DNA of 64,000 bases from Hyphomicrobiales bacterium 4NK60-0047b. GTDB lineage: Bacteria; Pseudomonadota; Alphaproteobacteria; Rhizobiales; HXMU1428-3. The stretch spans positions 248,001 to 312,000 of the forward strand of contig BAABWY010000001.1 in NCBI GenBank assembly GCA_040367435.1. Reading direction: 5' to 3'. The translations under genes were made by a program, and so were the position numbers. How positions within the stretch are numbered: position 1 is the stretch's first letter; each line of letters begins with the position of its first letter. The notes below the pieces were generated by a model. The model had not been told where the DNA came from. It worked only from the letters and a program-made list of their open reading frames with translations, and made no database searches. Positions 1 through 64,000 of the stretch are shown piece by piece.

Positions 1-51
1 GATACAGCCCCCAAACGAGGCTGGTGGCAAAAATCAAACGGCTAATTGATT

Positions 52-118
52 GTGCTTCAGGTTGCCCACAAGCAACCACGCTTTAGTTGTGCTTTAGGTT
101 GCTCACCAGCAACCGCAC
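52..118 (-). repeat. Two tandem copies of the covarying hairpin repeat (family A)
   Basis: Read on the minus strand, two copies of the window's 30-bp hairpin family stand side by side. Each has a 6-bp stem GGTTGC/GCAACC. The loops are TGGTGA (plus positions 103-108) and TTGTGG (66-71). In the 89-118 copy an outer GTGC/GCAC stem is also present, with TAAA between the inner and outer 3' arms; the 52-81 copy has TGAA there and a weaker outer stem. They lie beyond the terminator of the aminotransferase gene. Function unknown. Confidence 0.7.
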
Positions 119-142
119 CTTAATTCTTTAAGATCAAAAATT

Positions 143-184
143 AAAAAAGCCCCTTCTTAAATATTTTTAAGAAGGGGCTTTTTT
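143..184. terminator. Rho-independent terminator, bidirectional type
   Basis: A perfect inverted repeat, AAAAAAGCCCCTTCTTAA against TTAAGAAGGGGCTTTTTT, with a 6-nt loop. It has an A-run on one side and a T-run on the other, so it can work in either direction. It sits about 45 bases after the stop codon of the minus-strand aminotransferase gene and most likely ends that transcript. Confidence 0.85.
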
Positions 185-227
185 ATAAACAATCACGAAT
201 TCATTTCTGCAACAGATGTTTTGAGAC

Positions 228-1391
228 CTAAAATTGAGCTGCCTGTAAACGCTTAACTGCCTCTATGACATCCACCTCTGTTCCTGCATAAGAAAAACGT
301 ATCATCCCCCCACCATCAACTCGGTCGAAATCAAGACCAGATGAAGCAGCAATGCCATGCTCACGTAATAAGAGTTTCGAAAACTCAAAACTATCAGACG
401 TAACTTCACTCACATCAACATAGACATAAAACGCACCATCGGGCGGTGCGAACCGACCAAAACCAGCCGCAACTAATCCATTGATTAAAATTTCTCTATT
501 GCGAGCATATTGTTTTTTAAGCCCCTCAAGTTCATCCCTTGCATCAAAAGCTGCTGTTGCCGCAATTTGCGACAAACCAGGTGCTGAGATAAATAAATGC
601 TGATTTAGTTTTTCCATCCGCCGAACAAGATCTTTAGGCACAACCATCCAGCCAATACGCCACCCAGTCATTGAATAATATTTAGAAAAACTATTCAGAA
701 TTATAACCGGTTGATCATCTTGTTCTAAAAAAGAAAGAGCCGTATCAGCAGGTTTTTCATAAGTTAGCCCATGATAAATCTCATCAGAGAAAAACCAAAT
801 ACCTCGGCGCCCTGCCATATCAACCAAAGACTTTAAACGGTCCTGCTCAAACACAACACCAGTTGGGTTAGCTGGACTAGCAAGTAAAATCGCTTTGATA
901 TCAAACTCTTCAATTGCCTGTGTCACGTCGCCTAGTGAAGGCATCCAATCATTATGAAACCCCACTGGCATCTCAACTGGTATAAGATCTAGTGCCTTTA
1001 AAATTTCTCGGTAACAAGGATAACCTGGCCGGGTAATCGCCACATGATCACCGGCATCTAAAGTGGCCAAAAAAGACAAAACAAACCCAGCTGATGACCC
1101 CGTAGTAATAACAACCTGGTCCGTATCAATAGAGACGTCATAACTTTCTTTATAATGCTGAGCGATACGCTCACGTAAAGACCGCTGACCAAGAGCCTCA
1201 GTATATCCAATTAACTCATCATCAAGAGCTTCCTTCGCCCGCTCCCTCACCAAAAAGGGTGCGGGCGTTCCAGGTTGCCCAACCTCCATATGACAAATAG
1301 AAGCACCAGAAGCCTCTAAATCTCCAGCTTCCCGCATAACATCCATCGCAAGAAACGACTCTATTTTTCCCCGTTTAGATAAAGAAATCAC
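228..1391 (-). CDS. PLP-dependent class I/II aminotransferase
   Basis: A fold-type I aminotransferase of 387 residues, normal for the family. Visible landmarks are the PANPTG motif with the cofactor-contacting Asn175, the SDEIY motif (Asp203, Tyr206) that holds the pyridoxal ring, and the Schiff-base lysine Lys237 in NSFSKYYSMTGWRIG. The enzyme should move an amino group between an amino acid and a 2-oxo acid in the cytoplasm; the substrate cannot be read from the sequence, and aspartate, aromatic or alanine specificities are all possible. The start is a GTG preceded by AAAGGGG at a good distance. The gene stands alone on the minus strand, divergent from the M48 protease gene, with a strong terminator behind it. 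Confidence 0.9.
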   Translation of the reverse strand: MISLSKRGKIESFLAMDVMREAGDLEASGASICHMEVGQPGTPAPFLVRERAKEALDDELIGYTEALGQRSLRERIAQHYKESYDVSIDTDQVVITTGSSAGFVLSFLATLDAGDHVAITRPGYPCYREILKALDLIPVEMPVGFHNDWMPSLGDVTQAIEEFDIKAILLASPANPTGVVFEQDRLKSLVDMAGRRGIWFFSDEIYHGLTYEKPADTALSFLEQDDQPVIILNSFSKYYSMTGWRIGWMVVPKDLVRRMEKLNQHLFISAPGLSQIAATAAFDARDELEGLKKQYARNREILINGLVAAGFGRFAPPDGAFYVYVDVSEVTSDSFEFSKLLLREHGIAASSGLDFDRVDGGGMIRFSYAGTEVDVIEAVKRLQAAQF

Positions 1392-1867
1392 TTAAGATAA
1401 CCCCTTTGAAACTCTATTAATTCCATCAAATGCAGCTCAAAAAATCACACGATCCACAAACTAGAGCACAATCCGTGCCTTCGTTTCACGAGGATCGAAA
1501 AAATTTGCGCAAAAACAAAAACTCTGGAGCATTCATCAGATTTAATGTGAAAATATAATGCTCTAGCCTTTATTTGCCTTCTTATTGTCATGAAAAGAAA
1601 TAAAGCTAACACAGTTCAGAAATTGACCGAACTCTTTGTTCACAATAATTTTAAGCGATTCTCCCCCTACACTTAAGATAGAGTGAAAAAAGACTGAACA
1701 ATCAAAAACCTACGCAACACGAATATATCTACGACTTAAAGTCTTGGAATAACAAACAAAAGCTCTATATATTTAAGATCGTATATATGTATAAATATGA
1801 GTGAAAAGTAGAACGATTTAATCCTGTACTGAAGTAATAATAAAGAACTGATGAATAACAACCATTT
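1392..1867. other. Divergent intergenic region between aminotransferase and M48 protease genes
   Basis: This 476-base gap must hold the promoters of both flanking genes. Its only clear structure is the repeat with CTAGAGCA/TGCTCTAG ends at 1461-1566. The rest is AT-rich with no convincing coding potential and no promoter I can name with confidence. Confidence 0.5.
1461..1566. repeat. Short intergenic element bounded by CTAGAGCA / TGCTCTAG
   Basis: The element is about 106 bp. It begins with CTAGAGCA (1461-1468) and ends with the exact inverse TGCTCTAG (1559-1566). A related boundary pair occurs at 17381-17487, and CGCTCTAG also ends the repeat beside psd (21529-21536). Elements of this look are common in intergenic DNA of Hyphomicrobiales; that is from general knowledge and was not checked here. 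No coding capacity. Confidence 0.45.
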
Positions 1868-3328
1868 ATGTTAATTAGGACTTTTGAAAAAGTGACACAT
1901 AAAATGAACCAATCACGTGCCATTCAAGCTCCAGCCAGGACGTCTCTATATAAAAATTTTAGAGCCAACAAAGTGCAGCTTTTTAGTACACTTCTTTTAC
2001 TCACCTTTTTCGCATTGAGTTCATTAGTTCTTACAGCCAGTCAAGCAAAAGCACGCGGCCTCATTCGCGACAGTGAAACTGAAAACCTAATTAGAGATTA
2101 TGGCCTTCCCATTTTCAGAGCAGCAGGCCTCAGTTCACAAAACATAGCCATTCACATTATTAACGACAAAAACTTCAACGCCTTTGTAGTTGATGGTCGA
2201 AATATGTTCATCAACATGGGCGCTATCATGCAAGCCCAGACCCCAAATCAAATCATTGGCGTTATGGCACACGAGGCCGGCCACATCGCAGGTGGGCACC
2301 TTTCACGCCTCAGAGCCCATGCAGCCAAAGCACAAACATTAGACATCATGCTCAAAATCTTGGGCGGCGCTCTTCTCATTGCCGGCGGTGCTGGCGGAAA
2401 CGCAGATCTTGGAAAAGTCGGCCAAGGCGTTTTCACAGGAAGTTCGCAGCAAACATTTCGCTCAATCAACCAATATAGACAAACGGAAGAATACGCAGCA
2501 GACCAAGCTGCCTTTGTTTATTTAACCCGCACGAAACAATCCGCAAAAGGCATGCTGGAAACATTTGAATATTTCGCAAGTCAGGCAATTGGCAGCTTAA
2601 AATATAGCGACCCCTATGTACGAAGCCATCCCTTACCTCGGCAACGGATCAACCAGCTACGCCAAAAAGCTGAACGCAGTCCCTACTTCAATAAAAAAGA
2701 TAGCCCAGCACTCATACAAAGACACAATATGGTAAGAGCAAAACTATTCGCCTTCACCACCAATCCAACTTTTGTGTTTAATCGCTATAATACAAAAAAC
2801 CAGTCCTTGCCGGCTCGCTATGCAAGAGCCATTGCAACGTTTAAAAGCCGTGGTATCAAGGCCTTTTTGCCTAAAATTAATGCCCTGCTCAAACAGCAAC
2901 CTAATAATCCTTATTTCCATGAGTTAAAAGGACAATTTCTTCTCGAATCTGGCAATGCAAAAGCAGCCATCCCCTCTTTAGAGAAGTCAATTAGTTTGGA
3001 GCCAAGAAACGCCATCATTCGCCTCATGTTGGCTCAGGCAATGTCACAAATCCCGGGCAAATCTTACACTAACAAAATCATCAACCATCTTAGAAAAGCA
3101 TTGGTCAGAGAAAAACGCTCACCAATCGGCTATCGCTTACTGGCAACGGCTTATGCAAAGAAGAATAAAATTGCCTACGCCGAGCTCGCCTCAGCACAAG
3201 CTTATTTTTATGAAGGAAAATTAGGTTTGGCCAAAAATCAGGCCAATCGTGCTAAAAGAAAATTAAAAAAAGGCAGCCCTCAGTGGATACAAGCAGATGA
3301 CATCACGTCATTTCAACCAAGGCGATAA
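1868..3328 (+). CDS. M48 family metalloprotease with TPR tail (BepA-like)
   Basis: A periplasmic zinc protease of 486 residues. A hydrophobic export segment runs from about residue 38 to 58. The catalytic HEXXH motif is His135-Glu136-Ala-Gly-His139, and the third zinc ligand is probably Glu208 in EEYAAD. SHPLPRQRI at about 251-259 is the conserved His-containing motif of the BepA/YfgC type. The C-terminal part from about 320 is tetratricopeptide-like helices. BepA-type enzymes supervise outer-membrane protein assembly and degrade misfolded LptD; that role is inferred by family. The first ATG gives an unusually long N-terminal region and Met13 (position 1904) is an alternative start; neither has a good ribosome site. 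The dsbA-like gene follows in the same direction. Confidence 0.85.
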   Translation: MLIRTFEKVTHKMNQSRAIQAPARTSLYKNFRANKVQLFSTLLLLTFFALSSLVLTASQAKARGLIRDSETENLIRDYGLPIFRAAGLSSQNIAIHIINDKNFNAFVVDGRNMFINMGAIMQAQTPNQIIGVMAHEAGHIAGGHLSRLRAHAAKAQTLDIMLKILGGALLIAGGAGGNADLGKVGQGVFTGSSQQTFRSINQYRQTEEYAADQAAFVYLTRTKQSAKGMLETFEYFASQAIGSLKYSDPYVRSHPLPRQRINQLRQKAERSPYFNKKDSPALIQRHNMVRAKLFAFTTNPTFVFNRYNTKNQSLPARYARAIATFKSRGIKAFLPKINALLKQQPNNPYFHELKGQFLLESGNAKAAIPSLEKSISLEPRNAIIRLMLAQAMSQIPGKSYTNKIINHLRKALVREKRSPIGYRLLATAYAKKNKIAYAELASAQAYFYEGKLGLAKNQANRAKRKLKKGSPQWIQADDITSFQPRR

Positions 3329-3461
3329 AAACAATTTTGATCAGCAGTCAAATAAATCAAAATGAAATGAACCTTTTCATACATAAAAACGACTGATTAA
3401 AAACAGATCAACTCAAAAAAACAAAATAAATCAAAAGAATAAAGAGAAACCGGAGACAAAA

Positions 3462-4223
3462 ATGAACTTTCTATCATTAAAAAAATTTAGTGCTGCTGCT
3501 ATTTTGGCAGGGTTTGCACTAAGCAGCCAATTAACAATGCCAGCATTTGCTAAAACATTTGATGATGCAGACAAAACAGCCATCCAAGGTATTGTTAAAG
3601 ACTACCTTTTAAAGAACCCGGAAATCATTCGCGAAGCCTTGATTGAACTGGAACGCCGCACAGCTGAAGCTGAAAAAAACAGACAAAAGAAACTCGTAGC
3701 TGAAAATCAAGCCCTATTAACTGACCCCAAATTCGCACATATTGCCGGCAATGAAAAAGGTGACATAACAGTTGTCGAATTTTTTGATTATAACTGCCCA
3801 TATTGCCGCCAATCTCTAAAAGACATTGAAAAACTTATGGACGCAGACAAAAACGTGCGTGTTATTTTTAAAGAATATCCAATCCTTGGAAAAGCTTCAA
3901 CAACCGCCTCAATCGCAGCCTTAGCTTCTCGTAAGCAAGGCAAATATATGGAATTCCATACAGCCCTTCTATCTGCGAAGGGACGCCTTAACGATGAACA
4001 AATCACAAGCATAGCTAAAACAGTGGGCCTTGATGTTGATAAACTAAAAGCAGATATGAAATCAGCGGATGTTCTGGAAGCCCATAAAAAGAATATGGAA
4101 GTCGGACAAAAGCTAGGCATCAACGGAACTCCAACATTCATCTTCAATGATCAGGTCATTCCACAAGTGCTGCCATTTGAAGCCATGAAACAACTTATTG
4201 CGCGCATTAGAAAAGCCAGCTAA
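3462..4223 (+). CDS. DsbA-family thiol:disulfide oxidoreductase (Com1-like)
   Basis: A secreted thioredoxin-fold protein of 253 residues. A signal peptide covers residues 1-30 with an AFA cleavage site. A charged helical N-terminal region follows (about 40-85), then the DSBA-like domain with redox motif Cys112-Pro-Tyr-Cys115 and the cis-proline loop GTPTF near the C-terminus. It should oxidise or isomerise cysteines of periplasmic proteins. The extra N-terminal helical region resembles the Com1/ScsC-type group rather than classical DsbA. GGAGA precedes the ATG. It follows the M48 protease by about 130 bases and ends in a strong terminator, so the two may share a transcript concerned with envelope protein quality. 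Confidence 0.88.
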   Translation: MNFLSLKKFSAAAILAGFALSSQLTMPAFAKTFDDADKTAIQGIVKDYLLKNPEIIREALIELERRTAEAEKNRQKKLVAENQALLTDPKFAHIAGNEKGDITVVEFFDYNCPYCRQSLKDIEKLMDADKNVRVIFKEYPILGKASTTASIAALASRKQGKYMEFHTALLSAKGRLNDEQITSIAKTVGLDVDKLKADMKSADVLEAHKKNMEVGQKLGINGTPTFIFNDQVIPQVLPFEAMKQLIARIRKAS

Positions 4224-4250
4224 TCAGCAAAACCATATAATTTCTATCAA

Positions 4251-4277
4251 AAGGGCCATATAATATGGCCCTTTTTT
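4251..4277. terminator. Rho-independent terminator after dsbA-like gene
   Basis: The stem AAGGGCCATAT pairs with ATATGGCCCTT and is followed by a run of six T. It lies about 28 bases after the stop codon of the DsbA-like gene. Confidence 0.9.
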
Positions 4278-4382
4278 ATCATTTAAGACATGTGTCGTTT
4301 GTAAACTTGAATAATCTCACTAGACCCACTAAAAGAGAAAAACGAAATTTTATATCGAACCAAAGATTAAGTAAGATGCGAC

Positions 4383-4412
4383 GGTTGCTGGTGGGCAACT
4401 GAAGGAACACTA
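4383..4412 (+). repeat. Family A hairpin containing the aroQ ribosome binding site
   Basis: GGTTGC (4383-4388), loop TGGTGG (4389-4394) and GCAACT (4395-4400) form the hairpin. Directly after it GAAGGA (4401-4406) is the only good Shine-Dalgarno sequence for aroQ, 8 bases before its ATG. In this copy the conserved 3' GAAG of the repeat is therefore used as the ribosome binding site, and the hairpin sits immediately upstream of it. Confidence 0.7.
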
Positions 4413-4414
4413 AT

Positions 4415-4855
4415 ATGTCAAAACCAATTTATGTCCTTAGTGGCCCAAATCTGAATATGCTGGGCCAAAGAGAACCAGAAATTTACGGGTCTCAAACTTT
4501 GGATGATATTCATAAGTCATTAAGTGAAAAGGCTGCAAAGCACGGCAAAGATGTGAAGTGCTTTCAATCCAATCATGAAGGGCAATTAGTCGATTTTATT
4601 CAAGAAGCAGGCAATAAAGCATCTAGTTTAATTATTAATGCTGGCGCTCTAACTCACACATCTGTTGCAATAGCAGATGCGATAAGAGCCATTGACATTC
4701 CCGCAATAGAAGTCCACATGTCTAACGTTTACCAAAGAGAGGTATTTAGGCATCATTCCTATTTATCTCCCGTGGTAATTGGTCTAATTTGTGGGTTTGG
4801 ATCGCAATCCTATGAATTGGCGCTTGATGTTCTCGTAACTGACGCGCAAAAATAG
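4415..4855 (+). CDS. aroQ: Type II 3-dehydroquinate dehydratase
   Basis: Third step of the shikimate pathway: 3-dehydroquinate to 3-dehydroshikimate, cytoplasmic, usually a dodecamer. The 146-residue length is normal for the type II enzyme. Visible motifs are the N-terminal GPNLNMLG with the following flexible lid REPEIYG carrying the catalytic Tyr, FQSNHEG, IINAGALTHTS with its substrate-binding residues, and the EVHMSN histidine region. The ribosome site lies in the hairpin repeat directly upstream. accB and accC follow after about 120 bases, the usual order in this bacterial group. Confidence 0.95.
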   Translation: MSKPIYVLSGPNLNMLGQREPEIYGSQTLDDIHKSLSEKAAKHGKDVKCFQSNHEGQLVDFIQEAGNKASSLIINAGALTHTSVAIADAIRAIDIPAIEVHMSNVYQREVFRHHSYLSPVVIGLICGFGSQSYELALDVLVTDAQK

Positions 4856-4979
4856 GTAAAATATTATACAAAAGCGCGAAATTTAGCTTTTAAAATTAAT
4901 CATTAATCCGAGCAATTGGTATAGCACACCCTATAAAATGTGCTAAACATGGGGCTTGATGTAGGTGACACAGTAGACT

Positions 4980-5441
4980 ATGGCAGAGAAGAAAAAATTG
5001 AGTCAAAAAGAAATAATCCGAGAATTGGCGGATCTGTTAGAAGAAACCGGCCTAAGTGAAATTGAAATTGAGCAAAAAGACTTGCGCGTTCGCGTCTGTA
5101 AAGCCCAAACAACTGTTGCAGCAGTGGCACCTGTTCAACAACAAGTTGCAGCGCCTCCAGTTGCCGCACCAATCGCAACGCCTCCAGCTGCTGCAAAATC
5201 ATCATCAGATGGCGTTCTGACATCTCCAATGGTAGGCACAGCTTACAGAGCTCCAGAACCAGGCGCCGCCCTATTTGTTGATGTTGGCACCAAGGTAACT
5301 CAGGGACAAACCCTTCTCATTGTTGAAGCTATGAAAACCATGAACCAAATCCCGGCCCATAAAACCGGAACGGTCACTGAAATCATGGTAGAAGACGGAT
5401 CTCCAGTTGAATTTGGCGAACCATTGATGGTTATTGAGTAA
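4980..5441 (+). CDS. accB: Biotin carboxyl carrier protein of acetyl-CoA carboxylase
   Basis: The 153-residue carrier of acetyl-CoA carboxylase, the first committed step of fatty acid synthesis. An N-terminal helical region (1-45) binds the carboxylase. An Ala/Pro/Val-rich flexible linker (about 48-78) follows, then the biotinyl domain. The biotinylated lysine is Lys119 in [10 protein letters not shown]. Thr follows the lysine where many homologues have Leu or Met, a small and probably harmless variation. accC follows 17 bases downstream, so the two form an operon. Confidence 0.95.
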
Positions 5442-5458
5442 AGGCATCAGCGCAGCAT

Positions 5459-6805
5459 ATGTTCGATAAAATATTAATAGCAAATCGCGGTGAGATTGCG
5501 CTTCGCATCCAAAGAGCCTGTAAAGAGCTTGGCATAGCAACCGTTGCCATTCACTCAACAGCAGATGAAGATGCCATGCATGTACGCCTCGCAGATGAAA
5601 GCGTCTGCATAGGCCCGCCAGCTGCAAACCTCAGCTATTTAAACATTCCTGAAATCATGGCCGCCTGTGAAGTCACTGGCGCCAATGCCGTTCATCCTGG
5701 TTATGGTTTTTTGTCTGAAAATGCCCGTTTTGCAGAGATCTTAGAAGATCATGACATCGCTTTCATCGGCCCAACGGCAGAACATATTCGCCTTATGGGC
5801 GATAAAATCACAGCCAAAGACACAGTCAAAAAACTGGGCATTCCAGTCGTGCCCGGCTCAGATGGCGCTGTTAACTCATTAAATGAAGCAAAGAAAATCG
5901 CTAAAGAAATCGGCTATCCGGTTCTCTTAAAAGCAGCTGCCGGTGGCGGTGGCCGCGGTATGAAAGTGGCTGAAACTGAAAAAGATCTCTCAGTTGCTCT
6001 ATCAACCGCAAAAGCAGAGTCAAAAGCTGCTTTTGGCGACGACACCATGTATATGGAAAAGTACCTTGGCAAACCGCGCCACATTGAAGTTCAAGTGATC
6101 GGTGACGGCAAAGGCCATGCTGTTCATCTTGGTGAGCGTGATTGTTCTTTGCAACGCAGACACCAAAAAGTCTGGGAAGAAGCCCCCTCACCTGCGCTAA
6201 ATGCAGAAGAGCGTGAAAAGATCGGCAACATTGTTGCCAAAGCCATCGGCGACCTAGGCTATCGAGGCGCGGGTACAATTGAATTCTTGTATGAAAATGG
6301 CGAATTTTATTTCATTGAGATGAACACACGCCTCCAGGTTGAACACCCCGTGACAGAAATGATCACAGGGCTAGACTTGGTGATTGAACAAATTCGAGTT
6401 GCCTCTGGCGCACCATTAAGCTTCACGCAAGAAGATATCTCCTTGCGTGGCCACGCGATCGAATGTCGGATTAACGCTGAAAACGCACGAACATTCATGC
6501 CAAGCCCGGGTAAAATCAACTATTTCCACCCGCCAGGTGGTTTAGGTGTTCGGGTTGATAGCGGCGTTTATCAAGGCTATTCCATCCCACCTTATTATGA
6601 CAGCCTCATCGGTAAACTCATTGTCCATGGCAAAACCCGTAATGAATGCATGATGCGTTTGAGAAGAGCATTAAGTGAATTCGTCATCGATGGCATCGAT
6701 ACAACAATTCCGCTTTTTGTTGACCTGCTCAATGAACCAGACATCGTCAACGGCGCCTATGACATCCACTGGCTAGAAAAATATCTAGAAAAACCAGTAA
6801 AATAA
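5459..6805 (+). CDS. accC: Acetyl-CoA carboxylase, biotin carboxylase subunit
   Basis: Carboxylates the biotin on AccB using ATP and bicarbonate. The 448-residue length is standard. Landmarks are the start [16 protein letters not shown], the glycine-rich ATP-grasp loop [12 protein letters not shown], the [11 protein letters not shown] segment and the catalytic region [14 protein letters not shown]. It follows accB closely and ends at a strong terminator, so accBC is the last part of this transcription unit. Confidence 0.97.
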
Positions 6806-6810
6806 ATCCA

Positions 6811-6844
6811 AACCACCAAACAGAACCTGTTTGGTGGTTTTTTA
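6811..6844 (+). terminator. Rho-independent terminator after accC
   Basis: CCACCAAACAG pairs perfectly with CTGTTTGGTGG across the loop AAC, followed by TTTTTT. It begins just after the accC stop codon. Confidence 0.93.
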
Positions 6845-6939
6845 TTAAAATTGCGGCTCCATCATAAAGATAAATCAAATCTCTGAAATTACGCTTCTCT
6901 CACCTTTCAAAATCCACAAATCAGCGTTATCTTAAGCGT

Positions 6940-7617
6940 ATGAAATCTGATAACATGAACATCCAAATTGATATCACTCCAGAAGTTCTTTTAAAGGCCT
7001 ATTCTTGCGGAATTTTTCCTATGGCCGAAGCTGCTGATGATGATGAGCTTTTTTGGATTGAACCCAAACACCGCGGCATTATTCCCTTTGAACACTTCCA
7101 TGTTCCCAAAAGCCTAGCCAAAATCATTCGAAAAAAAACCTTCGAAGTAAGAGTTGATACTGATTTTCGAGGCGTACTCGACGGATGTGCAGCCCCGCGG
7201 CCTGATAGACCAAGCACCTGGATCAACTCTAGAATTAGGGAGCTATACACAGACCTATTTGAAATGGGACATTGCCATACAATCGAGGTCTATAAGGATG
7301 ACTTACTTGTGGGAGGTCTTTACGGAGTTGAACTAAATGCCGCCTTTTTCGGTGAAAGCATGTTCTCTTTTGAAAGCAATGCCAGCAAAGTCGCACTGGT
7401 TTACTTAGTGGCCCGTTTAAAGCACGCAGGCTTTACGTTGCTCGACACACAATTCGTCACAGATCATTTAGAAAAATTTGGTGCGATTGAAGTAACAAGA
7501 GATCAATTTCAACGCCGTCTTGAGCGCACCCGGGTCCGTCGGCGTTGTAATTTTTTAGGCTTAGATACAGCTACTCCGCCAAGCGGCATTTTACAACTGG
7601 TCAGCCATACATCATAA
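6940..7617 (+). CDS. aat: Leucyl/phenylalanyl-tRNA--protein transferase
   Basis: Attaches Leu or Phe from aminoacyl-tRNA to proteins with N-terminal Arg or Lys, marking them for ClpAP through the N-end rule. The 225 residues match the family. Typical segments are [11 protein letters not shown], the Trp-containing [32 protein letters not shown] and [16 protein letters not shown]. The last 109 bases overlap, tail to tail, the convergent DUF2155 gene, so the C-termini of the two proteins are encoded by opposite strands of the same DNA. Confidence 0.95.
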
Positions 7618-7994
7618 ACCGGATGCTCAACTGCATGAATGCCAGGATTTTCAGCAAACACCCAACCTGAGAACAATTTCGCTTGGCTACCATCAAGCTT
7701 ACGCTCTTTCACTTCAATAAAAGATGTCGTCGACGGAGCCTCAGTTGCAGGCGTTGTGTTACAAACACGTGGGCGAATAGTCAGCGCCCCAAATTTTTGT
7801 TCACCATCAATTGGAATTTCCAAATGAGAAATCCGGGCGGTAACTTTATTCAACGCAGCAAACACAGCAACTTTATTTTTGATCTGACGCGCTTCTGCCT
7901 CTTGAGCAATCAAAAAAGCGCTAAGGAAAGCAAATCCACCTAAAATCAAGACAATCTCTTTAGATAATCTATTTATTTGCATTTTAACTTTCAT
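7509..7994 (-). CDS. DUF2155 domain protein, exported or membrane-anchored
   Basis: 161 residues. An N-terminal hydrophobic segment (about 13-32, ending AQEAEA) suggests a signal peptide or anchor. The DUF2155 core follows from about 40 to 133, with [12 protein letters not shown] and [27 protein letters not shown], the latter two cysteines probably forming a disulfide. Function is not established; the family is conserved in alphaproteobacteria, usually beside aat as here. The last 25 or so residues are very basic ([11 protein letters not shown]) and are encoded antisense to the end of aat; the familiar domain ends at TSCK, so this tail looks like an extension created by the overlap. Confidence 0.85.
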
Positions 7995-8140
7995 ACTTCA
8001 TTCCAAATCAAAGTTAAGTCATCTGTTGAATTTAATAAGTGAAACATATTGACGGCCAATTTACGGCACTCATCAAATAAACCCTTGAAATCAAATTATC
8101 TAGAGTAGACCTAACACCAATAGACGCAAACTTTTCCATT

Positions 8141-8198
8141 AAAAAATCCCTTAAAGCATTAAAGCTTAAGAGATTATTTTTAAGAAAGGATTTTTTTT
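8141..8198. terminator. Probable terminator between NDUFA12 and DUF2155 genes
   Basis: AAAAAATCC (8141-8149) is the inverse of GGATTTTTT (8188-8196), with CTTAA/TTAAG pairing partly inside. Both flanks provide T-runs. It lies just beyond the stop codon of the minus-strand NDUFA12 gene and would end that transcript. Confidence 0.6.
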
Positions 8199-8239
8199 AA
8201 ATCTATAAGCTTAAAATCAGCTCTTATTAAGCAAGGTAA

Positions 8240-8644
8240 CTAAGCATTGCCACTTTCTGGCTTCCAAGCTTCATACTCTTGAGAAACAGGTTGCCCCTGA
8301 TCACGCTCTTCAGCATTCGGCCGATAGCGCAAATCCGTACCGGTATAGTTAGGACGATGATTAGTTTCATATGGTCGAGCCTGATAGTCGCTATCACTCG
8401 GCACAACATCAGTTTTATAGTGCATCCATCCATGCCAGCCTGAAGGTATGAGAGACGCTTCCGCTAAACGATCATAAACAACCCAACGGCGAGGTTTGCC
8501 AAGCGGCCCAACACCGCGCACTTGCTCATAATATTTATTGCCAACTTCATCTTCACCAACAAAACGACCATTTTTCCAAAGTGTAAATCTGTGCCCGATT
8601 GTATTACCAGTCCACCAGCCAAAAAGTTCAGAAAAAAGTCCCAT
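8240..8644 (-). CDS. NADH:ubiquinone oxidoreductase NDUFA12 (B17.2)-family subunit
   Basis: 134 residues matching the alphaproteobacterial homologue of the mitochondrial complex I accessory subunit NDUFA12: WWTGNTIGHRFTLW near the start, GNKYYEQ, RRWVVYD and PSGWHGWMHY. It should associate with the peripheral arm of respiratory complex I or help assemble it. GAGG stands six bases before the ATG. It is transcribed towards the DUF2155 gene, which follows in the same direction after a probable terminator, an order common in this bacterial order. Confidence 0.9.
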   Translation of the reverse strand: MGLFSELFGWWTGNTIGHRFTLWKNGRFVGEDEVGNKYYEQVRGVGPLGKPRRWVVYDRLAEASLIPSGWHGWMHYKTDVVPSDSDYQARPYETNHRPNYTGTDLRYRPNAEERDQGQPVSQEYEAWKPESGNA

Positions 8645-8969
8645 AGAAAACCTCTTATATAGTGTAATGCCAATGAAATAAAAATTGTTAGATCAGCAAA
8701 CTTTGTTAGATCGAAAGCCGAAAGGTTAAATCATCAAGAAAAAACAGTGTTTATACACCTGTGAAAATTCACCAAAGACTCGCCCTGCACTATGCCAACT
8801 CTTCTATTTAAAGTAAATCCCTCGCCCCAAAGTAAAACCTGTTAAAACTGCGATTAATTGCATCAGCTAAGGCAAAGTTATTTCATCAGAAACAAACAAA
8901 ACTGTGTAAGAAGAGAAAAATCTTGATGAACCCAAAAATAACAGCAGTACCAGAAAAATCTAGAAATAC

Positions 8970-8985
8970 CACATTTTGTAGTGTG
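8970..8985. promoter_or_regulatory. Palindrome upstream of nrdJ, candidate NrdR-type box
   Basis: CACATTTTGTAGTGTG is a 16-bp sequence with CACA/TGTG ends, the size and general shape of an NrdR box (ACACWATATATWGTGT type). NrdR represses ribonucleotide reductase genes in many bacteria. The match in the centre is imperfect, so this is a suggestion only. Confidence 0.3.
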
Positions 8986-9188
8986 ACACATTCCGCCACA
9001 CACTCTGAAGTAGAATCAGATAAGGTAATCTGTGACTAAATGAAAAAAATGTGGGCAAAAATCTCTCTTCTTATCTTAGGAAAAGTGCAATATTCACCTG
9101 TTTTATCTGGGGATTACCCCCAAAAAAAACATAAAATTTGCTAATCCAGCCTTTTTCCCAAACCTTTCACCAACTTTTCCCCAATTTA

Positions 9189-9212
9189 CCCACAATTTAT
9201 CTATATTGTGGG
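9189..9212. promoter_or_regulatory. Perfect 8-bp inverted repeat upstream of nrdJ
   Basis: CCCACAAT (9189-9196) and ATTGTGGG (9205-9212) are exact inverses around the 8-bp spacer TTATCTAT. It could be an operator for NrdR or another regulator of the reductase gene, about 500 bases before the start codon. Confidence 0.4.
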
Positions 9213-9715
9213 GGTGAAAAATAAAAACACACAACATCTTGACGAAAACAACCCGAGTCACTTAAGTTCAATCTCAAGTGAGGGGGCATTACAAAACTTA
9301 CCAAACACTGAACTAAATCTGGTGTTTAAAGTTTTGAGAGTAGCTAGATGCCAACTCCATAATAAAAACTTTGATAATAAAAACTAAAGTTAAAAAATAA
9401 GCGTCAAGTACGGCAGAACTGCCGATTTTAGTTAAAATAAACTTTGAAATAACGGGGAAAGCGAAAACCAATCATAATTTGTTCAATCTTGAGTAACCAA
9501 ACTTAATGAAAGAACAGAGTGATTTGGTGAGCTTTAATTTTCTCTGAAGGGGTAGTTGTGTGGAAATGAACCCTTCATATAGAGAGCAAACAAAACAATA
9601 TTTTTAACAAACATAAATGCAAGTACATCTAAATCATCTGTGGCCAGTAAAACTAACTAAGTTAAACTAAATAAGATGAGTGCATTTAAATGAAAAATTT
9701 GAGGGACCATTAGAC

Positions 9716-12700
9716 ATGCGGATTACTCGTCGTTTTACAAAAGACAATCAATCTCCATATGAATCAATAGAATTTCGCAGTGCAACCAGTGAAATCCGCA
9801 ACCCGGATGGCTCAACAGTATTTCAACTAAAAGATTTCAATGTTCCAGCTCATTGGTCGGCTGTTGCTTGTGATATCATCGCCCAAAAATATTTCAGAAA
9901 AGCCGGCATCCCAGCTCATTTAAAACCCGTTGAAGAAAACACTGTCCCTTCATGGTTATGGCGCCAAATTCCAGATGAAGACGCCCTAAGCAAACTACCT
10001 GAAGAAGAACGCTTCAGCGGTGAAACCGATGCAACACAAGTTTTCAATCGCTTAGCCGGCACATGGACATATTGGGGCTGGAAAGGCGGCTACTTCACAA
10101 CCGAACAAGACGCCCAAAACTTCTATGATGAAATGCGCTACATGCTCGCCATGCAAATGGCAGCACCAAACAGCCCGCAATGGTTTAACACCGGCCTTCA
10201 CTGGGCTTATGGCATCGATGGTCCTGGACAAGGCCACTTCTATGTAGACTATAAAACTGGCAAATTAACCAGCTCTGCTTCAGCTTATGAGCACCCACAA
10301 CCGCACGCTTGTTTCATCCAGTCTGTTAAAGATGACCTCGTAAATGAAAACGGCATCATGGATTTATGGACCCGTGAAGCTCGTCTCTTTAAATATGGCT
10401 CAGGAACAGGTTCAAACTTCTCAGACCTTCGCGGCGGTGACGAACCTCTCTCAGGCGGCGGCAAATCATCAGGCCTCATGAGCTTCTTGCGCATTGGTGA
10501 CAGAGCAGCTGGCGCCATCAAATCAGGTGGTACAACAAGACGCGCTGCCAAAATGGTCGTAATTGATATTGACCACCCAGATATTGAAAAATTCATCAAC
10601 TGGAAAGTAACTGAAGAGCAAAAAGTTGCAGCTTTGGTGACAGGATCAAAAATTTGCAGCAAACATTTAAAAGCGATCTTTAAAGCCTGTGTAAATTGCT
10701 CATCAGATGATGATAGCTGTTTTGAGCCAAAGAAAAACCCAGCTCTAAAACGCGAGATTAAAGCCGCACGCCAATTACAAGTGCCAGATAATTACATCCA
10801 GCGCGTCATTCAGTTCGCAAAACAAGGCTTTAAAGAGCTGGAGTTTGACACCTATGATACAGACTGGGATTCAGAAGCTTATTCAACAGTCTCTGGTCAA
10901 AACTCAAACAACTCAGTTCGTGTAACAGATAATTTCCTAAAAGCTGTTGAAGCAGATAGAGACTGGGATCTAAAAGCACGCACAACAGGTGAAACCGTTA
11001 AAACCTTAAATGCGGGTGAACTCTGGGATAAAGTTGGCTTTGCGGCATGGAGCTGTGCAGATCCAGGCATCCAGTTCCACACCACAATTAATGACTGGCA
11101 CACATGCCCAAAATCAGGACCTATTCGCGCATCAAACCCATGTTCAGAATATATGTTCCTGGATGACACCGCCTGTAACCTGGCCTCACTAAACTTAATG
11201 CAATTCCTTACAGGTGAAGAAGGCAGCAAGAAGTTTGATATTGATGGCTTCGAGCATGCTGTTCGCCTCTGGACAATGGTTCTTGAAATTTCAGTGACCA
11301 TGGCTCAGTTCCCATCAAAAGAAATCGCAACATTGTCATATCGCTATAGAACACTAGGTCTTGGCTTTGCCAATATCGGTGGTCTGCTAATGGCCTCAGG
11401 TTTAGCGTATGACTCAGAAGAAGGCCGTGCCTATTGCGGTGCAATCTCGGCTCTCATGACCGGCATGTCCTATGCAACGTCAGCTGAAATGGCCAAAGAA
11501 CTTGGCGCTTTTGAAGGCTATGAAGATAATTCAAAAGACATGCTGCGTGTAATGCGCAACCACAGAAGAGCTGCTTACGGTCATGCTGAAGGTTATAAAA
11601 ACATCTCAGTCAACCCTGTCCCTCTCGATCATAAATCATGTCCGGATAATAAATTGGTTGATCATGCTTGTAGAGCCTGGGACAAAGCCCTTGAAGGCGG
11701 CCAGGAACATGGCTTTAGAAACGCCCAAGCAACCGTTGTAGCGCCGACAGGCACCATCGGTTTGGTGATGGATTGTGATACAACAGGCATCGAGCCAGAT
11801 TTCGCTCTTGTGAAATTCAAAAAGCTAGCTGGTGGTGGCTATTTCAAAATCATCAACCGCACAGTTCCAAGCGCCCTAAAAGGACTTGGCTATACTGACG
11901 AACAGCTAGATGCCATCATTAACTATGCAGTTGGCTACGGCACATTAAAAGAAGCCCCTGGTGTTAATCATGAAAGCTTGAAAGAAAAAGGGTTCTCTGA
12001 AGACATCATCGAAACCATCGAAGCAAGCCTTGCGGCAACCTTTGATATTAAATTTGCATTTAACAAATGGTCATTGGGCGAAGAATTCTGCACCAAAACA
12101 TTAAACATCCCAGCTGAAAAACTGGATGAGCCAGAATTTAACCTCCTCTCACATATCGGCTTTACTGCCAAGGAAATTGATGAGGCAAATGAATATTGCT
12201 GCGGTACAATGACACTTGAAGGTGCACCGCACCTAAAAGATGAGCACTTACCAATTTTCGATTGTGCAAACCCATGTGGCCGTAAGGGCAAGAGATTGCT
12301 CTCAGTTGAAAGTCACATCCGCATGATGGCAGCAAGTCAGCCCTTTATCTCTGGCGCGATTTCAAAAACCATCAACATGGCAAACACGGCAACTGTAGAA
12401 GATTGTAAAAAATCCTACATGCTATCATGGCGCCTGGCACTAAAAGCCAATGCTCTGTACCGCGATGGCTCAAAACTATCTCAACCTCTGAATGCACAAG
12501 TCCTCGGCATCGATGATGACGAAGATGAGATGGATGCAGAAATGCTAACAACATTACCGCAAGCAGAAAAAGCAGCTGTTGCAGCAGAGAGAATTATCGA
12601 GCGTGTTGTAGAAAAAGTAAGCGATCAAATCGATCGTGAAAAACTACCGCACCGCCGCAAAGGTTATACACAAAAAGCTGTGGTCGGTGGCCACAAAGTA

Positions 12701-13417
12701 TATCTAAGAACTGGTGAATATGAAGATGGTCGCTTAGGTGAAATTTTCATCGATATGCATAAAGAAGGTGCTGCCTTCCGCTCATTGATGAATAACTTCG
12801 CCATCGCTATCTCGTTAGGCCTTCAATATGGTGTACCACTGGAAGAGTTTGTAGAAGCCTTTACATTCACACGCTTTGAACCTGCCGGATTTGTGCAAGG
12901 TAATGACTCAATTAAAAACGCAACCTCAATCCTTGACTACATCTTCCGAGAACTCGGTGTCTCTTATCTAGCTCGTCATGATCTAGCTCACGTTGACCCA
13001 AGTGAAATTGGGGCAGTCTCTACAGCTATGGGCCGCGGCGAAGATGAAGATGATAAAGACACCAGCGCCGAGCGCTTCCTCAGCCGTGGTCTTTTAAGGG
13101 GTACATTCAACAAGGCAAAGGTCGTTGAGAAGAAGTCTACCTCCGAAAAACAACAATCAGGGCTTCAATCCAACACAGTCGCTGAATTGCAGCAAGTCGT
13201 TAATTCAGGCTTAAGTGCTGGTGAAACAACTCTCGTTGCAAACGGAGATCCAGTTGCCTCCACGCAAACCCTTGGTAGCAAAGCTGAGTTGATGGCCGAA
13301 GCCAGAGTAAAAGGCTATGAAGGCGAAAATTGCGCTGAATGCGGTAACTTCACGCTCGTTCGCAATGGCACCTGCCTAAAATGCGACACCTGCGGCTCAA
13401 CAAGCGGTTGTTCATAA
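9716..13417 (+). CDS. nrdJ: Adenosylcobalamin-dependent (class II) ribonucleotide reductase
   Basis: Converts ribonucleotides to deoxyribonucleotides with a B12-derived thiyl radical, so it works with or without oxygen. About 1230 residues, normal for the long alphaproteobacterial type. Seen in order: MRITRRFTK at the start, [28 protein letters not shown], a Cys-rich insertion near ACVNCSSDD, the substrate site [29 protein letters not shown], and the C-terminal Cys-rich tail CAECG...[10 protein letters not shown] that relays electrons. I placed the start at the ATG at 9716: it is preceded by GAGGGA and gives the usual N-terminus. An in-frame GTG at 9680 would add 12 residues unlike the family. 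No nrdAB genes are in the window. Confidence 0.96.
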
Positions 13418-13446
13418 AACCAATAGCTTGACATAAAAACTCTAAA

Positions 13447-13480
13447 TGCACCCCAAGACAGAATTCTGTCTTGGGGTGCA
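13447..13480. terminator. Perfect 34-bp palindrome after nrdJ
   Basis: TGCACCCCAAGACAG (13447-13461) pairs with its exact inverse CTGTCTTGGGGTGCA (13466-13480) around AATT. It starts about 30 bases after the nrdJ stop codon. The following ATAATATTT is a poor T-run, so termination may be inefficient, or the stem may protect the 3' end of the message. Confidence 0.7.
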
Positions 13481-13561
13481 ATAATATTTGGCCCTATTGA
13501 TCACAGACAATAAAACCACCAAAAAGAACTGCCTCTAAGAAAAAAACTCACTTCACGAAAG

Positions 13562-13747
13562 AGGAATGACGCCACTTCGGCCACAAGACATAGCTAAGCA
13601 ACAGCGAAGCCCGACGCACAAGATCAGTCCGAACGGAGCATCGCGAGTACGGATAAGCTGATCGTAAAAAAATGCCGCCCCTCGGAGGCAGACAGTGCGG
13701 ATGCATAGTGGGCATCTGAAGCACAACAAAAAATCCGTGAGAGAAAA
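13562..13747 (+). repeat. Diverged copy of repeat family B, carrying a family A hairpin
   Basis: Shares with the copies at 30166 and 46949 the segments GCCGCCCCTCGGAGG (13674-13688) and CCGTGAGAGAAAA (13735-13747), while the 5' half (ACAAGACATAGC where the others have GGACATGGCAGC) is longer and diverged. The hairpin that follows CTCGGAG in the other copies is here replaced by a complete family A hairpin. Structure suggests a mobile or RNA-level element; function unknown. Confidence 0.5.
13695..13724 (+). repeat. Family A hairpin inside a family B element
   Basis: Outer stem GTGC (13695-13698) with GCAC (13721-13724), inner stem GATGC/GCATC, loop ATAGTGG, and the GAA bulge at 13718-13720. 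All features of the family are present. Confidence 0.75.
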
Positions 13748-13948
13748 AACTGTGAATGCTTTTTCCATAGCTTCTCCACAGGCTTTTGATTCCCTCTAGA
13801 ATCTGTGTAATATTCAGTAATACAAAGCGCGACACCTTATTAGCCCTTCTAAATTAAGCTCTCAAATGAGACTTAGAATGGGATGTCTAATGACGAGCTT
13901 TAAAATTTGAGCTATTAAATCTTAGCTACTAAATTAAAGGGCACAATA

Positions 13949-14560
13949 ATGGCAATTGATGAACAATTGCAGTCACTTGTTTATTTCCTGACGGATCATC
14001 TTTTTGCAGCAATTGAAGCAGGTGAGCGCATTCGCATGGCCACGTTCACACAAGCAGAAAATCTTGATGAACTATCCGGTGATGATATCATGCAAGAGAT
14101 TGAACAATTGCGCCTCTTTATTTCCGATCTATCTGATTGGGAAGAAGAAATGGTCTCAAAGCTCATACAAGCCCGTAAATGGAGTAATCACCTGCGTGAG
14201 CATGATGCCTTTTTCAAACCTTTAGTTGATTTATTTAATAGTGCAATTCATCCGTTATCAGATGTCGCTGCGCAAATTAGTGACCACCATGATCGTCATT
14301 TTGAGGGTGGCGACCACCCCGATTGGTTCATAAATTCAAGAGAAATCGTCGCAGAAAAATCAGGACACGGTCAAATCCTAGCCTTAACAACAGGACCAAT
14401 GTATCTTGTGGGTGGACATGTGCGCTTAGGAAATATCACTGAATTGTCTGAAAGTTACTTAAGCGCTCTCGAAACAAGATTCCCACATCTCTGGCTCCCA
14501 GCCGAAGATGTATTAATGGACGCCGAAGCTGAAACAGAAAAAAACATCTCTTTTGAGTAA
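13949..14560 (+). CDS. Conserved hypothetical protein, about 200 aa, acidic
   Basis: I do not recognise this 203-residue protein. It has no signal peptide or membrane segment. The N-terminal half is predicted helical and acidic (ELSGDDIMQEIEQLRLF), followed by a His/Asp-rich stretch around residues 110-125 (SDHHDRHFEGGDHPDWF) that could bind a metal, and a more beta-like C-terminal part (GQILALTTGPMYLVGG). Codon use looks like its neighbours, so it is probably a real gene. It lies between nrdJ and the convergent cinA-like gene and is not clearly in an operon. Confidence 0.65.
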   Translation: MAIDEQLQSLVYFLTDHLFAAIEAGERIRMATFTQAENLDELSGDDIMQEIEQLRLFISDLSDWEEEMVSKLIQARKWSNHLREHDAFFKPLVDLFNSAIHPLSDVAAQISDHHDRHFEGGDHPDWFINSREIVAEKSGHGQILALTTGPMYLVGGHVRLGNITELSESYLSALETRFPHLWLPAEDVLMDAEAETEKNISFE

Positions 14561-14612
14561 CCACTGTTTGAATAAGCCACTAAAGAAATATTTGTTTCCA
14601 CTACAGAAATTT

Positions 14613-14640
14613 CCTGGATGCAAAGTGGGCAACTGAAGAG
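14613..14640 (+). repeat. Imperfect family A hairpin
   Basis: GGATGC (14616-14621), loop AAAGTGG, GCAACT (14629-14634), then GAAGAG. One inner base pair is lost (GATGC against GCAAC): the 5' arm is the GATGC subtype and the 3' arm the GTTGC subtype, as though two copies had recombined. It lies between two convergent genes. Confidence 0.55.
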
Positions 14641-14648
14641 AAAAAATT

Positions 14649-15425
14649 CTAATCAAAACTGAGCGGCTTTAACTCTGTACTGTCACAATCTTCTTCAAAG
14701 TCTTTCTCCTCGCGCTTTAGTTCAGCAACAAATTCAAGACAAACCTGATCAAGCTGTTCTTCGTCAACACCGCGCAAAACAATCACAGTCCCAACCTTAC
14801 CCAATTTAAAATAAGGGTAACTACCAAGACTTACCCCCTCATTTCCGTCATCAAGCTTACCAATTAACGGAGCAACAGTGCTTTCTGGATGCCTGATAAT
14901 AAAGGTACGAGAAAGCAAGCGCCGGCCAGTCCGCAATTTAGGTGTCACATCATCAAGCATCACTTGCATAATTTTAGGCACACCTGCCATAACAATCACA
15001 TTCTCAATCATGAAACCAGGGGCACCAGATACCGAGTTTTTAATCAACTCACCGCCATCAGGAATACGCGCCATCAAACGTCGCCCTTCGCTTAATTCTT
15101 CACCTGGGTACCGCGCCTGCATAATCTCAATAGCTTGCCTATTTTCAAACAACTCAACACCAACCGCTTTTGCAACACTCTGCGCAGTGATGTCGTCATG
15201 TGTCGGGCCAATACCACCAGTTGTAAACACGTAGTCATAAGAGGCACGAAGTGCATTCAGTGCATCAACAATCCGGTCTTCTTTATCAGAGACAACCCGC
15301 ACTTCTTCAAGGCGAATACCCACTGCCGTGCAATGGTTCGCTAAATAATTAATATTTTTATCACTTGTACGACCAGATAAAATCTCATCACCAATCACAA
15401 GAAGTGCGGCTGTAACATCTTTCAT
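14649..15425 (-). CDS. CinA-type molybdopterin-binding domain protein
   Basis: 258 residues consisting mainly of the MoaB/Mog-like domain found at the N-terminus of CinA (competence/damage-inducible protein A). Visible motifs are LLVIGDEILSGRTSDKN and VFTTGGIGPTHDDITAQSVAKA. In CinA proteins this domain has been linked to ADP-ribose pyrophosphatase activity in NAD turnover; the nicotinamide-deamidase C-terminal domain is absent here, so it is a stand-alone N-terminal module common in alphaproteobacteria. It is convergent with the preceding hypothetical gene and divergent from sfsA. Confidence 0.85.
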   Translation of the reverse strand: MKDVTAALLVIGDEILSGRTSDKNINYLANHCTAVGIRLEEVRVVSDKEDRIVDALNALRASYDYVFTTGGIGPTHDDITAQSVAKAVGVELFENRQAIEIMQARYPGEELSEGRRLMARIPDGGELIKNSVSGAPGFMIENVIVMAGVPKIMQVMLDDVTPKLRTGRRLLSRTFIIRHPESTVAPLIGKLDDGNEGVSLGSYPYFKLGKVGTVIVLRGVDEEQLDQVCLEFVAELKREEKDFEEDCDSTELKPLSFD

Positions 15426-15562
15426 AATTTATTCCACTAATCTTTAAGAGGTACTACACTGTTAGAAGCTGATATTTAATGTATGAATTCAACCTGGGTT
15501 ACGTCAATATATTCCATTAAAAATAGTGTGAACTTAACCCTAAAACTCTCAACGGAACACCC

Positions 15563-16282
15563 ATGAAATTTCCAAACCCCTTAATCAAGGGAACTTTAAT
15601 CAAACGCTATAAAAGGTTTTTAGCAGATGTAACTCTGGAAAATGGCGAAGAAGTTACAGCCCACTGCGCAAATCCTGGCGCAATGCTTGGTTTAAAAGAG
15701 CCCGGTTCAACCGTTTGGTTATCACCAGCCACAAATCCAAAACGAAAACTAAAATATTCATGGGAGCTGATAGAAACCAATGATTTTAATAAAAAAACAC
15801 TGGTCGGTATCAACACAAGTCTACCAAACAAGCTAGCTGAAGAGGCCATACAAGATGGCACAATTAAAGAACTACAGAGCTATGAAACCTTACGCCGTGA
15901 AGTGAAATATGGCCAAAACAGCCGCATCGATATCTTACTAGATAACCCAGAATGTGATGAGAAAAAATGCTATGTTGAAATCAAAAATGTTCACCTTCTA
16001 AGAGAAAAAAACTTATGCGAATTCCCAGATAGTGTGACAACAAGAGGCGCAAAACATTTAAAAGAGCTTAGTGATATGGTAGCTGCTGGTCACCGCGCCG
16101 TCATGCTTTACCTCATTCAAAGAGAAGATTGCAACTCATTCAATCTCGCAGCTGATATAGATACGGCCTACAATGAGGCTTTCCAAAAAGCTATTGATGC
16201 AGGCGTTGAAGCCATTGCCTATAAATGCAAACTCACAACAACAGAGATTAATGTCACAAAGCCTGTCGTTTTTAGAGGCTAA
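15563..16282 (+). CDS. sfsA: SfsA family DNA/RNA nuclease-like protein
   Basis: 239 residues, full length for the sugar fermentation stimulation family. Typical segments are LIKGTLIKRYKRFLADV, the cysteine-containing AHCANPGAMLGL, RIDILLD, CYVEIKNVHLL and PDSVTTRGAKHLKEL. The D...E-X-K pattern (DILLD...VEIKNV) fits a PD-(D/E)XK nuclease fold. The original E. coli phenotype concerns maltose metabolism; the molecular role is not settled. map follows after about 290 bases in the same direction. Confidence 0.9.
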   Translation: MKFPNPLIKGTLIKRYKRFLADVTLENGEEVTAHCANPGAMLGLKEPGSTVWLSPATNPKRKLKYSWELIETNDFNKKTLVGINTSLPNKLAEEAIQDGTIKELQSYETLRREVKYGQNSRIDILLDNPECDEKKCYVEIKNVHLLREKNLCEFPDSVTTRGAKHLKELSDMVAAGHRAVMLYLIQREDCNSFNLAADIDTAYNEAFQKAIDAGVEAIAYKCKLTTTEINVTKPVVFRG

Positions 16283-16570
16283 TAAGATGATCAATTTAGC
16301 CGACTTTTGGCCGAAAGAGCGTGAATTCTTCGTAAAAAACATTAGCTACAGCTGTATTCCCTGCGATTTTTGTATGGATGTAGGTAATTTTAGCTCCACA
16401 GGTGTCACAATGGCGTTAAATTTTTAAATTGGGTTTAGACCCTAGTTAATATTATCAATTATAGTATAAATGAACTTAATTAAGCGACGAAAATTGACTT
16501 CATAAGTCTAAATTAACATGCCAAAATGAGCAAAAATTAAACCATTGCCCCTCTAAAACGGAATACCTAA

Positions 16571-17371
16571 ATGAACAGACATCGCCCCATCATCCCAATC
16601 CACAAACCTGCAGACTATGAGGGAATGCGTAAAGCTGGCCAGCTAGCAGCCGCGGCATTGGACATGTTAGTTGAGGAAGCAAAACCAGGTGTCACAACAG
16701 CTCACCTGGATAAGCTGGCTTTTGAATTCGCAATGGATAACAACGCACTCCCTGCAACCCTTCACTATCGCGGCTACAAATATTCGATTTGTACATCAAT
16801 CAATCATGTTGTCTGTCATGGCATGCCAAATAACAAACCCCTAAAGAAGGGAAGCATCCTAAATATCGACGTTACCCTCATCCTAGATGGTTGGCACGGA
16901 GACACAAGCCGAACAATTCCAATCGGAGACATTCCAACAAAAGCTGCCAGATTAATGGACATCACTTATAACGCTCTTTTTAAAGGCATTGAAGTTGTCC
17001 GCCCCGGCGCCACAACAGGAGATATCGGTCATGCCATTCAAGTTTACGGCGAAAGTGAACGCTGCTCTATCGTGACAGATTTTTGCGGTCATGGGCTAGG
17101 CCGCCAATTTCACACGCCACCAAACATCTTGCATTACGGAAAACCAGGCGAAGGTGTAACACTTGAAGAAGGCATGTTCTTCACCATTGAACCAATGCTT
17201 AATTTAGGGCGACCAGACGTAAAGGTCCTTGCCGATGGTTGGACTGCTGTCACCAAAGACAAATCACTTTCAGCCCAATTCGAGCATTCAATCGCTGTGA
17301 CAAAAGATGGCTATGAAATTTTCACACTCTCTCCAGGCGGGTGGCAACATCAGTTTAGAGACCGCACCTAA
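16571..17371 (+). CDS. map: Methionine aminopeptidase, type I
   Basis: Removes the initiator methionine from new proteins. 266 residues. The metal-binding set is in place: VVCHGMPN (substrate His), NIDVTLILDGWHGDTSRT (two Asp), CGHGLGRQFHTPP (His), FTIEPML (Glu) and the final Glu in SAQFEHSIAV. The family is cytoplasmic and essential. radC follows after a repeat-containing gap. Confidence 0.96.
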   Translation: MNRHRPIIPIHKPADYEGMRKAGQLAAAALDMLVEEAKPGVTTAHLDKLAFEFAMDNNALPATLHYRGYKYSICTSINHVVCHGMPNNKPLKKGSILNIDVTLILDGWHGDTSRTIPIGDIPTKAARLMDITYNALFKGIEVVRPGATTGDIGHAIQVYGESERCSIVTDFCGHGLGRQFHTPPNILHYGKPGEGVTLEEGMFFTIEPMLNLGRPDVKVLADGWTAVTKDKSLSAQFEHSIAVTKDGYEIFTLSPGGWQHQFRDRT

Positions 17372-17380
17372 AAAACACTC

Positions 17381-17487
17381 ATTAGAGCTCTTCTTAGAAA
17401 AGTGTGCCGCGGTTTTCCGATAAGAAGTGCGTAAAAATAAAGAATTAGAGCCTTCCAATGAACAAAAATAAAAGAGAACTGCTCTAG
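17381..17487. repeat. Short intergenic element bounded by TTAGAGC / GCTCTAG
   Basis: Runs from ATTAGAGC (17381) to TGCTCTAG (17480-17487), with an internal TTAGAGC. Inside, ACTTCTTATC-like and GGTTTTCCGATAAGAAGT segments resemble a repeat common in Hyphomicrobiales intergenic DNA. It relates in boundary sequence to the element at 1461-1566. It fills the map-radC gap. Confidence 0.4.
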
Positions 17488-17532
17488 CAACAATTAAAGT
17501 GAAGAGTACAAGTTCAAGGAGTGTCATAAGAA

Positions 17533-18231
17533 ATGGGTGAATTTAAAGACAGTCAAAGCGGCCCTCATTACCAGGGGCACAGAACAAGACTGCGCCAACG
17601 TTTCTTAAAAGCGGGCCCAGATGCTATGCCCGATTATGAATTATTAGAAATGATCCTATTTCGCGCCATTCCAAGAAGAGACACCAAACCGCTAGCCAAA
17701 GAACTCTTGCACAAATTTGGAGATTTCGCTGAAGTCTTAAATGCCTCAGAAGCTCGGCTCAAAGAAGTCAAAGGTGTCGGCGATGCTGTTGTCACAGAAA
17801 TCAAACTGATCAAAGCAACATCACTGCGCCTCATGCAGGCCAACCTCGAGAAAAAAGAAATCATTGGGTCTTGGTCAGCCATGGTTCGTTATGTTTGTGC
17901 CGCAATGGCGCACGAAAAAAGAGAACAATTTCGCATCATTTTTCTAGATAAACGCAATCAGGTCATAGCTGATGAAATACAAGCAGAAGGCACTGTTGAT
18001 CACACGCCTGTTTATGTAAGAGAAGTTGTTCGCCGCGCCCTTGAAGTTGGCGCGACAGCTATCATCCTTGCTCACAATCACCCCTCTGGTGACCCAACTC
18101 CATCAAGAGCTGATATATCAATGACCAAACAGATCATGGAAGCTCTTGATAAAATAGGCATTTTAGTCCACGACCACATCATCGTAGGCCGAGATGGGCA
18201 CGCAAGTTTAAAAGAGCTCCAGCTCATTTAG
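17533..18231 (+). CDS. radC: RadC family JAB-domain protein
   Basis: 232 residues. An N-terminal helix-hairpin-helix region ([17 protein letters not shown] at about 77-93) is followed by the RadC/MPN domain whose metal motif is [11 protein letters not shown] with a downstream Asp. Despite the name, a role in recombination repair is not proven for this family. The protein is complete. It converges on prfH with only about 25 bases between the stop codons. Confidence 0.92.
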
Positions 18232-18254
18232 TTAAATTAATTCCACCAAAAAAC

Positions 18255-18896
18255 TCACTTTTTTATCTCTTTAAATTTCACACCTTTAAAACAACGAACC
18301 GGATCGCCTCGCTCTAACGTCTTATGTAGCTGAAAGATTTGTTTGTTTTCATTACTCTGCCTTTGAAGAGACTTGAGGAAAAAGACATCAGTCAACCTCT
18401 CAATCGCAAGTTTCTTATTACGGTGCTGTGAACGACCATCCCGGCAGACAGCAGAAATCCCAGAAGGCAAATGAGTGACACGCACAGCACTATCCGTTGT
18501 ATTCTGATGTTGTCCGCCAGGACCACCAGCTCGAAAACAATCAAACTTTAAATCTGAGTTTTTGATGTCAAGTGAGGAGACATCTGTATCCTTGAGCAGA
18601 AAAACACCAACAAACCAGCTTTGCCGTTTATGGTTTGGACGAAACGGACTAGGACAAACCCACTTAATGGTGCCTAACCACTGCTCAGAAAATTTAGCAC
18701 TCCCCTCACCTAAAACAGTAATAAGAGCAGAAGAAGGGTCCTCTCCTTTTGAAGTTTCATTAAAGGTAGTAGAGACTACCAAATCACTTTCCCTAGCTTC
18801 AGCCAGCATCTCTTTCACAACCAAAGAAACAGCACGCTTGCATTCAGCTGGCCCCGAACCACTACTAACAAGCAGTTTTATTTGTTCAGCTTTCAT
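18255..18896 (-). CDS. prfH: Peptide chain release factor homologue PrfH
   Basis: 213 residues: a release-factor catalytic domain without the codon-reading domains of RF1/RF2. The GGQ motif (Gly127-Gly128-Gln129) sits in [19 protein letters not shown] and is followed by GRSQHRNKK. PrfH has been reported to release peptides from ribosomes whose decoding centre was cut by a ribotoxin, so that the partner RtcB can reseal the 16S rRNA. The start overlaps the rtcB stop by four bases (ATGA), so translation is coupled. This is the second gene of a two-gene repair operon. Confidence 0.93.
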
Positions 18897-20167
18897 CTTC
18901 TACCCCTCCTCTTTCTAGAGGGTTTCACACTGTTTTTAATTGTGTTTTCAATCTCTTTGTTAGCTTTCTTAAATGTTAAAAGAGGTCTCAAAGACAATAG
19001 CGGCGTAACCAGTTGAGCATCAACCAAATCACTCAATACGGCTTCTGAGTTTTTATAAGCACTAGGAGCTTCCTCAACTAAAAGCTGCTTATCTTCACAA
19101 ACAACATGACCACCAAACGACGTGCGCTGTAATTTATTCAGTTCAGATTTATTACGCCCAACTCGTCCCTTCATTGATTTTCGGTCATATTTTCTCCCGG
19201 AACCATGAGCAAGAGAAAATAACGATTGCTCTTTCAAGTCCTTTTCATCAGTTGGCTTCACCAAATAACTCAACGCATCACGCGATCCTGCGATCTGCAC
19301 AACAGGTAAATCAGCCTTAGCAGCTCCTTTGCGATGAAGAAAATTATCACCATACTTCTCAACAAGATTATGAGGACAATCAACAAGCAACTTACAATGA
19401 CCTCGCAAAGCATTTGCAGCACGCTCCGCAATGATCTGACGGTTCAATGAAGCCCAGCGAACAGCACCATCATGCAAATTGAGATAACTTCTCAGTTCAG
19501 TACTGTCACCACTTAAGCCCTCAGCAAAACAATCTTGAACGGTTTGAAAAACAGACATTCCAAATCCACGAGACCCAGAATGGACAAACAAAAGCGCGTG
19601 TCTTTTATCAATGTTTAACTGCTCAAGAACACTCGTTTCAAAAACATCGCCAATCTCTTGTACTTCACAAAAATGATTACCCCCGCCAATAGTCCCTAAA
19701 CTATGCAAAAATAAATCATGGTTGTTTGCTAATTCTAGTAAGTCATAACGGTCAAGTCGCGAATGTAGTTCCTCACTGAAAGGAGGGCTAACATCCCCAC
19801 CCTCAAAAAAAGCTCCCTCCAACTGACGGAGTTTTTGCGCGCACTTTTCGAGTTTTAATTTTCGCACCTCAATATCAAGCGCGAACAAGCTCATGCCACA
19901 GCCAATGTCATTTCCAATCAAATCTGGGTAGACACGGTCAGCTAAAATTGAAACACCAACAGGGCCATATTTTCCAGGATGCAAATCCGGAAATGCAGCT
20001 ATCTGTTGAACACCTTTTTTATGTGTAAGGTCCGTTAATTGTTCTGTCGCTCCCTCCTCAATCCAGGAGAGAGCCGAATAAAAATTATATGAATGCGCAT
20101 CACAGCTTCTCTCGCTTTCATCAGGAAAGCCAGAAGCGCGCACGCCTTGTTTAAGAGAAATGCCCAT
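18893..20167 (-). CDS. rtcB: RtcB family RNA ligase (PrfH-associated type)
   Basis: A 424-residue GTP- and manganese-dependent RNA ligase that joins 2',3'-cyclic phosphate or 3'-phosphate ends to 5'-OH ends. Active-site landmarks are NDIGCGMS (Asp87, Cys90), [10 protein letters not shown] (His165), VHSGSRGFG (His196) and [11 protein letters not shown], where His321 is the expected guanylylated residue. No archease gene is adjacent; its four-base overlap with prfH marks it as the ribosome-repair subtype. A candidate structured RNA lies just upstream (20255-20393). The protein looks intact. Confidence 0.93.
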
Positions 20168-20544
20168 AGGGGATCACCTTTTAAAATCTATAATAGATGG
20201 AAGACAACAAAGCTCATCATCTACAAATTCAAAAAAATTCGCATGAGGCTTTTAATATCTGGCACCACCGTAAAGACGGCTTAGCTCAGTTGTGCTGCCC
20301 GAGAGAGCAGGTGAAAATTATGGGACATAACCTTACTCCTTTTAAAAGGTGAGATACGGTTTGGATCATCCAAACTGTGGGCGGCATAGATATACCCATC
20401 TCAAAGAGAATTCAAGAAAAAAGAATATTTTTTTAAGAAAGAAAAGACAAACTAAATTGTAAAGCGGAGTTTATGACTAGAAAACAAATGAGGGAAAGCA
20501 CTGAAAAAACAAAAATTTATACAATTATTTCAAACGATTAAACC
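20168..20544. other. Gap between rtcB and pssA, holding a candidate RNA
   Basis: Both flanking genes are on the minus strand. The gap is dominated by the predicted cloverleaf-like structure at 20255-20393. It also must contain the rtcB promoter and any pssA terminator. A T-run at 20427-20434 could end a plus-strand transcript. No open reading frame is convincing. Confidence 0.5.
20255..20393 (+). ncRNA. Candidate structured RNA with tRNA-like features next to rtcB-prfH
   Basis: Folding by eye on the plus strand gives an outer stem ATATCT (20255-20260)/AGATAT (20388-20393) and a small hairpin CCGT-AAAG-ACGG (20268-20279). The segment TTAGCTCAGTTG (20281-20292) matches a tRNA D-arm. A 7-bp stem, 20294-20300 (GCTGCCC) with 20379-20385 (GGGCGGC), then encloses three hairpins: 309-333 (AGG/CCT, TTATG/CATAA), 336-353, and a 9-bp stem 356-364/370-378 stacked directly on the closing stem. 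G-U pairs in two stems would be A-C mismatches on the other strand, so the plus strand is favoured. It is not a normal tRNA: there is no TTCRA T-loop and no CCA. Expression is unproven. Confidence 0.5.
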
Positions 20545-21441
20545 TTAGTGAACAGGGCCGAGGGGTGTCTCACCATCATCTTGTTCCTCAAGCGTTTCAA
20601 ATTCACCATTCTCACCATATTTAGCTAAATCCTTACGATAAGCAAAGAAGCCAAAAGGCAAGAGAGCCAAATAACCAAAACAAATAAAACTCAAAGTAAC
20701 CCAAGGATAGGTAAATAAAATCGCAGCAAACAAAACACCAACAACAGTGATCGGCATCGCATAACTCATCTGAATACGATGTCCAAGTAACTTCCCTGAA
20801 AAGGTCGGCAAATGAGAAACCATCAACCCAGCCATCACAACCATGAAAAACGCTGTGATCTGCGGCAAACTCTTAAACAATTCAACACTGCCGAGATCAA
20901 GGTAAAGCGGAAGCATCACAAGCATCGCCCCCGCAGGCGCAGGTATCCCCTCAAAATATCGAAGCTTCCACTTTGGTTGTGTTTTATCATTATTAGAGAC
21001 ATTAAAGCGTGCTAAGCGCAAAGCTGCTGAAATGGAAAATGCCAGCGCTGCAATCCAACCAAGACTTTTAAACTCAGTTAACCCCCAAGTGAAAAGCAGC
21101 AGAGCCGGCGCCACACCAAAGTTTACAAAATCAGCTAATGAATCAAGTTCAGCACCAAACCTAGATGAAGCTTTAAGCAAACGAGCAACCCGCCCATCCA
21201 AGCCATCAAGAAAAGCGGCGAGAACAATTAAGCCAATTGCCAACTCAATGCGACCATCCATTCCCATCCGAATAGATGTAAGCCCCGCCGCAAGTCCCAT
21301 AAGGGTAATCACATTTGGAATAAGGGCAACAAGAGGTACCCGGCGCTCAGACCGACGCGAAAAAAAACGACGCCGTGGTCTTCCAGTCTCTTTGACTGGA
21401 GATGCTGTTTCATCATCGCTGCTATTCTTATCCAAAACCAT
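20545..21441 (-). CDS. pssA: CDP-diacylglycerol--serine O-phosphatidyltransferase
   Basis: Makes phosphatidylserine from CDP-diacylglycerol and serine in the inner membrane. 298 residues with several membrane segments starting near residue 38. The CDP-alcohol phosphotransferase signature is DGLDGRVARLLKASSRFGAE followed by LDSLAD, giving the D-G-x2-(G/A)-R...G...D...D pattern. The next upstream gene on the same strand is psd, so the two successive steps of phosphatidylethanolamine synthesis are adjacent. Confidence 0.93.
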   Translation of the reverse strand: MVLDKNSSDDETASPVKETGRPRRRFFSRRSERRVPLVALIPNVITLMGLAAGLTSIRMGMDGRIELAIGLIVLAAFLDGLDGRVARLLKASSRFGAELDSLADFVNFGVAPALLLFTWGLTEFKSLGWIAALAFSISAALRLARFNVSNNDKTQPKWKLRYFEGIPAPAGAMLVMLPLYLDLGSVELFKSLPQITAFFMVVMAGLMVSHLPTFSGKLLGHRIQMSYAMPITVVGVLFAAILFTYPWVTLSFICFGYLALLPFGFFAYRKDLAKYGENGEFETLEEQDDGETPLGPVH

Positions 21442-21475
21442 ATGAACCCTTAAAAGTTTTCATCAAACAAAGTTT

Positions 21476-21536
21476 AGCGCATTTCACCCAAAAGTGGATA
21501 CTGGTTCTGGGAAAAATGGAAAACGCTCTAGTGTGT
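21476..21536. repeat. CCCAAAAGTGG...CTGGG palindromic intergenic repeat (family C)
   Basis: The core CCCAAAAGTGGATAC TGGTTCTGGG (21487-21511) forms a hairpin, framed by AGCGCATTT and AAATGGAAAACGCT. The same core occurs at 24258-24282 and, inverted, at 29889-29912. This kind of repeat is widespread between genes in Hyphomicrobiales. Its CTAG end overlaps the psd stop codon. Confidence 0.55.
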
Positions 21537-22241
21537 CCGCGCTTCCCGTTCACCTTCATCAGAATTTAAATCAGCAAAAATAGTCTCTCCGCCAATGGCC
21601 TTTTGACCAACAGAAACCTGAGCCACTTTGCCTTTGGGTAAATATACATCAACCCGACTACCAAAGCGAATAAGACCATAACGCTCACCAACACCAATGC
21701 CATCACCTTCTTTAACAAAACAAAGAATGCGGCGCGCAATCAATCCGGCAATTTGCACAACACCAATTTTATTCCCTTGGCGATCCTCAATAACAACACC
21801 ATTGCGCTCATTATCTTCGCTCGCTTTATCAAGCACGGCATTTAAAAACAAACCTGGCGTGTAAACCACTTCTTTAATATCACCAGCAACTGGTGAGCGT
21901 TGAATATGTACATCAAAGATAGAAAGAAATGTTGAAATCCGAATAACAGGATCTTCTCCAAGCCCAAGTTCTTTTGGTGGTAAAACTTCATCAACACCTG
22001 TTATTTTACCATCAGCTGGCGCAACGATTAAACCTTCTCGAGTTTGTGTCACACGTTCTGGATCACGAAAGAAATAATAAACCCACATGGTTATAATCGC
22101 AAAGATCCATCCCAAAGGAGCCCATAACCAAAACATAATTAAAGTGAGAATAAAAGCAGCCGCAATAAATTTATGTCCATCCCGATGAACAGGAACCAAA
22201 ACGGTCTCTAAACTATCGATAAAACTATTATGATCTGACAC
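21528..22241 (-). CDS. psd: Phosphatidylserine decarboxylase proenzyme
   Basis: Converts phosphatidylserine to phosphatidylethanolamine. 237 residues, the short form found in many alphaproteobacteria. Two hydrophobic segments near the N-terminus (about 25-60) anchor it. The self-cleavage site that yields the pyruvoyl group is Gly194-Ser195 in IRFGSRVDVYLP, and VAPADGKI plus the DVHIQRSPVAG histidine motif are present. The TAG stop lies inside the CTAG end of an intergenic repeat. It is upstream of pssA on the same strand. Confidence 0.94.
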   Translation of the reverse strand: MSDHNSFIDSLETVLVPVHRDGHKFIAAAFILTLIMFWLWAPLGWIFAIITMWVYYFFRDPERVTQTREGLIVAPADGKITGVDEVLPPKELGLGEDPVIRISTFLSIFDVHIQRSPVAGDIKEVVYTPGLFLNAVLDKASEDNERNGVVIEDRQGNKIGVVQIAGLIARRILCFVKEGDGIGVGERYGLIRFGSRVDVYLPKGKVAQVSVGQKAIGGETIFADLNSDEGEREARTH

Positions 22242-22308
22242 GTAAAACCTCTTTATAATAAACGGAAGAGAACAAGTAACTTCTTAACAAGTCCCTTCAT
22301 AAACAAAC

Positions 22309-24180
22309 TTAATGATCTTCAATAACAGGCTCTGTTGATGCCTCTCTCAAACGATCTTCTGAACTCTCTCGCTGTTGTTGCCACAGCCCTGCATAAACGC
22401 CGCCTTGAGCAACCAAATCCTCATGCCGGCCACGCTCAACAATTTCACCCTGATCAAGCACCAAAATCTCATCAGCATGAATAACCGTCGATAAACGGTG
22501 TGCAATCACCAACGTCGTGCGCTCACGACTAACTTGATCCAGCGCCCCTTGTATCTCTTTTTCAGTATAACTATCAAGAGCACTCGTTGCTTCATCCAGC
22601 ATTAAAATCGGCGGCGCCTTTAAAATAGTCCGCGCTATAGCAACCCTCTGTTTTTCACCACCAGAAAGTTTTAATCCACGCTCACCTACAAATGTATCAT
22701 ACCCTTCAGGTAATTGCTTAATAAACCCATCAATTTGAGCCATACCAGCGGCCTCAAAGACCTCTTTAGAACTCGCACCAGGTCGTCCATAAGCAATGTT
22801 ATAATAGAGTGTCTCATTAAACAAAACAGTATCTTGCGGCACCATGCCAATAGCTGCTCGTAAACTTTTTTGCGTAACCTGACTAATATCTTGCCCATCA
22901 ATGCGAACCTGACCGCTGGTTACATTATAGAACCTAAACAACGCTCGTGAAATAGTAGATTTCCCAGCTCCTGAAGGTCCAACAATCGCAGTCATTTTAC
23001 CAGCTGGAACTTTAAAGCTGACACCCTTTAAAATCGGTCGTTTTGGGTCGTAAGCAAAGTGCACATCTTCAAATACAACTTCTCCAGCTTTGACCTCAAG
23101 TGGTTTCGCATTGGGTACATCTACAATTTCAGGAAATTTTTTCAGTAAAGTGAATAGGTTTTCTAAATCAACCAGAGCTTGACGAATTTCGCGATAAACC
23201 ATACCCAAAAAATTAAGAGGAATTTGTAATTGAATGAGCAACGCATTGATCATCACAAAGTCACCGAGGGTGAATTCTTTAGATGCAACACCGTTCGCGG
23301 CCATCAACATAGCGATCGTCAACCCAATTGTAAAAATTGCCGCTTGACCAGCATTTAAAACACCCAATGAAACAAACGTGCGAACAGTCGCCTTTTCGTA
23401 TCCTGCCATAACTTTATCATAGCGTTTCGTCTCCAGATCTTCATTGCCAAAATATTTAATCGTTTCATAATTCAGCAAGCTATCAACAGAACGAGACCCA
23501 GCCTCATTATCAGCATTGTTCATATCTCGGCGAATATTAATGCGCCAATCAGTCGCTTTTTTTGTGAAAAACACATATGAAACAAGCGTCAGAAAAAGAA
23601 CCCCAACAAATTCTAAGCCGAACATAGTCGCAAAAATTACGAACACCATAACAAGTTCAAGAACTGTTGGGAAAAAATTTAAAACACCCATACGAATAAT
23701 GAGTTCAATGGCCGTGCTAGCCCGAGCCACAACCCGGTTTAATTCTCCGGTACGACGTTCAAGATGAAAACGAAGCGATAGGTTATGCAAATGCCTAAAC
23801 ACATCAACGGAGATAGATCGAACAGCATTCTGCCCGACTTTAATAAACAACCCATCACGTAATGCATTAAATATAATCATCATGATACGGCCCATGCCAT
23901 ATGAAATGATGAAAAATATAGGCACAAGGGTGAGAGCTACAATTTCGTTTTTTCCAGAAATTGCATCAAGAGCATTAACAGCTTCCTTATAAGCAAAAGG
24001 AACAGAAACTGTAACGAGTTTGGCTGCAAACAAACAAAGAAATGCAACAATAACACGAAGCCTTAAATCCCACCGCCCTTCAGGCCAGGCAAAAGGTAAC
24101 AAAGATCGAAACACTGAAATGGGATCAACAAGTTGTTTTTTCTGATCGGCATCACTGCTAGAATTTTTCATATATCGCAT
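22309..24180 (-). CDS. ABC exporter, Atm1-type permease-ATPase fusion
   Basis: A half-transporter of 623 residues: six membrane helices (about 45-340) followed by the nucleotide-binding domain. Walker A is GPSGAGKST, the signature LSGGEKQRVA, Walker B ILMLDEATSALD and the H-loop AHRLST. Membrane-domain segments such as HNLSLRFHLERRTGELNRVVARA and GSRSVDSLLNYETIKYFGNE are typical of the Atm1/HMT1 group, whose members export glutathione-linked sulfur or metal compounds. The substrate is inferred, not shown. It acts as a homodimer. The gap upstream contains nested inverted repeats. Confidence 0.9.
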   Translation of the reverse strand: MRYMKNSSSDADQKKQLVDPISVFRSLLPFAWPEGRWDLRLRVIVAFLCLFAAKLVTVSVPFAYKEAVNALDAISGKNEIVALTLVPIFFIISYGMGRIMMIIFNALRDGLFIKVGQNAVRSISVDVFRHLHNLSLRFHLERRTGELNRVVARASTAIELIIRMGVLNFFPTVLELVMVFVIFATMFGLEFVGVLFLTLVSYVFFTKKATDWRINIRRDMNNADNEAGSRSVDSLLNYETIKYFGNEDLETKRYDKVMAGYEKATVRTFVSLGVLNAGQAAIFTIGLTIAMLMAANGVASKEFTLGDFVMINALLIQLQIPLNFLGMVYREIRQALVDLENLFTLLKKFPEIVDVPNAKPLEVKAGEVVFEDVHFAYDPKRPILKGVSFKVPAGKMTAIVGPSGAGKSTISRALFRFYNVTSGQVRIDGQDISQVTQKSLRAAIGMVPQDTVLFNETLYYNIAYGRPGASSKEVFEAAGMAQIDGFIKQLPEGYDTFVGERGLKLSGGEKQRVAIARTILKAPPILMLDEATSALDSYTEKEIQGALDQVSRERTTLVIAHRLSTVIHADEILVLDQGEIVERGRHEDLVAQGGVYAGLWQQQRESSEDRLREASTEPVIEDH

Positions 24181-24233
24181 AAATTAAGCCAAACACCCGA
24201 TCTAATAAATAATTAGTGCTGTTAAAAATAAGA

Positions 24234-24349
24234 ATGCTCAGGTTCTATAGCGCTCCTCCCAAAGATGGCAACTGGTTTTGGGAATGCGCGGATGCTGGTG
24301 GGCATCCGAAGCGCATTAAAAAGGAACGCTAAAAAAAGAACCTGAGCAT
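24234..24349. repeat. Nested inverted repeat containing family C and family A hairpins
   Basis: Outer arms ATGCTCAGGTTCT (24234-24246) and AGAACCTGAGCAT (24337-24349) are exact 13-bp inverses. Inside lie a family C core (24258-24282) and a complete family A hairpin (24283-24317: AATGCGC/GCGCATT outside, GGATGC/GCATCC inside, loop TGGTGG, bulge GAA). It separates the LysM and ABC exporter genes, both on the minus strand. Confidence 0.7.
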
Positions 24350-24377
24350 GAAAAGCTTTAATCCTACTATAAGCTGT

Positions 24378-27284
24378 TTAGCTGGATTTAACACGTAATT
24401 TTACATTTGGCTTGATAGAAGCCGGATTTTTAAGAAGTTTTGGATTTAGCTTAATCAGCTCTTTATAACGCCGACCATTACCATAAACCTTAGAGGCGAT
24501 CTTCCAAAGGCTATCACCCCGTTTCACAACATAATGAGAAGGAGTTGCATCCGTTTTCTTTTCAGCAACCTTGACCTTTTTAGATTTTACTTTAGGTAAG
24601 GCCAAAGAAGCAATCTGCTTCTTCTCTTTAACTGGCGCAGCAGTAGCTACATTTGAACCAGCAGAAATCAAGAGTTTTTGTCCCGGATAAATTAAGTTCG
24701 CACTCTTCAATTTTTTGTTGAGCTTAAGAATTGTCTTGTAAGCACTTGTACTACCTAATTCGCGTTTAGCAATCCGCCCAAGACTATCCCCTCGTTTCAC
24801 AACGTAATATTTCGGAGCGGCCTTTTTATCACCTACAGACTTATCTTTGCTTAATTGCTCTTTTGAAACGGCTTTAATCTTACCCTTTTCAGAAGATTTA
24901 TCTTCAGCTGATTTTTTCTCTTTTTTATCTTTCTTTTTAAGCGACGTCTTCAAGTCAGCTTTCTTATCAAGAACGGCAACCTTAACTTCCTTAGTCTTTT
25001 TAGCAGAAGCAAGTTTCTTCTCACCAATTTTTCGTAACGGTAAAGGTGTTCTAGCTGCAAGAGCCTTATTACGTTTCAAGCGTTTGGCTTCAGCCTTCGT
25101 AAGCGTTTTACCATCCTTACCAGCTTGCTTGTCTTTCTTCAGCTTTGTACGCAGAGTAGCTAACGCTTTGTCACCAAGCTCAATGCCAATACCGTCTTTG
25201 TCATAACCTTTAGGGGCTTTACCTTTTTTCGTTTGTTTAAAAGGCAAAGTCTTGCGAGCCATGGCAATTCCGCTCTTACTCATTTGCTGAGCTTGCAAAA
25301 TGTGAGGTCCCTGAGGAATATAAAGTTCTTTCGTGAAAATCCAATTGCCCGAATTATCAGCAATCACATCCCCTAAATAACGCACACCAACATAAAGAGA
25401 AAGTTTGGCTTCAGCCTGAGAACGCCCAGTAACAACAATTTGCCCCTGCCCTTTTTTGGCATTGATAAATTTATAATCAACATCCTCAACCATCAGATTC
25501 TTAATGGCTTCAAAACGGACTTTATCAACACGAGAAACTAACTCAGTTTCTTTTTGTTTATTGTCTTTACCAGCAACATCCTTTTTAGGATCTGTAAGCA
25601 AATTAATAATGGTTTTCATTAAACCGCCAGTTTTAGAAGATTTCTCTTCCTTAGCGGTTTCAGCAACGATGAGTTTGCCTGCATCATCATAAATTTTTGC
25701 ACCTGAATAATCATCTAACTGAGAAGAAACATAAACTTTGTTTTCTTGCTCTTTGTTGTCAGTTTCTTTTTTAGACGCGACTTTCTTTTCTTTTTTCAGC
25801 TTCGGAGGAGCAACAACGGCAACTTTTGACTTAGCTGAATCTGGTGTCCGCTTTTTAAGGTCTTTTACGTCTTTCACCTTAGAAGCTGACTTCTTCACAG
25901 ATGGTGTTTCAGCAACTTTAATTGAGTTAGCCGGGTCATCGCCGCCGGGGGTGACCCCAGTTGGAACTTCCCATTTCTTAGGCGCAGCTATAGCCCCTTT
26001 AACGTTATCACCTAACGACGTAACTTTTTCGGATAATTTGTTTCCAGCCTCAACCGCTGCTTCCGCAACACTATCTAGACCACGCTCAATTTTCTCAACA
26101 ACACTATATTCAGGTGTTACACCTGTTGGCACTGTCCAGATGAGTTTTACCTTAGCAACATTTTTGTTCTCAACTTTAGACTTAACTTTTGTCGTTGCGA
26201 CTTTTTTCGTCACTGGCTCAGGTTTCTTGGCCGGTGTCGCTTTTTTAACAACACTCTTTTCATCTTGCTTGGCAGCAACTTTCTTAACAGCCTTGCTCTC
26301 AGCAAGTTTTAGCTCCGTTGGTTGATGCTTGTTAACGGCCACAACAACTCTGTCTTTCGAGAGACGTGAATTATCTTTGCCACCACGTGCAACATCATGA
26401 TCAATGGCAGAAGAATTATCATCCGATGAAGTGTTAAAACTTAAACGAGTTTCAATTTTACTTTCAATCCGATCTTCTTTCGAAAGCGTCCGCTCATCAA
26501 CAACATCGGTCATCACTTCTTTTTTAGTCGAAGCAATCGCAATACGTTCTTGAGCCATTTCAATTGGAGCAAACCGGTCACGGTTCTCATCATCAGAAAC
26601 TCTAGCTGTTTGCTTATCAGTAGATATTCGCGTCTGATCTTTACCTGAAGCTAGATCGTCTAAACCTGTTGCTGCTTTTTGATTTTTATTGTCATTTGAT
26701 TGTTCTTGAGTAAGCGAAGTATCAACAGCTACTTTTTTAACATCCCCTTTGAAAGTCACTTTAGTGACGGTACCGTCTTTACTAACAACACTCTCATGGC
26801 TTTCATCGGCCAGCTTCGTCTTCTCTGTAACGCTTGCAACCTTAGAAACACTCCTAGCCTTCGCAACACTACCAGTCTTAGAAACTAAAGCTTTCTTCTC
26901 AGGAGTTTTTTTATCAGCAGCAACCTTTTTAACTTCTTTAATAGGAGAAGGTTTCAAGATTTTAGCATCTGCCAATTTAATGCGCTTAGAAAATTCCTCA
27001 CTAGCCGCTCTGGCCAGTTCATCGGCTTTTTCCAAAGTCGGGTCGAGCTTAACCTTAGCTGATTGAGCATCAACTTTTTTAACCTCTGCAACTGCTTTTT
27101 TAGAAGTATCAGTTTTCTTTTGAGATTGATTCAGTGCCACTTTTTCTGCACTGCTCTTATCCGAACTAGTCTGCGCCAGTTGGCGAGCCATTGTATTTTT
27201 TTGCCAGGCGTTTACAACAAACCCCGCCCATAAAAACGTTACAAAAATAGCCAAAACCGTCGATAATAACCGAACGACACTCAT
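24378..27284 (-). CDS. Very long Lys/Ala-rich protein with two C-terminal LysM domains
   Basis: 968 residues, membrane-anchored by one N-terminal helix (about 5-26, VRLLSTVLAIFVTFLWAGF). Then come some 500 residues of low-complexity Lys/Ala/Ser/Val sequence that is probably disordered. Two copies of a VPTGVTP motif (WTVPTGVTPEYS and WEVPTGVTPGGD) lie within it. A folded central segment (about 615-690, VVTGRSQAEAKLSLYVGVRYLGD) resembles an Ig-like domain. Two LysM domains close the protein (each opening YYVVKRGDSLG or HYVVKRGDSLW). LysM binds peptidoglycan, so the protein probably bridges membrane and wall. It is divergent from the LOG gene, a pairing seen in related genomes. The size exceeds that of most homologues I know because of the low-complexity part. 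Confidence 0.85.
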   Translation of the reverse strand: MSVVRLLSTVLAIFVTFLWAGFVVNAWQKNTMARQLAQTSSDKSSAEKVALNQSQKKTDTSKKAVAEVKKVDAQSAKVKLDPTLEKADELARAASEEFSKRIKLADAKILKPSPIKEVKKVAADKKTPEKKALVSKTGSVAKARSVSKVASVTEKTKLADESHESVVSKDGTVTKVTFKGDVKKVAVDTSLTQEQSNDNKNQKAATGLDDLASGKDQTRISTDKQTARVSDDENRDRFAPIEMAQERIAIASTKKEVMTDVVDERTLSKEDRIESKIETRLSFNTSSDDNSSAIDHDVARGGKDNSRLSKDRVVVAVNKHQPTELKLAESKAVKKVAAKQDEKSVVKKATPAKKPEPVTKKVATTKVKSKVENKNVAKVKLIWTVPTGVTPEYSVVEKIERGLDSVAEAAVEAGNKLSEKVTSLGDNVKGAIAAPKKWEVPTGVTPGGDDPANSIKVAETPSVKKSASKVKDVKDLKKRTPDSAKSKVAVVAPPKLKKEKKVASKKETDNKEQENKVYVSSQLDDYSGAKIYDDAGKLIVAETAKEEKSSKTGGLMKTIINLLTDPKKDVAGKDNKQKETELVSRVDKVRFEAIKNLMVEDVDYKFINAKKGQGQIVVTGRSQAEAKLSLYVGVRYLGDVIADNSGNWIFTKELYIPQGPHILQAQQMSKSGIAMARKTLPFKQTKKGKAPKGYDKDGIGIELGDKALATLRTKLKKDKQAGKDGKTLTKAEAKRLKRNKALAARTPLPLRKIGEKKLASAKKTKEVKVAVLDKKADLKTSLKKKDKKEKKSAEDKSSEKGKIKAVSKEQLSKDKSVGDKKAAPKYYVVKRGDSLGRIAKRELGSTSAYKTILKLNKKLKSANLIYPGQKLLISAGSNVATAAPVKEKKQIASLALPKVKSKKVKVAEKKTDATPSHYVVKRGDSLWKIASKVYGNGRRYKELIKLNPKLLKNPASIKPNVKLRVKSS

Positions 27285-27614
27285 AACTAGTACCTTTCAA
27301 ACTCAATACAGCGAAAACATCTAAATAAAAAGATAGTCACCCTCATTTTAAACAATTTATCAGGGCATTCCAACAACATAAAAACAACACTCGAATTATT
27401 AAAATATTCAAGCAAATCAATTTGTTATGTAAAAGTGTTGCATCTTGAAGACATATATTGGTGCGACAGATATAGTTCAGCACCAATTTAAAAGCAAGTT
27501 TTAGCCCTTTTTCGCTTCTGCAAACTATCTTAAGAAACAGATAAATTTCATCAAAATGTAAGATGAAACACATATAAATCGCACAATATTATATAGGTCA
27601 TCTCAAGTAAAATT
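27285..27614. other. Divergent promoter region between LysM and LOG genes
   Basis: 330 AT-rich bases that must contain both promoters. No clear repeat, terminator or operator was seen. Confidence 0.4.
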
Positions 27615-28223
27615 ATGACAAAAACAATACAAAAGTCTATACTTAACACCAAACCGCTACAATCAATCTGTATTTTTTGCGGTTCTGGGGAGGGTCAAAA
27701 CCCTGAATTTAAAATTGCCACCAAAACTCTTGGCCACCTTATTGCCCAAAACAACATTGAATTAATCTATGGCGGTGGTGATATGGGCCTAATGGGTACG
27801 ATTGCCACCGCTGTTAAAGAAAAAAACGGTAAAGTCACGGGGATCATCCCTGAATTTTTACTAAAATATCAAAATGAAAATTCAGAGACAAACGGACTAA
27901 TCGTCACAAAAGATATGCACACCAGAAAAGCCAAGATGTATGAACTAGCTGACGCATTCATAGCTTTGCCTGGCGGCATTGGCACTCTGGAAGAATTGGT
28001 CGAGACCATGACATGGGCGCAGCTCGGCACTCACCAAAAACCCATAGCACTCCTCAATACAGCAAATTTCTGGGAACCATTCCTGTCCCTTATAGACCAT
28101 ATGAAAAGTGAAAACTTTATCAGAGAGGGGCTCGAGGTTAATTTCCAAGTTGTTAATCAACCAGAAGACATCATCAATGAACTAGTCACACAAAAAAATG
28201 CCCACACTAAAGAGAAGGCCTAA
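27615..28223 (+). CDS. LOG family (TIGR00730) protein, probable cytokinin riboside 5'-monophosphate phosphoribohydrolase
   Basis: 202 residues with the Rossmann-like LOG fold. SICIFCGSGEG opens the domain and GGGDMGLMG follows. The two hallmark motifs are MHTRKAKMYELADAFIALPG (Arg and Glu-side catalytic region) and PGGIGTLEELVE. LOG enzymes release the free base from nucleotide 5'-monophosphates; in bacteria the natural substrate is often uncertain. The stop codon overlaps the end of the convergent cimA gene by four bases. Confidence 0.9.
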   Translation: MTKTIQKSILNTKPLQSICIFCGSGEGQNPEFKIATKTLGHLIAQNNIELIYGGGDMGLMGTIATAVKEKNGKVTGIIPEFLLKYQNENSETNGLIVTKDMHTRKAKMYELADAFIALPGGIGTLEELVETMTWAQLGTHQKPIALLNTANFWEPFLSLIDHMKSENFIREGLEVNFQVVNQPEDIINELVTQKNAHTKEKA

Positions 28224-29866
28224 CTTGAAGAAAGAGCCGCTCCATCACGTAACAATTTATAATTGATCGAATCGACTAAAGCTTCAAAAGAGGCATCAAC
28301 AATGTTGGTTGAAACACCAACAGTATGCCAGCGCTTACCATCACTATCTACACTCTCAATAAGCACCCGAGTGATAGCATCAGTACCACCAGTTAAGATC
28401 CGCACCTTATAATCAACAAGCTGTAAGTCATTTATAAAAGGCTGATAAGGTCCAAGATCTTTTCGAAGCGCCTGGTCCAGCGCATGAACAGGACCATTAC
28501 CTTCACCTACATGAGCATGAGTATCACCGTTCACAGTCACTTTCACCATAGCTTCAGAAACCGTGATGAGTTCACCACTAGAATTATAGCGCCGCTCAAC
28601 CATAACCCGAAAACTATCAACAGAGAAAAAGCGCGGCACTTCACCCAAATGCCGGCGAGCAAGAAGTTCAAATGACGCATCCGCACCATCATACACATAG
28701 CCAACACTAGAACGTGCTTTTACATCTTTAAGCAACTCATCCACACGATCGTCATCATGATCAACAAGAATATCCAAGCGCTCAAGCTCAGCTAAAATAT
28801 TTGACTTCCCAGCCTGGCCTGAAACCAATAATTTGCGTGAATTACCAACAAGCTCAGGTTCAACATGTTCATATGTCGAAGGGTCTTTCTTAACGGCAGA
28901 GACATGGATCCCCCCCTTATGAGCAAAAGCAGAACTACCCACATATGGTTGAGAATGATCAGGCGCCCGGTTCAACACTTCGTCAAGCAAACGAGAAGCA
29001 TGTGTAATCGTGCGCAATTGCTGAGCCGTAATCCCAGTTTCATATTTATTTGCAAAATCAGGTTTCAATAAAAGCGTTGGAATAATCGAAGTCAGATTTG
29101 CATTACCGCAGCGCTCTCCCAAACCGTTAAGTGTACCCTGCACTTGGCGAGCTCCAGCCTGAATGGCAGCCAAAGAATTTGCAACAGCATTACCCGTATC
29201 ATTATGAGCATGAATACCAATGTGATCGCCAGGGATCTCTTTGGTAATCATCCCTACAATATCCAAAACCTCATGAGGCAAAGTTCCCCCATTCGTGTCG
29301 CATAAAACAATCCAGCGCGCGCCAGCTTCATAGGCCGTCTTCACACAAGAAAGCGCATATTCAGGGTTTGATTTGTAGCCATCAAAAAAATGCTCGCAAT
29401 CAATCAAAGCTTCCCGGCCACTATCACTAACAGCCTTTACACTTTCTGTAATTGTGAGAAGGTTTTCTTCATTCGTCACGCCAAGCGCCACACGCACATG
29501 ATAATCCCACGATTTTGCCACGAGACAAATAGCATCAACCTTCGCGTCAAGAATGGCTTTAAATCCGGCATCATTAGAAATCGAGCGACCAACTCGTTTA
29601 GTCATGCCAAAGGCGGTATTTTTAGCCGATTTAAAAACACGCGGCGTTTCAAAATAGCCACTGTCAGTGGGGTTGGCTCCAGGATAGCCACCTTCAATAT
29701 AATCAAGCCCCAAACCATCCAAAGCTTCAGCAACAAGGATCTTATCATCAAGAGAAAATTCAACACCCTGAGTTTGAGCCCCGTCCCGTAAGGTCGTATC
29801 AAATAAATAAATTCTCTCACGCGTTTCAGCCACAGCCAAATCCCTAACCCTCAAATACTCTTGCAT
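28220..29866 (-). CDS. cimA: Citramalate synthase
   Basis: 548 residues. The DRE-TIM barrel start is LFDTTLRDGAQTQGVEFSLDDK, with metal-binding HIGIHAHNDTGNAVANS later. A C-terminal LeuA-type regulatory domain (about 420-540) is present. It condenses pyruvate and acetyl-CoA to (R)-citramalate, opening the threonine-independent route to isoleucine, and the TQGVEFS wording and length point to CimA rather than LeuA. ilvE, the last step of branched-chain amino acid synthesis, is elsewhere in the window. The ATG chosen has a weak AAGAAG site; a start a few codons later is possible. Confidence 0.9.
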   Translation of the reverse strand: MQEYLRVRDLAVAETRERIYLFDTTLRDGAQTQGVEFSLDDKILVAEALDGLGLDYIEGGYPGANPTDSGYFETPRVFKSAKNTAFGMTKRVGRSISNDAGFKAILDAKVDAICLVAKSWDYHVRVALGVTNEENLLTITESVKAVSDSGREALIDCEHFFDGYKSNPEYALSCVKTAYEAGARWIVLCDTNGGTLPHEVLDIVGMITKEIPGDHIGIHAHNDTGNAVANSLAAIQAGARQVQGTLNGLGERCGNANLTSIIPTLLLKPDFANKYETGITAQQLRTITHASRLLDEVLNRAPDHSQPYVGSSAFAHKGGIHVSAVKKDPSTYEHVEPELVGNSRKLLVSGQAGKSNILAELERLDILVDHDDDRVDELLKDVKARSSVGYVYDGADASFELLARRHLGEVPRFFSVDSFRVMVERRYNSSGELITVSEAMVKVTVNGDTHAHVGEGNGPVHALDQALRKDLGPYQPFINDLQLVDYKVRILTGGTDAITRVLIESVDSDGKRWHTVGVSTNIVDASFEALVDSINYKLLRDGAALSSS

Positions 29867-29888
29867 CTTCTTTTAGCGCTCCTTTGTC

Positions 29889-29912
29889 CCCAAAACCGGA
29901 TCCACTTTTGGG
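29889..29912. repeat. Family C core hairpin, inverted orientation
   Basis: CCCAAAA (29889-29895) and TTTTGGG (29906-29912) around CCGGATCCAC. It is the reverse complement of the cores at 21487 and 24258, and followed by CGGAGCGCT, which matches the AGCGCTCC flank at 24249. Confidence 0.6.
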
Positions 29913-30165
29913 CGGAGCGCTGTTGCCATATCCATAAGGAGCTAAAAGCCCCAATGCAAGTCCTTCCTGCGAAATGTATGGAAAACAGGTTAATACAGAG
30001 AAAATCTCGATATTTAGTATTGACTGAAAAAATCTCTTTACAGTTCTTACAAATAATTAGCTGAAACGATGGGATAGTTCGTTCAAAAAACAAACAACCT
30101 TAAACATGAGGAATGAGTGATAAACTCTTCAAGCAATAGAAAAAACTAGCTACACGATGAAGGAG

Positions 30166-30275
30166 CATTGCCTTCTTCAGGCAATGGGACATGGCAGCGC
30201 CAGCTGACCGTTGCCTAGCACTGCCTCTCGGAGTGCCCGCCGCTTCAGCGGCGGAATAGCACGTGAGAGAAAAAA
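30166..30275 (+). repeat. Family B structured repeat
   Basis: Order of parts: hairpin CATTGCCT/AGGCAATG (30166-30186), GGACATGGCAGC (30187-30198), a GC-rich middle, CCTCTCGGAG, hairpin CCGCCGC-TTCA-GCGGCGG, and CACGTGAGAGAAAA. The copy at 46949 has the same order with different but still self-complementary hairpin sequences, so the stems rather than their sequence seem to be kept. Confidence 0.65.
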
Positions 30276-30307
30276 TGCCGATGCTGGTGGGCATCTGAAG
30301 CCTCATT
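30274..30307 (+). repeat. Family A hairpin after cysS
   Basis: GATGC (30280-30284), loop TGGTGG, GCATC (30291-30295), then TGAAG. AATG (30274-30277) and CATT (30304-30307) give a partial outer stem. It begins inside the A-run that ends the family B element. Confidence 0.7.
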
Positions 30308-30318
30308 AAAAACCTTCC

Positions 30319-31713
30319 CTAGCTCTTCACTTCCCAGTCGGTAAAGCCATCCCCGTCCATAAGAACAATATTCTTAGAAACCAATTCATCACGTAGTCGA
30401 TCAGCCTCGGCCCAGTCTTTATTCTCACGCGCCTCTAAACGTGCCGCGATCAAAGCTTCAATTTCTTTCTCATCAACATCAAGTTTGGGTGCACGAAGCT
30501 CAGCCCATTCCTCAACCGAATGAGATAATAATCCCATTAAGTTCGCAGACGCTTTCAGGGCAGCAGGATTATCTTTTAATTGATGCAAAATTGAAATCGC
30601 TTTGGGTGTATTCAAATCATCAGCAAGAGCAGACAATAATCCGTCATCAAGAAGCTCAGATGATATCTCATCTTCACTTGCTTCACCTTCAGGTAAAACA
30701 CCATACCAACCATCAAGCGTTTTCTGCGCAGCTGATAGATTAGCTTCAGTCCAGTTAATCGGTTGGCGGTAATGGGTCATCAACATGGCAAGACGAGCAA
30801 CTTCACCAGGCCATTTTTCAAGAACATCATTCACAGTAATAAAATTGCCAAGGCTCTTCGACATCTTCTCACCTTCAACCTGCAAATAGCCATTGTGCAT
30901 CCAAATGTTGGCCATCTTGTCAGTTTCATGAGCGCAGCAACTTTGTGCAATTTCATTTTCATGATGAGGAAATACCAAATCAATCCCGCCACCATGAATG
31001 TCAAACACTTCTCCAAGATGCGCCTTTGCCATAGCCGAACACTCAATATGCCAACCAGGACGACCACGGCCATTTTTAGAAGCACCCTCACCCTGCCAAG
31101 GGCTATCCCATCCAGGCTCTTCATCAAGCGAAGGTTTCCAAAGCACAAAGTCCATCGGATCTTTTTTATAAGGCGCTACCTCAACACGGGCCCCCGCTTG
31201 CATTTCGTCAACAGAGCGGTTTGAAAGTTCACCATACCCCTTCATAGCCGGCACATGGAAAAGCACATGACCTGAAGCTTCATAGGCAAAGCCTTTTTCA
31301 ATCAAAATCGTAATTAGAGCCTGCATTTCAGAAATATGTTCAGTAGCCCGAGGCTGCACATCTGGTCTGTAGCAGTTCAGAGCCGTCATATCTTCTTGAA
31401 ATTGCTTGTTGGTCCGCTCTGTTAATTCGCGAATATCAATACCTTCTTCAGCAGCTCGGGCATTAATCTTGTCATCAACATCCGTAATATTCCGAACATA
31501 AGTCACATGATCCTCCCCATAAACATGGCGAAGAAGACGGTTCAAAACATCAAAGACAATGACAGGACGGGCATTCCCAATGTGCGCATAATCATAAACA
31601 GTCGGACCACAAACATAGAGCCCAACAACAGGTTTACCATCATTAGATGATGTATGTAGGGGTTCTAAAACTTGTTTTTGTTTAGATAGCGTATTGTAAA
31701 GCGTTATGGTCAC
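30319..31713 (-). CDS. cysS: Cysteinyl-tRNA synthetase
   Basis: 464 residues, class I synthetase. The zinc-site cysteine is in [18 protein letters not shown], where AHIGNA is the HIGH motif. [10 protein letters not shown] and [10 protein letters not shown] supply the other zinc ligands, and KMSKSLGNF is the KMSKS loop. Length and motifs are normal. It charges tRNA-Cys in the cytoplasm. A repeat cluster lies downstream. Confidence 0.96.
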
Positions 31714-31882
31714 ACCAGAACTCCGTTTTAAAAATATAATTAGATTGCGAATATAGAAATACCCAATAGAGAAATATCAAAATATTGAGAAGCCAAATAG
31801 CTCAAAAGCCAAACCTCACCTCAATGAGACGTTTGACTATATAACAAAGTTCAAAAGAAGTGGGAGAATAAAATAAAACTAA

Positions 31883-32455
31883 TTAAAAAGCTTTCAAAGA
31901 GGCAATAAGCAGTGCTTTCGCATCCAATACCCGCTGCATTGCCCCCGTCGCACGGCCAATCATCAGTGAACCCTGCATAGATGATAAAACCCAACCAGAA
32001 AGCATCCTGGAATCAGCTTCAGGGTTAACCAGAGAAGCCTCCTGTAATTTCTTCATTATTGATAAAATCCAAGCCAATTGATCAGCAAAAAAACCATCAA
32101 CTTCTCCTTGGACCGCCTCAGGCAAAACAGGATATTCCCCTGCCAAGGAGCCACAAAGACAAATTTTGTGTGGCTCTTCTTCAAAAATCAAATAAGCATG
32201 AAAATAATCATCCAAAAGCCCCCAATAATCTGCGCCACGTGAAGCCTCAGATTGCTTGATCACATCTTGAACCTCAGCCCGATACCGATGGACAACAGCT
32301 TTGGCCAAATCGCCCTTTGAGGGGAAATAATAGTGAATACTCGCCTTACGAATACCCACTTCATCCGAAATATCCTGATAGCTGATGGCACTATAGCCAC
32401 GAGATTGCAATAATCCCATAGCGCTATCAAGTATGCGGTCCTGTGTTCCACTCAT
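31883..32455 (-). CDS. TetR/AcrR family transcriptional regulator
   Basis: 190 residues. The N-terminal helix-turn-helix is clear: SRGYSAISYQDISDEVGIRK followed by ASIHYYFPSKGDLAKAVV (about 18-55). The C-terminal ligand domain is not specific enough to name an effector; CLCGSLAGEYPVLPEAVQ resembles the YxaF/LmrA-like subgroup. No adjacent target on the same strand is obvious; the DUF2865 gene is divergent about 400 bases away. Confidence 0.9.
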   Translation of the reverse strand: MSGTQDRILDSAMGLLQSRGYSAISYQDISDEVGIRKASIHYYFPSKGDLAKAVVHRYRAEVQDVIKQSEASRGADYWGLLDDYFHAYLIFEEEPHKICLCGSLAGEYPVLPEAVQGEVDGFFADQLAWILSIMKKLQEASLVNPEADSRMLSGWVLSSMQGSLMIGRATGAMQRVLDAKALLIASLKAF

Positions 32456-32852
32456 AGAAAAAATAAAGCCTTTAGTTCATTAAAAACAAGAGATAAGAAA
32501 ACAACTCACCGCTTATTTATAATTGATAAGTCCAACATTCATTGATTAGGGTCAAGAGAAGAGCCCTAATTTAATCGACATTCCTCGTCTAAAATATAGT
32601 GAAAACACATGAAAAAACCTTAATTACCCTACATTTTTGCTGTAAAACAAATATGAGCCATATCAATCAAGCCAATTAAGTTAATTCAAATTTCATTAAT
32701 ACACTCAAATATGAATTAATATTTGCTAATTTAGGTGAACAAAGCAAGTCTATCAAAGTTGTAAATATGAACCATTTTAATGGCTCAAAACAAAAAATAT
32801 CAATAACGAACCAACGATAGCACCTTACAGAAATAATATTCGGGATCATCAA
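32456..32852. other. Divergent gap between tetR-type and DUF2865 genes
   Basis: About 400 AT-rich bases with no repeat family member and no convincing operator. It presumably contains the two promoters. Confidence 0.4.
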
Positions 32853-33902
32853 ATGGCAAGAGCGAGCTCTTCAGGAAAATCAACCCCCTTAAGAATTATA
32901 AAATTCTTTAGTCTGGCTGCCATTTTTATTTGCATATTCCTTTATTTACCTGCCCTCGCACAACAACGCAGCCCAGATCATCAAAGATATTGCCTAAAGC
33001 TAGAGGGGCAACTCGCCAAAACCTATCAAAAAGATCAGGGCGTTGGTGTTAACCGAGCCAAGCTGAAATTAAACATTCGCAATGTCGAACGCACCTATCA
33101 TCGCTTAAATTATGATGCTGACAGACGGAACTGCTATTCTCAATTTCTTTTCTCAAAAGAATTGCGCAGAACCCCTCGCTGTATCCGCATTCATAAAAAA
33201 ATCATACGAGCAAAACGGCAATTAAGAACTTTAAACAGACAATTAGAAAACCTTCTACATAGAGGCAACAACAAACAAGAAATCCGATCAGATCTTATTC
33301 GGGCACTCGCTAGAAATAAATGCGGTCGCCAATATGAGAGAGAAGACAGAAAACGTAACTCCTTCAGCAACTGGTTCGATGATGGTTTCTTTGGCGGCAG
33401 CAGACAAGAACCAGACTATAACCCACAAGACAGGTTCCGCTTCACCACCCACCGCACCCTCTGCGTCCGTTTGTGTGATGGCTACTATTTTCCAATGAGT
33501 TTCGCCACAACAACCAATCGATTCAGCACAGATGAATTAACTTGCCAATCTAAATGCGCGGCACCAGCTAAACTATTCACATACCCTAACCCTGGCGGCA
33601 ACCCTCAACAAATGTATTCCATCAATGGTCTCCCGTATGGAGACCTTAAAAATGCCTGGAAATTTAAAAAGGAATTTGTGAGAGGCTGTTCTTGCAAAGC
33701 CGCTGAATATGACCCAGTCCTATTAGAAGCAAAACCAGAAACCGCAAAAGAAGAAAACACACCTTTAGAAACGGATAAAACCTCAAAAGACGGTGCTCCT
33801 AAAAAAGAAGAAGCAAAAAAGTCCGACGAGAAATCAACTTCCAAAAATGAAAACCCATCAGTACTAAAAAAGACAGTAACCCTGCAAAAAGCTGAAAAAT
33901 AA
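32853..33902 (+). CDS. DUF2865 domain protein, secreted or anchored
   Basis: 349 residues. A hydrophobic N-terminal segment (about 18-36, FFSLAAIFICIFLYLPALA) looks like a signal peptide. A basic helical region with several cysteines follows (about 40-165), then the DUF2865 core: TLCVRLCDGYYFPMSF, DELTCQSKCAAPAKLFTYPNP and GLPYGDLKNAWKFKKEF, ending GCSCK. The C-terminal 60 residues are charged and low-complexity (Lys/Glu/Thr). Paired cysteines suggest disulfides in the periplasm. Function is unknown; the family is typical of Hyphomicrobiales. Confidence 0.85.
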   Translation: MARASSSGKSTPLRIIKFFSLAAIFICIFLYLPALAQQRSPDHQRYCLKLEGQLAKTYQKDQGVGVNRAKLKLNIRNVERTYHRLNYDADRRNCYSQFLFSKELRRTPRCIRIHKKIIRAKRQLRTLNRQLENLLHRGNNKQEIRSDLIRALARNKCGRQYEREDRKRNSFSNWFDDGFFGGSRQEPDYNPQDRFRFTTHRTLCVRLCDGYYFPMSFATTTNRFSTDELTCQSKCAAPAKLFTYPNPGGNPQQMYSINGLPYGDLKNAWKFKKEFVRGCSCKAAEYDPVLLEAKPETAKEENTPLETDKTSKDGAPKKEEAKKSDEKSTSKNENPSVLKKTVTLQKAEK

Positions 33903-34079
33903 CAAGAAATAAGGCTGCATATTTAAATTTCACGCAGGGAAACAACCAGCTGAAATATAACAACCTAATGACATTCAAAGAAATTTTAAGGCGATGTGGA
34001 TTACCACACTATTGTCAACATATCGTCACGGCCCCTCTTTATGTTGCTCATAGTTCATGAGTACTTGGAGGGCAATATC

Positions 34080-34673
34080 ATGTTTAGTTTAGTAAAACGT
34101 CCGATAGAAATAGACGACCTCACTGAGGTCCGTTACCTACATAGTTCTGCATTTAGAATGTGCGGCGCAGAACATCACACCGAAGAAGAAATCAACGCAT
34201 ATTTATCAAGAATAAATTCAGTCGAATATATTAGAGAATGCACAAATTGTAACCTTGTCGGGTTGTGGCACAATCACATTCTCATTGGCACAGCAGGGTG
34301 GTGCCCATCATCGGATAATCGCTCAACAGCGCGCATGCGAAAAATTTATATCCATAGTTTCTATGTTGGCTTGGGGTTAGGCCGCATGATGGTGGAACAC
34401 GCTGAAAACAGAGCAAGCAATGCCGGGTTTGACGAATATAGCGTGAGAACAAATTTGAGCGCAGCTGCATTCTTTGAAAGCATTGGCTATGCGACAAGTT
34501 CTCATGGCGCCTTAAACACGCCTATCGGTCCAGATATTCCAATCACCTATATGCGAAAATCAAAATCGAAACAAATTCCATCAAACAATAACTTACAACA
34601 GCAACCTGTAAACCCTGCCGTTCCTGAAAATATCGCAATCTATCAACAACAAGATATTAAAATCACGGGTTAA
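34080..34673 (+). CDS. GNAT family N-acetyltransferase
   Basis: 197 residues from the ATG at 34080, which has a perfect GGAGGG eight bases upstream; an earlier in-frame ATG at 33996 lacks one. The acetyl-CoA binding region is IYIHSFYVGLGLGRMMVEHAE (motif A, V-x-L-G-x-G-R) and a later SAAAFFESIGYATSS is motif B. The acceptor molecule cannot be deduced. The last 30 residues are a polar Gln/Asn-rich tail. A bidirectional terminator follows. Confidence 0.85.
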   Translation: MFSLVKRPIEIDDLTEVRYLHSSAFRMCGAEHHTEEEINAYLSRINSVEYIRECTNCNLVGLWHNHILIGTAGWCPSSDNRSTARMRKIYIHSFYVGLGLGRMMVEHAENRASNAGFDEYSVRTNLSAAAFFESIGYATSSHGALNTPIGPDIPITYMRKSKSKQIPSNNNLQQQPVNPAVPENIAIYQQQDIKITG

Positions 34674-34700
34674 AAATAGTTTGAAAAGAGCAAGAAAACA

Positions 34701-34732
34701 AAAAAAGAGAGGTCACTGACCTCTCTTTTTTT
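34701..34732. terminator. Bidirectional terminator between GNAT gene and gltX
   Basis: AAAAAAGAGAGGTCA pairs with TGACCTCTCTTTTTTT, leaving almost no loop beyond CAC/TGA. It has A- and T-runs on either side and serves both convergent genes. Confidence 0.88.
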
Positions 34733-34746
34733 ACATTTACAACAAT

Positions 34747-36084
34747 CTAGATAGTTTCACCCTTCAAGCGCCCAGCCGCACGACCCGGCCCCATTAAAGG
34801 CAGTAGAGCTTTTAACTCTGGTCCATGCGGTTGCCCTGTCAAACATAAGCGCAGCGGTTGAAACAAAGCTTTCCCTTTAGCGCCGGTTGCCTCTTTAACC
34901 GCTTTTGTAAACGTCCCCCAGCTAGTCTCATCATAAGGCCCTTCAGGCAAAACACTCAAAGCTTTAGCGCAAAATCCAGCGTCTTCAATAACCGGCTCAA
35001 TCGGCCCGTTTACAACCTGCCACCAAAGCTTAACATCTTCAAATTTTTCTATATTGCCCCGCACAGCATCCCAAAACGCTTCAGCCCCCTCAATACCCTG
35101 TTCAGAAAGACGAGATTGTACAACTGAAAAATCCGTCTCATGCAAAAGCTTAGCATTTATAAGCTCAAGTTCAGCCACATCAAACTTAGCTGGCGAGCGG
35201 CTTAGTTTTTCAAAAGCAAATTCCTTGAAGATCGTTTCAGTTGTTTGGTGTGGCACAATCGGGTTTGATGAACCAATGCTAGCCGCATGGCTGACAACAG
35301 CCATTGCTTCAATCCCGTCTTCACGGAATGAAGAAATAGATAGGCTTCCCAAACGTTTTGAAAGCCCTTCTCCCTCTTTACCAACCAACAAATTATGATG
35401 CGCAAATACAGGTGCTTGTGCTCCCAGCGCTTCAAAAATCTGAATTTGAGCTCCTGTATTCGCCACATGATCTTCACCGCGAATAACGTGGCTCACCTTA
35501 AATTCAATATCATCAATCACACTAGGCAATGTGTAGAGATAACTTCCATCTTCACGAATAAGAATGGGGTCAGAAAGCGACGATGCTTCAATGGACTGTT
35601 CACCGCGCACAAGGTCTGTCCAAACAACAGAGCGGTCTTCAAGCTTAAAGCGCCAATGCGGCTTGCGTCCCTCAGCTTCCAATTCAGCCCGTTCCTCTTC
35701 ACTCAGCTCTACTGCAGCGCGGTCATAAACAGGCGGAAGCCCCCGAGACATCTGCCGCTTACGTTTGCGGTCAAGTTCATCAGCTGTCTCATAACATGGA
35801 TAAAGCCGGCCTTCTGTCTTTAATTTCTCAACAACCGCATCATATTTATCAAACCGAGTTGATTGCCGCGCTTCAAAATCCCACGTCAAACCAAGCCAAG
35901 TGAGATCAGCCTTAATGCCATCCACATACTCTTCTTTAGAGCGCTCCAAATCCGTATCATCAATCCGCAGCATAAACTGGCCGCCTTCTGCACGAGCATA
36001 AAGCCAGTTAATCAATGCAGGACGTAAATTACCAATATGGATTTTCCCCGTCGGGCTTGGCGCAAAGCGCGTAATCACAGTCAT
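34747..36084 (-). CDS. gltX: Glutamyl-tRNA synthetase
   Basis: 445 residues, class Ib. The HIGH motif is in APSPTGKIHIGNLRPALIN, and the KMSKS-like loop is GLSKRLGS. RIDDTD follows the first motif. Many alphaproteobacteria carry two GltX proteins, one charging both tRNA-Glu and tRNA-Gln; I cannot tell from this gene alone which one it is. The start is at TVITRFAPSPTG. nadE lies just upstream on the same strand. Confidence 0.94.
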   Translation of the reverse strand: MTVITRFAPSPTGKIHIGNLRPALINWLYARAEGGQFMLRIDDTDLERSKEEYVDGIKADLTWLGLTWDFEARQSTRFDKYDAVVEKLKTEGRLYPCYETADELDRKRKRQMSRGLPPVYDRAAVELSEEERAELEAEGRKPHWRFKLEDRSVVWTDLVRGEQSIEASSLSDPILIREDGSYLYTLPSVIDDIEFKVSHVIRGEDHVANTGAQIQIFEALGAQAPVFAHHNLLVGKEGEGLSKRLGSLSISSFREDGIEAMAVVSHAASIGSSNPIVPHQTTETIFKEFAFEKLSRSPAKFDVAELELINAKLLHETDFSVVQSRLSEQGIEGAEAFWDAVRGNIEKFEDVKLWWQVVNGPIEPVIEDAGFCAKALSVLPEGPYDETSWGTFTKAVKEATGAKGKALFQPLRLCLTGQPHGPELKALLPLMGPGRAAGRLKGETI

Positions 36085-36187
36085 TTTAATCTCTATTCTT
36101 TCAAACTAAAGTAAGGTCAGAACCTTTTAAGTATAGGGTCTACCCCAATCAACTTGTCATGGCCTCAATAACAAAGAGCGCCCAATT

Positions 36188-37870
36188 CTATTGATCTCTA
36201 TATTTATTCGTAATCGGGTATCGCCGCCCGCGCCCAAAATTCTTAGATGATATTTTAACACCCGGTGCCGCCTGCCGGCGTTTATATTCAGCCAAGTAAA
36301 CCAAATGCTCAATGCGCTTCACTTCACTCAACTCATAGCCACCTTGCAAGGCAATCTGAGAAACCGGCAGTTCTTTCTCAATCAAACATTCCAAAATATC
36401 ATCAAGTTCGTCATAAGGCGGCAAACTATCCTGGTCCGTCTGATTTTCACGCAATTCAGCCGTAGGCGCCTTTGTAATGATATTTGGAGGAATAACAACA
36501 CCGCTTGGCCCCAAACACCCATCCGGCAACACCTCATTCCGCAAGGCTGAGAGCTCATAAACTTTTGTTTTATAGAGATCTTTTATCGGATTAAAGCCCC
36601 CATTCATATCCCCGTACAAAGTCGCATAACCAACAGAAACTTCTGATTTATTACCCGTCGTCACCAGCATGTCACCGGTTTTATTCGATAACGCCATCAA
36701 AACAACACCCCGCAAACGAGATTGAATATTCTCTTCAGTCACCCCGCCAATACCATCCGGCATCACAGGTGAAATCACACCGTTCACTGCTTCAACAGCG
36801 TCTGCAATTGGTAACGTTTCGTAAGCCACCCCTAAATTCTTCGCGCACTCAGCTGCATCATCAAGGCTATCTTGTGCAGTATAATGATAGGGCAGCATCA
36901 CACAATGCACACGGTCAGAGCCCAAAGCATCAACGGCCATCGCCGCACAAAGTGCGCTATCAATCCCACCAGAGAGCCCGAGCACAACCCCTTTAAAGCC
37001 GTTTTTATTCACATAATCGCGCAAACCAACCACACAGGCCGTATAGGCAGAAACATCACCCTCATCAATCGGGTGAATATCTCCCTGGACCACGCGCCAA
37101 CTCTCACCAGTACGTTCAAATTCTACCAAGCCAATATGCTCTTGAAACCTTGGAAACTGAGCACCCAGCGAACAATCACCATTCAGAACCAGGCTATCAC
37201 CATCGAACACCAATTCATCCTGCCCACCAACCTGGTTCACATAAATCAATGGCAGTTTCGTTTCCGCAACCCGGGCAACGGCTATGTTCATTCGAATGTC
37301 ATGTTTATCCTGGCGGTAAGGTGAGCCATGAAGTGAAACAAGAATTTCTGCCCCTGTTTCTTCTAAACACTCTGGAACTTCACTTGTCCATATATCTTCA
37401 CAGATAGGGACACCTAAACGCACCCCCTTAAAATTGATCGGCCCCGGCAAAGGCCCGACATCGAAAACGCGCTTTTCATCAAACACACCATAATTAGGCA
37501 AATCAACCTTATAGCGAGTTGTAGAAATCTCACCATCTTCCAGCAGTAGGGCCGCATTATAAAGAGAAGCTTTCTCGCCATCATCGCCAGCTTGATTATC
37601 TATCCAAGGCGCACCAACTAAAATAGCCGGGCCATCAGCAGTCACTTTCGCAAGGTCTAACGCTGCCAGTTTCACAGCGTCTTGAAAAGAAGGCCGCAGC
37701 ACCAAATCTTCAGGTGGATAGCCTGTGATGAAAAGCTCTGGCAAAACCAACATATCTGCCCCAAGCTCTTTGGCTTTGGCATGCGCATCTCTTGCAAGGG
37801 CCACATTCCCCGGCAAATCACCCATAACAGGATTTACTTGCCCCAATGCAAATTTTAAACGGTCAGTCAT
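36188..37870 (-). CDS. nadE: Glutamine-dependent NAD+ synthetase
   Basis: 560 residues with two parts. The N-terminal nitrilase-type glutaminase (1-265) shows the triad: Glu in LVLPELFITGYPP, Lys in YKVDLPNYG and Cys in GVPICEDIW. The C-terminal synthetase (about 285-560) has the PP-loop LGLSGGIDSALCAA. Ammonia from glutamine is used to amidate deamido-NAD, the last step of NAD synthesis. The gene is intact and lies upstream of gltX with about 100 bases between. Confidence 0.96.
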   Translation of the reverse strand: MTDRLKFALGQVNPVMGDLPGNVALARDAHAKAKELGADMLVLPELFITGYPPEDLVLRPSFQDAVKLAALDLAKVTADGPAILVGAPWIDNQAGDDGEKASLYNAALLLEDGEISTTRYKVDLPNYGVFDEKRVFDVGPLPGPINFKGVRLGVPICEDIWTSEVPECLEETGAEILVSLHGSPYRQDKHDIRMNIAVARVAETKLPLIYVNQVGGQDELVFDGDSLVLNGDCSLGAQFPRFQEHIGLVEFERTGESWRVVQGDIHPIDEGDVSAYTACVVGLRDYVNKNGFKGVVLGLSGGIDSALCAAMAVDALGSDRVHCVMLPYHYTAQDSLDDAAECAKNLGVAYETLPIADAVEAVNGVISPVMPDGIGGVTEENIQSRLRGVVLMALSNKTGDMLVTTGNKSEVSVGYATLYGDMNGGFNPIKDLYKTKVYELSALRNEVLPDGCLGPSGVVIPPNIITKAPTAELRENQTDQDSLPPYDELDDILECLIEKELPVSQIALQGGYELSEVKRIEHLVYLAEYKRRQAAPGVKISSKNFGRGRRYPITNKYRDQ

Positions 37871-37956
37871 TTTTGCCCCGCCTCAATATTTTTAACCCGG
37901 TATATTTAATAAGTGTCAGCTACAAAGAGTTTATATAGTAAACTCTTAATCCAGAC

Positions 37957-38014
37957 AAAAATAAACCGCACACTCAAAAGGAATGGAATTCCCTTAATTC
38001 GTGCGCGGTTTATA
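37957..38014 (-). terminator. Probable terminator after the DAHP synthase gene
   Basis: On the minus strand, GCGGTTTAT-side and ATAAACCGC-side arms (38005-38013 and 37961-37969) pair, with CAC/GTG continuing inside and a smaller GGAATTCC palindrome in the loop, followed by a T-rich stretch. It starts about ten bases after the stop codon. Confidence 0.7.
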
Positions 38015-38023
38015 TTGTTTTAT

Positions 38024-39430
38024 TTAAGCAGTTTTTGCTTCAGAAACCTGGTTACCGTGACGATCTTTCTTCATGCGTTCTGCAATAAGGAAAGCAAGTT
38101 CTAAAGCCTGGTCAGCATTAAGGCGTGGATCACAATGAGTGTGATAACGCGCTGATAAATCAGCCTCTTTCACAGTCTTAGCACCGCCAATACACTCAGT
38201 TACATTCTGACCAGTCATTTCAACATGAACGCCGCCCGCATGCACCCGCTCAGCTTGGCAAATATCAAAGAAGCTCTCAACTTCACTTAATACCAAATCA
38301 AACGGACGGGTTTTATAGCCAGTAGACGCTTTAATCGTATTGCCGTGCATCGGATCACAAGACCAAACTACCTTGCGGCCTTCTTCTTGAACCTTACGAA
38401 CAAGGCGCGGCAGATGAGCTTGCACATCATCAGCACCAAAGCGGCAAATCAAAGTCAAACGACCCGCTTCATCTTCAGGATTGAGCGTATCAATCAAACG
38501 CATCAAATCATCATCAGAAATAGAAGGACCACATTTCAAACCAATTGGGTTTTTAATGCCGCGCATAAACTCAACATGCGCATGATCAACCTGACGAGTT
38601 CTATCTCCTATCCAGATAAAGTGACCAGAAGTCGCATATGTTTCACCTGACGTTGAATCAACCCGAGCAAACGCTTCCTCATAGCCAAGCAACAAAGCTT
38701 CATGACTGGTAAAAAAGTTAGTCGCTGTAAGCTGACGTGTATTATCAGAATTAATCCCGCACGCTTTCATGAAATCCAGCGTCTCAGTAATCCGGGTAGC
38801 AATTTCACCAAAGCGCTCAGCAGCCGGGCTATTTTCTAAAAACCCTAATGTCCATCTGTGCACATGCTCAAGGTTCGCATAACCACCCTGCGCAAACGCG
38901 CGCAAAAGATTAAGCGTCGCAGCAGACTGGCGATAAGCTTTCAGCTGACGGCGCGGATCAGGAATACGATCCTCCTCAGTGAAGTCGATACCATTAATGA
39001 TATCACCGCGATAAGACGGCAGTTCAACACCATCTTTAGATTCCATCGGCGCTGAGCGAGGTTTCGCAAATTGTCCGGCAATTCTGCCAACTTTCACAAC
39101 AGGCACAGAACCCGCATAAGTTAGAACCACAGCCATTTGCAGCATAACTCTAAAAAAGTCGCGAATATTGTCTCCATGGTGCTCACTAAAGCTTTCAGCG
39201 CAGTCGCCCCCCTGCAGCAAAAAGCCCTCACCTGCAGCAACACGTCCTAAACGTGCCTTAAGGTCACGAGCTTCACCTGCAAAAACCAAAGGAGGAAATG
39301 AACCAAGAGTTTGCTCAACTTCTTTAAGGTCATCCATATTTGGATAATCAGGTACTTGCACAATTGGCTTAGACCGCCAGCTATTTGGGCTCCAACTTTG
39401 GTCCCGGTTCTGGCTTGAAGACTCTGCCAT
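38024..39430 (-). CDS. Class II 3-deoxy-7-phosphoheptulonate synthase
   Basis: 468 residues, the plant-like class II DAHP synthase that starts the shikimate pathway from PEP and erythrose-4-phosphate. Landmarks are [14 protein letters not shown], the metal-binding cysteine region [11 protein letters not shown], and CDPMHGNT near the C-terminus with the conserved His. I chose the ATG at 39430 because GGGAG stands 11 bases upstream; an in-frame GTG at 39442 directly abuts that site. aroQ, a later step of the same pathway, is near the start of the window. Confidence 0.93.
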
Positions 39431-39566
39431 AACAATAAACACTCCCTATCAAAAAGGTAAAAAAGTAATAGTCAAAATTAAAGTCTGAAGACTTATATCA
39501 TATCCACTATGAGCATAATTCTTAATAGAAACAGCCATAGGAATACGATTTGATAATTTTAAGGGA

Positions 39567-39590
39567 AACCCCTCTTTAAAGAAAGGGGTT
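39567..39590. terminator. Possible terminator after the SDR gene
   Basis: AACCCC (39567-39572) and GGGGTT (39585-39590) with TCTTT/AAAGA inside make a stable stem about 70 bases beyond the SDR stop codon on the minus strand. The T-run is short, so this is tentative. Confidence 0.45.
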
Positions 39591-39661
39591 ATAGGCTATT
39601 TGGCAGCAATTTACCAATCCAAAATGAGAAAAAAGCCTTTTTTTGAGGTGACGCCCTAAGC

Positions 39662-40417
39662 TTATAAAGCCGCCATCATCCCACCATCAACCGTAATCCC
39701 TGAACCCGTCATATATGAGGCATCATCGGAAGCTAAGAAAAGAGCGGCCTTCGCAATCTCTTCTGGTTCGCCAAAACGCCCCATTGGCGTACGTGCTAAA
39801 ATTTGCTCCTTAACAAACGGGTTCCGCACGAACCTGCTTGTCAAATTCGTTGCCACGAACCCAGGGCAAAGATAATTCACGCGGATAGCATACGGCGCAT
39901 ACTCAACAGCAAGACCACGCGAAAGAGACGCCATCGCCGCTTTAGTCGCTGAATAAGCACTCATTTGCCGCGTTGAACGCGTCCCCATAACAGACGCCAG
40001 ATTAACAATCGCAGCATTCTCTGAAGCCCGAAGCAAATCCAGGCCATCACGTGCAAACCGAGCACCACCAACCAGGTTCACCTGCAAAACCAGGTTCCAT
40101 TCCTCATCAGTCATATGGCGCAAATCGGTGCGTACATTCATGCCAGCATTATTAACGATAATATCCAGCTTGCCTGAATGATCCGTAATTTGCTGAATGG
40201 CCGCCTTAACAGAAGGCCCATCAGTTACATCCGCAATAACTTCAAGAGCTTGACCACCTGAATTTTTAATCTGCCCTGCAACATCTTGAGCTTTTTCAGG
40301 GTCAATATCAATCACATAGACGAAAGCACCTTCAGACGCAAACTCACGGGCAATCGACGCCCCAATGCCAGATCCAGCACCAGTAACCAACGCATAACGG
40401 TCATTAAAACGGTTCAT
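39662..40417 (-). CDS. SDR family oxidoreductase
   Basis: 251 residues from the ATG at 40417 (GAGAG just upstream); a longer reading adds about 39 residues unlike the family. Classical short-chain dehydrogenase: cofactor motif TGAGSGIG, NNAG, and the catalytic Ser...Tyr-x3-Lys in ASVMGTRSTRQMSAYSATKAA. The acidic residue in VIDIDPEKAQ suggests NAD(H) preference. The substrate is not identifiable. It follows gor on the same strand with a gap of about 180 bases. Confidence 0.88.
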   Translation of the reverse strand: MNRFNDRYALVTGAGSGIGASIAREFASEGAFVYVIDIDPEKAQDVAGQIKNSGGQALEVIADVTDGPSVKAAIQQITDHSGKLDIIVNNAGMNVRTDLRHMTDEEWNLVLQVNLVGGARFARDGLDLLRASENAAIVNLASVMGTRSTRQMSAYSATKAAMASLSRGLAVEYAPYAIRVNYLCPGFVATNLTSRFVRNPFVKEQILARTPMGRFGEPEEIAKAALFLASDDASYMTGSGITVDGGMMAAL

Positions 40418-40599
40418 AATCACTCTCATAAATAGATAAATTTCAGGCTGTTTTACGCCCAAAGGACTAAATAGGCCAGCTTTTTTCAAAGCCAGCCTAC
40501 TAATAACGAAATAAGAAGAGGGAGATTTTCCCAATTGTGGTTAAGAAATATTATTAACCCTCACAGAAACCAGTTTGCCCAAAACACTAAGGCAGAAAA

Positions 40600-41976
40600 C
40601 TAAGGTCTTGAGTACGACTTCTCTTTCATAGTCACCAACTCTTCAGCAGCGGACGGATGCAAGGCAACCGTCGCATCAAAATCAGCCTTCGTCGCACCCA
40701 TTTTTAAAGCAATACCCAGCGCTTGCGTCATTTCACCAGAGTCTGGCCCTAAAATGTGCACACCAAGCACCTTCTGGCTTGCCTGATCGACAATAATTTT
40801 CATCAAGGTTCGCTCAACCCGGCTGGAAATCGTATTCCTCATTGGGTTAAATTGACTTTTATAAACATCAATCGCCCCAACCTGCTCAAGCGCTTGTTCC
40901 TCAGTTAAACCAACAGTGCCAACTTCTGGCTGTGAAAAGACAGCTGTTGGAATTTGGCTATGATCAACTTTGGTTGGGTTATCATTGAAAACTGTCTCAA
41001 CAAAAGCAGCCCCTTCACGAATGGCAATCGGAGTTAAGTTAACCCGGTCCGTAACATCACCAACCGCATAAATAGAAGGGCAAGAGCTTTGAGAAAATTC
41101 ATCAACTTCAATTTTACCATTTCGGCCTAATGTTACACCAGCCGTTTCAAGTCCAAGCCCTTCAGTTAAAGGCACACGCCCTGTTGCAAACATAACTAGA
41201 CCGGTCTCAAGTGCAGACCCATCTTCAAAATGAAGACGCAAACCATCATTCGTTTTTTCAATTTTTTTAGGTGAAGCATTTAAGCGCACATCTACGCCCC
41301 GCTCGATCATCGCCTCAGTTAATCCAGCGCGCACATCTTCATCAAACCCGCGCAACACCGAAGGTCCTCGATAAGCAAGAGTTGTCTTAGAGCCAAGCCC
41401 ATTAAAAATAGAAGCAAACTCAACAGCAATATACCCACCACCAATCACCGTTACATGCGATGGCAAAGCCTCTAAATCAAAAGCTTCATTAGACGTAATA
41501 CCAAACTCAGCGCCCTCAATTTCCGGCTTAAACGGCGTACCGCCAACAGCAACAAGAATGGTCTTTGCAGTAATAGTGCGACCTTCATTCACCAACTTGA
41601 TTTTCTGTGGGCCAGTCACAACAGCTCTATCTTCAAATGCGGTCACACCAGCTTTGCCTAAATTAGTCAGGTAAATTTGGCTAAGACGGCTAATCTCTTT
41701 GTCCTTTGCAGCAACAAGCTTCGTCCAATCAAATCCAGAAGGTGCGACATCCCAGCCGAAGCCACGCGCATCTTCAAATTCACCAGCGAAACGAGAAGCA
41801 TAAACAAACAGTTTCTTCGGAACGCACCCGCGGATCACACAAGTTCCACCATAGCGATATTCTTCCGCCACAGCCACCTTGGCACCACCTTGCGAAGCCA
41901 ATCGCGCAGCACGAACACCGCCAGAACCACCACCAATTACAAACAAATCATAGTCAAAGGATTGCTCAGTTGTCAT
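40600..41976 (-). CDS. gor: Glutathione-disulfide reductase
   Basis: 458 residues, pyridine nucleotide-disulfide oxidoreductase. FAD site GGGSGGVRAAR, redox disulfide in GGTCVIRGCVPKK, NADPH site GGGYIAVEFA, and C-terminal catalytic HPSAAEELVTM. The CVIRGC spacing and GWDVAPSGFDW are typical of bacterial glutathione reductase. It keeps glutathione reduced. rpiA lies 15 bases upstream on the same strand, so the two are likely co-transcribed; ribose-5-phosphate isomerase belongs to the pentose phosphate route that also supplies NADPH. Confidence 0.94.
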   Translation of the reverse strand: MTTEQSFDYDLFVIGGGSGGVRAARLASQGGAKVAVAEEYRYGGTCVIRGCVPKKLFVYASRFAGEFEDARGFGWDVAPSGFDWTKLVAAKDKEISRLSQIYLTNLGKAGVTAFEDRAVVTGPQKIKLVNEGRTITAKTILVAVGGTPFKPEIEGAEFGITSNEAFDLEALPSHVTVIGGGYIAVEFASIFNGLGSKTTLAYRGPSVLRGFDEDVRAGLTEAMIERGVDVRLNASPKKIEKTNDGLRLHFEDGSALETGLVMFATGRVPLTEGLGLETAGVTLGRNGKIEVDEFSQSSCPSIYAVGDVTDRVNLTPIAIREGAAFVETVFNDNPTKVDHSQIPTAVFSQPEVGTVGLTEEQALEQVGAIDVYKSQFNPMRNTISSRVERTLMKIIVDQASQKVLGVHILGPDSGEMTQALGIALKMGATKADFDATVALHPSAAEELVTMKEKSYSRP

Positions 41977-41991
41977 CTAATCTCGTTCCCC

Positions 41992-42717
41992 TTAAACAAT
42001 CTCGTCTTCATCATCTTCAAACGGCGCTTCATAAACGGTCACACCATCAGCGCCGCCAACAATCGCTCGCTCAGCTATGCCAAGGAACAAACCAGATTCA
42101 ATAACACCTGGAATTAAAGAGAGACAATCAGCCAATTCTTCCGGGTCAGGAATAACATCAAAATGACAATCAATAATATAATGCCCGCCATCCGTTTTAA
42201 AGAACTCACCTTCAGGTGTCTCTCTAACTTGCAAGTCTTGCTTAAGATCAAGTTCTGCACAAAGAACGGAAATCATCTCAAATGTCGAGCGCAAACCAAA
42301 GCCATCAACCTCAACTGGCAATGGAAATGCACCTAATCTGTCAACAACTTTACTTTCATCAGCGATGATAATTAATCGCTCAGAAGCCATCGCGACAATT
42401 TTTTCACGTAAATGAGCACCGCCGCCACCTTTAATAAGGCGCAGCTCCTGATCAAGCTCATCAGCTCCATCAACAGTCACATCAAGAAACGGCTCTTCAT
42501 CGAGCGTTGCTAATTGAATGCCTAAATTCGCAGCCTGTATTTCACTCGCTCTGGACGTTGGAACACAGACCACATCAAGTCCGTCTTTCACTCGTTCACC
42601 AAGCAAATCAATAAAAATAGCAGCGGTTGAACCAGTACCCAAGCCCACCTTCATACCATCTTCAATAAGCTCAAGTGCCGCTTTTGCAGCATTTAATTTA
42701 TAATCGTCAGAAGCCAT
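41992..42717 (-). CDS. rpiA: Ribose-5-phosphate isomerase A
   Basis: Interconverts ribose-5-phosphate and ribulose-5-phosphate. 241 residues from the ATG at 42717, which has GGAG at proper distance; the open frame extends a further 24 codons but that part does not resemble the family. Motifs are VGLGTGSTAAIFID, the catalytic region VDGADELDQELRLIKGGGGA and REKIVA. The C-terminal DDEDEIV is a short acidic extension. It is the first gene of an apparent rpiA-gor unit. Confidence 0.94.
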   Translation of the reverse strand: MASDDYKLNAAKAALELIEDGMKVGLGTGSTAAIFIDLLGERVKDGLDVVCVPTSRASEIQAANLGIQLATLDEEPFLDVTVDGADELDQELRLIKGGGGAHLREKIVAMASERLIIIADESKVVDRLGAFPLPVEVDGFGLRSTFEMISVLCAELDLKQDLQVRETPEGEFFKTDGGHYIIDCHFDVIPDPEELADCLSLIPGVIESGLFLGIAERAIVGGADGVTVYEAPFEDDEDEIV

Positions 42718-42898
42718 ACCACATCTCCAAATAAAAGCTCGGCCACACAATACTCCACCAGAAAGTGCATTTACGCTGCACAATGTCACTTGTTCGCACG
42801 CATTGCCAGTAATAATTTAAGCCGTAACTAAAGAATTACAACCAAAACGAAAGTCCTGATATAAAGGGTTAATCACAAAAGAAATTTTAAGGCCGAGA

Positions 42899-45800
42899 TT
42901 AGCCATAAGCCCTGTAGTGATGACCAATACCAACGCCAACACGCCGTATCAAATCATAACTTTCAACCATTGGGTCAATCAAACGATCATTTAACTCCTC
43001 AAAATCAGAGCCTTCATCAACCATATAACTCGCCTCTTCAGCAATGTCATAGTCAGCCTGTTCAGGTTTCGCTCGAGGATAAGCTTCTCTAAGCGGCGTC
43101 AATGCATCATCAATACGCAGAGATAAAACCATTCTCATAATATCCTTGTGCGTCAAATCATTGCGCGCTGCCAAAACTGGTAGCCGCCCTCCGAGTAAAT
43201 AAATATGCATAATCAAAGCAATTCGAAGCGCATGGAGCATATCGCTCTCAATCACTTCATCTCGCTCATGCCCATCAGCTTGTCCCTGCCACTCATCAAG
43301 TCCCAGCTCCTTAAACAAATCATGCAAATAAATATCATCCTCACGCAAGTAAGTCGCCAAATGCATAAAGCGATCATGGCGCTCATCACCGCGCAACAGT
43401 CCAGCCAACAAGAGACATGGCACCTTTAATGGCGTTTCCATGTTTTCAATCGGACGCGTCACCCAAAAGGCATCATTAAAAATAGAGGCATAAGCCACCA
43501 GAGTTTTCACACTGGAAAGCTGCCGCGCTCTGGCTATCATACCAATAAGACTGCGCGCTCTGGCTGAATTTTGATAGATATTTGCAAATTGTTCTTTGTC
43601 ATAGAGCAAGGCCGAGCCAAATCCACTAATAACATTCGCCAAAAAGCCAAATTGCTGAAGCACACCATTATGAGGAATAGCCCGCATTTTAGCAGCTGCC
43701 ACGCGATTATCTTGCCGACCATCAAACTGACGCTTCGTTTTACGAGACCCGGTCTTAAACAAAAGATTAGTCTCCAAAGCCCCAAGGCTGGATTGATAGT
43801 TTTTATTCTCAAATAATTTCGTTTGATATGTTTTCACATGCTCAAACAGATCCTCGTTGAAATCAGGGTTATCATAAAGCACATCAGAAAACTCACCGCC
43901 TTCAATATGATGTGAGCGGACAAATTCCAAAAGAGTTGCCTTGGCTAAAGTCTCTGACCCAAAAAACACATAACCATCACCGCCCTGAAAACTGATTTCA
44001 TGATGCAATCGCAACTCTTTTTCATTATAGGCATTGCGCACATACGGAGTAAGCACATAATCAAACCGTTCTTTCAAAGAAGAAGGATGCGCCCCCCGCC
44101 CCATAGATTCGCCGTGAGTGTTAAAAATCAAAACTTCGATATGCCCTAAATTGGCATTATTTAAAATAGACGCAATCCGCCGTTGCAATTTTTCAATAGC
44201 CAAGGTTGCCGGAATCTGCCCCATAAAGCGTCCTGCATCAGAAAACCCCGTTTGAATTGAGATACGCCCACGTTTTAAAACATAGTCTCGATAAGATTTT
44301 AGTTTCAATAACGCCTTGATGATCTCAGCACCGCGTTCCATAGCACGCTCTGTCTCAAAGAGGGGAGATATATCAACTCGTTCCTCAATGCCAAAAAGTT
44401 TTGCGAAATAAAGTGCCGATAAAACCGTGAGAGAATGCTCACATTCAGCGATCAAAAGTCTAATCGGCGCATCACCATCAATATATTTCAAAATCTGAGA
44501 AATAACGATGAATTGCCGAACAGCCGTTGATCGCTCTAACGCAAGACATTTAAAATTAACGGTTTCAGTATCATCATTTAAAATCATCTCATCTAATTTA
44601 GAAAGACTAACCAAACTCGATACATCAACAGAACCACCCCCAAGTGGCTTTCGAATTGCATTGTGTAATTGCATCGCATTAATACGAATATGAATATGAG
44701 ACGTCGTTAAACCTGAACTCATTAGCTCTGTTTTCAACTCCGTTAACACAAACAATGATGCATCAGTTGAACACGCCCCAATAGCGCTGCAAACAGAATC
44801 AAGAAGAGGCTTTAAAGAAGATCGAAGCGGTCTGTCTTTTTTAGAAATTCCTACTGTTTTACTCACGCCACTAAAAATTCCAGATGTTAGCGTAGAGCCA
44901 TCTTCACCCACATCACCTGTCAAAAAATTAGCAGCTTTACTAATATCAGCAGGCGTCGGCTCATCAACTGAAAATAAAATCAAAGAGCGGTCTAACGCAT
45001 CAATTTCACTGCGGATCATTTTGTATGCCGCTTGCAAAAAGGAGGCTGACTGCTTTTCATCTTCTTGAAGTTTATAAAGGCTTGTCTCAATTGAAGTGGA
45101 ATGCTGCTGTAGTTGATCGCGCTTTTCTTTCAAACGGAAACAAAGACTATCATACCAGCGAATGTCTGTTCGACCATCAAGGTCATAACCAACCCAGCTA
45201 TTTAGGTTAACCACACAAGGAAGCAACTCAGTCCATTGCTCTGGATAAAGTCTCTTGGCTTCCTCTAAGATAATCTTGTGAAATTCACGCCGCGCAAGAC
45301 CTGCATTTTTTAACGCCACTTGAGCCTGGTTTTGCTCTGACATTAAATCCAAATCAACATCAGGTCGGTGCTCTAATTTATTCAACCGCTCTTTGAAATC
45401 AGCCTCAAGGGCCAATTCTGGTTTCTCAATCAACTCGATCAAAAACTCTCTCATAGCTTGTGGCATTGAAAAAGTCGGATGGGCAGTAAATACAACACCT
45501 TTGCGAGGGCGCTCAAATTCAGCTTTAAACTCATCGAATGAAATAAGCTTACCATCCACATGAGCCACTTCATGAACATAGCCGCGAAAACGGATCAAAT
45601 CACTTCCCGCATCATCAATATTTTTCTCACCAATATAAGAACGCATATTCTGCGCGCGGCTCATTAACGCTCTGTCGGATAAAATCTTAATCATCGATGA
45701 GAAGTCATCAAGAGAAAGGCGCCCCGCTTCAAGTTCTCTCGAAAGCTCAAACGCCAGCTGTTTCACCGGGTTAAATTGCGGTTCATTCGCAATCCGCTTC

Positions 45801-45988
45801 CAATACTTATCAAGCCTCCCCCCAAGGTCCGTTAAGAGGTCTTTATATTGTCCCTCTAAATCAGAGTGCCCATTTTCAAACTTAGCTGACTGTGGAGGAG
45901 CCATTCCTTCATCTCCATTTGAAGTCTTTGAATGAGATCCTGTAATATTCAGTCCAGTGTTCACTTCTCGCGCTCCGTTCTTTAGCAT
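42899..45988 (-). CDS. Divergent phosphoenolpyruvate carboxylase-like protein
   Basis: 1029 residues. Several PEP carboxylase landmarks are recognisable but altered: VVFTAHPTFSM (His170) for the TAHPTE motif, NSWVGYDLDGR for GxWIGGDRDGN, TGFSDAGRFMG for GYSDSNKDxG (the Lys is Arg), and THGESMGRGAHP for FHGRGGSxGRGGGP, where the first Arg-Gly-Gly is missing. RAIPHNG matches RAIPW, and the usual C-terminal QNTG is absent (ends GHHYRAYG). It may make oxaloacetate from PEP and bicarbonate, but the loss of several catalytic residues makes another or regulatory role possible. A later start at Met29 with GGAG upstream is an alternative. Confidence 0.75.
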   Translation of the reverse strand: MLKNGAREVNTGLNITGSHSKTSNGDEGMAPPQSAKFENGHSDLEGQYKDLLTDLGGRLDKYWKRIANEPQFNPVKQLAFELSRELEAGRLSLDDFSSMIKILSDRALMSRAQNMRSYIGEKNIDDAGSDLIRFRGYVHEVAHVDGKLISFDEFKAEFERPRKGVVFTAHPTFSMPQAMREFLIELIEKPELALEADFKERLNKLEHRPDVDLDLMSEQNQAQVALKNAGLARREFHKIILEEAKRLYPEQWTELLPCVVNLNSWVGYDLDGRTDIRWYDSLCFRLKEKRDQLQQHSTSIETSLYKLQEDEKQSASFLQAAYKMIRSEIDALDRSLILFSVDEPTPADISKAANFLTGDVGEDGSTLTSGIFSGVSKTVGISKKDRPLRSSLKPLLDSVCSAIGACSTDASLFVLTELKTELMSSGLTTSHIHIRINAMQLHNAIRKPLGGGSVDVSSLVSLSKLDEMILNDDTETVNFKCLALERSTAVRQFIVISQILKYIDGDAPIRLLIAECEHSLTVLSALYFAKLFGIEERVDISPLFETERAMERGAEIIKALLKLKSYRDYVLKRGRISIQTGFSDAGRFMGQIPATLAIEKLQRRIASILNNANLGHIEVLIFNTHGESMGRGAHPSSLKERFDYVLTPYVRNAYNEKELRLHHEISFQGGDGYVFFGSETLAKATLLEFVRSHHIEGGEFSDVLYDNPDFNEDLFEHVKTYQTKLFENKNYQSSLGALETNLLFKTGSRKTKRQFDGRQDNRVAAAKMRAIPHNGVLQQFGFLANVISGFGSALLYDKEQFANIYQNSARARSLIGMIARARQLSSVKTLVAYASIFNDAFWVTRPIENMETPLKVPCLLLAGLLRGDERHDRFMHLATYLREDDIYLHDLFKELGLDEWQGQADGHERDEVIESDMLHALRIALIMHIYLLGGRLPVLAARNDLTHKDIMRMVLSLRIDDALTPLREAYPRAKPEQADYDIAEEASYMVDEGSDFEELNDRLIDPMVESYDLIRRVGVGIGHHYRAYG

Positions 45989-46221
45989 TCTCTACTGAAT
46001 GCATTCCTTAAAACAAGACGAATTTCTCTTGATAAAACCGCAACCTTGCTCTATCCCACAATCATCCGAAACCTATGAGAGATACAATGTCGCATATTGC
46101 CGCTTGAAGGCCTAAATCTCTGAACAAATGATAAGCTAAGCCTATAAACCAAGCCATTCAAAAGCTCTTAGACAAAAAATCGATTACAAAGAGAACCTCA
46201 ACTATTACAAAGAAACCACAA

Positions 46222-46896
46222 ATGACGTCTAAAAAACTCACAATTTGCTTTGATCTTGATGGCACCTTGGTAAACTCAGCCCCAGACCTGTTTTCAGCTC
46301 TAGATCATGCACTTCATTCTAAAGGTTACGACAAAAGCTCACACTCTGAGATCCGCCCCATCATAGGCCAAGGCGCAAAAGCAATGATTATACGCGCATT
46401 AAATCTTAAAAATATTCAACTAAACGATACAGAAATTGATGAGCTTTGGCATATTCTAATAGAGCATTACACCATCCACAGCGCAGATCAGACACATCCA
46501 TTCGAAGGAACAGTTAAAGCTCTGGAAGAATTGCAAAGTGAGGGACACATACTGACAGTTTGCACAAACAAAACAATAGACCTAACTCTTCCGCTGCTTG
46601 AAAAGCTTGATTTAACAAAACACTTTCAGGCCATAACAGGTGCCAACAGTTTTCCCTTTAAAAAACCAGATGCGCGTCATTTATTTGAAACAATCAAACA
46701 AGCTGGCGGCAATGCAGAAGCTGCCGTAATGATTGGCGACAGCAAAACAGACATCCAAACAGCTGCAAATGCGAGCATTCCTTCAATTGGTGTAACATGG
46801 GGATATACAGACATCCCAATGCCAGACCTAAACCCAACCCATCTCATCAATCATTTTGATGAACTCTCGAATGTGATCGAAAAAATTGCCAGCTAG
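46222..46896 (+). CDS. gph: HAD family phosphoglycolate phosphatase
   Basis: 224 residues. HAD motif I is FDLDGTLVNSAPD, motif II VCTNK, motif III the Lys in FKKPDARH, and motif IV MIGDSKTDIQTA. The cap domain and the sequence around it fit Gph, which removes phosphate from 2-phosphoglycolate formed by oxygenation or DNA repair; related substrates are possible. The gene is divergent from the PEP carboxylase-like gene and convergent with speB. Confidence 0.88.
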   Translation: MTSKKLTICFDLDGTLVNSAPDLFSALDHALHSKGYDKSSHSEIRPIIGQGAKAMIIRALNLKNIQLNDTEIDELWHILIEHYTIHSADQTHPFEGTVKALEELQSEGHILTVCTNKTIDLTLPLLEKLDLTKHFQAITGANSFPFKKPDARHLFETIKQAGGNAEAAVMIGDSKTDIQTAANASIPSIGVTWGYTDIPMPDLNPTHLINHFDELSNVIEKIAS

Positions 46897-46948
46897 AACA
46901 TACCCCTCTCAGCTAGCTTCAAGAGTTCTTTAACATACGAAGAAGGAG

Positions 46949-47057
46949 TTCAGCCCATTTTCGGGCTGAAGGACATGGCAGCAGGGCTGCCCGGCGCATG
47001 CGCCGCCCCTCGGAGGGTTTTTCGCGCCTAACGCGAAAAATAACCCGTGAGAGAAAA
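46949..47057 (+). repeat. Family B structured repeat
   Basis: Chain of five hairpins: TTCAGCCC/GGGCTGAA, then GGACAT and GGCAGC/GCTGCC, GGCGC/GCGCC, CCCTC-G-GAGGG, and TTTTTCGCG/CGCGAAAAA, ended by CCCGTGAGAGAAAA. It lies between two convergent genes. The copy at 30166 has the same order of constant blocks with different stem sequences. It may act as a terminator locally; the family itself is unidentified. Confidence 0.65.
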
Positions 47058-47063
47058 CAGAGA

Positions 47064-47972
47064 CTAACGTAATCGCGTATGATCAACCAAAGCATAACTC
47101 AAAATTTTATAAGCCAATTTCGCCGCTAAAAAATCACACGCATGCAATCCAGGGCGCGGCGCTAATTCAACGACATCTCCCCCAACAATCGTGCCCACAT
47201 CAGCGGCGGCTCTTAAAACATCTAACGCTTGATACCAATCCAAACCGCCCGGCTCCGGTGTACCTGTTGCCGGCATAAGGCTGCTATCAAAACAATCCAA
47301 ATCAAATGTCACATAAATATTCTTACCCTTTAAAGGCTCAACAATATCTTCAATTCGCGTGTTTTTAGCTTCACTTGCCCAATGTAGAGTAATTCTGTCC
47401 CTGTTCGCCTCAAGAAATGGGATTTCTTCTTGTGAAATATTCCTCAAACCAACCCCAACTAACGAAACCGATTTATAATCCAACACACGCCGCATAGCAG
47501 CCGCGTGAGAAAAATGTTGCCCCTCATACCCATCGCGCAAATCAGCATGTGCATCAAATTGCAACACAACCAAATTATCGTAAACATCAACAAATGGGCG
47601 GATCGCACCGGCAGTCAAGCTATGCTCCCCTCCAAGAATAAGAGGAAATTTGCCATCATTGAGAACTTCACGAACCATTAAAGCTATCTGCTTCAATGCT
47701 GCCTCAAGTGAACCCGCAATCGGTTGAGGCTGCAGGGTTGCAACTTCATACTCAGAAATAATCTCGGACCAATATTCTTCGTCAAATAACTCAACCTCTT
47801 TACTTGCAGCCAAAATAGCTTCTGGCCCAAAAGAAGTCCCACCTTGAAAAGAAACCGATTGTTCTAATCCAAAAGGAATAACAACAGCTTGTGCCAAATG
47901 AGGTTTAGAAGAACCTGGTCGAACAGGATCAAGAAAAGCCAAATCCGCCGGCATATATTTAAATTGCCGCAT
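47064..47972 (-). CDS. speB: Agmatinase / ureohydrolase family
   Basis: 302 residues. Manganese-binding motifs of the arginase superfamily are all present: GGEHSLTAG, QFDAHADLRDGYEG and FDLDCFDSSLMPATGTPEPGG. Agmatine to putrescine and urea is the likeliest reaction given the polyamine neighbour upstream, although guanidinobutyrase-like activity is possible. GGAGGG precedes the ATG. The ornithine decarboxylase-type gene lies 24 bases upstream, so they form an operon. Confidence 0.88.
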   Translation of the reverse strand: MRQFKYMPADLAFLDPVRPGSSKPHLAQAVVIPFGLEQSVSFQGGTSFGPEAILAASKEVELFDEEYWSEIISEYEVATLQPQPIAGSLEAALKQIALMVREVLNDGKFPLILGGEHSLTAGAIRPFVDVYDNLVVLQFDAHADLRDGYEGQHFSHAAAMRRVLDYKSVSLVGVGLRNISQEEIPFLEANRDRITLHWASEAKNTRIEDIVEPLKGKNIYVTFDLDCFDSSLMPATGTPEPGGLDWYQALDVLRAAADVGTIVGGDVVELAPRPGLHACDFLAAKLAYKILSYALVDHTRLR

Positions 47973-47995
47973 CGATACCCTCCAAAAAACGATAA

Positions 47996-49207
47996 TTAAG
48001 AAATGAGTTTTATAATATTATTTGTCTCTGAAACAGGAGCAAAATTTGAAGTCATGACATCATCTTCAAGAGAAATCTCTTCATAACAACCAAACCCATT
48101 AAACCCAGACGCCATAACCCCGCCATAAGCCCCTGTTTTATGAATCTCAAGATAGTCACCTTCTTTAACGTAATCAGGTAAAACAAATGGTCCCTTCATA
48201 TGATCAGCAGCATCACAAGTCGGGCCCCAAAGCTGAAAACTAGTTAGCTCACTCGTCTCTACAATTCTTTTACCTTGCTCATTTGCTTCATGAGTTATTA
48301 AACGTAAAGGAAAAACCCAGTCACAATTGGCCGCATCATACAAAACACCATAGCCACCATCATTAATAAAAAGCTCGTTGTCTCGCCGCGCATCCACACG
48401 AACAATTAAGCTCTCTGCCTCAGCAACAAGTGCACGTCCAGGTTCAGCAAAAACCTCTCCTCCTTGCACCATCGGCATAACATCTAAAGATTGTTCGATA
48501 TTCAACATATAAGACGTGAGATCAACCGGGTCACCATCCTTATAAAAAATAGGAAAACCGCCTCCCACATTCAGAAATTCCGCCATCACCCCAGCACGGC
48601 GAACCAAATCACCTGCATAACGAATAGCTTCACCAAAACGCTCGGCTTGCATGGCTTGGCTTCCCACATGAAACGTCACCCCAAGCCGTTCAACTTTTTG
48701 CCGCACAAGTTTTAACAGTTCAATAGCCTGCGCGCCTTCAGCGCCATATTTTTTACCCAATGGCAAAACCGAACCACTATCATCACAATGCAAGCGAACA
48801 AAAATTGTTAAATCCTTAGCCTGCTCAGTAACTGTCAGGATTTTTTCAAGCTCATCAACATGATCAATTGAAAAACAGCGTACTCCATAATCGTAATAAG
48901 CTGAACGAATATGAGCCCGTGACTTCACTGGATTCATATAAAACAGGTTTGCGTCTGGCACCCCATGATAAATCAAATCAACTTCTGTCAAACTCGCAAC
49001 ATCAAAATTTCGCACACCACTCTGCGCGACCATTTGTATTATTTCAGGTGTCATATTCGCTTTAACAGCATAAATAAGTTGGCCCGAAAAATGAGATTGA
49101 AACCATGTCACAGCCCGCTCAATAGCATGCGGGCGAAAACATCGAACGGGGTCAATGGGACGGCGTTGCTTTAAAAATTGTGTGGCCGAAAAGTAAGTTG
49201 GACGCAT
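47996..49207 (-). CDS. Fold-type III PLP decarboxylase, ornithine/lysine decarboxylase type
   Basis: 403 residues from the ATG at 49207, which has AAGGTGA upstream and overlaps the tusA stop as TAATG; a longer reading enters tusA. PLP lysine is Lys49 in YAVKANMTPE; HVGSQ, GGGFP and EPGRALVAEA are the cofactor phosphate and backbone motifs, and GPTCDAADHM holds the catalytic cysteine contributed to the neighbouring subunit. The length and wording fit alphaproteobacterial ornithine (or lysine/ornithine) decarboxylase making putrescine. It is between tusA and speB in one operon. Confidence 0.9.
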   Translation of the reverse strand: MRPTYFSATQFLKQRRPIDPVRCFRPHAIERAVTWFQSHFSGQLIYAVKANMTPEIIQMVAQSGVRNFDVASLTEVDLIYHGVPDANLFYMNPVKSRAHIRSAYYDYGVRCFSIDHVDELEKILTVTEQAKDLTIFVRLHCDDSGSVLPLGKKYGAEGAQAIELLKLVRQKVERLGVTFHVGSQAMQAERFGEAIRYAGDLVRRAGVMAEFLNVGGGFPIFYKDGDPVDLTSYMLNIEQSLDVMPMVQGGEVFAEPGRALVAEAESLIVRVDARRDNELFINDGGYGVLYDAANCDWVFPLRLITHEANEQGKRIVETSELTSFQLWGPTCDAADHMKGPFVLPDYVKEGDYLEIHKTGAYGGVMASGFNGFGCYEEISLEDDVMTSNFAPVSETNNIIKLIS

Positions 49208-49437
49208 TACTTTTTCACCTTTTTTAAAACATGGATACAAATGTCTTCCCGCTCCAACTGCTCAAGCAGTTCAAGCCCATCCTGCTCAGCCAAACATTGA
49301 AAGTCAGCAACAGCCCCCGGGTCGGTTGTTGTTACCTCAAGCACCATTCCAGTCTCAAGAGAGCGCAATGCTTTCTGAGTTTTCAAAACAGGTAGCGGGC
49401 ATAATAACCCACTCATATCTAATTTGGTTGTATCCAT
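49207..49437 (-). CDS. TusA-type sulfurtransferase
   Basis: 76 residues from Met at 49437. The active cysteine is in LLCPLPVLKTQKAL (CPxP motif), and the alpha/beta fold of the family is complete. TusA-like proteins pass persulfide sulfur, for example to tRNA thiolation or molybdenum cofactor enzymes. An in-frame GTG at 49452 would add five residues but has no ribosome site. The stop overlaps the start of the decarboxylase gene by one base, so translation is coupled. Confidence 0.88.
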   Translation of the reverse strand: MDTTKLDMSGLLCPLPVLKTQKALRSLETGMVLEVTTTDPGAVADFQCLAEQDGLELLEQLEREDICIHVLKKVKK

Positions 49438-49540
49438 AAAACCATCTCTCACAAGGAAGAGGATATTGTTCTTAAAGCTAAAATAAAATCAAGATGTTTT
49501 TTCTTCGCCCAAACGACACTCCTTTAAAGAGGCGTGATTG

Positions 49541-49584
49541 AAAAAGAAAAACCCTCATTGATAAATCTAATCAACAAGGGCTTT
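49541..49584 (-). terminator. Terminator after the small secreted helical protein gene
   Basis: On the minus strand AAGCCCTTGTTGATTAG pairs with the arm ATCAATGAGGGTTTTT, followed by CTTTTT. It lies about 70 bases after the stop codon at 49653. Confidence 0.75.
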
Positions 49585-49652
49585 ATAAAAAGTGTAATTT
49601 TATTAATAGCGAATTATTTCGTACCGTTTATCTTTCTTTAATAGCAAAAACT

Positions 49653-50024
49653 TTATTTAGATGCGCAAACCTTATGTCCTGTTACAAGGTCTCCATATGC
49701 TGCTTTAAAAGCACCTTGACCAGCTTTAGCTGCCGCAGCACCCTTTGTGCTTGCTTTCTGCAACAGTGCAGCGCAATCAACCAAGTTTTTAGAGGCTTTC
49801 GGCGCTTCATTCGTTTGAAAAGCAACAACAGCTTTTTGAATGTTTTTCATTTCTTTTAGTGCTTTCGCCGGATTAAAAGGAATTTTTCCGCTCGCCATCT
49901 GACCAGAAATTTTCATAGATTTATTAACTTGCTCTAGAAAAGCACTTTGCTCACCAGCAGCTTGTGCTGTTGCAACTCCACCAAATAGTGCCATAACAGC
50001 CAAAATTAGGGTTAGCTTCTTCAT
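49653..50024 (-). CDS. Small secreted helical protein, cytochrome c'/b562-like without heme motif
   Basis: 123 residues from the ATG at 50024, which follows AAGGAGA at the right spacing. The signal peptide is MKKLTLILAVMALFGGVATA with cleavage near AQA. The mature part is Ala/Lys-rich and helical, with amphipathic segments like those of a four-helix cytochrome c' (FNPAKALKEMKNIQKAVVAF, KAGQGAFKAAYGDLV). The C-terminal CXXCH expected of cytochrome c' is missing: the end is GHKVCASK, with one earlier Cys in LVDCAALL. The two cysteines could form a disulfide. Heme binding is doubtful; function unknown. Confidence 0.8.
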   Translation of the reverse strand: MKKLTLILAVMALFGGVATAQAAGEQSAFLEQVNKSMKISGQMASGKIPFNPAKALKEMKNIQKAVVAFQTNEAPKASKNLVDCAALLQKASTKGAAAAKAGQGAFKAAYGDLVTGHKVCASK

Positions 50025-50623
50025 CACGCTCTCCTTTATGCACTTTGCACCATTGTAATAAATATTCATCAATAAACTACCAACTTTCAATTCTTCAAAA
50101 TGCTTATAGCACCTTTTAAAACCAACAACATCAAAGACTTTAAAACTAGTTCGTCAAGATAATCAAAATTACGTTTTCAAAAATTTTATGACCGTTAAGC
50201 CCAAAAATACAGTGATTATATTCCAATCAACTTTGAAAGTTATTATTTATATCCTAAATATAAGCATCAAATAAAATCTCGCAACGTTATATCTATATTA
50301 TAAGCCCCCCGCTGAACCACAGCTGAACAACTTATTCAGTAAACTCCTTAAAATGCACGAATGAAAATTAACACAATACACAACCTTTGGTTGTAAAAGA
50401 AAAGTTACTGAACTCCCTCTTTCAACTGAACCCACATCTAACTGAAAAGGGACATCAGTTAAATTTATGCAGCTGCATAAGCAATAGACGGCAAGTGCTC
50501 CACACACTTGCCGTCTTAATCATTGCACCTAAGTTTTAATTTTCTCAAATCATTAACTGAATTGAAACCACCCTCAGTCATACTACCTATGGTAGTGAAT
50601 AGACGCCAAAGGCAACCCAAGAC
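50025..50623. other. Gap of about 600 bases with a strong hairpin
   Basis: AT-rich sequence divergent between two genes. The only clear structures are the palindrome ATGCAGCTGCAT (50467-50478) and the hairpin AGACGGCAAGTG/CACTTGCCGTCT (50486-50497, 50505-50516), which lacks a T-run. A small untranslated RNA ending at this hairpin is conceivable but unsupported. Nothing coding is convincing. Confidence 0.4.
50486..50516. terminator. Strong hairpin, possible terminator
   Basis: AGACGGCAAGTG and CACTTGCCGTCT are exact 12-bp inverses around a 7-base loop. No T-run follows (TAATCATT). No gene ends nearby on either strand, which is why it stands out. Confidence 0.5.
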
Positions 50624-51364
50624 ATGACACAGAATAAAGTGCGATATTTTATAGCTTATGCCCCATCTCCCAAATCAGATATTTGGACACTCGGTTCAGC
50701 ATGGTTTGCCTTTAATGCTGCTACAAATGAAATTCCAGAAAAATCATTCACTTTGGGACTACCATCAGAAATACACCTAAAAACCGTGCTTCCAGCACGA
50801 AAAACCGGGTTTAATGCCATTTTAGTGGCCCCATTTAATCTAAGAGTTGGAATTTCAGAAGAAAACCTTTGTGAAAAACTCTCAACCTTTAGTGAATCAC
50901 TCAGCCCCTTTCGCACATGCCTGATGAAGGTAAAAGCGACAGGAAATAAAATCGGCATAGAACCACTTAGCCTAGACAATAACATTCAGGATTTGGCCAA
51001 TATAACCGTGAGACATTTCAATCATTTTAGAGATATACCACCAGAGAAACCCGTCAATCCCAAACTGAAAAAAGTCCTTACGGAGAGACAAATAGATAAT
51101 TTAACAAAATGGGGTTACCCCTATTATTTTGAAGATTTTAAATTCATCATGCCTTTAACGGGCGCGGTCCCCTTACCGATGATTGAATTACTAACAAAAA
51201 ATCTTCAAAATGTTTTTTCAAAGCAATTAAGCCAAGGTCTAAATGTAGATAGTTTAACTCTTTTTAGGCAGGAAAATAACACAAAGCCGGCAAGAATGAT
51301 TAGACGCTTCCCACTGTTAAAAGATGAAGTTGAGAAAACCATTCAAAAAATAGTTTCTATTTAG
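50624..51364 (+). CDS. DUF1045 family protein lacking the 2H phosphoesterase histidines
   Basis: 246 residues matching the DUF1045 family, found in phosphonate-utilisation clusters and related to the 2H phosphoesterases: RYFIAYAPSPKSD at the start, DLANITVRHFNHFRD, LTERQIDNLTKWGYPYYFEDFKF. The family's two His motifs (FHATLxxPF and FxMTLT with a preceding His) read FNAILVAPF and FIMPLTGAV here, so both catalytic His are replaced, by Asn and Ile. The protein may be a non-enzymatic binder or a decaying gene; the frame is otherwise intact. No phn gene is adjacent. Confidence 0.78.
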   Translation: MTQNKVRYFIAYAPSPKSDIWTLGSAWFAFNAATNEIPEKSFTLGLPSEIHLKTVLPARKTGFNAILVAPFNLRVGISEENLCEKLSTFSESLSPFRTCLMKVKATGNKIGIEPLSLDNNIQDLANITVRHFNHFRDIPPEKPVNPKLKKVLTERQIDNLTKWGYPYYFEDFKFIMPLTGAVPLPMIELLTKNLQNVFSKQLSQGLNVDSLTLFRQENNTKPARMIRRFPLLKDEVEKTIQKIVSI

Positions 51365-51784
51365 AATTAGAGAACAAAAGGGCTTAGGAGGTAACTTTTC
51401 ATGCATTTTTCCTGATTTTACGGATTATTCATCTCACCCCTCACTCTAAAAAGAGCAATGTTCTTCTAAACACATCAGCTTTCCACTTCCACTTTTAAAA
51501 ATAACACTTCTGTGAGCGTACAATCCGCTCCCATTGATTTTCTCAAATTTTCACCTTAGGGTCTGGACCATTAATATGACGCCCATAGGGTTACAAATGT
51601 TGAGCCCATCTGTTAACAATCAATGCTCGATAAAAGCTGGGAAGCCTTACTCTTACGCTTGATTTTCCACATCTAGCCCCAACATTTGCAACAGAACACT
51701 TTAATTAATGAGTCCTGACCCTAGATGCACCCCATAATACAACTTCAAAGCTAGAAGCTCACCAATCCAAAGATTGCTTTCATC
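51365..51784. other. Gap containing a MITE-like element
   Basis: The middle and end of this 420-base gap are an element with terminal inverted repeats (51557-51723). The rest is AT-rich and featureless. The folB-like promoter probably lies close to or inside the element. Confidence 0.5.
51557..51723. mobile_element. MITE-like remnant with about 20-bp terminal inverted repeats
   Basis: Left end TAGGGTCTGGACCATTAAT (51557-51575); the right end at 51704-51723 reads, inverted, TAGGGTCAGGACTCATTAAT. They agree at 17-18 of 19-20 positions and both are bounded by TA, as expected for elements that target TA. The internal 130 bases have no coding capacity. It looks like a non-autonomous derivative of an insertion sequence; the parental element is not in the window. 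Confidence 0.65.
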
Positions 51785-52180
51785 ATGACAACAAAAACAA
51801 ATTTCAAAGCAGATGCCCATAATAACATCCAGCACATCTTCATAAAAGATTTAGAACTAATGGCTGTAATCGGGGTTTATGATCATGAAAAAAACAACCG
51901 CCAACGTGTTGTTGCTAACATAGACATTACCGTTGAGGAAAATCCCAATGCAGCAGATGAAATTAATGAAGTTGTTTGCTATCATAAGGTGGTGAAAAAA
52001 ATTCAAACCATTTGTAAAAATGGCCACGTTCATTTGTTAGAAACATTAGCAGAAACCATCGCCGAAAGCTGTTTGGAAGACAATCGAATTTTAGCCATAC
52101 GTGTAAAATTAGAAAAACCTGAAGCACTTAGAGAAGCAGCAAGCGTCGGAGTAGAAATAGAACGACTACAAACTTCATAA
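51785..52180 (+). CDS. Dihydroneopterin aldolase family protein
   Basis: 131 residues with the FolB tunnelling fold: IFIKDLELMAVIGVYDHEKN carries the substrate Glu/His region, the conserved Tyr is in CYHKVVKKI, and HLLETLAETIAESCL holds the pterin-anchoring Glu. It should cleave dihydroneopterin in folate synthesis, or act on a related pterin; no other fol genes are beside it, so the exact role is open. uvrC begins 21 bases downstream. Confidence 0.85.
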   Translation: MTTKTNFKADAHNNIQHIFIKDLELMAVIGVYDHEKNNRQRVVANIDITVEENPNAADEINEVVCYHKVVKKIQTICKNGHVHLLETLAETIAESCLEDNRILAIRVKLEKPEALREAASVGVEIERLQTS

Positions 52181-52201
52181 ATTCAATAGAGAACCCATAA
52201 A

Positions 52202-54151
52202 TTGGCGGAACAAAGCAAAATTGAAAGCACTGATAATGATGAGGCTTTAAACGAGCCTTTAAGCGGAACGCAAGTTATCAAAGCTTATCTAAAAAACTTA
52301 AGCACATCCTCCGGTGTCTATCGTATGTTAGATAAAAACGGCACCATTCTCTATGTCGGCAAAGCCAATAACCTTAAAAATCGCGTCACCAGCTACACCA
52401 GATTAAAAGGACAATCCAATCGCATCGCAAGAATGATCCGTGCCACAACAGAAATGGAATTCATTCTAACAGACACTGAATCAGAAGCCCTCCTGCTCGA
52501 AGCAACCCTGATTAAAAAAATGAAACCAAGATATAATGTCTTGCTTCGCGATGACAAATCCTTCCCCTCAATTCTCATCCGCACAGATCATGAAGCTCCT
52601 CAACTCGTGAAACATCGCGGTGCCAGAAAACAAAAAGGTGAATATTTCGGCCCCTTTGCTTCCGCTGGCTCCGTTAATCGCACCCTCAACACACTCCAAC
52701 AACTCTTTCTCTTAAGAGATTGCACAGACAGCCAATATGAAAGCCGCACCCGGCCTTGCCTTCAATATCAAATCAAACGTTGCTCAGCCCCCTGTACAGG
52801 AAAAATATCAACTGAAGAGTACAAATCTCTTGTAAATGACGCCAAAGATTTCTTACGCGGCAAAAGCAGTCACATTCAAAAAAACTTGCAAGTTAAAATG
52901 CAGGACGCCAGTAAAGCCCTAAAATTTGAAGAAGCGGCCTTTTTCAGAGATCGCATCAGCGCTCTCACACAAGTACAAAGCCATCAATCCATTCTACCCA
53001 CCGGTTTTGAGGAAGGAGATGTCTTTGCCATCCACACAGAAGGTGGCAGTGCTTGTATTCAAGTCTTTTTCATTCGCACCGGTCAAAACTGGGGCAACCA
53101 TGCCTATTATCCAAGAATAGACAAAAGTCACTCAACATCTGAAATTTTAGAAAGTTTCATCGCTCAGTTTTATGATAACAAACCAGTTCCAAAATTAATC
53201 CTGACCTCAGAAACAATAGAGAATGAAACTCTCTTAAGCGAAGCCCTCTCAACCAAAGCAGAGAGAAATATAAAAGTCATCTCACCCAAGCGAGGCTCAA
53301 AAGCTGAGTTAATGAGCCACGCCCATAAAAACGCAAAAGAAGCCTTAGCCAGAAAACTCGCCGAAGGCTCCGCTCAAAGCAGACATTTAGAAGCTCTTAA
53401 AAATTTATTCACTCTAGAAGAGCGCCCAAAGCGAATTGAGGTTTACGACAACAGCCACATTCAAGGCACAAGTCCCATCGGCGCCATGATTGTCTCAGGG
53501 CCAGAAGGCTTGATCAAAAATCAATATAGAAAATTCAATTTCAAACCCGAAGAAATCAGCGGCGGTGATGATTTTGAGATGATGCGCATCATGCTCCGCA
53601 GACGCTTAAAAGCACTTGCAAAAGATCATGGCACCAAAAAATATAACAACGAAGACGCATCTGACGCTTCAACAGAGCAAACACCCCCATCAGATGAAAT
53701 CCCTCACTGGCCAGATATTCTTTTAATCGATGGCGGCAAAGGGCAACTTTCAGCCGTAACGGAAATCATCAAAGAGTTAGACTTAAAAGATATTAAAGTC
53801 GTGGCTATTTCAAAAGGGCCTGATCGCAATGCAGGCCGCGAACAATTTCATATCAAAGATCAACCTTCATTCACGATGGAATTGAAAGACCCAACCCTTT
53901 ATTATTTGCAAAGACTGCGTGATGAAGCCCACCGGTTCGCCATTGGCACCCATAGAACAAGACGCAAAAAACAAATGGGAACAAACCCACTCGATGAAAT
54001 CCCGGGTATTGGTCCAGGCCGTAAAAAGGCCCTACTCTCTCATTTTGGTTCAGCAAAAGCGGTTAGCCGAGCTGGACTTAAAGATTTAAAAGCAGTTGAA
54101 GGCATAAGCGCACAAATGGCTGAAACAATTTACGATCATTTTCATGAATAA
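52202..54151 (+). CDS. uvrC: Excinuclease ABC subunit C
   Basis: 649 residues. An N-terminal GIY-YIG nuclease (about 37-115, GVYRMLDKNGTILYVGKA) makes the 3' incision. A Cys-rich segment (RPCLQYQIKRCSAPC) and the UVR motif that contacts UvrB follow. The RNase H-like domain (EVYDNSHIQGTSPIGAM ... LLIDGGKGQL) makes the 5' incision, and a double helix-hairpin-helix (PGIGPGRKKALLSHFG) closes the protein. The start codon is TTG. Downstream neighbours pgsA, moaD and moaE follow in the same direction, an order known from this bacterial group. Confidence 0.96.
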   Translation: MAEQSKIESTDNDEALNEPLSGTQVIKAYLKNLSTSSGVYRMLDKNGTILYVGKANNLKNRVTSYTRLKGQSNRIARMIRATTEMEFILTDTESEALLLEATLIKKMKPRYNVLLRDDKSFPSILIRTDHEAPQLVKHRGARKQKGEYFGPFASAGSVNRTLNTLQQLFLLRDCTDSQYESRTRPCLQYQIKRCSAPCTGKISTEEYKSLVNDAKDFLRGKSSHIQKNLQVKMQDASKALKFEEAAFFRDRISALTQVQSHQSILPTGFEEGDVFAIHTEGGSACIQVFFIRTGQNWGNHAYYPRIDKSHSTSEILESFIAQFYDNKPVPKLILTSETIENETLLSEALSTKAERNIKVISPKRGSKAELMSHAHKNAKEALARKLAEGSAQSRHLEALKNLFTLEERPKRIEVYDNSHIQGTSPIGAMIVSGPEGLIKNQYRKFNFKPEEISGGDDFEMMRIMLRRRLKALAKDHGTKKYNNEDASDASTEQTPPSDEIPHWPDILLIDGGKGQLSAVTEIIKELDLKDIKVVAISKGPDRNAGREQFHIKDQPSFTMELKDPTLYYLQRLRDEAHRFAIGTHRTRRKKQMGTNPLDEIPGIGPGRKKALLSHFGSAKAVSRAGLKDLKAVEGISAQMAETIYDHFHE

Positions 54152-54285
54152 TTGAGAGTAATTTCATGAATAAATGAGACAAAACCACTGTATAAGAACA
54201 TTTTAGCTCACGAAATTAACCCTGTACCAAAGGGACGCAGCATCAAACCATTGACTGATCAGGCCTCGCATGGTTTTTAAGGATT

Positions 54286-54912
54286 ATGGAACACTCATTG
54301 CAAAATAATAGAAACAAAAGAAACAAAAGGGTTTGGAATTTACCAAACATCCTAACCTACGGCCGGATTGTTGCAGTCCCGGCCTTTGTTGCCTGTTTTT
54401 ACTTCACGGGAGATGTCCCAAGAGCCATCGCTCTTGGCCTGTTTATCGCAGCCAGCGTAACTGACTTTCTAGATGGTTACTTAGCCAGAGCCTGGTCACA
54501 ACAATCAAAGCTTGGCCAAATGCTAGACCCGATTGCAGATAAGCTATTAGTCGGCGCAGCACTTATCATGCTCGTCTATGACAGAACAATCTACGATCTA
54601 TCCGTCGTTGCGGCTGTCATCATTCTAAGTCGAGAAATTCTGGTGTCCGGCCTTCGAGAGTTTCTTGGTCAACTTTCAGTCAGTGTACCAGTCACCAAAA
54701 TTGCCAAATTCAAAACCGCAGCCCAGCTATTTGCTTTAGGGTTTCTTATCATGGCACCTCTAGCAGGCAACATATTTGGCACAGATGGCTCAACCATTTT
54801 AATCTTAGGCGATAGCCTGTTATGGTGCGCCGCACTTTTAACAATCTATACAGGCTTTGATTATTTACGTGTTGGTATAAAATACCTCATTGAAGAAGAC
54901 ATGAAAGATTAA
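54286..54912 (+). CDS. pgsA: CDP-diacylglycerol--glycerol-3-phosphate 3-phosphatidyltransferase
   Basis: Makes phosphatidylglycerol phosphate in the inner membrane. 208 residues with about five membrane segments. The CDP-alcohol phosphotransferase signature is DFLDGYLARAWSQQSKLGQM followed by LDPIAD. LPNILTYGRIVAVP is the usual start region. It lies between uvrC and moaD; the gap to moaD is filled with hairpin repeats. Confidence 0.95.
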   Translation: MEHSLQNNRNKRNKRVWNLPNILTYGRIVAVPAFVACFYFTGDVPRAIALGLFIAASVTDFLDGYLARAWSQQSKLGQMLDPIADKLLVGAALIMLVYDRTIYDLSVVAAVIILSREILVSGLREFLGQLSVSVPVTKIAKFKTAAQLFALGFLIMAPLAGNIFGTDGSTILILGDSLLWCAALLTIYTGFDYLRVGIKYLIEEDMKD

Positions 54913-54928
54913 ACGACGGTTACTTATG

Positions 54929-55131
54929 CGGATGCTTAGTGGGCATCAGAAGCAAAGAGAAGAGTAACTTGAAGGAGCATCTAAAAAGAGACGGTTGTTC
55001 GTGGCGGTTTCTGGTGGGAAACTGAAGCCACACTAATAAAGTGCCGGTTGCTAGTGGGCAACTGAAGGCACATTAAAAAGAGCATCTGAAGCCACACTAA
55101 AAAGAGCAACCTGAAGGAGTATCTAAATAGA
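54929..55131 (+). repeat. Cluster of family A hairpins ahead of moaD
   Basis: Three full copies are present. 54929-54953 has GATGC/GCATC and loop TTAGTGG. 55001-55031 has outer GTGGC/GCCAC, inner GGTTTC/GAAACT, loop TGGTGG. 55041-55071 has outer GTGCC/GGCAC, inner GGTTGC/GCAACT, loop TAGTGG. Between and after them lie three 3' half-copies (GAAGGAGCATCTAAAAAG, GCATCTGAAGCCACACTAA, GCAACCTGAAGGAGTATC). The last provides the GAAGGAG ribosome site of moaD. Neighbouring copies use different but matched stems. Confidence 0.78.
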
Positions 55132-55383
55132 ATGAAAATTTTATATTTTGCGTGGGTCCGAGAAAAAATTGGCAAATCACAAGAAGACCTTGATGTTCCA
55201 AATTCTGTAAACACCGTCTCTGATTTAATTACATGGCTAGAGTCCAAAGGACCTGAATATCAAGCTGCCTTTGAAAATAAAGAAACCATTAACTCAGCCA
55301 TTAATCAAACGCACGTTGACCATCAAACACCGCTCAACAATGCAAGTGAAATCGCCTTTTTCCCCCCTGTAACAGGCGGCTGA
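55132..55383 (+). CDS. moaD: Molybdopterin synthase sulfur carrier subunit
   Basis: 83 residues, ubiquitin-like fold ending in the essential FFPPVTGG; the C-terminal glycine carries the thiocarboxylate used to build molybdopterin. The start MKILYFAWVREKIGK is typical. The ribosome site GAAGGAG comes from a half-copy of the hairpin repeat. The TGA stop also lies in a repeat tail (GGCTGAAGCAGCATTAA). moaE, its partner subunit, follows. Confidence 0.95.
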   Translation: MKILYFAWVREKIGKSQEDLDVPNSVNTVSDLITWLESKGPEYQAAFENKETINSAINQTHVDHQTPLNNASEIAFFPPVTGG

Positions 55384-55408
55384 AGCAGCATTAACCCGGC
55401 GATTGCTC

Positions 55409-55440
55409 GTGCCAGATGCATAGTGAGCATCTGAAGGCAC
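55409..55440 (+). repeat. Family A hairpin between moaD and moaE
   Basis: Outer stem GTGCC (55409-55413)/GGCAC (55436-55440), inner AGATGC/GCATCT, loop ATAGTGA, bulge GAA (55433-55435). A half-copy, GGCAACCTGAAGGAGCATTAA, follows and supplies the moaE ribosome site. Confidence 0.78.
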
Positions 55441-55472
55441 ATTAAAAGAGGCAACCTGAAGGAGCATTAAAA

Positions 55473-55949
55473 ATCACCATTCGCATCCAAACAGAAGATT
55501 TCGACATAACAAAAGAAATCAATGCGCTAAAACAAGAGCGCAGCAAACAGGGCAAACAAGATATCGGTGCCATTGTCACCTTCACAGGCACTGTGCGCGA
55601 TATGGCAGGAACAACACCGATTAGCTCAATGTGTCTCGAACACTACCCAGGCATGACAGAAAAAGAACTCAGCGATATCGCTGAAGAAGCAAATGAGAGA
55701 TGGCCACTCTTAGGTACAACCATCATTCACCGCATCGGAGAGTTAGCGCCTGGCGATAATATAGTTCTCGTCATCACCCTCTCCTCCCATAGACACGCCG
55801 CCTTCGAAGCAGCTGATTTCCTTATGGACTTCCTAAAAAGCAAAGCCCCTTTCTGGAAAAAAGAACAACCTCTCGAAGGAGACGCCAATTGGGTGGATGC
55901 GCGAGACAGCGACAAGAAAGCGCTTTCTCGTTGGGAAAAACAAAACTAA
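55473..55949 (+). CDS. moaE: Molybdopterin synthase catalytic subunit, apparent ATC start
   Basis: 158 residues if translation begins at ATC 55473. From there the frame reads (I/M)TIRIQTEDFDITKEI and then DIGAIVTFTGTVRD, exactly the conserved N-terminus of MoaE. Later HYPGMTEKEL, IIHRIGELAPGD, RHAAFEAADFLMDFLKSKAPFWKKE with the catalytic lysines, and WVDARDSD. A GAAGGAG site lies 8 bases before the ATC. Upstream in frame to the TAA at 55443 there is no ATG, GTG or TTG; the first ATG (55593) would remove 40 conserved residues. Either ATC is a real rare start or the base is an error for ATG. With MoaD it inserts sulfur into precursor Z. Confidence 0.88.
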   Translation: MTIRIQTEDFDITKEINALKQERSKQGKQDIGAIVTFTGTVRDMAGTTPISSMCLEHYPGMTEKELSDIAEEANERWPLLGTTIIHRIGELAPGDNIVLVITLSSHRHAAFEAADFLMDFLKSKAPFWKKEQPLEGDANWVDARDSDKKALSRWEKQN

Positions 55950-56119
55950 GCCTGCTGAAAAAGAAATGATAATATTGCAAACTTTGCAGTTATAATAATT
56001 AGCATTCACCTCTAAACTTCATATTGTCCTGTTTTATTTATTTACATCTTAGGCAACATTAAACACCGGCCATTTAAAGAATGACATATGTAAAGACTGA
56101 CATATGAAAGGAAAGACAT

Positions 56120-57538
56120 ATGAAACGACGCGATTTTCTCATTACCGCAGGCGCTTCATTCTTTGCTGGCGGAGTTTCGAGTTTAGGTCTAAGCGCTATT
56201 GGCGCACCAATGCCCCAAGCGCCCAAAATTACAAATCTAAAACTCCAACACACAAATTTTTTGTTCCGAGAGCAAGCAACAAGAGGGCTGGTCAGCCTTT
56301 CACAAAACGCGCCGCCTCCTCTCATTTATGGCCTTCAAGGCCAACCAATGAAATTAAACGTGATCAATGGCCTTAATGAATATACCGCCATGCATTGGCA
56401 CGGCCTTCGAATACCCAATAAAATGGATGGCGTCCCTTACCTCACTCAACTCCCCATCGCAGGCGGTGAAACATTCAATTACGAATTCACCCCGCCAGAT
56501 GCAGGCACATATTGGTATCATCCTCACTGCATGACCATGACACAAATGGCAAGCGGGCTCACAGGCGTCATGGTCATAAAGGAAAAAATCGAGTGTGGAT
56601 TTGATAGCGAAGAAATCATCAACTTAAGAGATTTCCGGCTGAATAATTCGGATCAACTAAAACAGCCCTACACATTAAGAGGCGCTGCCCGCGCCGGTAC
56701 ATTCGGCAATGTAATGACAGCCAATTGGCTCAAATCCCCTGTTTACAATCACAAAACCGGCAGCCTTGTTCGCTTACGCTTAGCCAACACAGACACAACC
56801 CGCATTTACGCATTGTTCTTTACCAGTAATGATAGTCAAGCCATAACCGATGGGAAAGTCATAGCCTGGGACGGACACCCAACAGACCACCAAATAAAAA
56901 TGCCAACAGAACAAGTCCCCCTACTCTTAGGGCCGGGCCAAAGAACAGACATCGCCTGCAAAATGCCCGCTCATGAAGGCAAAGCTATAAACATCATCGC
57001 AAAAGTCAGAGCCAACAAAAAACTCATGGCAAGCTTGCTCTCAATTGGACAAGATCAAAAACGAAGTTTAAAAGAACTCAAACCTCTTCCCAAAAACCCT
57101 ATAGCTGAGCCTGACTTAAAAAACGCAAAAACCCACGAAATCATTTTCGGGTGGTCACCAGAAGGAACAGAGCCAAACAATGGGTTTTGCGGATCATTAG
57201 GCAAAACATTCTGGTCAATTAATCGTACCCCATGGCCTGGTGACAACAGTGAAAACACCAGCCCCGTAGCCACGCTAAAACTTGGCAACAGTTACATTTT
57301 AAGGTTACGCAATTCATCACCAAATCTACACCCCATCCACCTTCATGGGCTAGTCTTCAAACCACTCCGTTCAAACAAACGAAAAGTCCTGCCCAACTGG
57401 ACGGACACGTTCTTGCTTTTGAAAAATGAAGTGGTCGACATCGCCCTCGTTGCAGATAACCCCGGCGATTGGGCTTTCCATTGTCACGTCATCGAACACC
57501 AGAAAACCGGACTATCAGGATATATTCGTGTTATATAA
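56120..57538 (+). CDS. Tat-exported multicopper oxidase
   Basis: 472 residues. MKRRDFLITAGASF is a twin-arginine signal. Copper motifs are all present: HWHG (His92, His94), YWYHPH (His134, His136), LHPIHLHG near 400-410, and the terminal HCHVIEH (His454-Cys455-His456, His460). The type 1 axial position is Leu465 rather than Met, as in higher-potential laccases. No Met-rich CueO segment is visible. Such enzymes oxidise phenols, Cu(I) or other metals in the periplasm; the substrate is not shown. It is not clearly in an operon. Confidence 0.9.
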   Translation: MKRRDFLITAGASFFAGGVSSLGLSAIGAPMPQAPKITNLKLQHTNFLFREQATRGLVSLSQNAPPPLIYGLQGQPMKLNVINGLNEYTAMHWHGLRIPNKMDGVPYLTQLPIAGGETFNYEFTPPDAGTYWYHPHCMTMTQMASGLTGVMVIKEKIECGFDSEEIINLRDFRLNNSDQLKQPYTLRGAARAGTFGNVMTANWLKSPVYNHKTGSLVRLRLANTDTTRIYALFFTSNDSQAITDGKVIAWDGHPTDHQIKMPTEQVPLLLGPGQRTDIACKMPAHEGKAINIIAKVRANKKLMASLLSIGQDQKRSLKELKPLPKNPIAEPDLKNAKTHEIIFGWSPEGTEPNNGFCGSLGKTFWSINRTPWPGDNSENTSPVATLKLGNSYILRLRNSSPNLHPIHLHGLVFKPLRSNKRKVLPNWTDTFLLLKNEVVDIALVADNPGDWAFHCHVIEHQKTGLSGYIRVI

Positions 57539-57730
57539 AAGGTGTAGAGCTCTCTTTTTCGCGAGCAATCTTCACAGCCCCGTGAAAAGTGCTCACAAAA
57601 AACGCTATTTTCCACAACGACTATCAAACAACTTCACCTGCCCGTGAGGTGCTCTTTTATTCTCATAAGCGATAGATCATATTCAGCATCAACAAATGAT
57701 TATTCATCAGATGAATATTGGAGATCTATT

Positions 57731-57871
57731 ATGAAAAATTTTTACCCGTTATCAATCGTCTTTTTACTAACAGTCACGTTAATCACGAGCGCACTCGCAG
57801 CAACATCGCAAAACCGTGTGAGTGATGACTTATCTCACTACAATTCTCAGCAGCAATCATTTTTATTCTGA
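57731..57871 (+). CDS. Small secreted peptide, 46 aa
   Basis: The ATG at 57731 has GGAG seven bases upstream. Residues 1-23 are a clear signal peptide (MKNFYPLSIVFLLTVTLITS, then ALA). The mature part is only about 23 residues, polar and Gln/Ser-rich (ATSQNRVSDDLSHYNSQQQS, then FLF). No family is recognised. It lies between the multicopper oxidase and the AraC-type regulator and might act outside the cytoplasm. Confidence 0.5.
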   Translation: MKNFYPLSIVFLLTVTLITSALAATSQNRVSDDLSHYNSQQQSFLF

Positions 57872-58042
57872 TAATGAGCACAGCTATTTGCTCTCAAATA
57901 TCAAATGTAGAAAAAGCCGCTAAGATAATCATTTATAGTGATCCTTTTAAAGTTAAATATAGCATTTCCTATGAAGCTTTTTTTATGGTTTAACTCAACT
58001 TATCATTTTAAAAAAACATAGTGCAAAAAAGCGTAATTAGTC

Positions 58043-58873
58043 TTGATTATGGATCACCCTATAATGATCAAAGAAAAAAAAATTAAGCAATCATCAAAAA
58101 ATGTAACTTTACAACCGATTACTCAAGCAACAACCGCGACATTTACAAATTTATACATCCAAAACACATCTCTATTTTTCATCGAAAATGGAAGCAAACG
58201 CGTTCAAGATACAACTGGTAATGAATTAATTGGTCAAACCGGTGATGTTATTATTTTTCAACCAGATGCAATCGTGACAATGGAAAATCGAACATGGTCT
58301 GGGATTGACTACCGAGCCATAGGTGTAAGCTTCACTCAAGAAATGGTTGAAAAAATTTTTCCAAAAACACACCAAAATTCAAACCTCCATACAGTTCAAA
58401 TACTTTCACCATCAGACAATGAAAAACAACAGATATTAAATTCAATAAAAGAAAACTTGAGAAATATAGAATTACCCAAACCAGTATTAGAACACCGCCT
58501 TCTAGAGCCATTGATCTGGCTTAAAACAATGGGAGTTAAGCTCTCTTCATCACAAATCAATAGTCCTCTTGGAAAAGTTAGATCATTAATTGAAACAGAT
58601 CTCACTTACCCTTGGAGAGCAAATGAGATTGCAGAACATTTTGCAATGAGCGAAGCAACGATGCGCCGCTGGCTCGCGCAATCGGGAAATAGTTTTTCAA
58701 AAATTCTGATGAATACTCGACTCGAAAAAGGGTTAAATCTTTTACAAACAACAAAAATCCCTATCTCAGACATTGCTCTAGATTGTGGTTTCAAAACCCC
58801 TTCTCATTTTTCAGATACATTCAAAGGCCGGTTTGGAGTACAACCAAAATCCATTAGAGTATCAAAAGATTGA
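58043..58873 (+). CDS. AraC family transcriptional regulator
   Basis: 276 residues. The N-terminal half is a cupin-like sensor region (NELIGQTGDVIIFQPDAIVT). The C-terminal 100 residues hold two helix-turn-helix motifs: PWRANEIAEHFAMSEATMRR and ISDIALDCGFKTPSHFSDTF, with the conserved F(K/R)xRFGxxP ending FKGRFGVQPKSIR. The subgroup resembles YbcM/GadX-like regulators. Its stop is about 100 bases before the secreted PEBP gene, the likeliest target. The effector is unknown. Confidence 0.9.
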   Translation: MIMDHPIMIKEKKIKQSSKNVTLQPITQATTATFTNLYIQNTSLFFIENGSKRVQDTTGNELIGQTGDVIIFQPDAIVTMENRTWSGIDYRAIGVSFTQEMVEKIFPKTHQNSNLHTVQILSPSDNEKQQILNSIKENLRNIELPKPVLEHRLLEPLIWLKTMGVKLSSSQINSPLGKVRSLIETDLTYPWRANEIAEHFAMSEATMRRWLAQSGNSFSKILMNTRLEKGLNLLQTTKIPISDIALDCGFKTPSHFSDTFKGRFGVQPKSIRVSKD

Positions 58874-58971
58874 TCGAATCCCGACAAAAACTGCAAGTTG
58901 CCCGAAAGTTCAAACCTCCAAAATCTTCTATTGTATTCAAATTCAAAATATCAATTGAAAGGTTTACGAAG

Positions 58972-59520
58972 ATGTATTTGAAATATCTAACTCTGTGTAT
59001 GGTAGCCCTCATAACTTTATCTACATCCGCAACGGCAAAAGACTTCAAACTAAACAGTACAGACATTGCTGAAGGGGTGTCCTTAACATCAACTCATGTA
59101 TTTCAGGGGTTTGGGTGTAAAGGAAAAAACATCTCACCTCAGCTATCTTGGACAAACCCTCCAGCCGGTACCAAAAGTTTTGCAATAACCGTGTATGACC
59201 CTGATGCACCAACTGGCTCAGGCTGGTGGCATTGGAATGTTGTCAACATTCCAGCTTCAATTACATCATTACCAAAAGGAGCAACTGTCGAAAAAGGCTT
59301 ACCCAAACAAGCAATCCAACTCAGCAATGACTATGGCTCATCCAAATTTGGGGGCGCTTGTCCACCACCAGGTGAGGTCCACCGCTATATATTTTCTATC
59401 TATGCATTGGGAGTAGAAAAATTATCCTTACCAGAAAATGCATCTAATGCTCTTGCGGGCTTTATGATCCGAGCAAATTCACTTGGAAACGCAAAAATAA
59501 CAGCTATTTTTAAACGCTAA
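58972..59520 (+). CDS. Secreted YbhB/YbcL (PEBP/RKIP-like) family protein
   Basis: 182 residues from the ATG at 58972 (GAAAGG upstream). A signal peptide covers about 1-22 (YLTLCMVALITLSTSATA). The PEBP core follows: CKGKNISPQLSWTNPPAGTK, the ligand pocket motif YDPDAPTGSGWWHW, YGSSKFGGACPPPGEVHRY and IYALG. These proteins bind anionic ligands; in E. coli YbhB/YbcL have no settled function. The order AraC regulator then PEBP suggests local control. Confidence 0.9.
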   Translation: MYLKYLTLCMVALITLSTSATAKDFKLNSTDIAEGVSLTSTHVFQGFGCKGKNISPQLSWTNPPAGTKSFAITVYDPDAPTGSGWWHWNVVNIPASITSLPKGATVEKGLPKQAIQLSNDYGSSKFGGACPPPGEVHRYIFSIYALGVEKLSLPENASNALAGFMIRANSLGNAKITAIFKR

Positions 59521-59710
59521 GAACAATAGTCATAAATCTAAATTTGAAGGTCGTATTATAAAAGTACATAAAGTTAATACGATCTTCAATTCTTGGTAAA
59601 TCATATTAACACCTAACCTAAGACATGAATTTAAATTACTTCTCTATTTAGATAATCTCTCTAAAAAAACTTCTCCCTTCTTATAACAAAAAGCCCTTTG
59701 CTTTCAGTAA

Positions 59711-59737
59711 TTGACAATATACCAAATACAATATAGT
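59711..59737 (+). promoter_or_regulatory. Candidate sigma-70-type promoter of the ABM-MarR operon
   Basis: TTGACA (59711-59716) is a perfect -35 hexamer and TATAGT (59732-59737) a good -10, with a 15-base spacer that is shorter than ideal. The palindrome at 59734-59751 overlaps the -10 end. Confidence 0.5.
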
Positions 59738-59751
59738 TATCATGATAACTA
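59734..59751. promoter_or_regulatory. Perfect 18-bp palindrome, candidate MarR operator
   Basis: TAGTTATCA and TGATAACTA are exact inverses with no spacer. It overlaps the presumed -10 box of the promoter for the ABM-MarR-membrane peptide operon. MarR proteins typically bind palindromes of this size and repress their own operon, so the MarR encoded at 60073 is the natural candidate ligand-controlled repressor. Confidence 0.6.
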
Positions 59752-59774
59752 ATTATCAACGAAGGGTCTCAACT

Positions 59775-60068
59775 ATGTCAAAGCCATTATTCATTTTCGC
59801 GGAAATAAAACCAAAGCCAGAGCACTTTGATGAAGCAAAAAAAGCAATAATCGGAATTCTTAAACAAACTCGTGACGAAGAAGGATGTCGTTCATTTAAT
59901 TTATTTAACTCACCAGATCAAAGCACACTCTATCTATTTGAAGAGTGGGATGACCAAAACGCCCTCGACGAGCATTATGCGAAACCCTACACCGCTGAAG
60001 TTTTCAAAGCTTATGAAGATTGGTTAGCCGAACCACCACGCATACTGCCATTAGATAGTGTGAGATAA
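59775..60068 (+). CDS. ABM-type monooxygenase family protein
   Basis: 97 residues from the ATG at 59775, with GAAGGG upstream. A single ABM ferredoxin-like domain (KPLFIFAEIKPKPEHFDEAK ... GCRSFNLFNSPD ... LYLFEEWDDQNALDEH). Members such as YgiN oxidise quinols or polyketides, or bind small ligands; many have no known substrate. It is the first gene of a three-gene operon with a MarR regulator 4 bases downstream, so it probably deals with the compound the regulator senses. Confidence 0.88.
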   Translation: MSKPLFIFAEIKPKPEHFDEAKKAIIGILKQTRDEEGCRSFNLFNSPDQSTLYLFEEWDDQNALDEHYAKPYTAEVFKAYEDWLAEPPRILPLDSVR

Positions 60069-60072
60069 CATC

Positions 60073-60513
60073 ATGTTCTTTCTCAAGGAACTACCCACGG
60101 ATTCTATGGTTGAAGAGTATGTCTCAAAAACAGGTGTAGGCAACAGTGAGACAATAACTCAAGCCTTATCCATGATGCGTGAAGCCAGCCAACTAATTCG
60201 CCTTGTAGACGCTTACTTCAGCTCTCATAATCTTTCACAATTGAAATTCCTCATTCTTGTAGTAATAGATCGCGAACCAAATATTGAAAGTCTACGTCAA
60301 AGTGAAATCAATCGACGCCTAGATGTTTCCAAACCAGTACTAAACAGATCTGTAAGCTCATTACTAGAAACCGGATTATTAAAACGTATAGAAGATAAAG
60401 AAGATTTTCGAGCGTACAAGTTGGCACTAACAGAAAAAGGAAAAAAAACGCTCAATAAGATCATGCCTGAATATTTCAAAATTATTTCCAAATTTATGAA
60501 TAAACAGATATGA
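60073..60513 (+). CDS. MarR family transcriptional regulator
   Basis: 146 residues. Winged helix: SLRQSEINRRLDVSKPVLNR is the recognition region, followed by the wing LLKRIEDKEDFRAYKLALTEKG. Flanking helices should form the dimer. It begins 4 bases after the ABM gene and overlaps the next gene by 4 bases (ATGA), so all three are co-translated. The perfect palindrome over the operon promoter is its likely operator. Confidence 0.9.
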   Translation: MFFLKELPTDSMVEEYVSKTGVGNSETITQALSMMREASQLIRLVDAYFSSHNLSQLKFLILVVIDREPNIESLRQSEINRRLDVSKPVLNRSVSSLLETGLLKRIEDKEDFRAYKLALTEKGKKTLNKIMPEYFKIISKFMNKQI

Positions 60514-60725
60514 AAAAATTTCTAACCATTTTTTTCACTTGGCTATCAGTCTATTTTATTGTTACGGGAGCATTACTCAGCTTCAGATGGTCTGGCATAG
60601 AGATTATCTTGCCGCTTCAAACCTTAATTCTAACGGCTATTTTAGTACCAACTATCTTTTTTATCCTAGGGCCATTAGCTGAAAGAATTGCCCAACACCT
60701 ATCAGAAAAACGTCATATCAAATAG
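60510..60725 (+). CDS. Small two-helix membrane protein
   Basis: 71 residues with two membrane segments (about 5-25 FLTIFFTWLSVYFIVTGALL and 33-55 ILPLQTLILTAILVPTIFFI) and a basic C-terminus. Resembles the short DUF2798-type proteins, but I am not certain. Its start overlaps the MarR stop as ATGA. It may help in export or membrane response to the compound handled by the operon. Confidence 0.75.
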   Translation: MKKFLTIFFTWLSVYFIVTGALLSFRWSGIEIILPLQTLILTAILVPTIFFILGPLAERIAQHLSEKRHIK

Positions 60726-60791
60726 ACACAACCTATATTGAATGCAAAAGCAATCATTTTGCATTTAATATTTAGAGTTCTTTTTCAATCA

Positions 60792-61664
60792 TTAACTGCG
60801 CACCAGTGCCATATAATCATCAAGCAAATTCTTGCTGATCTCACCTGGTGTAAAACGATAGTCACCAATCTCTGAAACCGGTGTCACTTCTGCAGCAGAG
60901 CCAGTGATAAAACATTCTGAAAAATCAGCCATTTCTTCAGGTTTAATCTGTCGCTCGATCACTTCAATGCCTCGTTTCCGAGCTAAGTCCATTACCGTAC
61001 GCCGGGTAATACCATCCAGAAACACATCAGCTGTTGGCGTATGCAACACACCGTCTTTAATAAAGAACACATTCGCACCCGTTGCCTCAGCAACAAGTCC
61101 GCGCCAATCAAGCATCAACGCATCTGCATATCCTTCTTTTTCAGCTCTGTGTTTCTCAACTGTACAAATCATATAAAGACCAGCAGCTTTCGCCCGAGAA
61201 GGCGCCGTACGTGGGTCCGGGCGACAATAGTCAGCCATCCGTAAACGAATACCCTTCATCCGCTCAGCCGGGTCAAAATATGAACCCCACTCCCAAGCTG
61301 CGATTGCAAGGTTGATCTTATTATTTTGCGCAGCAACACCCATTTGCTCAGAACCCCGCCAAGCAATCGGGCGCATATACCCTTCAGTAAGATTCTGGAT
61401 TTCCATAACCTCCTTACAGGCCGCATCAATTTCAGCAACCGAGTAAGGAATTTCAAAATCTAGAATTTCAGCCGATTTCCGTAAACGTTCACTATGCTCA
61501 GTGAGTTTAAAAATTTTGCCACTATATATGCGCTGTCCTTCAAAGACAGAACTACCATAATGCAAACCATGACTAAGCACATGAATTTTAGCGTCAGCCC
61601 ATGGGACCATCTCACCATTAAACCAAATGTGACCTTCCAATTGATCAAACGCTAAATCTGCCAT
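60792..61664 (-). CDS. ilvE: Branched-chain amino acid aminotransferase
   Basis: 290 residues, fold-type IV PLP enzyme. GSSVFEGQRIYSG opens the typical N-domain; the Schiff-base lysine is Lys159 in PSRAKAAGLYMIC; Glu193-region LVAEATGANVFF and ITGSAAEVTPV bind the ring and phosphate. It makes leucine, isoleucine and valine from their keto acids. Together with cimA in this window it covers the ends of isoleucine synthesis. It is divergent from a MarR gene, as in many alphaproteobacteria. Confidence 0.94.
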   Translation of the reverse strand: MADLAFDQLEGHIWFNGEMVPWADAKIHVLSHGLHYGSSVFEGQRIYSGKIFKLTEHSERLRKSAEILDFEIPYSVAEIDAACKEVMEIQNLTEGYMRPIAWRGSEQMGVAAQNNKINLAIAAWEWGSYFDPAERMKGIRLRMADYCRPDPRTAPSRAKAAGLYMICTVEKHRAEKEGYADALMLDWRGLVAEATGANVFFIKDGVLHTPTADVFLDGITRRTVMDLARKRGIEVIERQIKPEEMADFSECFITGSAAEVTPVSEIGDYRFTPGEISKNLLDDYMALVRS

Positions 61665-61849
61665 CCGTCAGTTCCTTAAATTTAAAGAGCCACTCAAATT
61701 ATCCAAAATTTGGGGCCTTTTACGAAAATATAATTTCAATGAAAACAAAAACAATTACACGAAACACTTGCAAGATTTATCAATATGAGCAAAATATGTC
61801 AACATCACTGACATAAATTCAAATTGATAATTTAGAAATGCTATAACAG

Positions 61850-62416
61850 ATGCCTTCAAAAAACACAGAGCTAAGTGATCAAGCTAGAGAAATGAGCAGC
61901 AACAATACAGCTGAACCCAATCATACTATCAGCTTAAGAGAAGAAAATATGCTCACTTTAATTGAGTTATTCTTCTTTGCTTATCGCGACTTTACAGAAG
62001 AAGGCGACGAAATTCTGGACACCTTTGGCTTTGGCCGTGCTCATCACCGCGTTATTCATTTCGTACATCATTACCCTGGCCAGCGCGTAGCAGACCTGTT
62101 AGGCATTTTAAAAATTACCAAACAAAGTTTAGCCCGTGTTTTAAAACAATTAGTTGAGCAAGATTTTATTTGCCAAAAAGAAGGCAGCAAAGACCGTAGA
62201 GAAAGATTGCTCTACACGACAGAAAAAGGCAACAGGCTCGCAGAGCAATTAGCAGATCCACAAATTGAACGCTTTGAAAAAACAATGAGTACTTTTACAA
62301 AAACCGAACAACAAACAATTGAAAAATTTTTGTTTACCCTCATTCGTAAACACAATCGACAAGATGTAATTTCCCTAATGGCACAAAATGGCCATTTTCC
62401 AGCAGGAAAACCTTAG
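61850..62416 (+). CDS. MarR family transcriptional regulator
   Basis: 188 residues. After a polar N-terminal extension (1-30), the winged helix domain shows HHRVIHFVHHYPGQRVADLL, KITKQSLARVLKQLVEQDFI and the wing SKDRRERLLYTTEKG with the conserved DRR. It is divergent from ilvE and followed by a response regulator about 120 bases on. The regulated gene and ligand are unknown. Confidence 0.9.
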   Translation: MPSKNTELSDQAREMSSNNTAEPNHTISLREENMLTLIELFFFAYRDFTEEGDEILDTFGFGRAHHRVIHFVHHYPGQRVADLLGILKITKQSLARVLKQLVEQDFICQKEGSKDRRERLLYTTEKGNRLAEQLADPQIERFEKTMSTFTKTEQQTIEKFLFTLIRKHNRQDVISLMAQNGHFPAGKP

Positions 62417-62535
62417 ACTGTAAAAACATAAAAGAGCTGACAACAGATTAAATTACGTCCAATATCTCAACCATCTAAGCCAATATTTTAATATGAAAAT
62501 CCCGAATATTAAATGAAAGAGAGTGAGTAAGCCAA

Positions 62536-63222
62536 ATGCATAGCTTAACAGAAGACACCCCTCACATTCTTCTCGTTGATGATGACGAACGCATCAGAGA
62601 GCTTCTATGTCGATATCTACGCAAAGAAAATATGCGGGTAACCACTGCTCATGATGCAGCCGCAGCACGGCATAATCTCGAAGGCTTATATTTTGACCTT
62701 CTTATTCTTGATGTCATGATGCCAGGCGAATCTGGTCTCGAATTAGCACGTGACCTTAAATCAAAAATGGAAGTTCCCATTATTATGCTCACTGCAAAGG
62801 CTGAGGCAGAAAACCGCATTGAAGGTTTGGAAATAGGCGTCGATGATTATATGCCCAAACCATTTGAACCACGTGAACTCATGTTACGCATTCAAAATAT
62901 TTTGAAACGGCGTGCACAAAAGGTGACACAAAAAGAAATACACATGGGGCAATATACCTTTCACATTGAAAGAGGTGAACTTCAAAGAGATAACACTTCA
63001 ATCAAACTAACCGAACGCGAAAGAGATTTAATGCGGCTTTTTGCCAATAGAGCTGGCACACCAATCCCCCGTCACGAATTGGCAAGTGAAGAAGCCGGCG
63101 GCAATGAACGTGCAGTTGATGTACAAATTAACCGCCTTCGGCGCAAAATAGAGACAGACCCAGCTAATCCGGTTTATTTACAAACGGTCCGTGGTAAAGG
63201 CTACATTCTACATACCGACTAA
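62536..63222 (+). CDS. OmpR-family response regulator
   Basis: 228 residues. The receiver domain carries the acidic cluster Asp15-Asp16-Asp17 (LLVDDDE), phosphoacceptor Asp59 in LLILDVMMPG, Thr in MLTAKAE and Lys in MPKPFEP. The C-terminal winged helix domain contains LTERERDLMRLFANRAG and the DNA-binding RAVDVQINRLRRKIE. Start has GAGAGTGAG upstream. A sensor kinase gene follows, so this is a two-component system whose signal is not known. Confidence 0.93.
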   Translation: MHSLTEDTPHILLVDDDERIRELLCRYLRKENMRVTTAHDAAAARHNLEGLYFDLLILDVMMPGESGLELARDLKSKMEVPIIMLTAKAEAENRIEGLEIGVDDYMPKPFEPRELMLRIQNILKRRAQKVTQKEIHMGQYTFHIERGELQRDNTSIKLTERERDLMRLFANRAGTPIPRHELASEEAGGNERAVDVQINRLRRKIETDPANPVYLQTVRGKGYILHTD

Positions 63223-63263
63223 ACAAAACCGTTTTAAACAAGCCCACTCGAGAGGTTAAATTT

Positions 63264-64000
63264 GTGGCAATAAAAGATGAGCATGATGAAAATCTCCAAG
63301 ATGAGATCAAACAAGAAAACGACCTAAGCTCTCTCATGAGCCAAAGCTGGTTCGTGCAGAAATGCAAAACACTCATCACTAAAATTAAAGCCAGCAAATT
63401 AAACAGATGGAGCCTCTCTCCCTGGCTTCCAAAAGGCCTATACGCCCGTACCATTCTCATCATCGCAATGCCTCTGATACTCTTACAAACAATTCTCCTG
63501 TTTGTCTTTATGGAGCGCCACTGGGATAACATCACCCGCAGGCTTTCAGCAGCCACAGCAAGAGACGTCGCCGCGATTATCGAAATCTACAATCGTTATC
63601 CGCAGGATAAAGACCATCAAAAACTAATCGACATCGCGCGAAACAAAATGAGCCTTTCTTTTCAGGTGCTCCCGAAAAGTAAACTCCCCAAAAAAACCGC
63701 ACGCCCCTTTTATTCCATTTTAGATAGACGCCTCACTAAAGAATTAAGACGCCGCATTGATCGCCCAATTTGGGTTGATACAGTAGGACAATCAAAATTC
63801 GTAGAGATCAGAGTGGCGCTTGAAAAATCGACTCTAAAATTCCTTGCTTATAGAAACCATACCTACGCATCAAACTCTCACATCTTCGTTCTATGGATGA
63901 TCGGCTCTTCAACTGTTCTCTTAGGCATCGCTCTTCTTTTCCTGCGCAATCAAATCAGACCTATTCTAAAATTATCCGAAGCCGCTGAAAGCTTTGGTAA
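63264..64000 (+). CDS. Sensor histidine kinase, truncated by the window edge (EnvZ-like)
   Basis: The frame opens at GTG 63264 (GAGAGG 10 bases upstream) and runs open for 245 codons to the end. A charged cytoplasmic N-terminus (1-58), a first membrane helix (about 63-83, ILIIAMPLILLQTILLFVF), a periplasmic domain of about 120 residues, a second helix (206-227, HIFVLWMIGSSTVLLGIALL) and the beginning of a HAMP linker (RNQIRPILKLSEAAESFG) are seen. The kinase core lies outside the window. It is 41 bases after the OmpR-type regulator, its evident partner. Confidence 0.88.
   Translation, partial: MAIKDEHDENLQDEIKQENDLSSLMSQSWFVQKCKTLITKIKASKLNRWSLSPWLPKGLYARTILIIAMPLILLQTILLFVFMERHWDNITRRLSAATARDVAAIIEIYNRYPQDKDHQKLIDIARNKMSLSFQVLPKSKLPKKTARPFYSILDRRLTKELRRRIDRPIWVDTVGQSKFVEIRVALEKSTLKFLAYRNHTYASNSHIFVLWMIGSSTVLLGIALLFLRNQIRPILKLSEAAESFG

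Follow-up and report, generated by a model that had tools for sequence, protein, structure and literature searches.

In the genome of Hyphomicrobiales bacterium 4NK60-0047b (G000), moaE carries an ATC triplet at the position of its start codon, and comparison with its relatives identifies this as a single ATG-to-ATC change at a conserved initiation site. The reading that we prefer, and hold to be probable, is that moaE is genuinely but weakly initiated at AUC, at a reduced rate; a wrong or mixed base ranks second and a recent null allele third. The window, i.e. the whole stretch of DNA that was analysed, comprises 64,000 nt, in which the moaE coding region including the stop codon (158 residues) occupies 55473-55949 on the plus strand. 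The predicted protein matches PF02391 with 122.3 bits (cut-off 23.4), and its residues 2-155 match the solved MPT synthase subunit 2. The adjoining moaD (ThiS family; 55132-55383, plus strand) starts with ATG. A second copy of moaE in G000 was ruled out, as none was found in the genome.

The ATC (55473-55475, plus strand) is followed by ACC ATT CGC, the beginning of the N-terminal sequence TIRIQTEDFDI, and the window reads GAAGGAG CATTAAAA ATC ACC ATT CGC ATC CAA. The Shine-Dalgarno sequence GAAGGAG is located at 55458-55464 (plus strand), leaving a gap of 8 nt (55465-55472) to the ATC. Upstream, the frame is closed by a TAA at 55443-55445 (plus strand), and between this stop and the ATC it is open (KRQPEGALK-ITIRIQ) and contains no ATG, GTG or TTG. 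These three points, the ATC opening the conserved MoaE N-terminus, the spacing of the Shine-Dalgarno sequence and the lack of a canonical start, had been put forward in a first-pass annotation and were confirmed. The annotation had further stated that use of the next ATG would delete 40 conserved residues; a loss of this size applies to the GTG at 55593-55595 (plus strand, codon 41), the first canonical in-frame start, whereas the first in-frame ATG follows only at 55602 (codon 44). As to its central proposal that moaE starts with ATC, the position of the triplet and the missing canonical start stand as observed, and that AUC is used is what we infer from them together with the evidence below. 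A separate observation is a 9-codon ATG-TAA frame at 55416-55445, which lies inside a hairpin repeat (see below), is in frame with moaE and ends 27 nt before the ATC.

Initiation of translation elsewhere was considered very improbable. The candidates are GTG 55593, ATG 55602, ATT 55479, ATC 55485 and the short upstream frame, from which moaE would be reached by read-through or re-initiation. GTG 55593 has in its favour that it is canonical, but the 40 residues that it would drop mostly align to the solved MPT synthase subunit, and ATT 55479 and ATC 55485 are more distant from the Shine-Dalgarno sequence. The upstream frame does offer an in-frame ATG, but by reading no Shine-Dalgarno sequence was visible before it, and moaD lies in another frame than moaE.

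moaE was found in all eight genus genomes, i.e. G000 and seven genus mates (G001-G007). The codon homologous to the ATC is ATG in six of the seven mates (G001, G002 and G004-G007), and in G003 an ATG is located four codons before it, which argues for a single change and not for a conserved trait. The first-pass annotation had suggested looking for a non-ATG start in close relatives; none of the seven mates has one, and a conserved regulatory ATC as a trait of the genus was thereby ruled out. For the same reason a start codon that has long been kept and tuned to IF3 appears less likely than a recent substitution. The sequence AAGGAG with an 8-nt gap is common to G000, G001 and G002, and G004 has AGAGAG at this place. 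In G006 a second, partial MoaE-like match with one internal stop was noticed (L089, C176:1340-1534), which is perhaps a fragment or derived from a contaminant contig.

The comparison was extended to 110 MoaE loci, 80 from a named collection, 29 from other relatives and the window's own, of which one was left out of the start test because its N-terminus could not be aligned. No more than 12 codons from the conserved MoaE N-terminus, 108 of the 109 testable loci had a canonical start, namely ATG in 86, GTG in 19 and TTG in 3 cases; these loci are not all independent, since the two collections may share species. The only moaE lacking one was that of the window. Between G000 (200 kb) and G002 (169 kb), 147 non-overlapping orthologous frames were compared, and in 13 of them one genome had a canonical start of its own ahead of the first start common to both; inspected by eye, moaE was the only one of these that in one genome has no start at the conserved N-terminus. 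A second odd-start candidate, at position 134130 of the joined stretch, was dismissed because both G000 and G002 have ATG there. A literature search limited to moaE with a non-canonical start codon yielded no report.

A lone odd start codon is also what a single wrong base may produce. The C at 55475 might stem from an error in sequencing or assembly, or represent a minority base, the strain itself having ATG as its genus mates do, and the start site adjoins a repeat array. This explanation is nevertheless regarded as unlikely. The G000 assembly consists of 26 contigs with 99.67% completeness and 0.04% contamination, and 106 of 113 matched G002 genes (at least 150 aa) had an open frame in G000 across 90% or more of their length, the remaining seven having in-frame stops exclusively at query residue 43 or before. 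Conversely, G002 had an open frame for 102 of 113 matched G000 genes; among the other 11, four showed stops at residue 20 or before and seven were partial matches, some of them plainly paralogues. Judged by contigs, completeness and open genes, the assembly looks sound.

An internal comparison is provided by infC, which in G000 reads GGAG, 8 nt, ATC GCA CGC CGA CCA ATG AAG. The arrangement of GGAG, 8 nt and ATC was present at infC in all six genus genomes that were read (G000-G005; loci L142 on C2 of G000, L162-L165 and L167), while infC of G006 was not included and G007 gave no match. The frame 5' of the infC ATC contained no canonical start in five of the six genomes, and in G005 a single TTG 42 codons away. 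We infer that infC uses ATC in this genus, the alternative being an ATG five codons later with no visible Shine-Dalgarno sequence. Because this geometry is the same as that at moaE and recurs in six of six genomes, AUC initiation is likely to be used in G000.

The moaE frame itself is intact and under constraint. Between G000 and G002, dN/dS was 0.087 (47 differences in 157 codons). With G004 as outgroup, 4 nonsynonymous and 10 synonymous changes were assigned to the G000 branch and 3 and 12 to that of G002; with G001 as outgroup the counts were 4 and 10 for G000 and 2 and 14 for G002. When both outgroups were combined, 3 nonsynonymous and 2 synonymous changes remained for G000 and 1 and 6 for G002, a tilt towards relaxed constraint in G000 that is based on very few changes. 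G005 was not used in this branch comparison. Three of the five private MoaE residues of G000 (Q21, I31 and E82) occur also in G006. These data show that moaE has been constrained along the G000 branch; they do not speak to the working of the present allele. As a side observation, synonymous divergence between G000 and G002 rises from a dS of 0.12 in moaD to 0.44 in moaE, a jump that recombination close to the repeats may explain, perhaps with a boundary there.

That present allele might be a recent null, in which AUC is used too little, no MoaE is made and the molybdenum cofactor is absent. We consider this improbable, more so than a wrong base. moaE is single-copy, its ATC is shared by no relative and the two-outgroup counts tilt the same way; against a null allele speak the low dN/dS and a frame with neither stop nor frameshift. 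G000 has moreover retained molybdopterin enzymes, with six PF00384 matches, some of which could be NuoG-like, and one PF02738 match, but a very recent loss would look identical.

Weak initiation at AUC is thus weighed on both sides. In its favour are the single moaE, the ATG in the mates, the AAGGAG with 8-nt gap in G001 and G002, the dN/dS, the branch counts with G004 as outgroup, the recurrence in G006 of three private residues, the presence of molybdopterin enzymes, the infC with the same ATC geometry and the activity of AUN starts in other bacteria; counted against it are the restriction of the ATC to G000, the two-outgroup branch counts and a Shine-Dalgarno sequence that is mostly paired in the predicted fold. 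The use of AUC at moaE is argued from the constrained frame, the kept Shine-Dalgarno sequence and spacing, and the infC geometry. In the proposed course of events, the third base of the start codon would have changed from G to C in the G000 lineage, and the 30S subunit would still bind the well-spaced GAAGGAG. Of the three bases of AUC, only the first two pair with the anticodon CAU of the initiator tRNA; fMet-tRNA would initiate through these two bases, and full-length MoaE with fMet as first residue would be made at a lower rate, perhaps about one tenth of that of AUG by analogy to AUU and AUA starts elsewhere. As MoaE is a catalytic subunit, a low level may suffice, and by the same analogy its expression should be low yet useful. 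According to the accessible text of PMC10158994, IF3 excludes weak third-base pairs. Sensitivity of moaE to IF3 is a prediction; the first-pass annotation had spoken of initiation factor levels in general.

Folding predictions gave a mean unpaired value of 0.02-0.20 for the moaE Shine-Dalgarno sequence in G000, varying with the length used; in three mates it was also predicted to be paired, to a lesser extent (0.06-0.51). A leader structure controlling the AUC was dropped as a candidate, since the folds vary with length and the comparison with the ATG alleles gave no clear difference. A search of the moaE leader for known RNA families returned none at the family cut-off, and a single match fell below it (E 0.35).

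The ribosome-binding site of moaE is supplied by a repeat. Between moaD and moaE lie 89 nt in G000 vs 13 nt in G002, and in G000 a two-level hairpin repeat occupies 55401-55472 (plus strand). Its imperfect outer arms, assigned by reading, are GATTGC (55401-55406) and GCAACC (55451-55456); the inner hairpin copy (55409-55440) reads GTGCC-AGATGC-ATAGTGA-GCATCT-GAA-GGCAC, and the tail TGAAGGAGCATTAAAA contains the moaE ribosome-binding site. An array of the same repeats precedes moaD (54938-55127, plus strand), where the tail CTGAAGGAG corresponds to the moaD Shine-Dalgarno sequence, so that GAAGGAG in the 3' tails of hairpins forms the Shine-Dalgarno sequence of both genes. In G002, moaD is followed by AAAGGAGCATAAAAAATG and the hairpin is absent. 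Because G001 and G004 carry such repeats at this site, G002 may have lost the hairpins while retaining the tail, the direction of the change being deduced from these two genomes.

These repeats belong to a family of nested hairpins with two stems and a Shine-Dalgarno-like tail that is nearly confined to the genus. In the window, copies are located at 4376-4419, 24284-24325, 30272-30315, 55039-55082 and 55407-55451. A pattern search allowing up to two mismatches detected 58 copies in G000 and none in a reversed control, and a model search at least 148, a lower bound since 150 of 2612 candidates were scored. The model matched 119 to 147 times in G001, G002, G004 and G005, 22 and 25 times in G003 and G007, and twice in G006; outside the genus, one weak match was obtained in 33 genomes. 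When 30 of the 33 extracted copies were aligned, with the three near-duplicates omitted and the structure drawn from the same sequences, the covariation score was 0.308 vs 0.092 in shuffles, and 34 alignment cells were changed on both sides vs 9.3, neither value being reached in 500 shuffles. Counted by pair, two-sided change was not unusual (5 pairs vs 4.3; 175 of 500 shuffles as high), and the same holds for further pair types (13 vs 11.1; 76 of 500).

Within their contigs, 142 of the 148 copies share the majority orientation. The element strand showed negative GC skew in 19 and positive AT skew in 22 of 23 non-overlapping loci (18 and 20 in an earlier set of 21), and from this skew hairpin orientation appears to track replication. 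Both flanks of 13 out of 16 copy clusters of G000 were found in G002, in a comparison that used 33 of 38 matches; for eight, the corresponding span contained a scored copy, one of these being the neighbouring moaD copy and not the moaD-moaE site, which leaves seven shared. Genome-wide, GCAACYTGAAGGAG occurred 5 to 12 nt before an ATG at 11 places and at none in the control; the frames that follow measure 83 to 499 aa for six of these ATGs and only 8 to 32 codons for the other five. It is this controlled genome-wide count that carries weight, and not the count in the window, where a single match was found and 10 of 100 shuffles had as many. A RAYT/Y1 transposase (PF01797) was absent from G000 and present in one of the eight genus genomes (G002, two matches), which rules out mobilisation of the hairpins by such an enzyme in G000.

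A broader model, which we regard as doubtful and offer as speculation, would see the hairpins as portable, replication-oriented and self-nesting translation leaders that carry in their tail GAAGGAGCAYTAAAA a ready-made ribosome-binding site, so that a copy inserted before a gene would take over its translation. The AUC of moaE would then be a tolerated or tuned weak start, and element turnover together with start-codon change would set the MoaD:MoaE ratio and link it to initiation fidelity. Independently of this model, the family is a separate lead on intergenic repeats as a source of ribosome-binding sites. Gene finders restricted to ATG, GTG and TTG would miss moaE or trim 40 residues from it. 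If the AUC is used, a metabolic enzyme would join the short list of genes other than infC with AUN starts, and the related ATG alleles would be natural controls for the cost of AUC and the effect of IF3; if it is unused, the strain should be without molybdoenzyme activity.

Among known repeats, the hairpins resemble the GTAG- and CGTC-tagged REP palindromes, as described in the part of PMC3733652 consulted, in being short, high-copy, intergenic palindromes with compensatory changes in a covarying stem. The same text states that CGTC repeats predominate in Alphaproteobacteria without a dedicated transposase and mainly form head-head dimers whose stems measure 8-9 bp. Unlike REP elements, the hairpins are arranged head-to-tail, nested and in one orientation per contig, and their two stacked stems carry a GAA bulge, with a tail that resembles a Shine-Dalgarno sequence. 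A terminal unpaired GTAG or CGTC tag was not found: in 14 strict hairpins (200 kb), the 4 nt before the inner stem were never GTAG, and were GTGC in five, CGAC in two and seven other sequences once each. CGAC with the next base gives GACG, i.e. CGTC on the other strand.

Non-canonical AUN starts are already known as a kind. Reportedly, all 64 start codons were measured in E. coli by Hecht et al., and a paper is said to treat start codons in Deinococcus deserti. Of the features of AUN-start genes, moaE shows the lack of a canonical start and a Shine-Dalgarno sequence at working distance, while retention in relatives is not seen. In E. coli, the near-cognate start of infC is used by IF3 for autoregulation. 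According to the accessible portion of PMC5472188, the infC start is ATT in that species and ATC in Streptomyces. moaE shares with infC a near-cognate start and the lack of a canonical one close by, and infC of the genus has the same GGAG and 8-nt gap; unlike the moaE ATC, which is private to G000, the infC ATC is common to the genus. The same portion of PMC5472188 describes Streptomyces sigR, with a GTC start that is repressed by IF3 by experiment. Like sigR, moaE is a gene other than infC with a non-canonical start and a predicted IF3 sensitivity; the GTC codon, the role as stress sigma factor and the experimental test are features of sigR.

For S. aureus cvfC1 (AUU) and ccpN (AUA), reporter output in poor medium was about 10% of that with AUG (PMC13009471, as far as its accessible text goes), an example of bacterial AUN starts that work at this level behind a strong Shine-Dalgarno sequence. 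moaE is like these in having an AUN start behind a strong Shine-Dalgarno sequence and differs in that the cvfC1 and ccpN starts are, in that text, conserved among relatives and shown by ribosome profiling. The AUU start of Borrelia burgdorferi pncA is, unlike the ATC of moaE, shown by experiment and structure in the consulted part of PMC13398362. Like moaE, pncA encodes an enzyme of metabolism that is deprived of its conserved N-terminus when only canonical starts are allowed.
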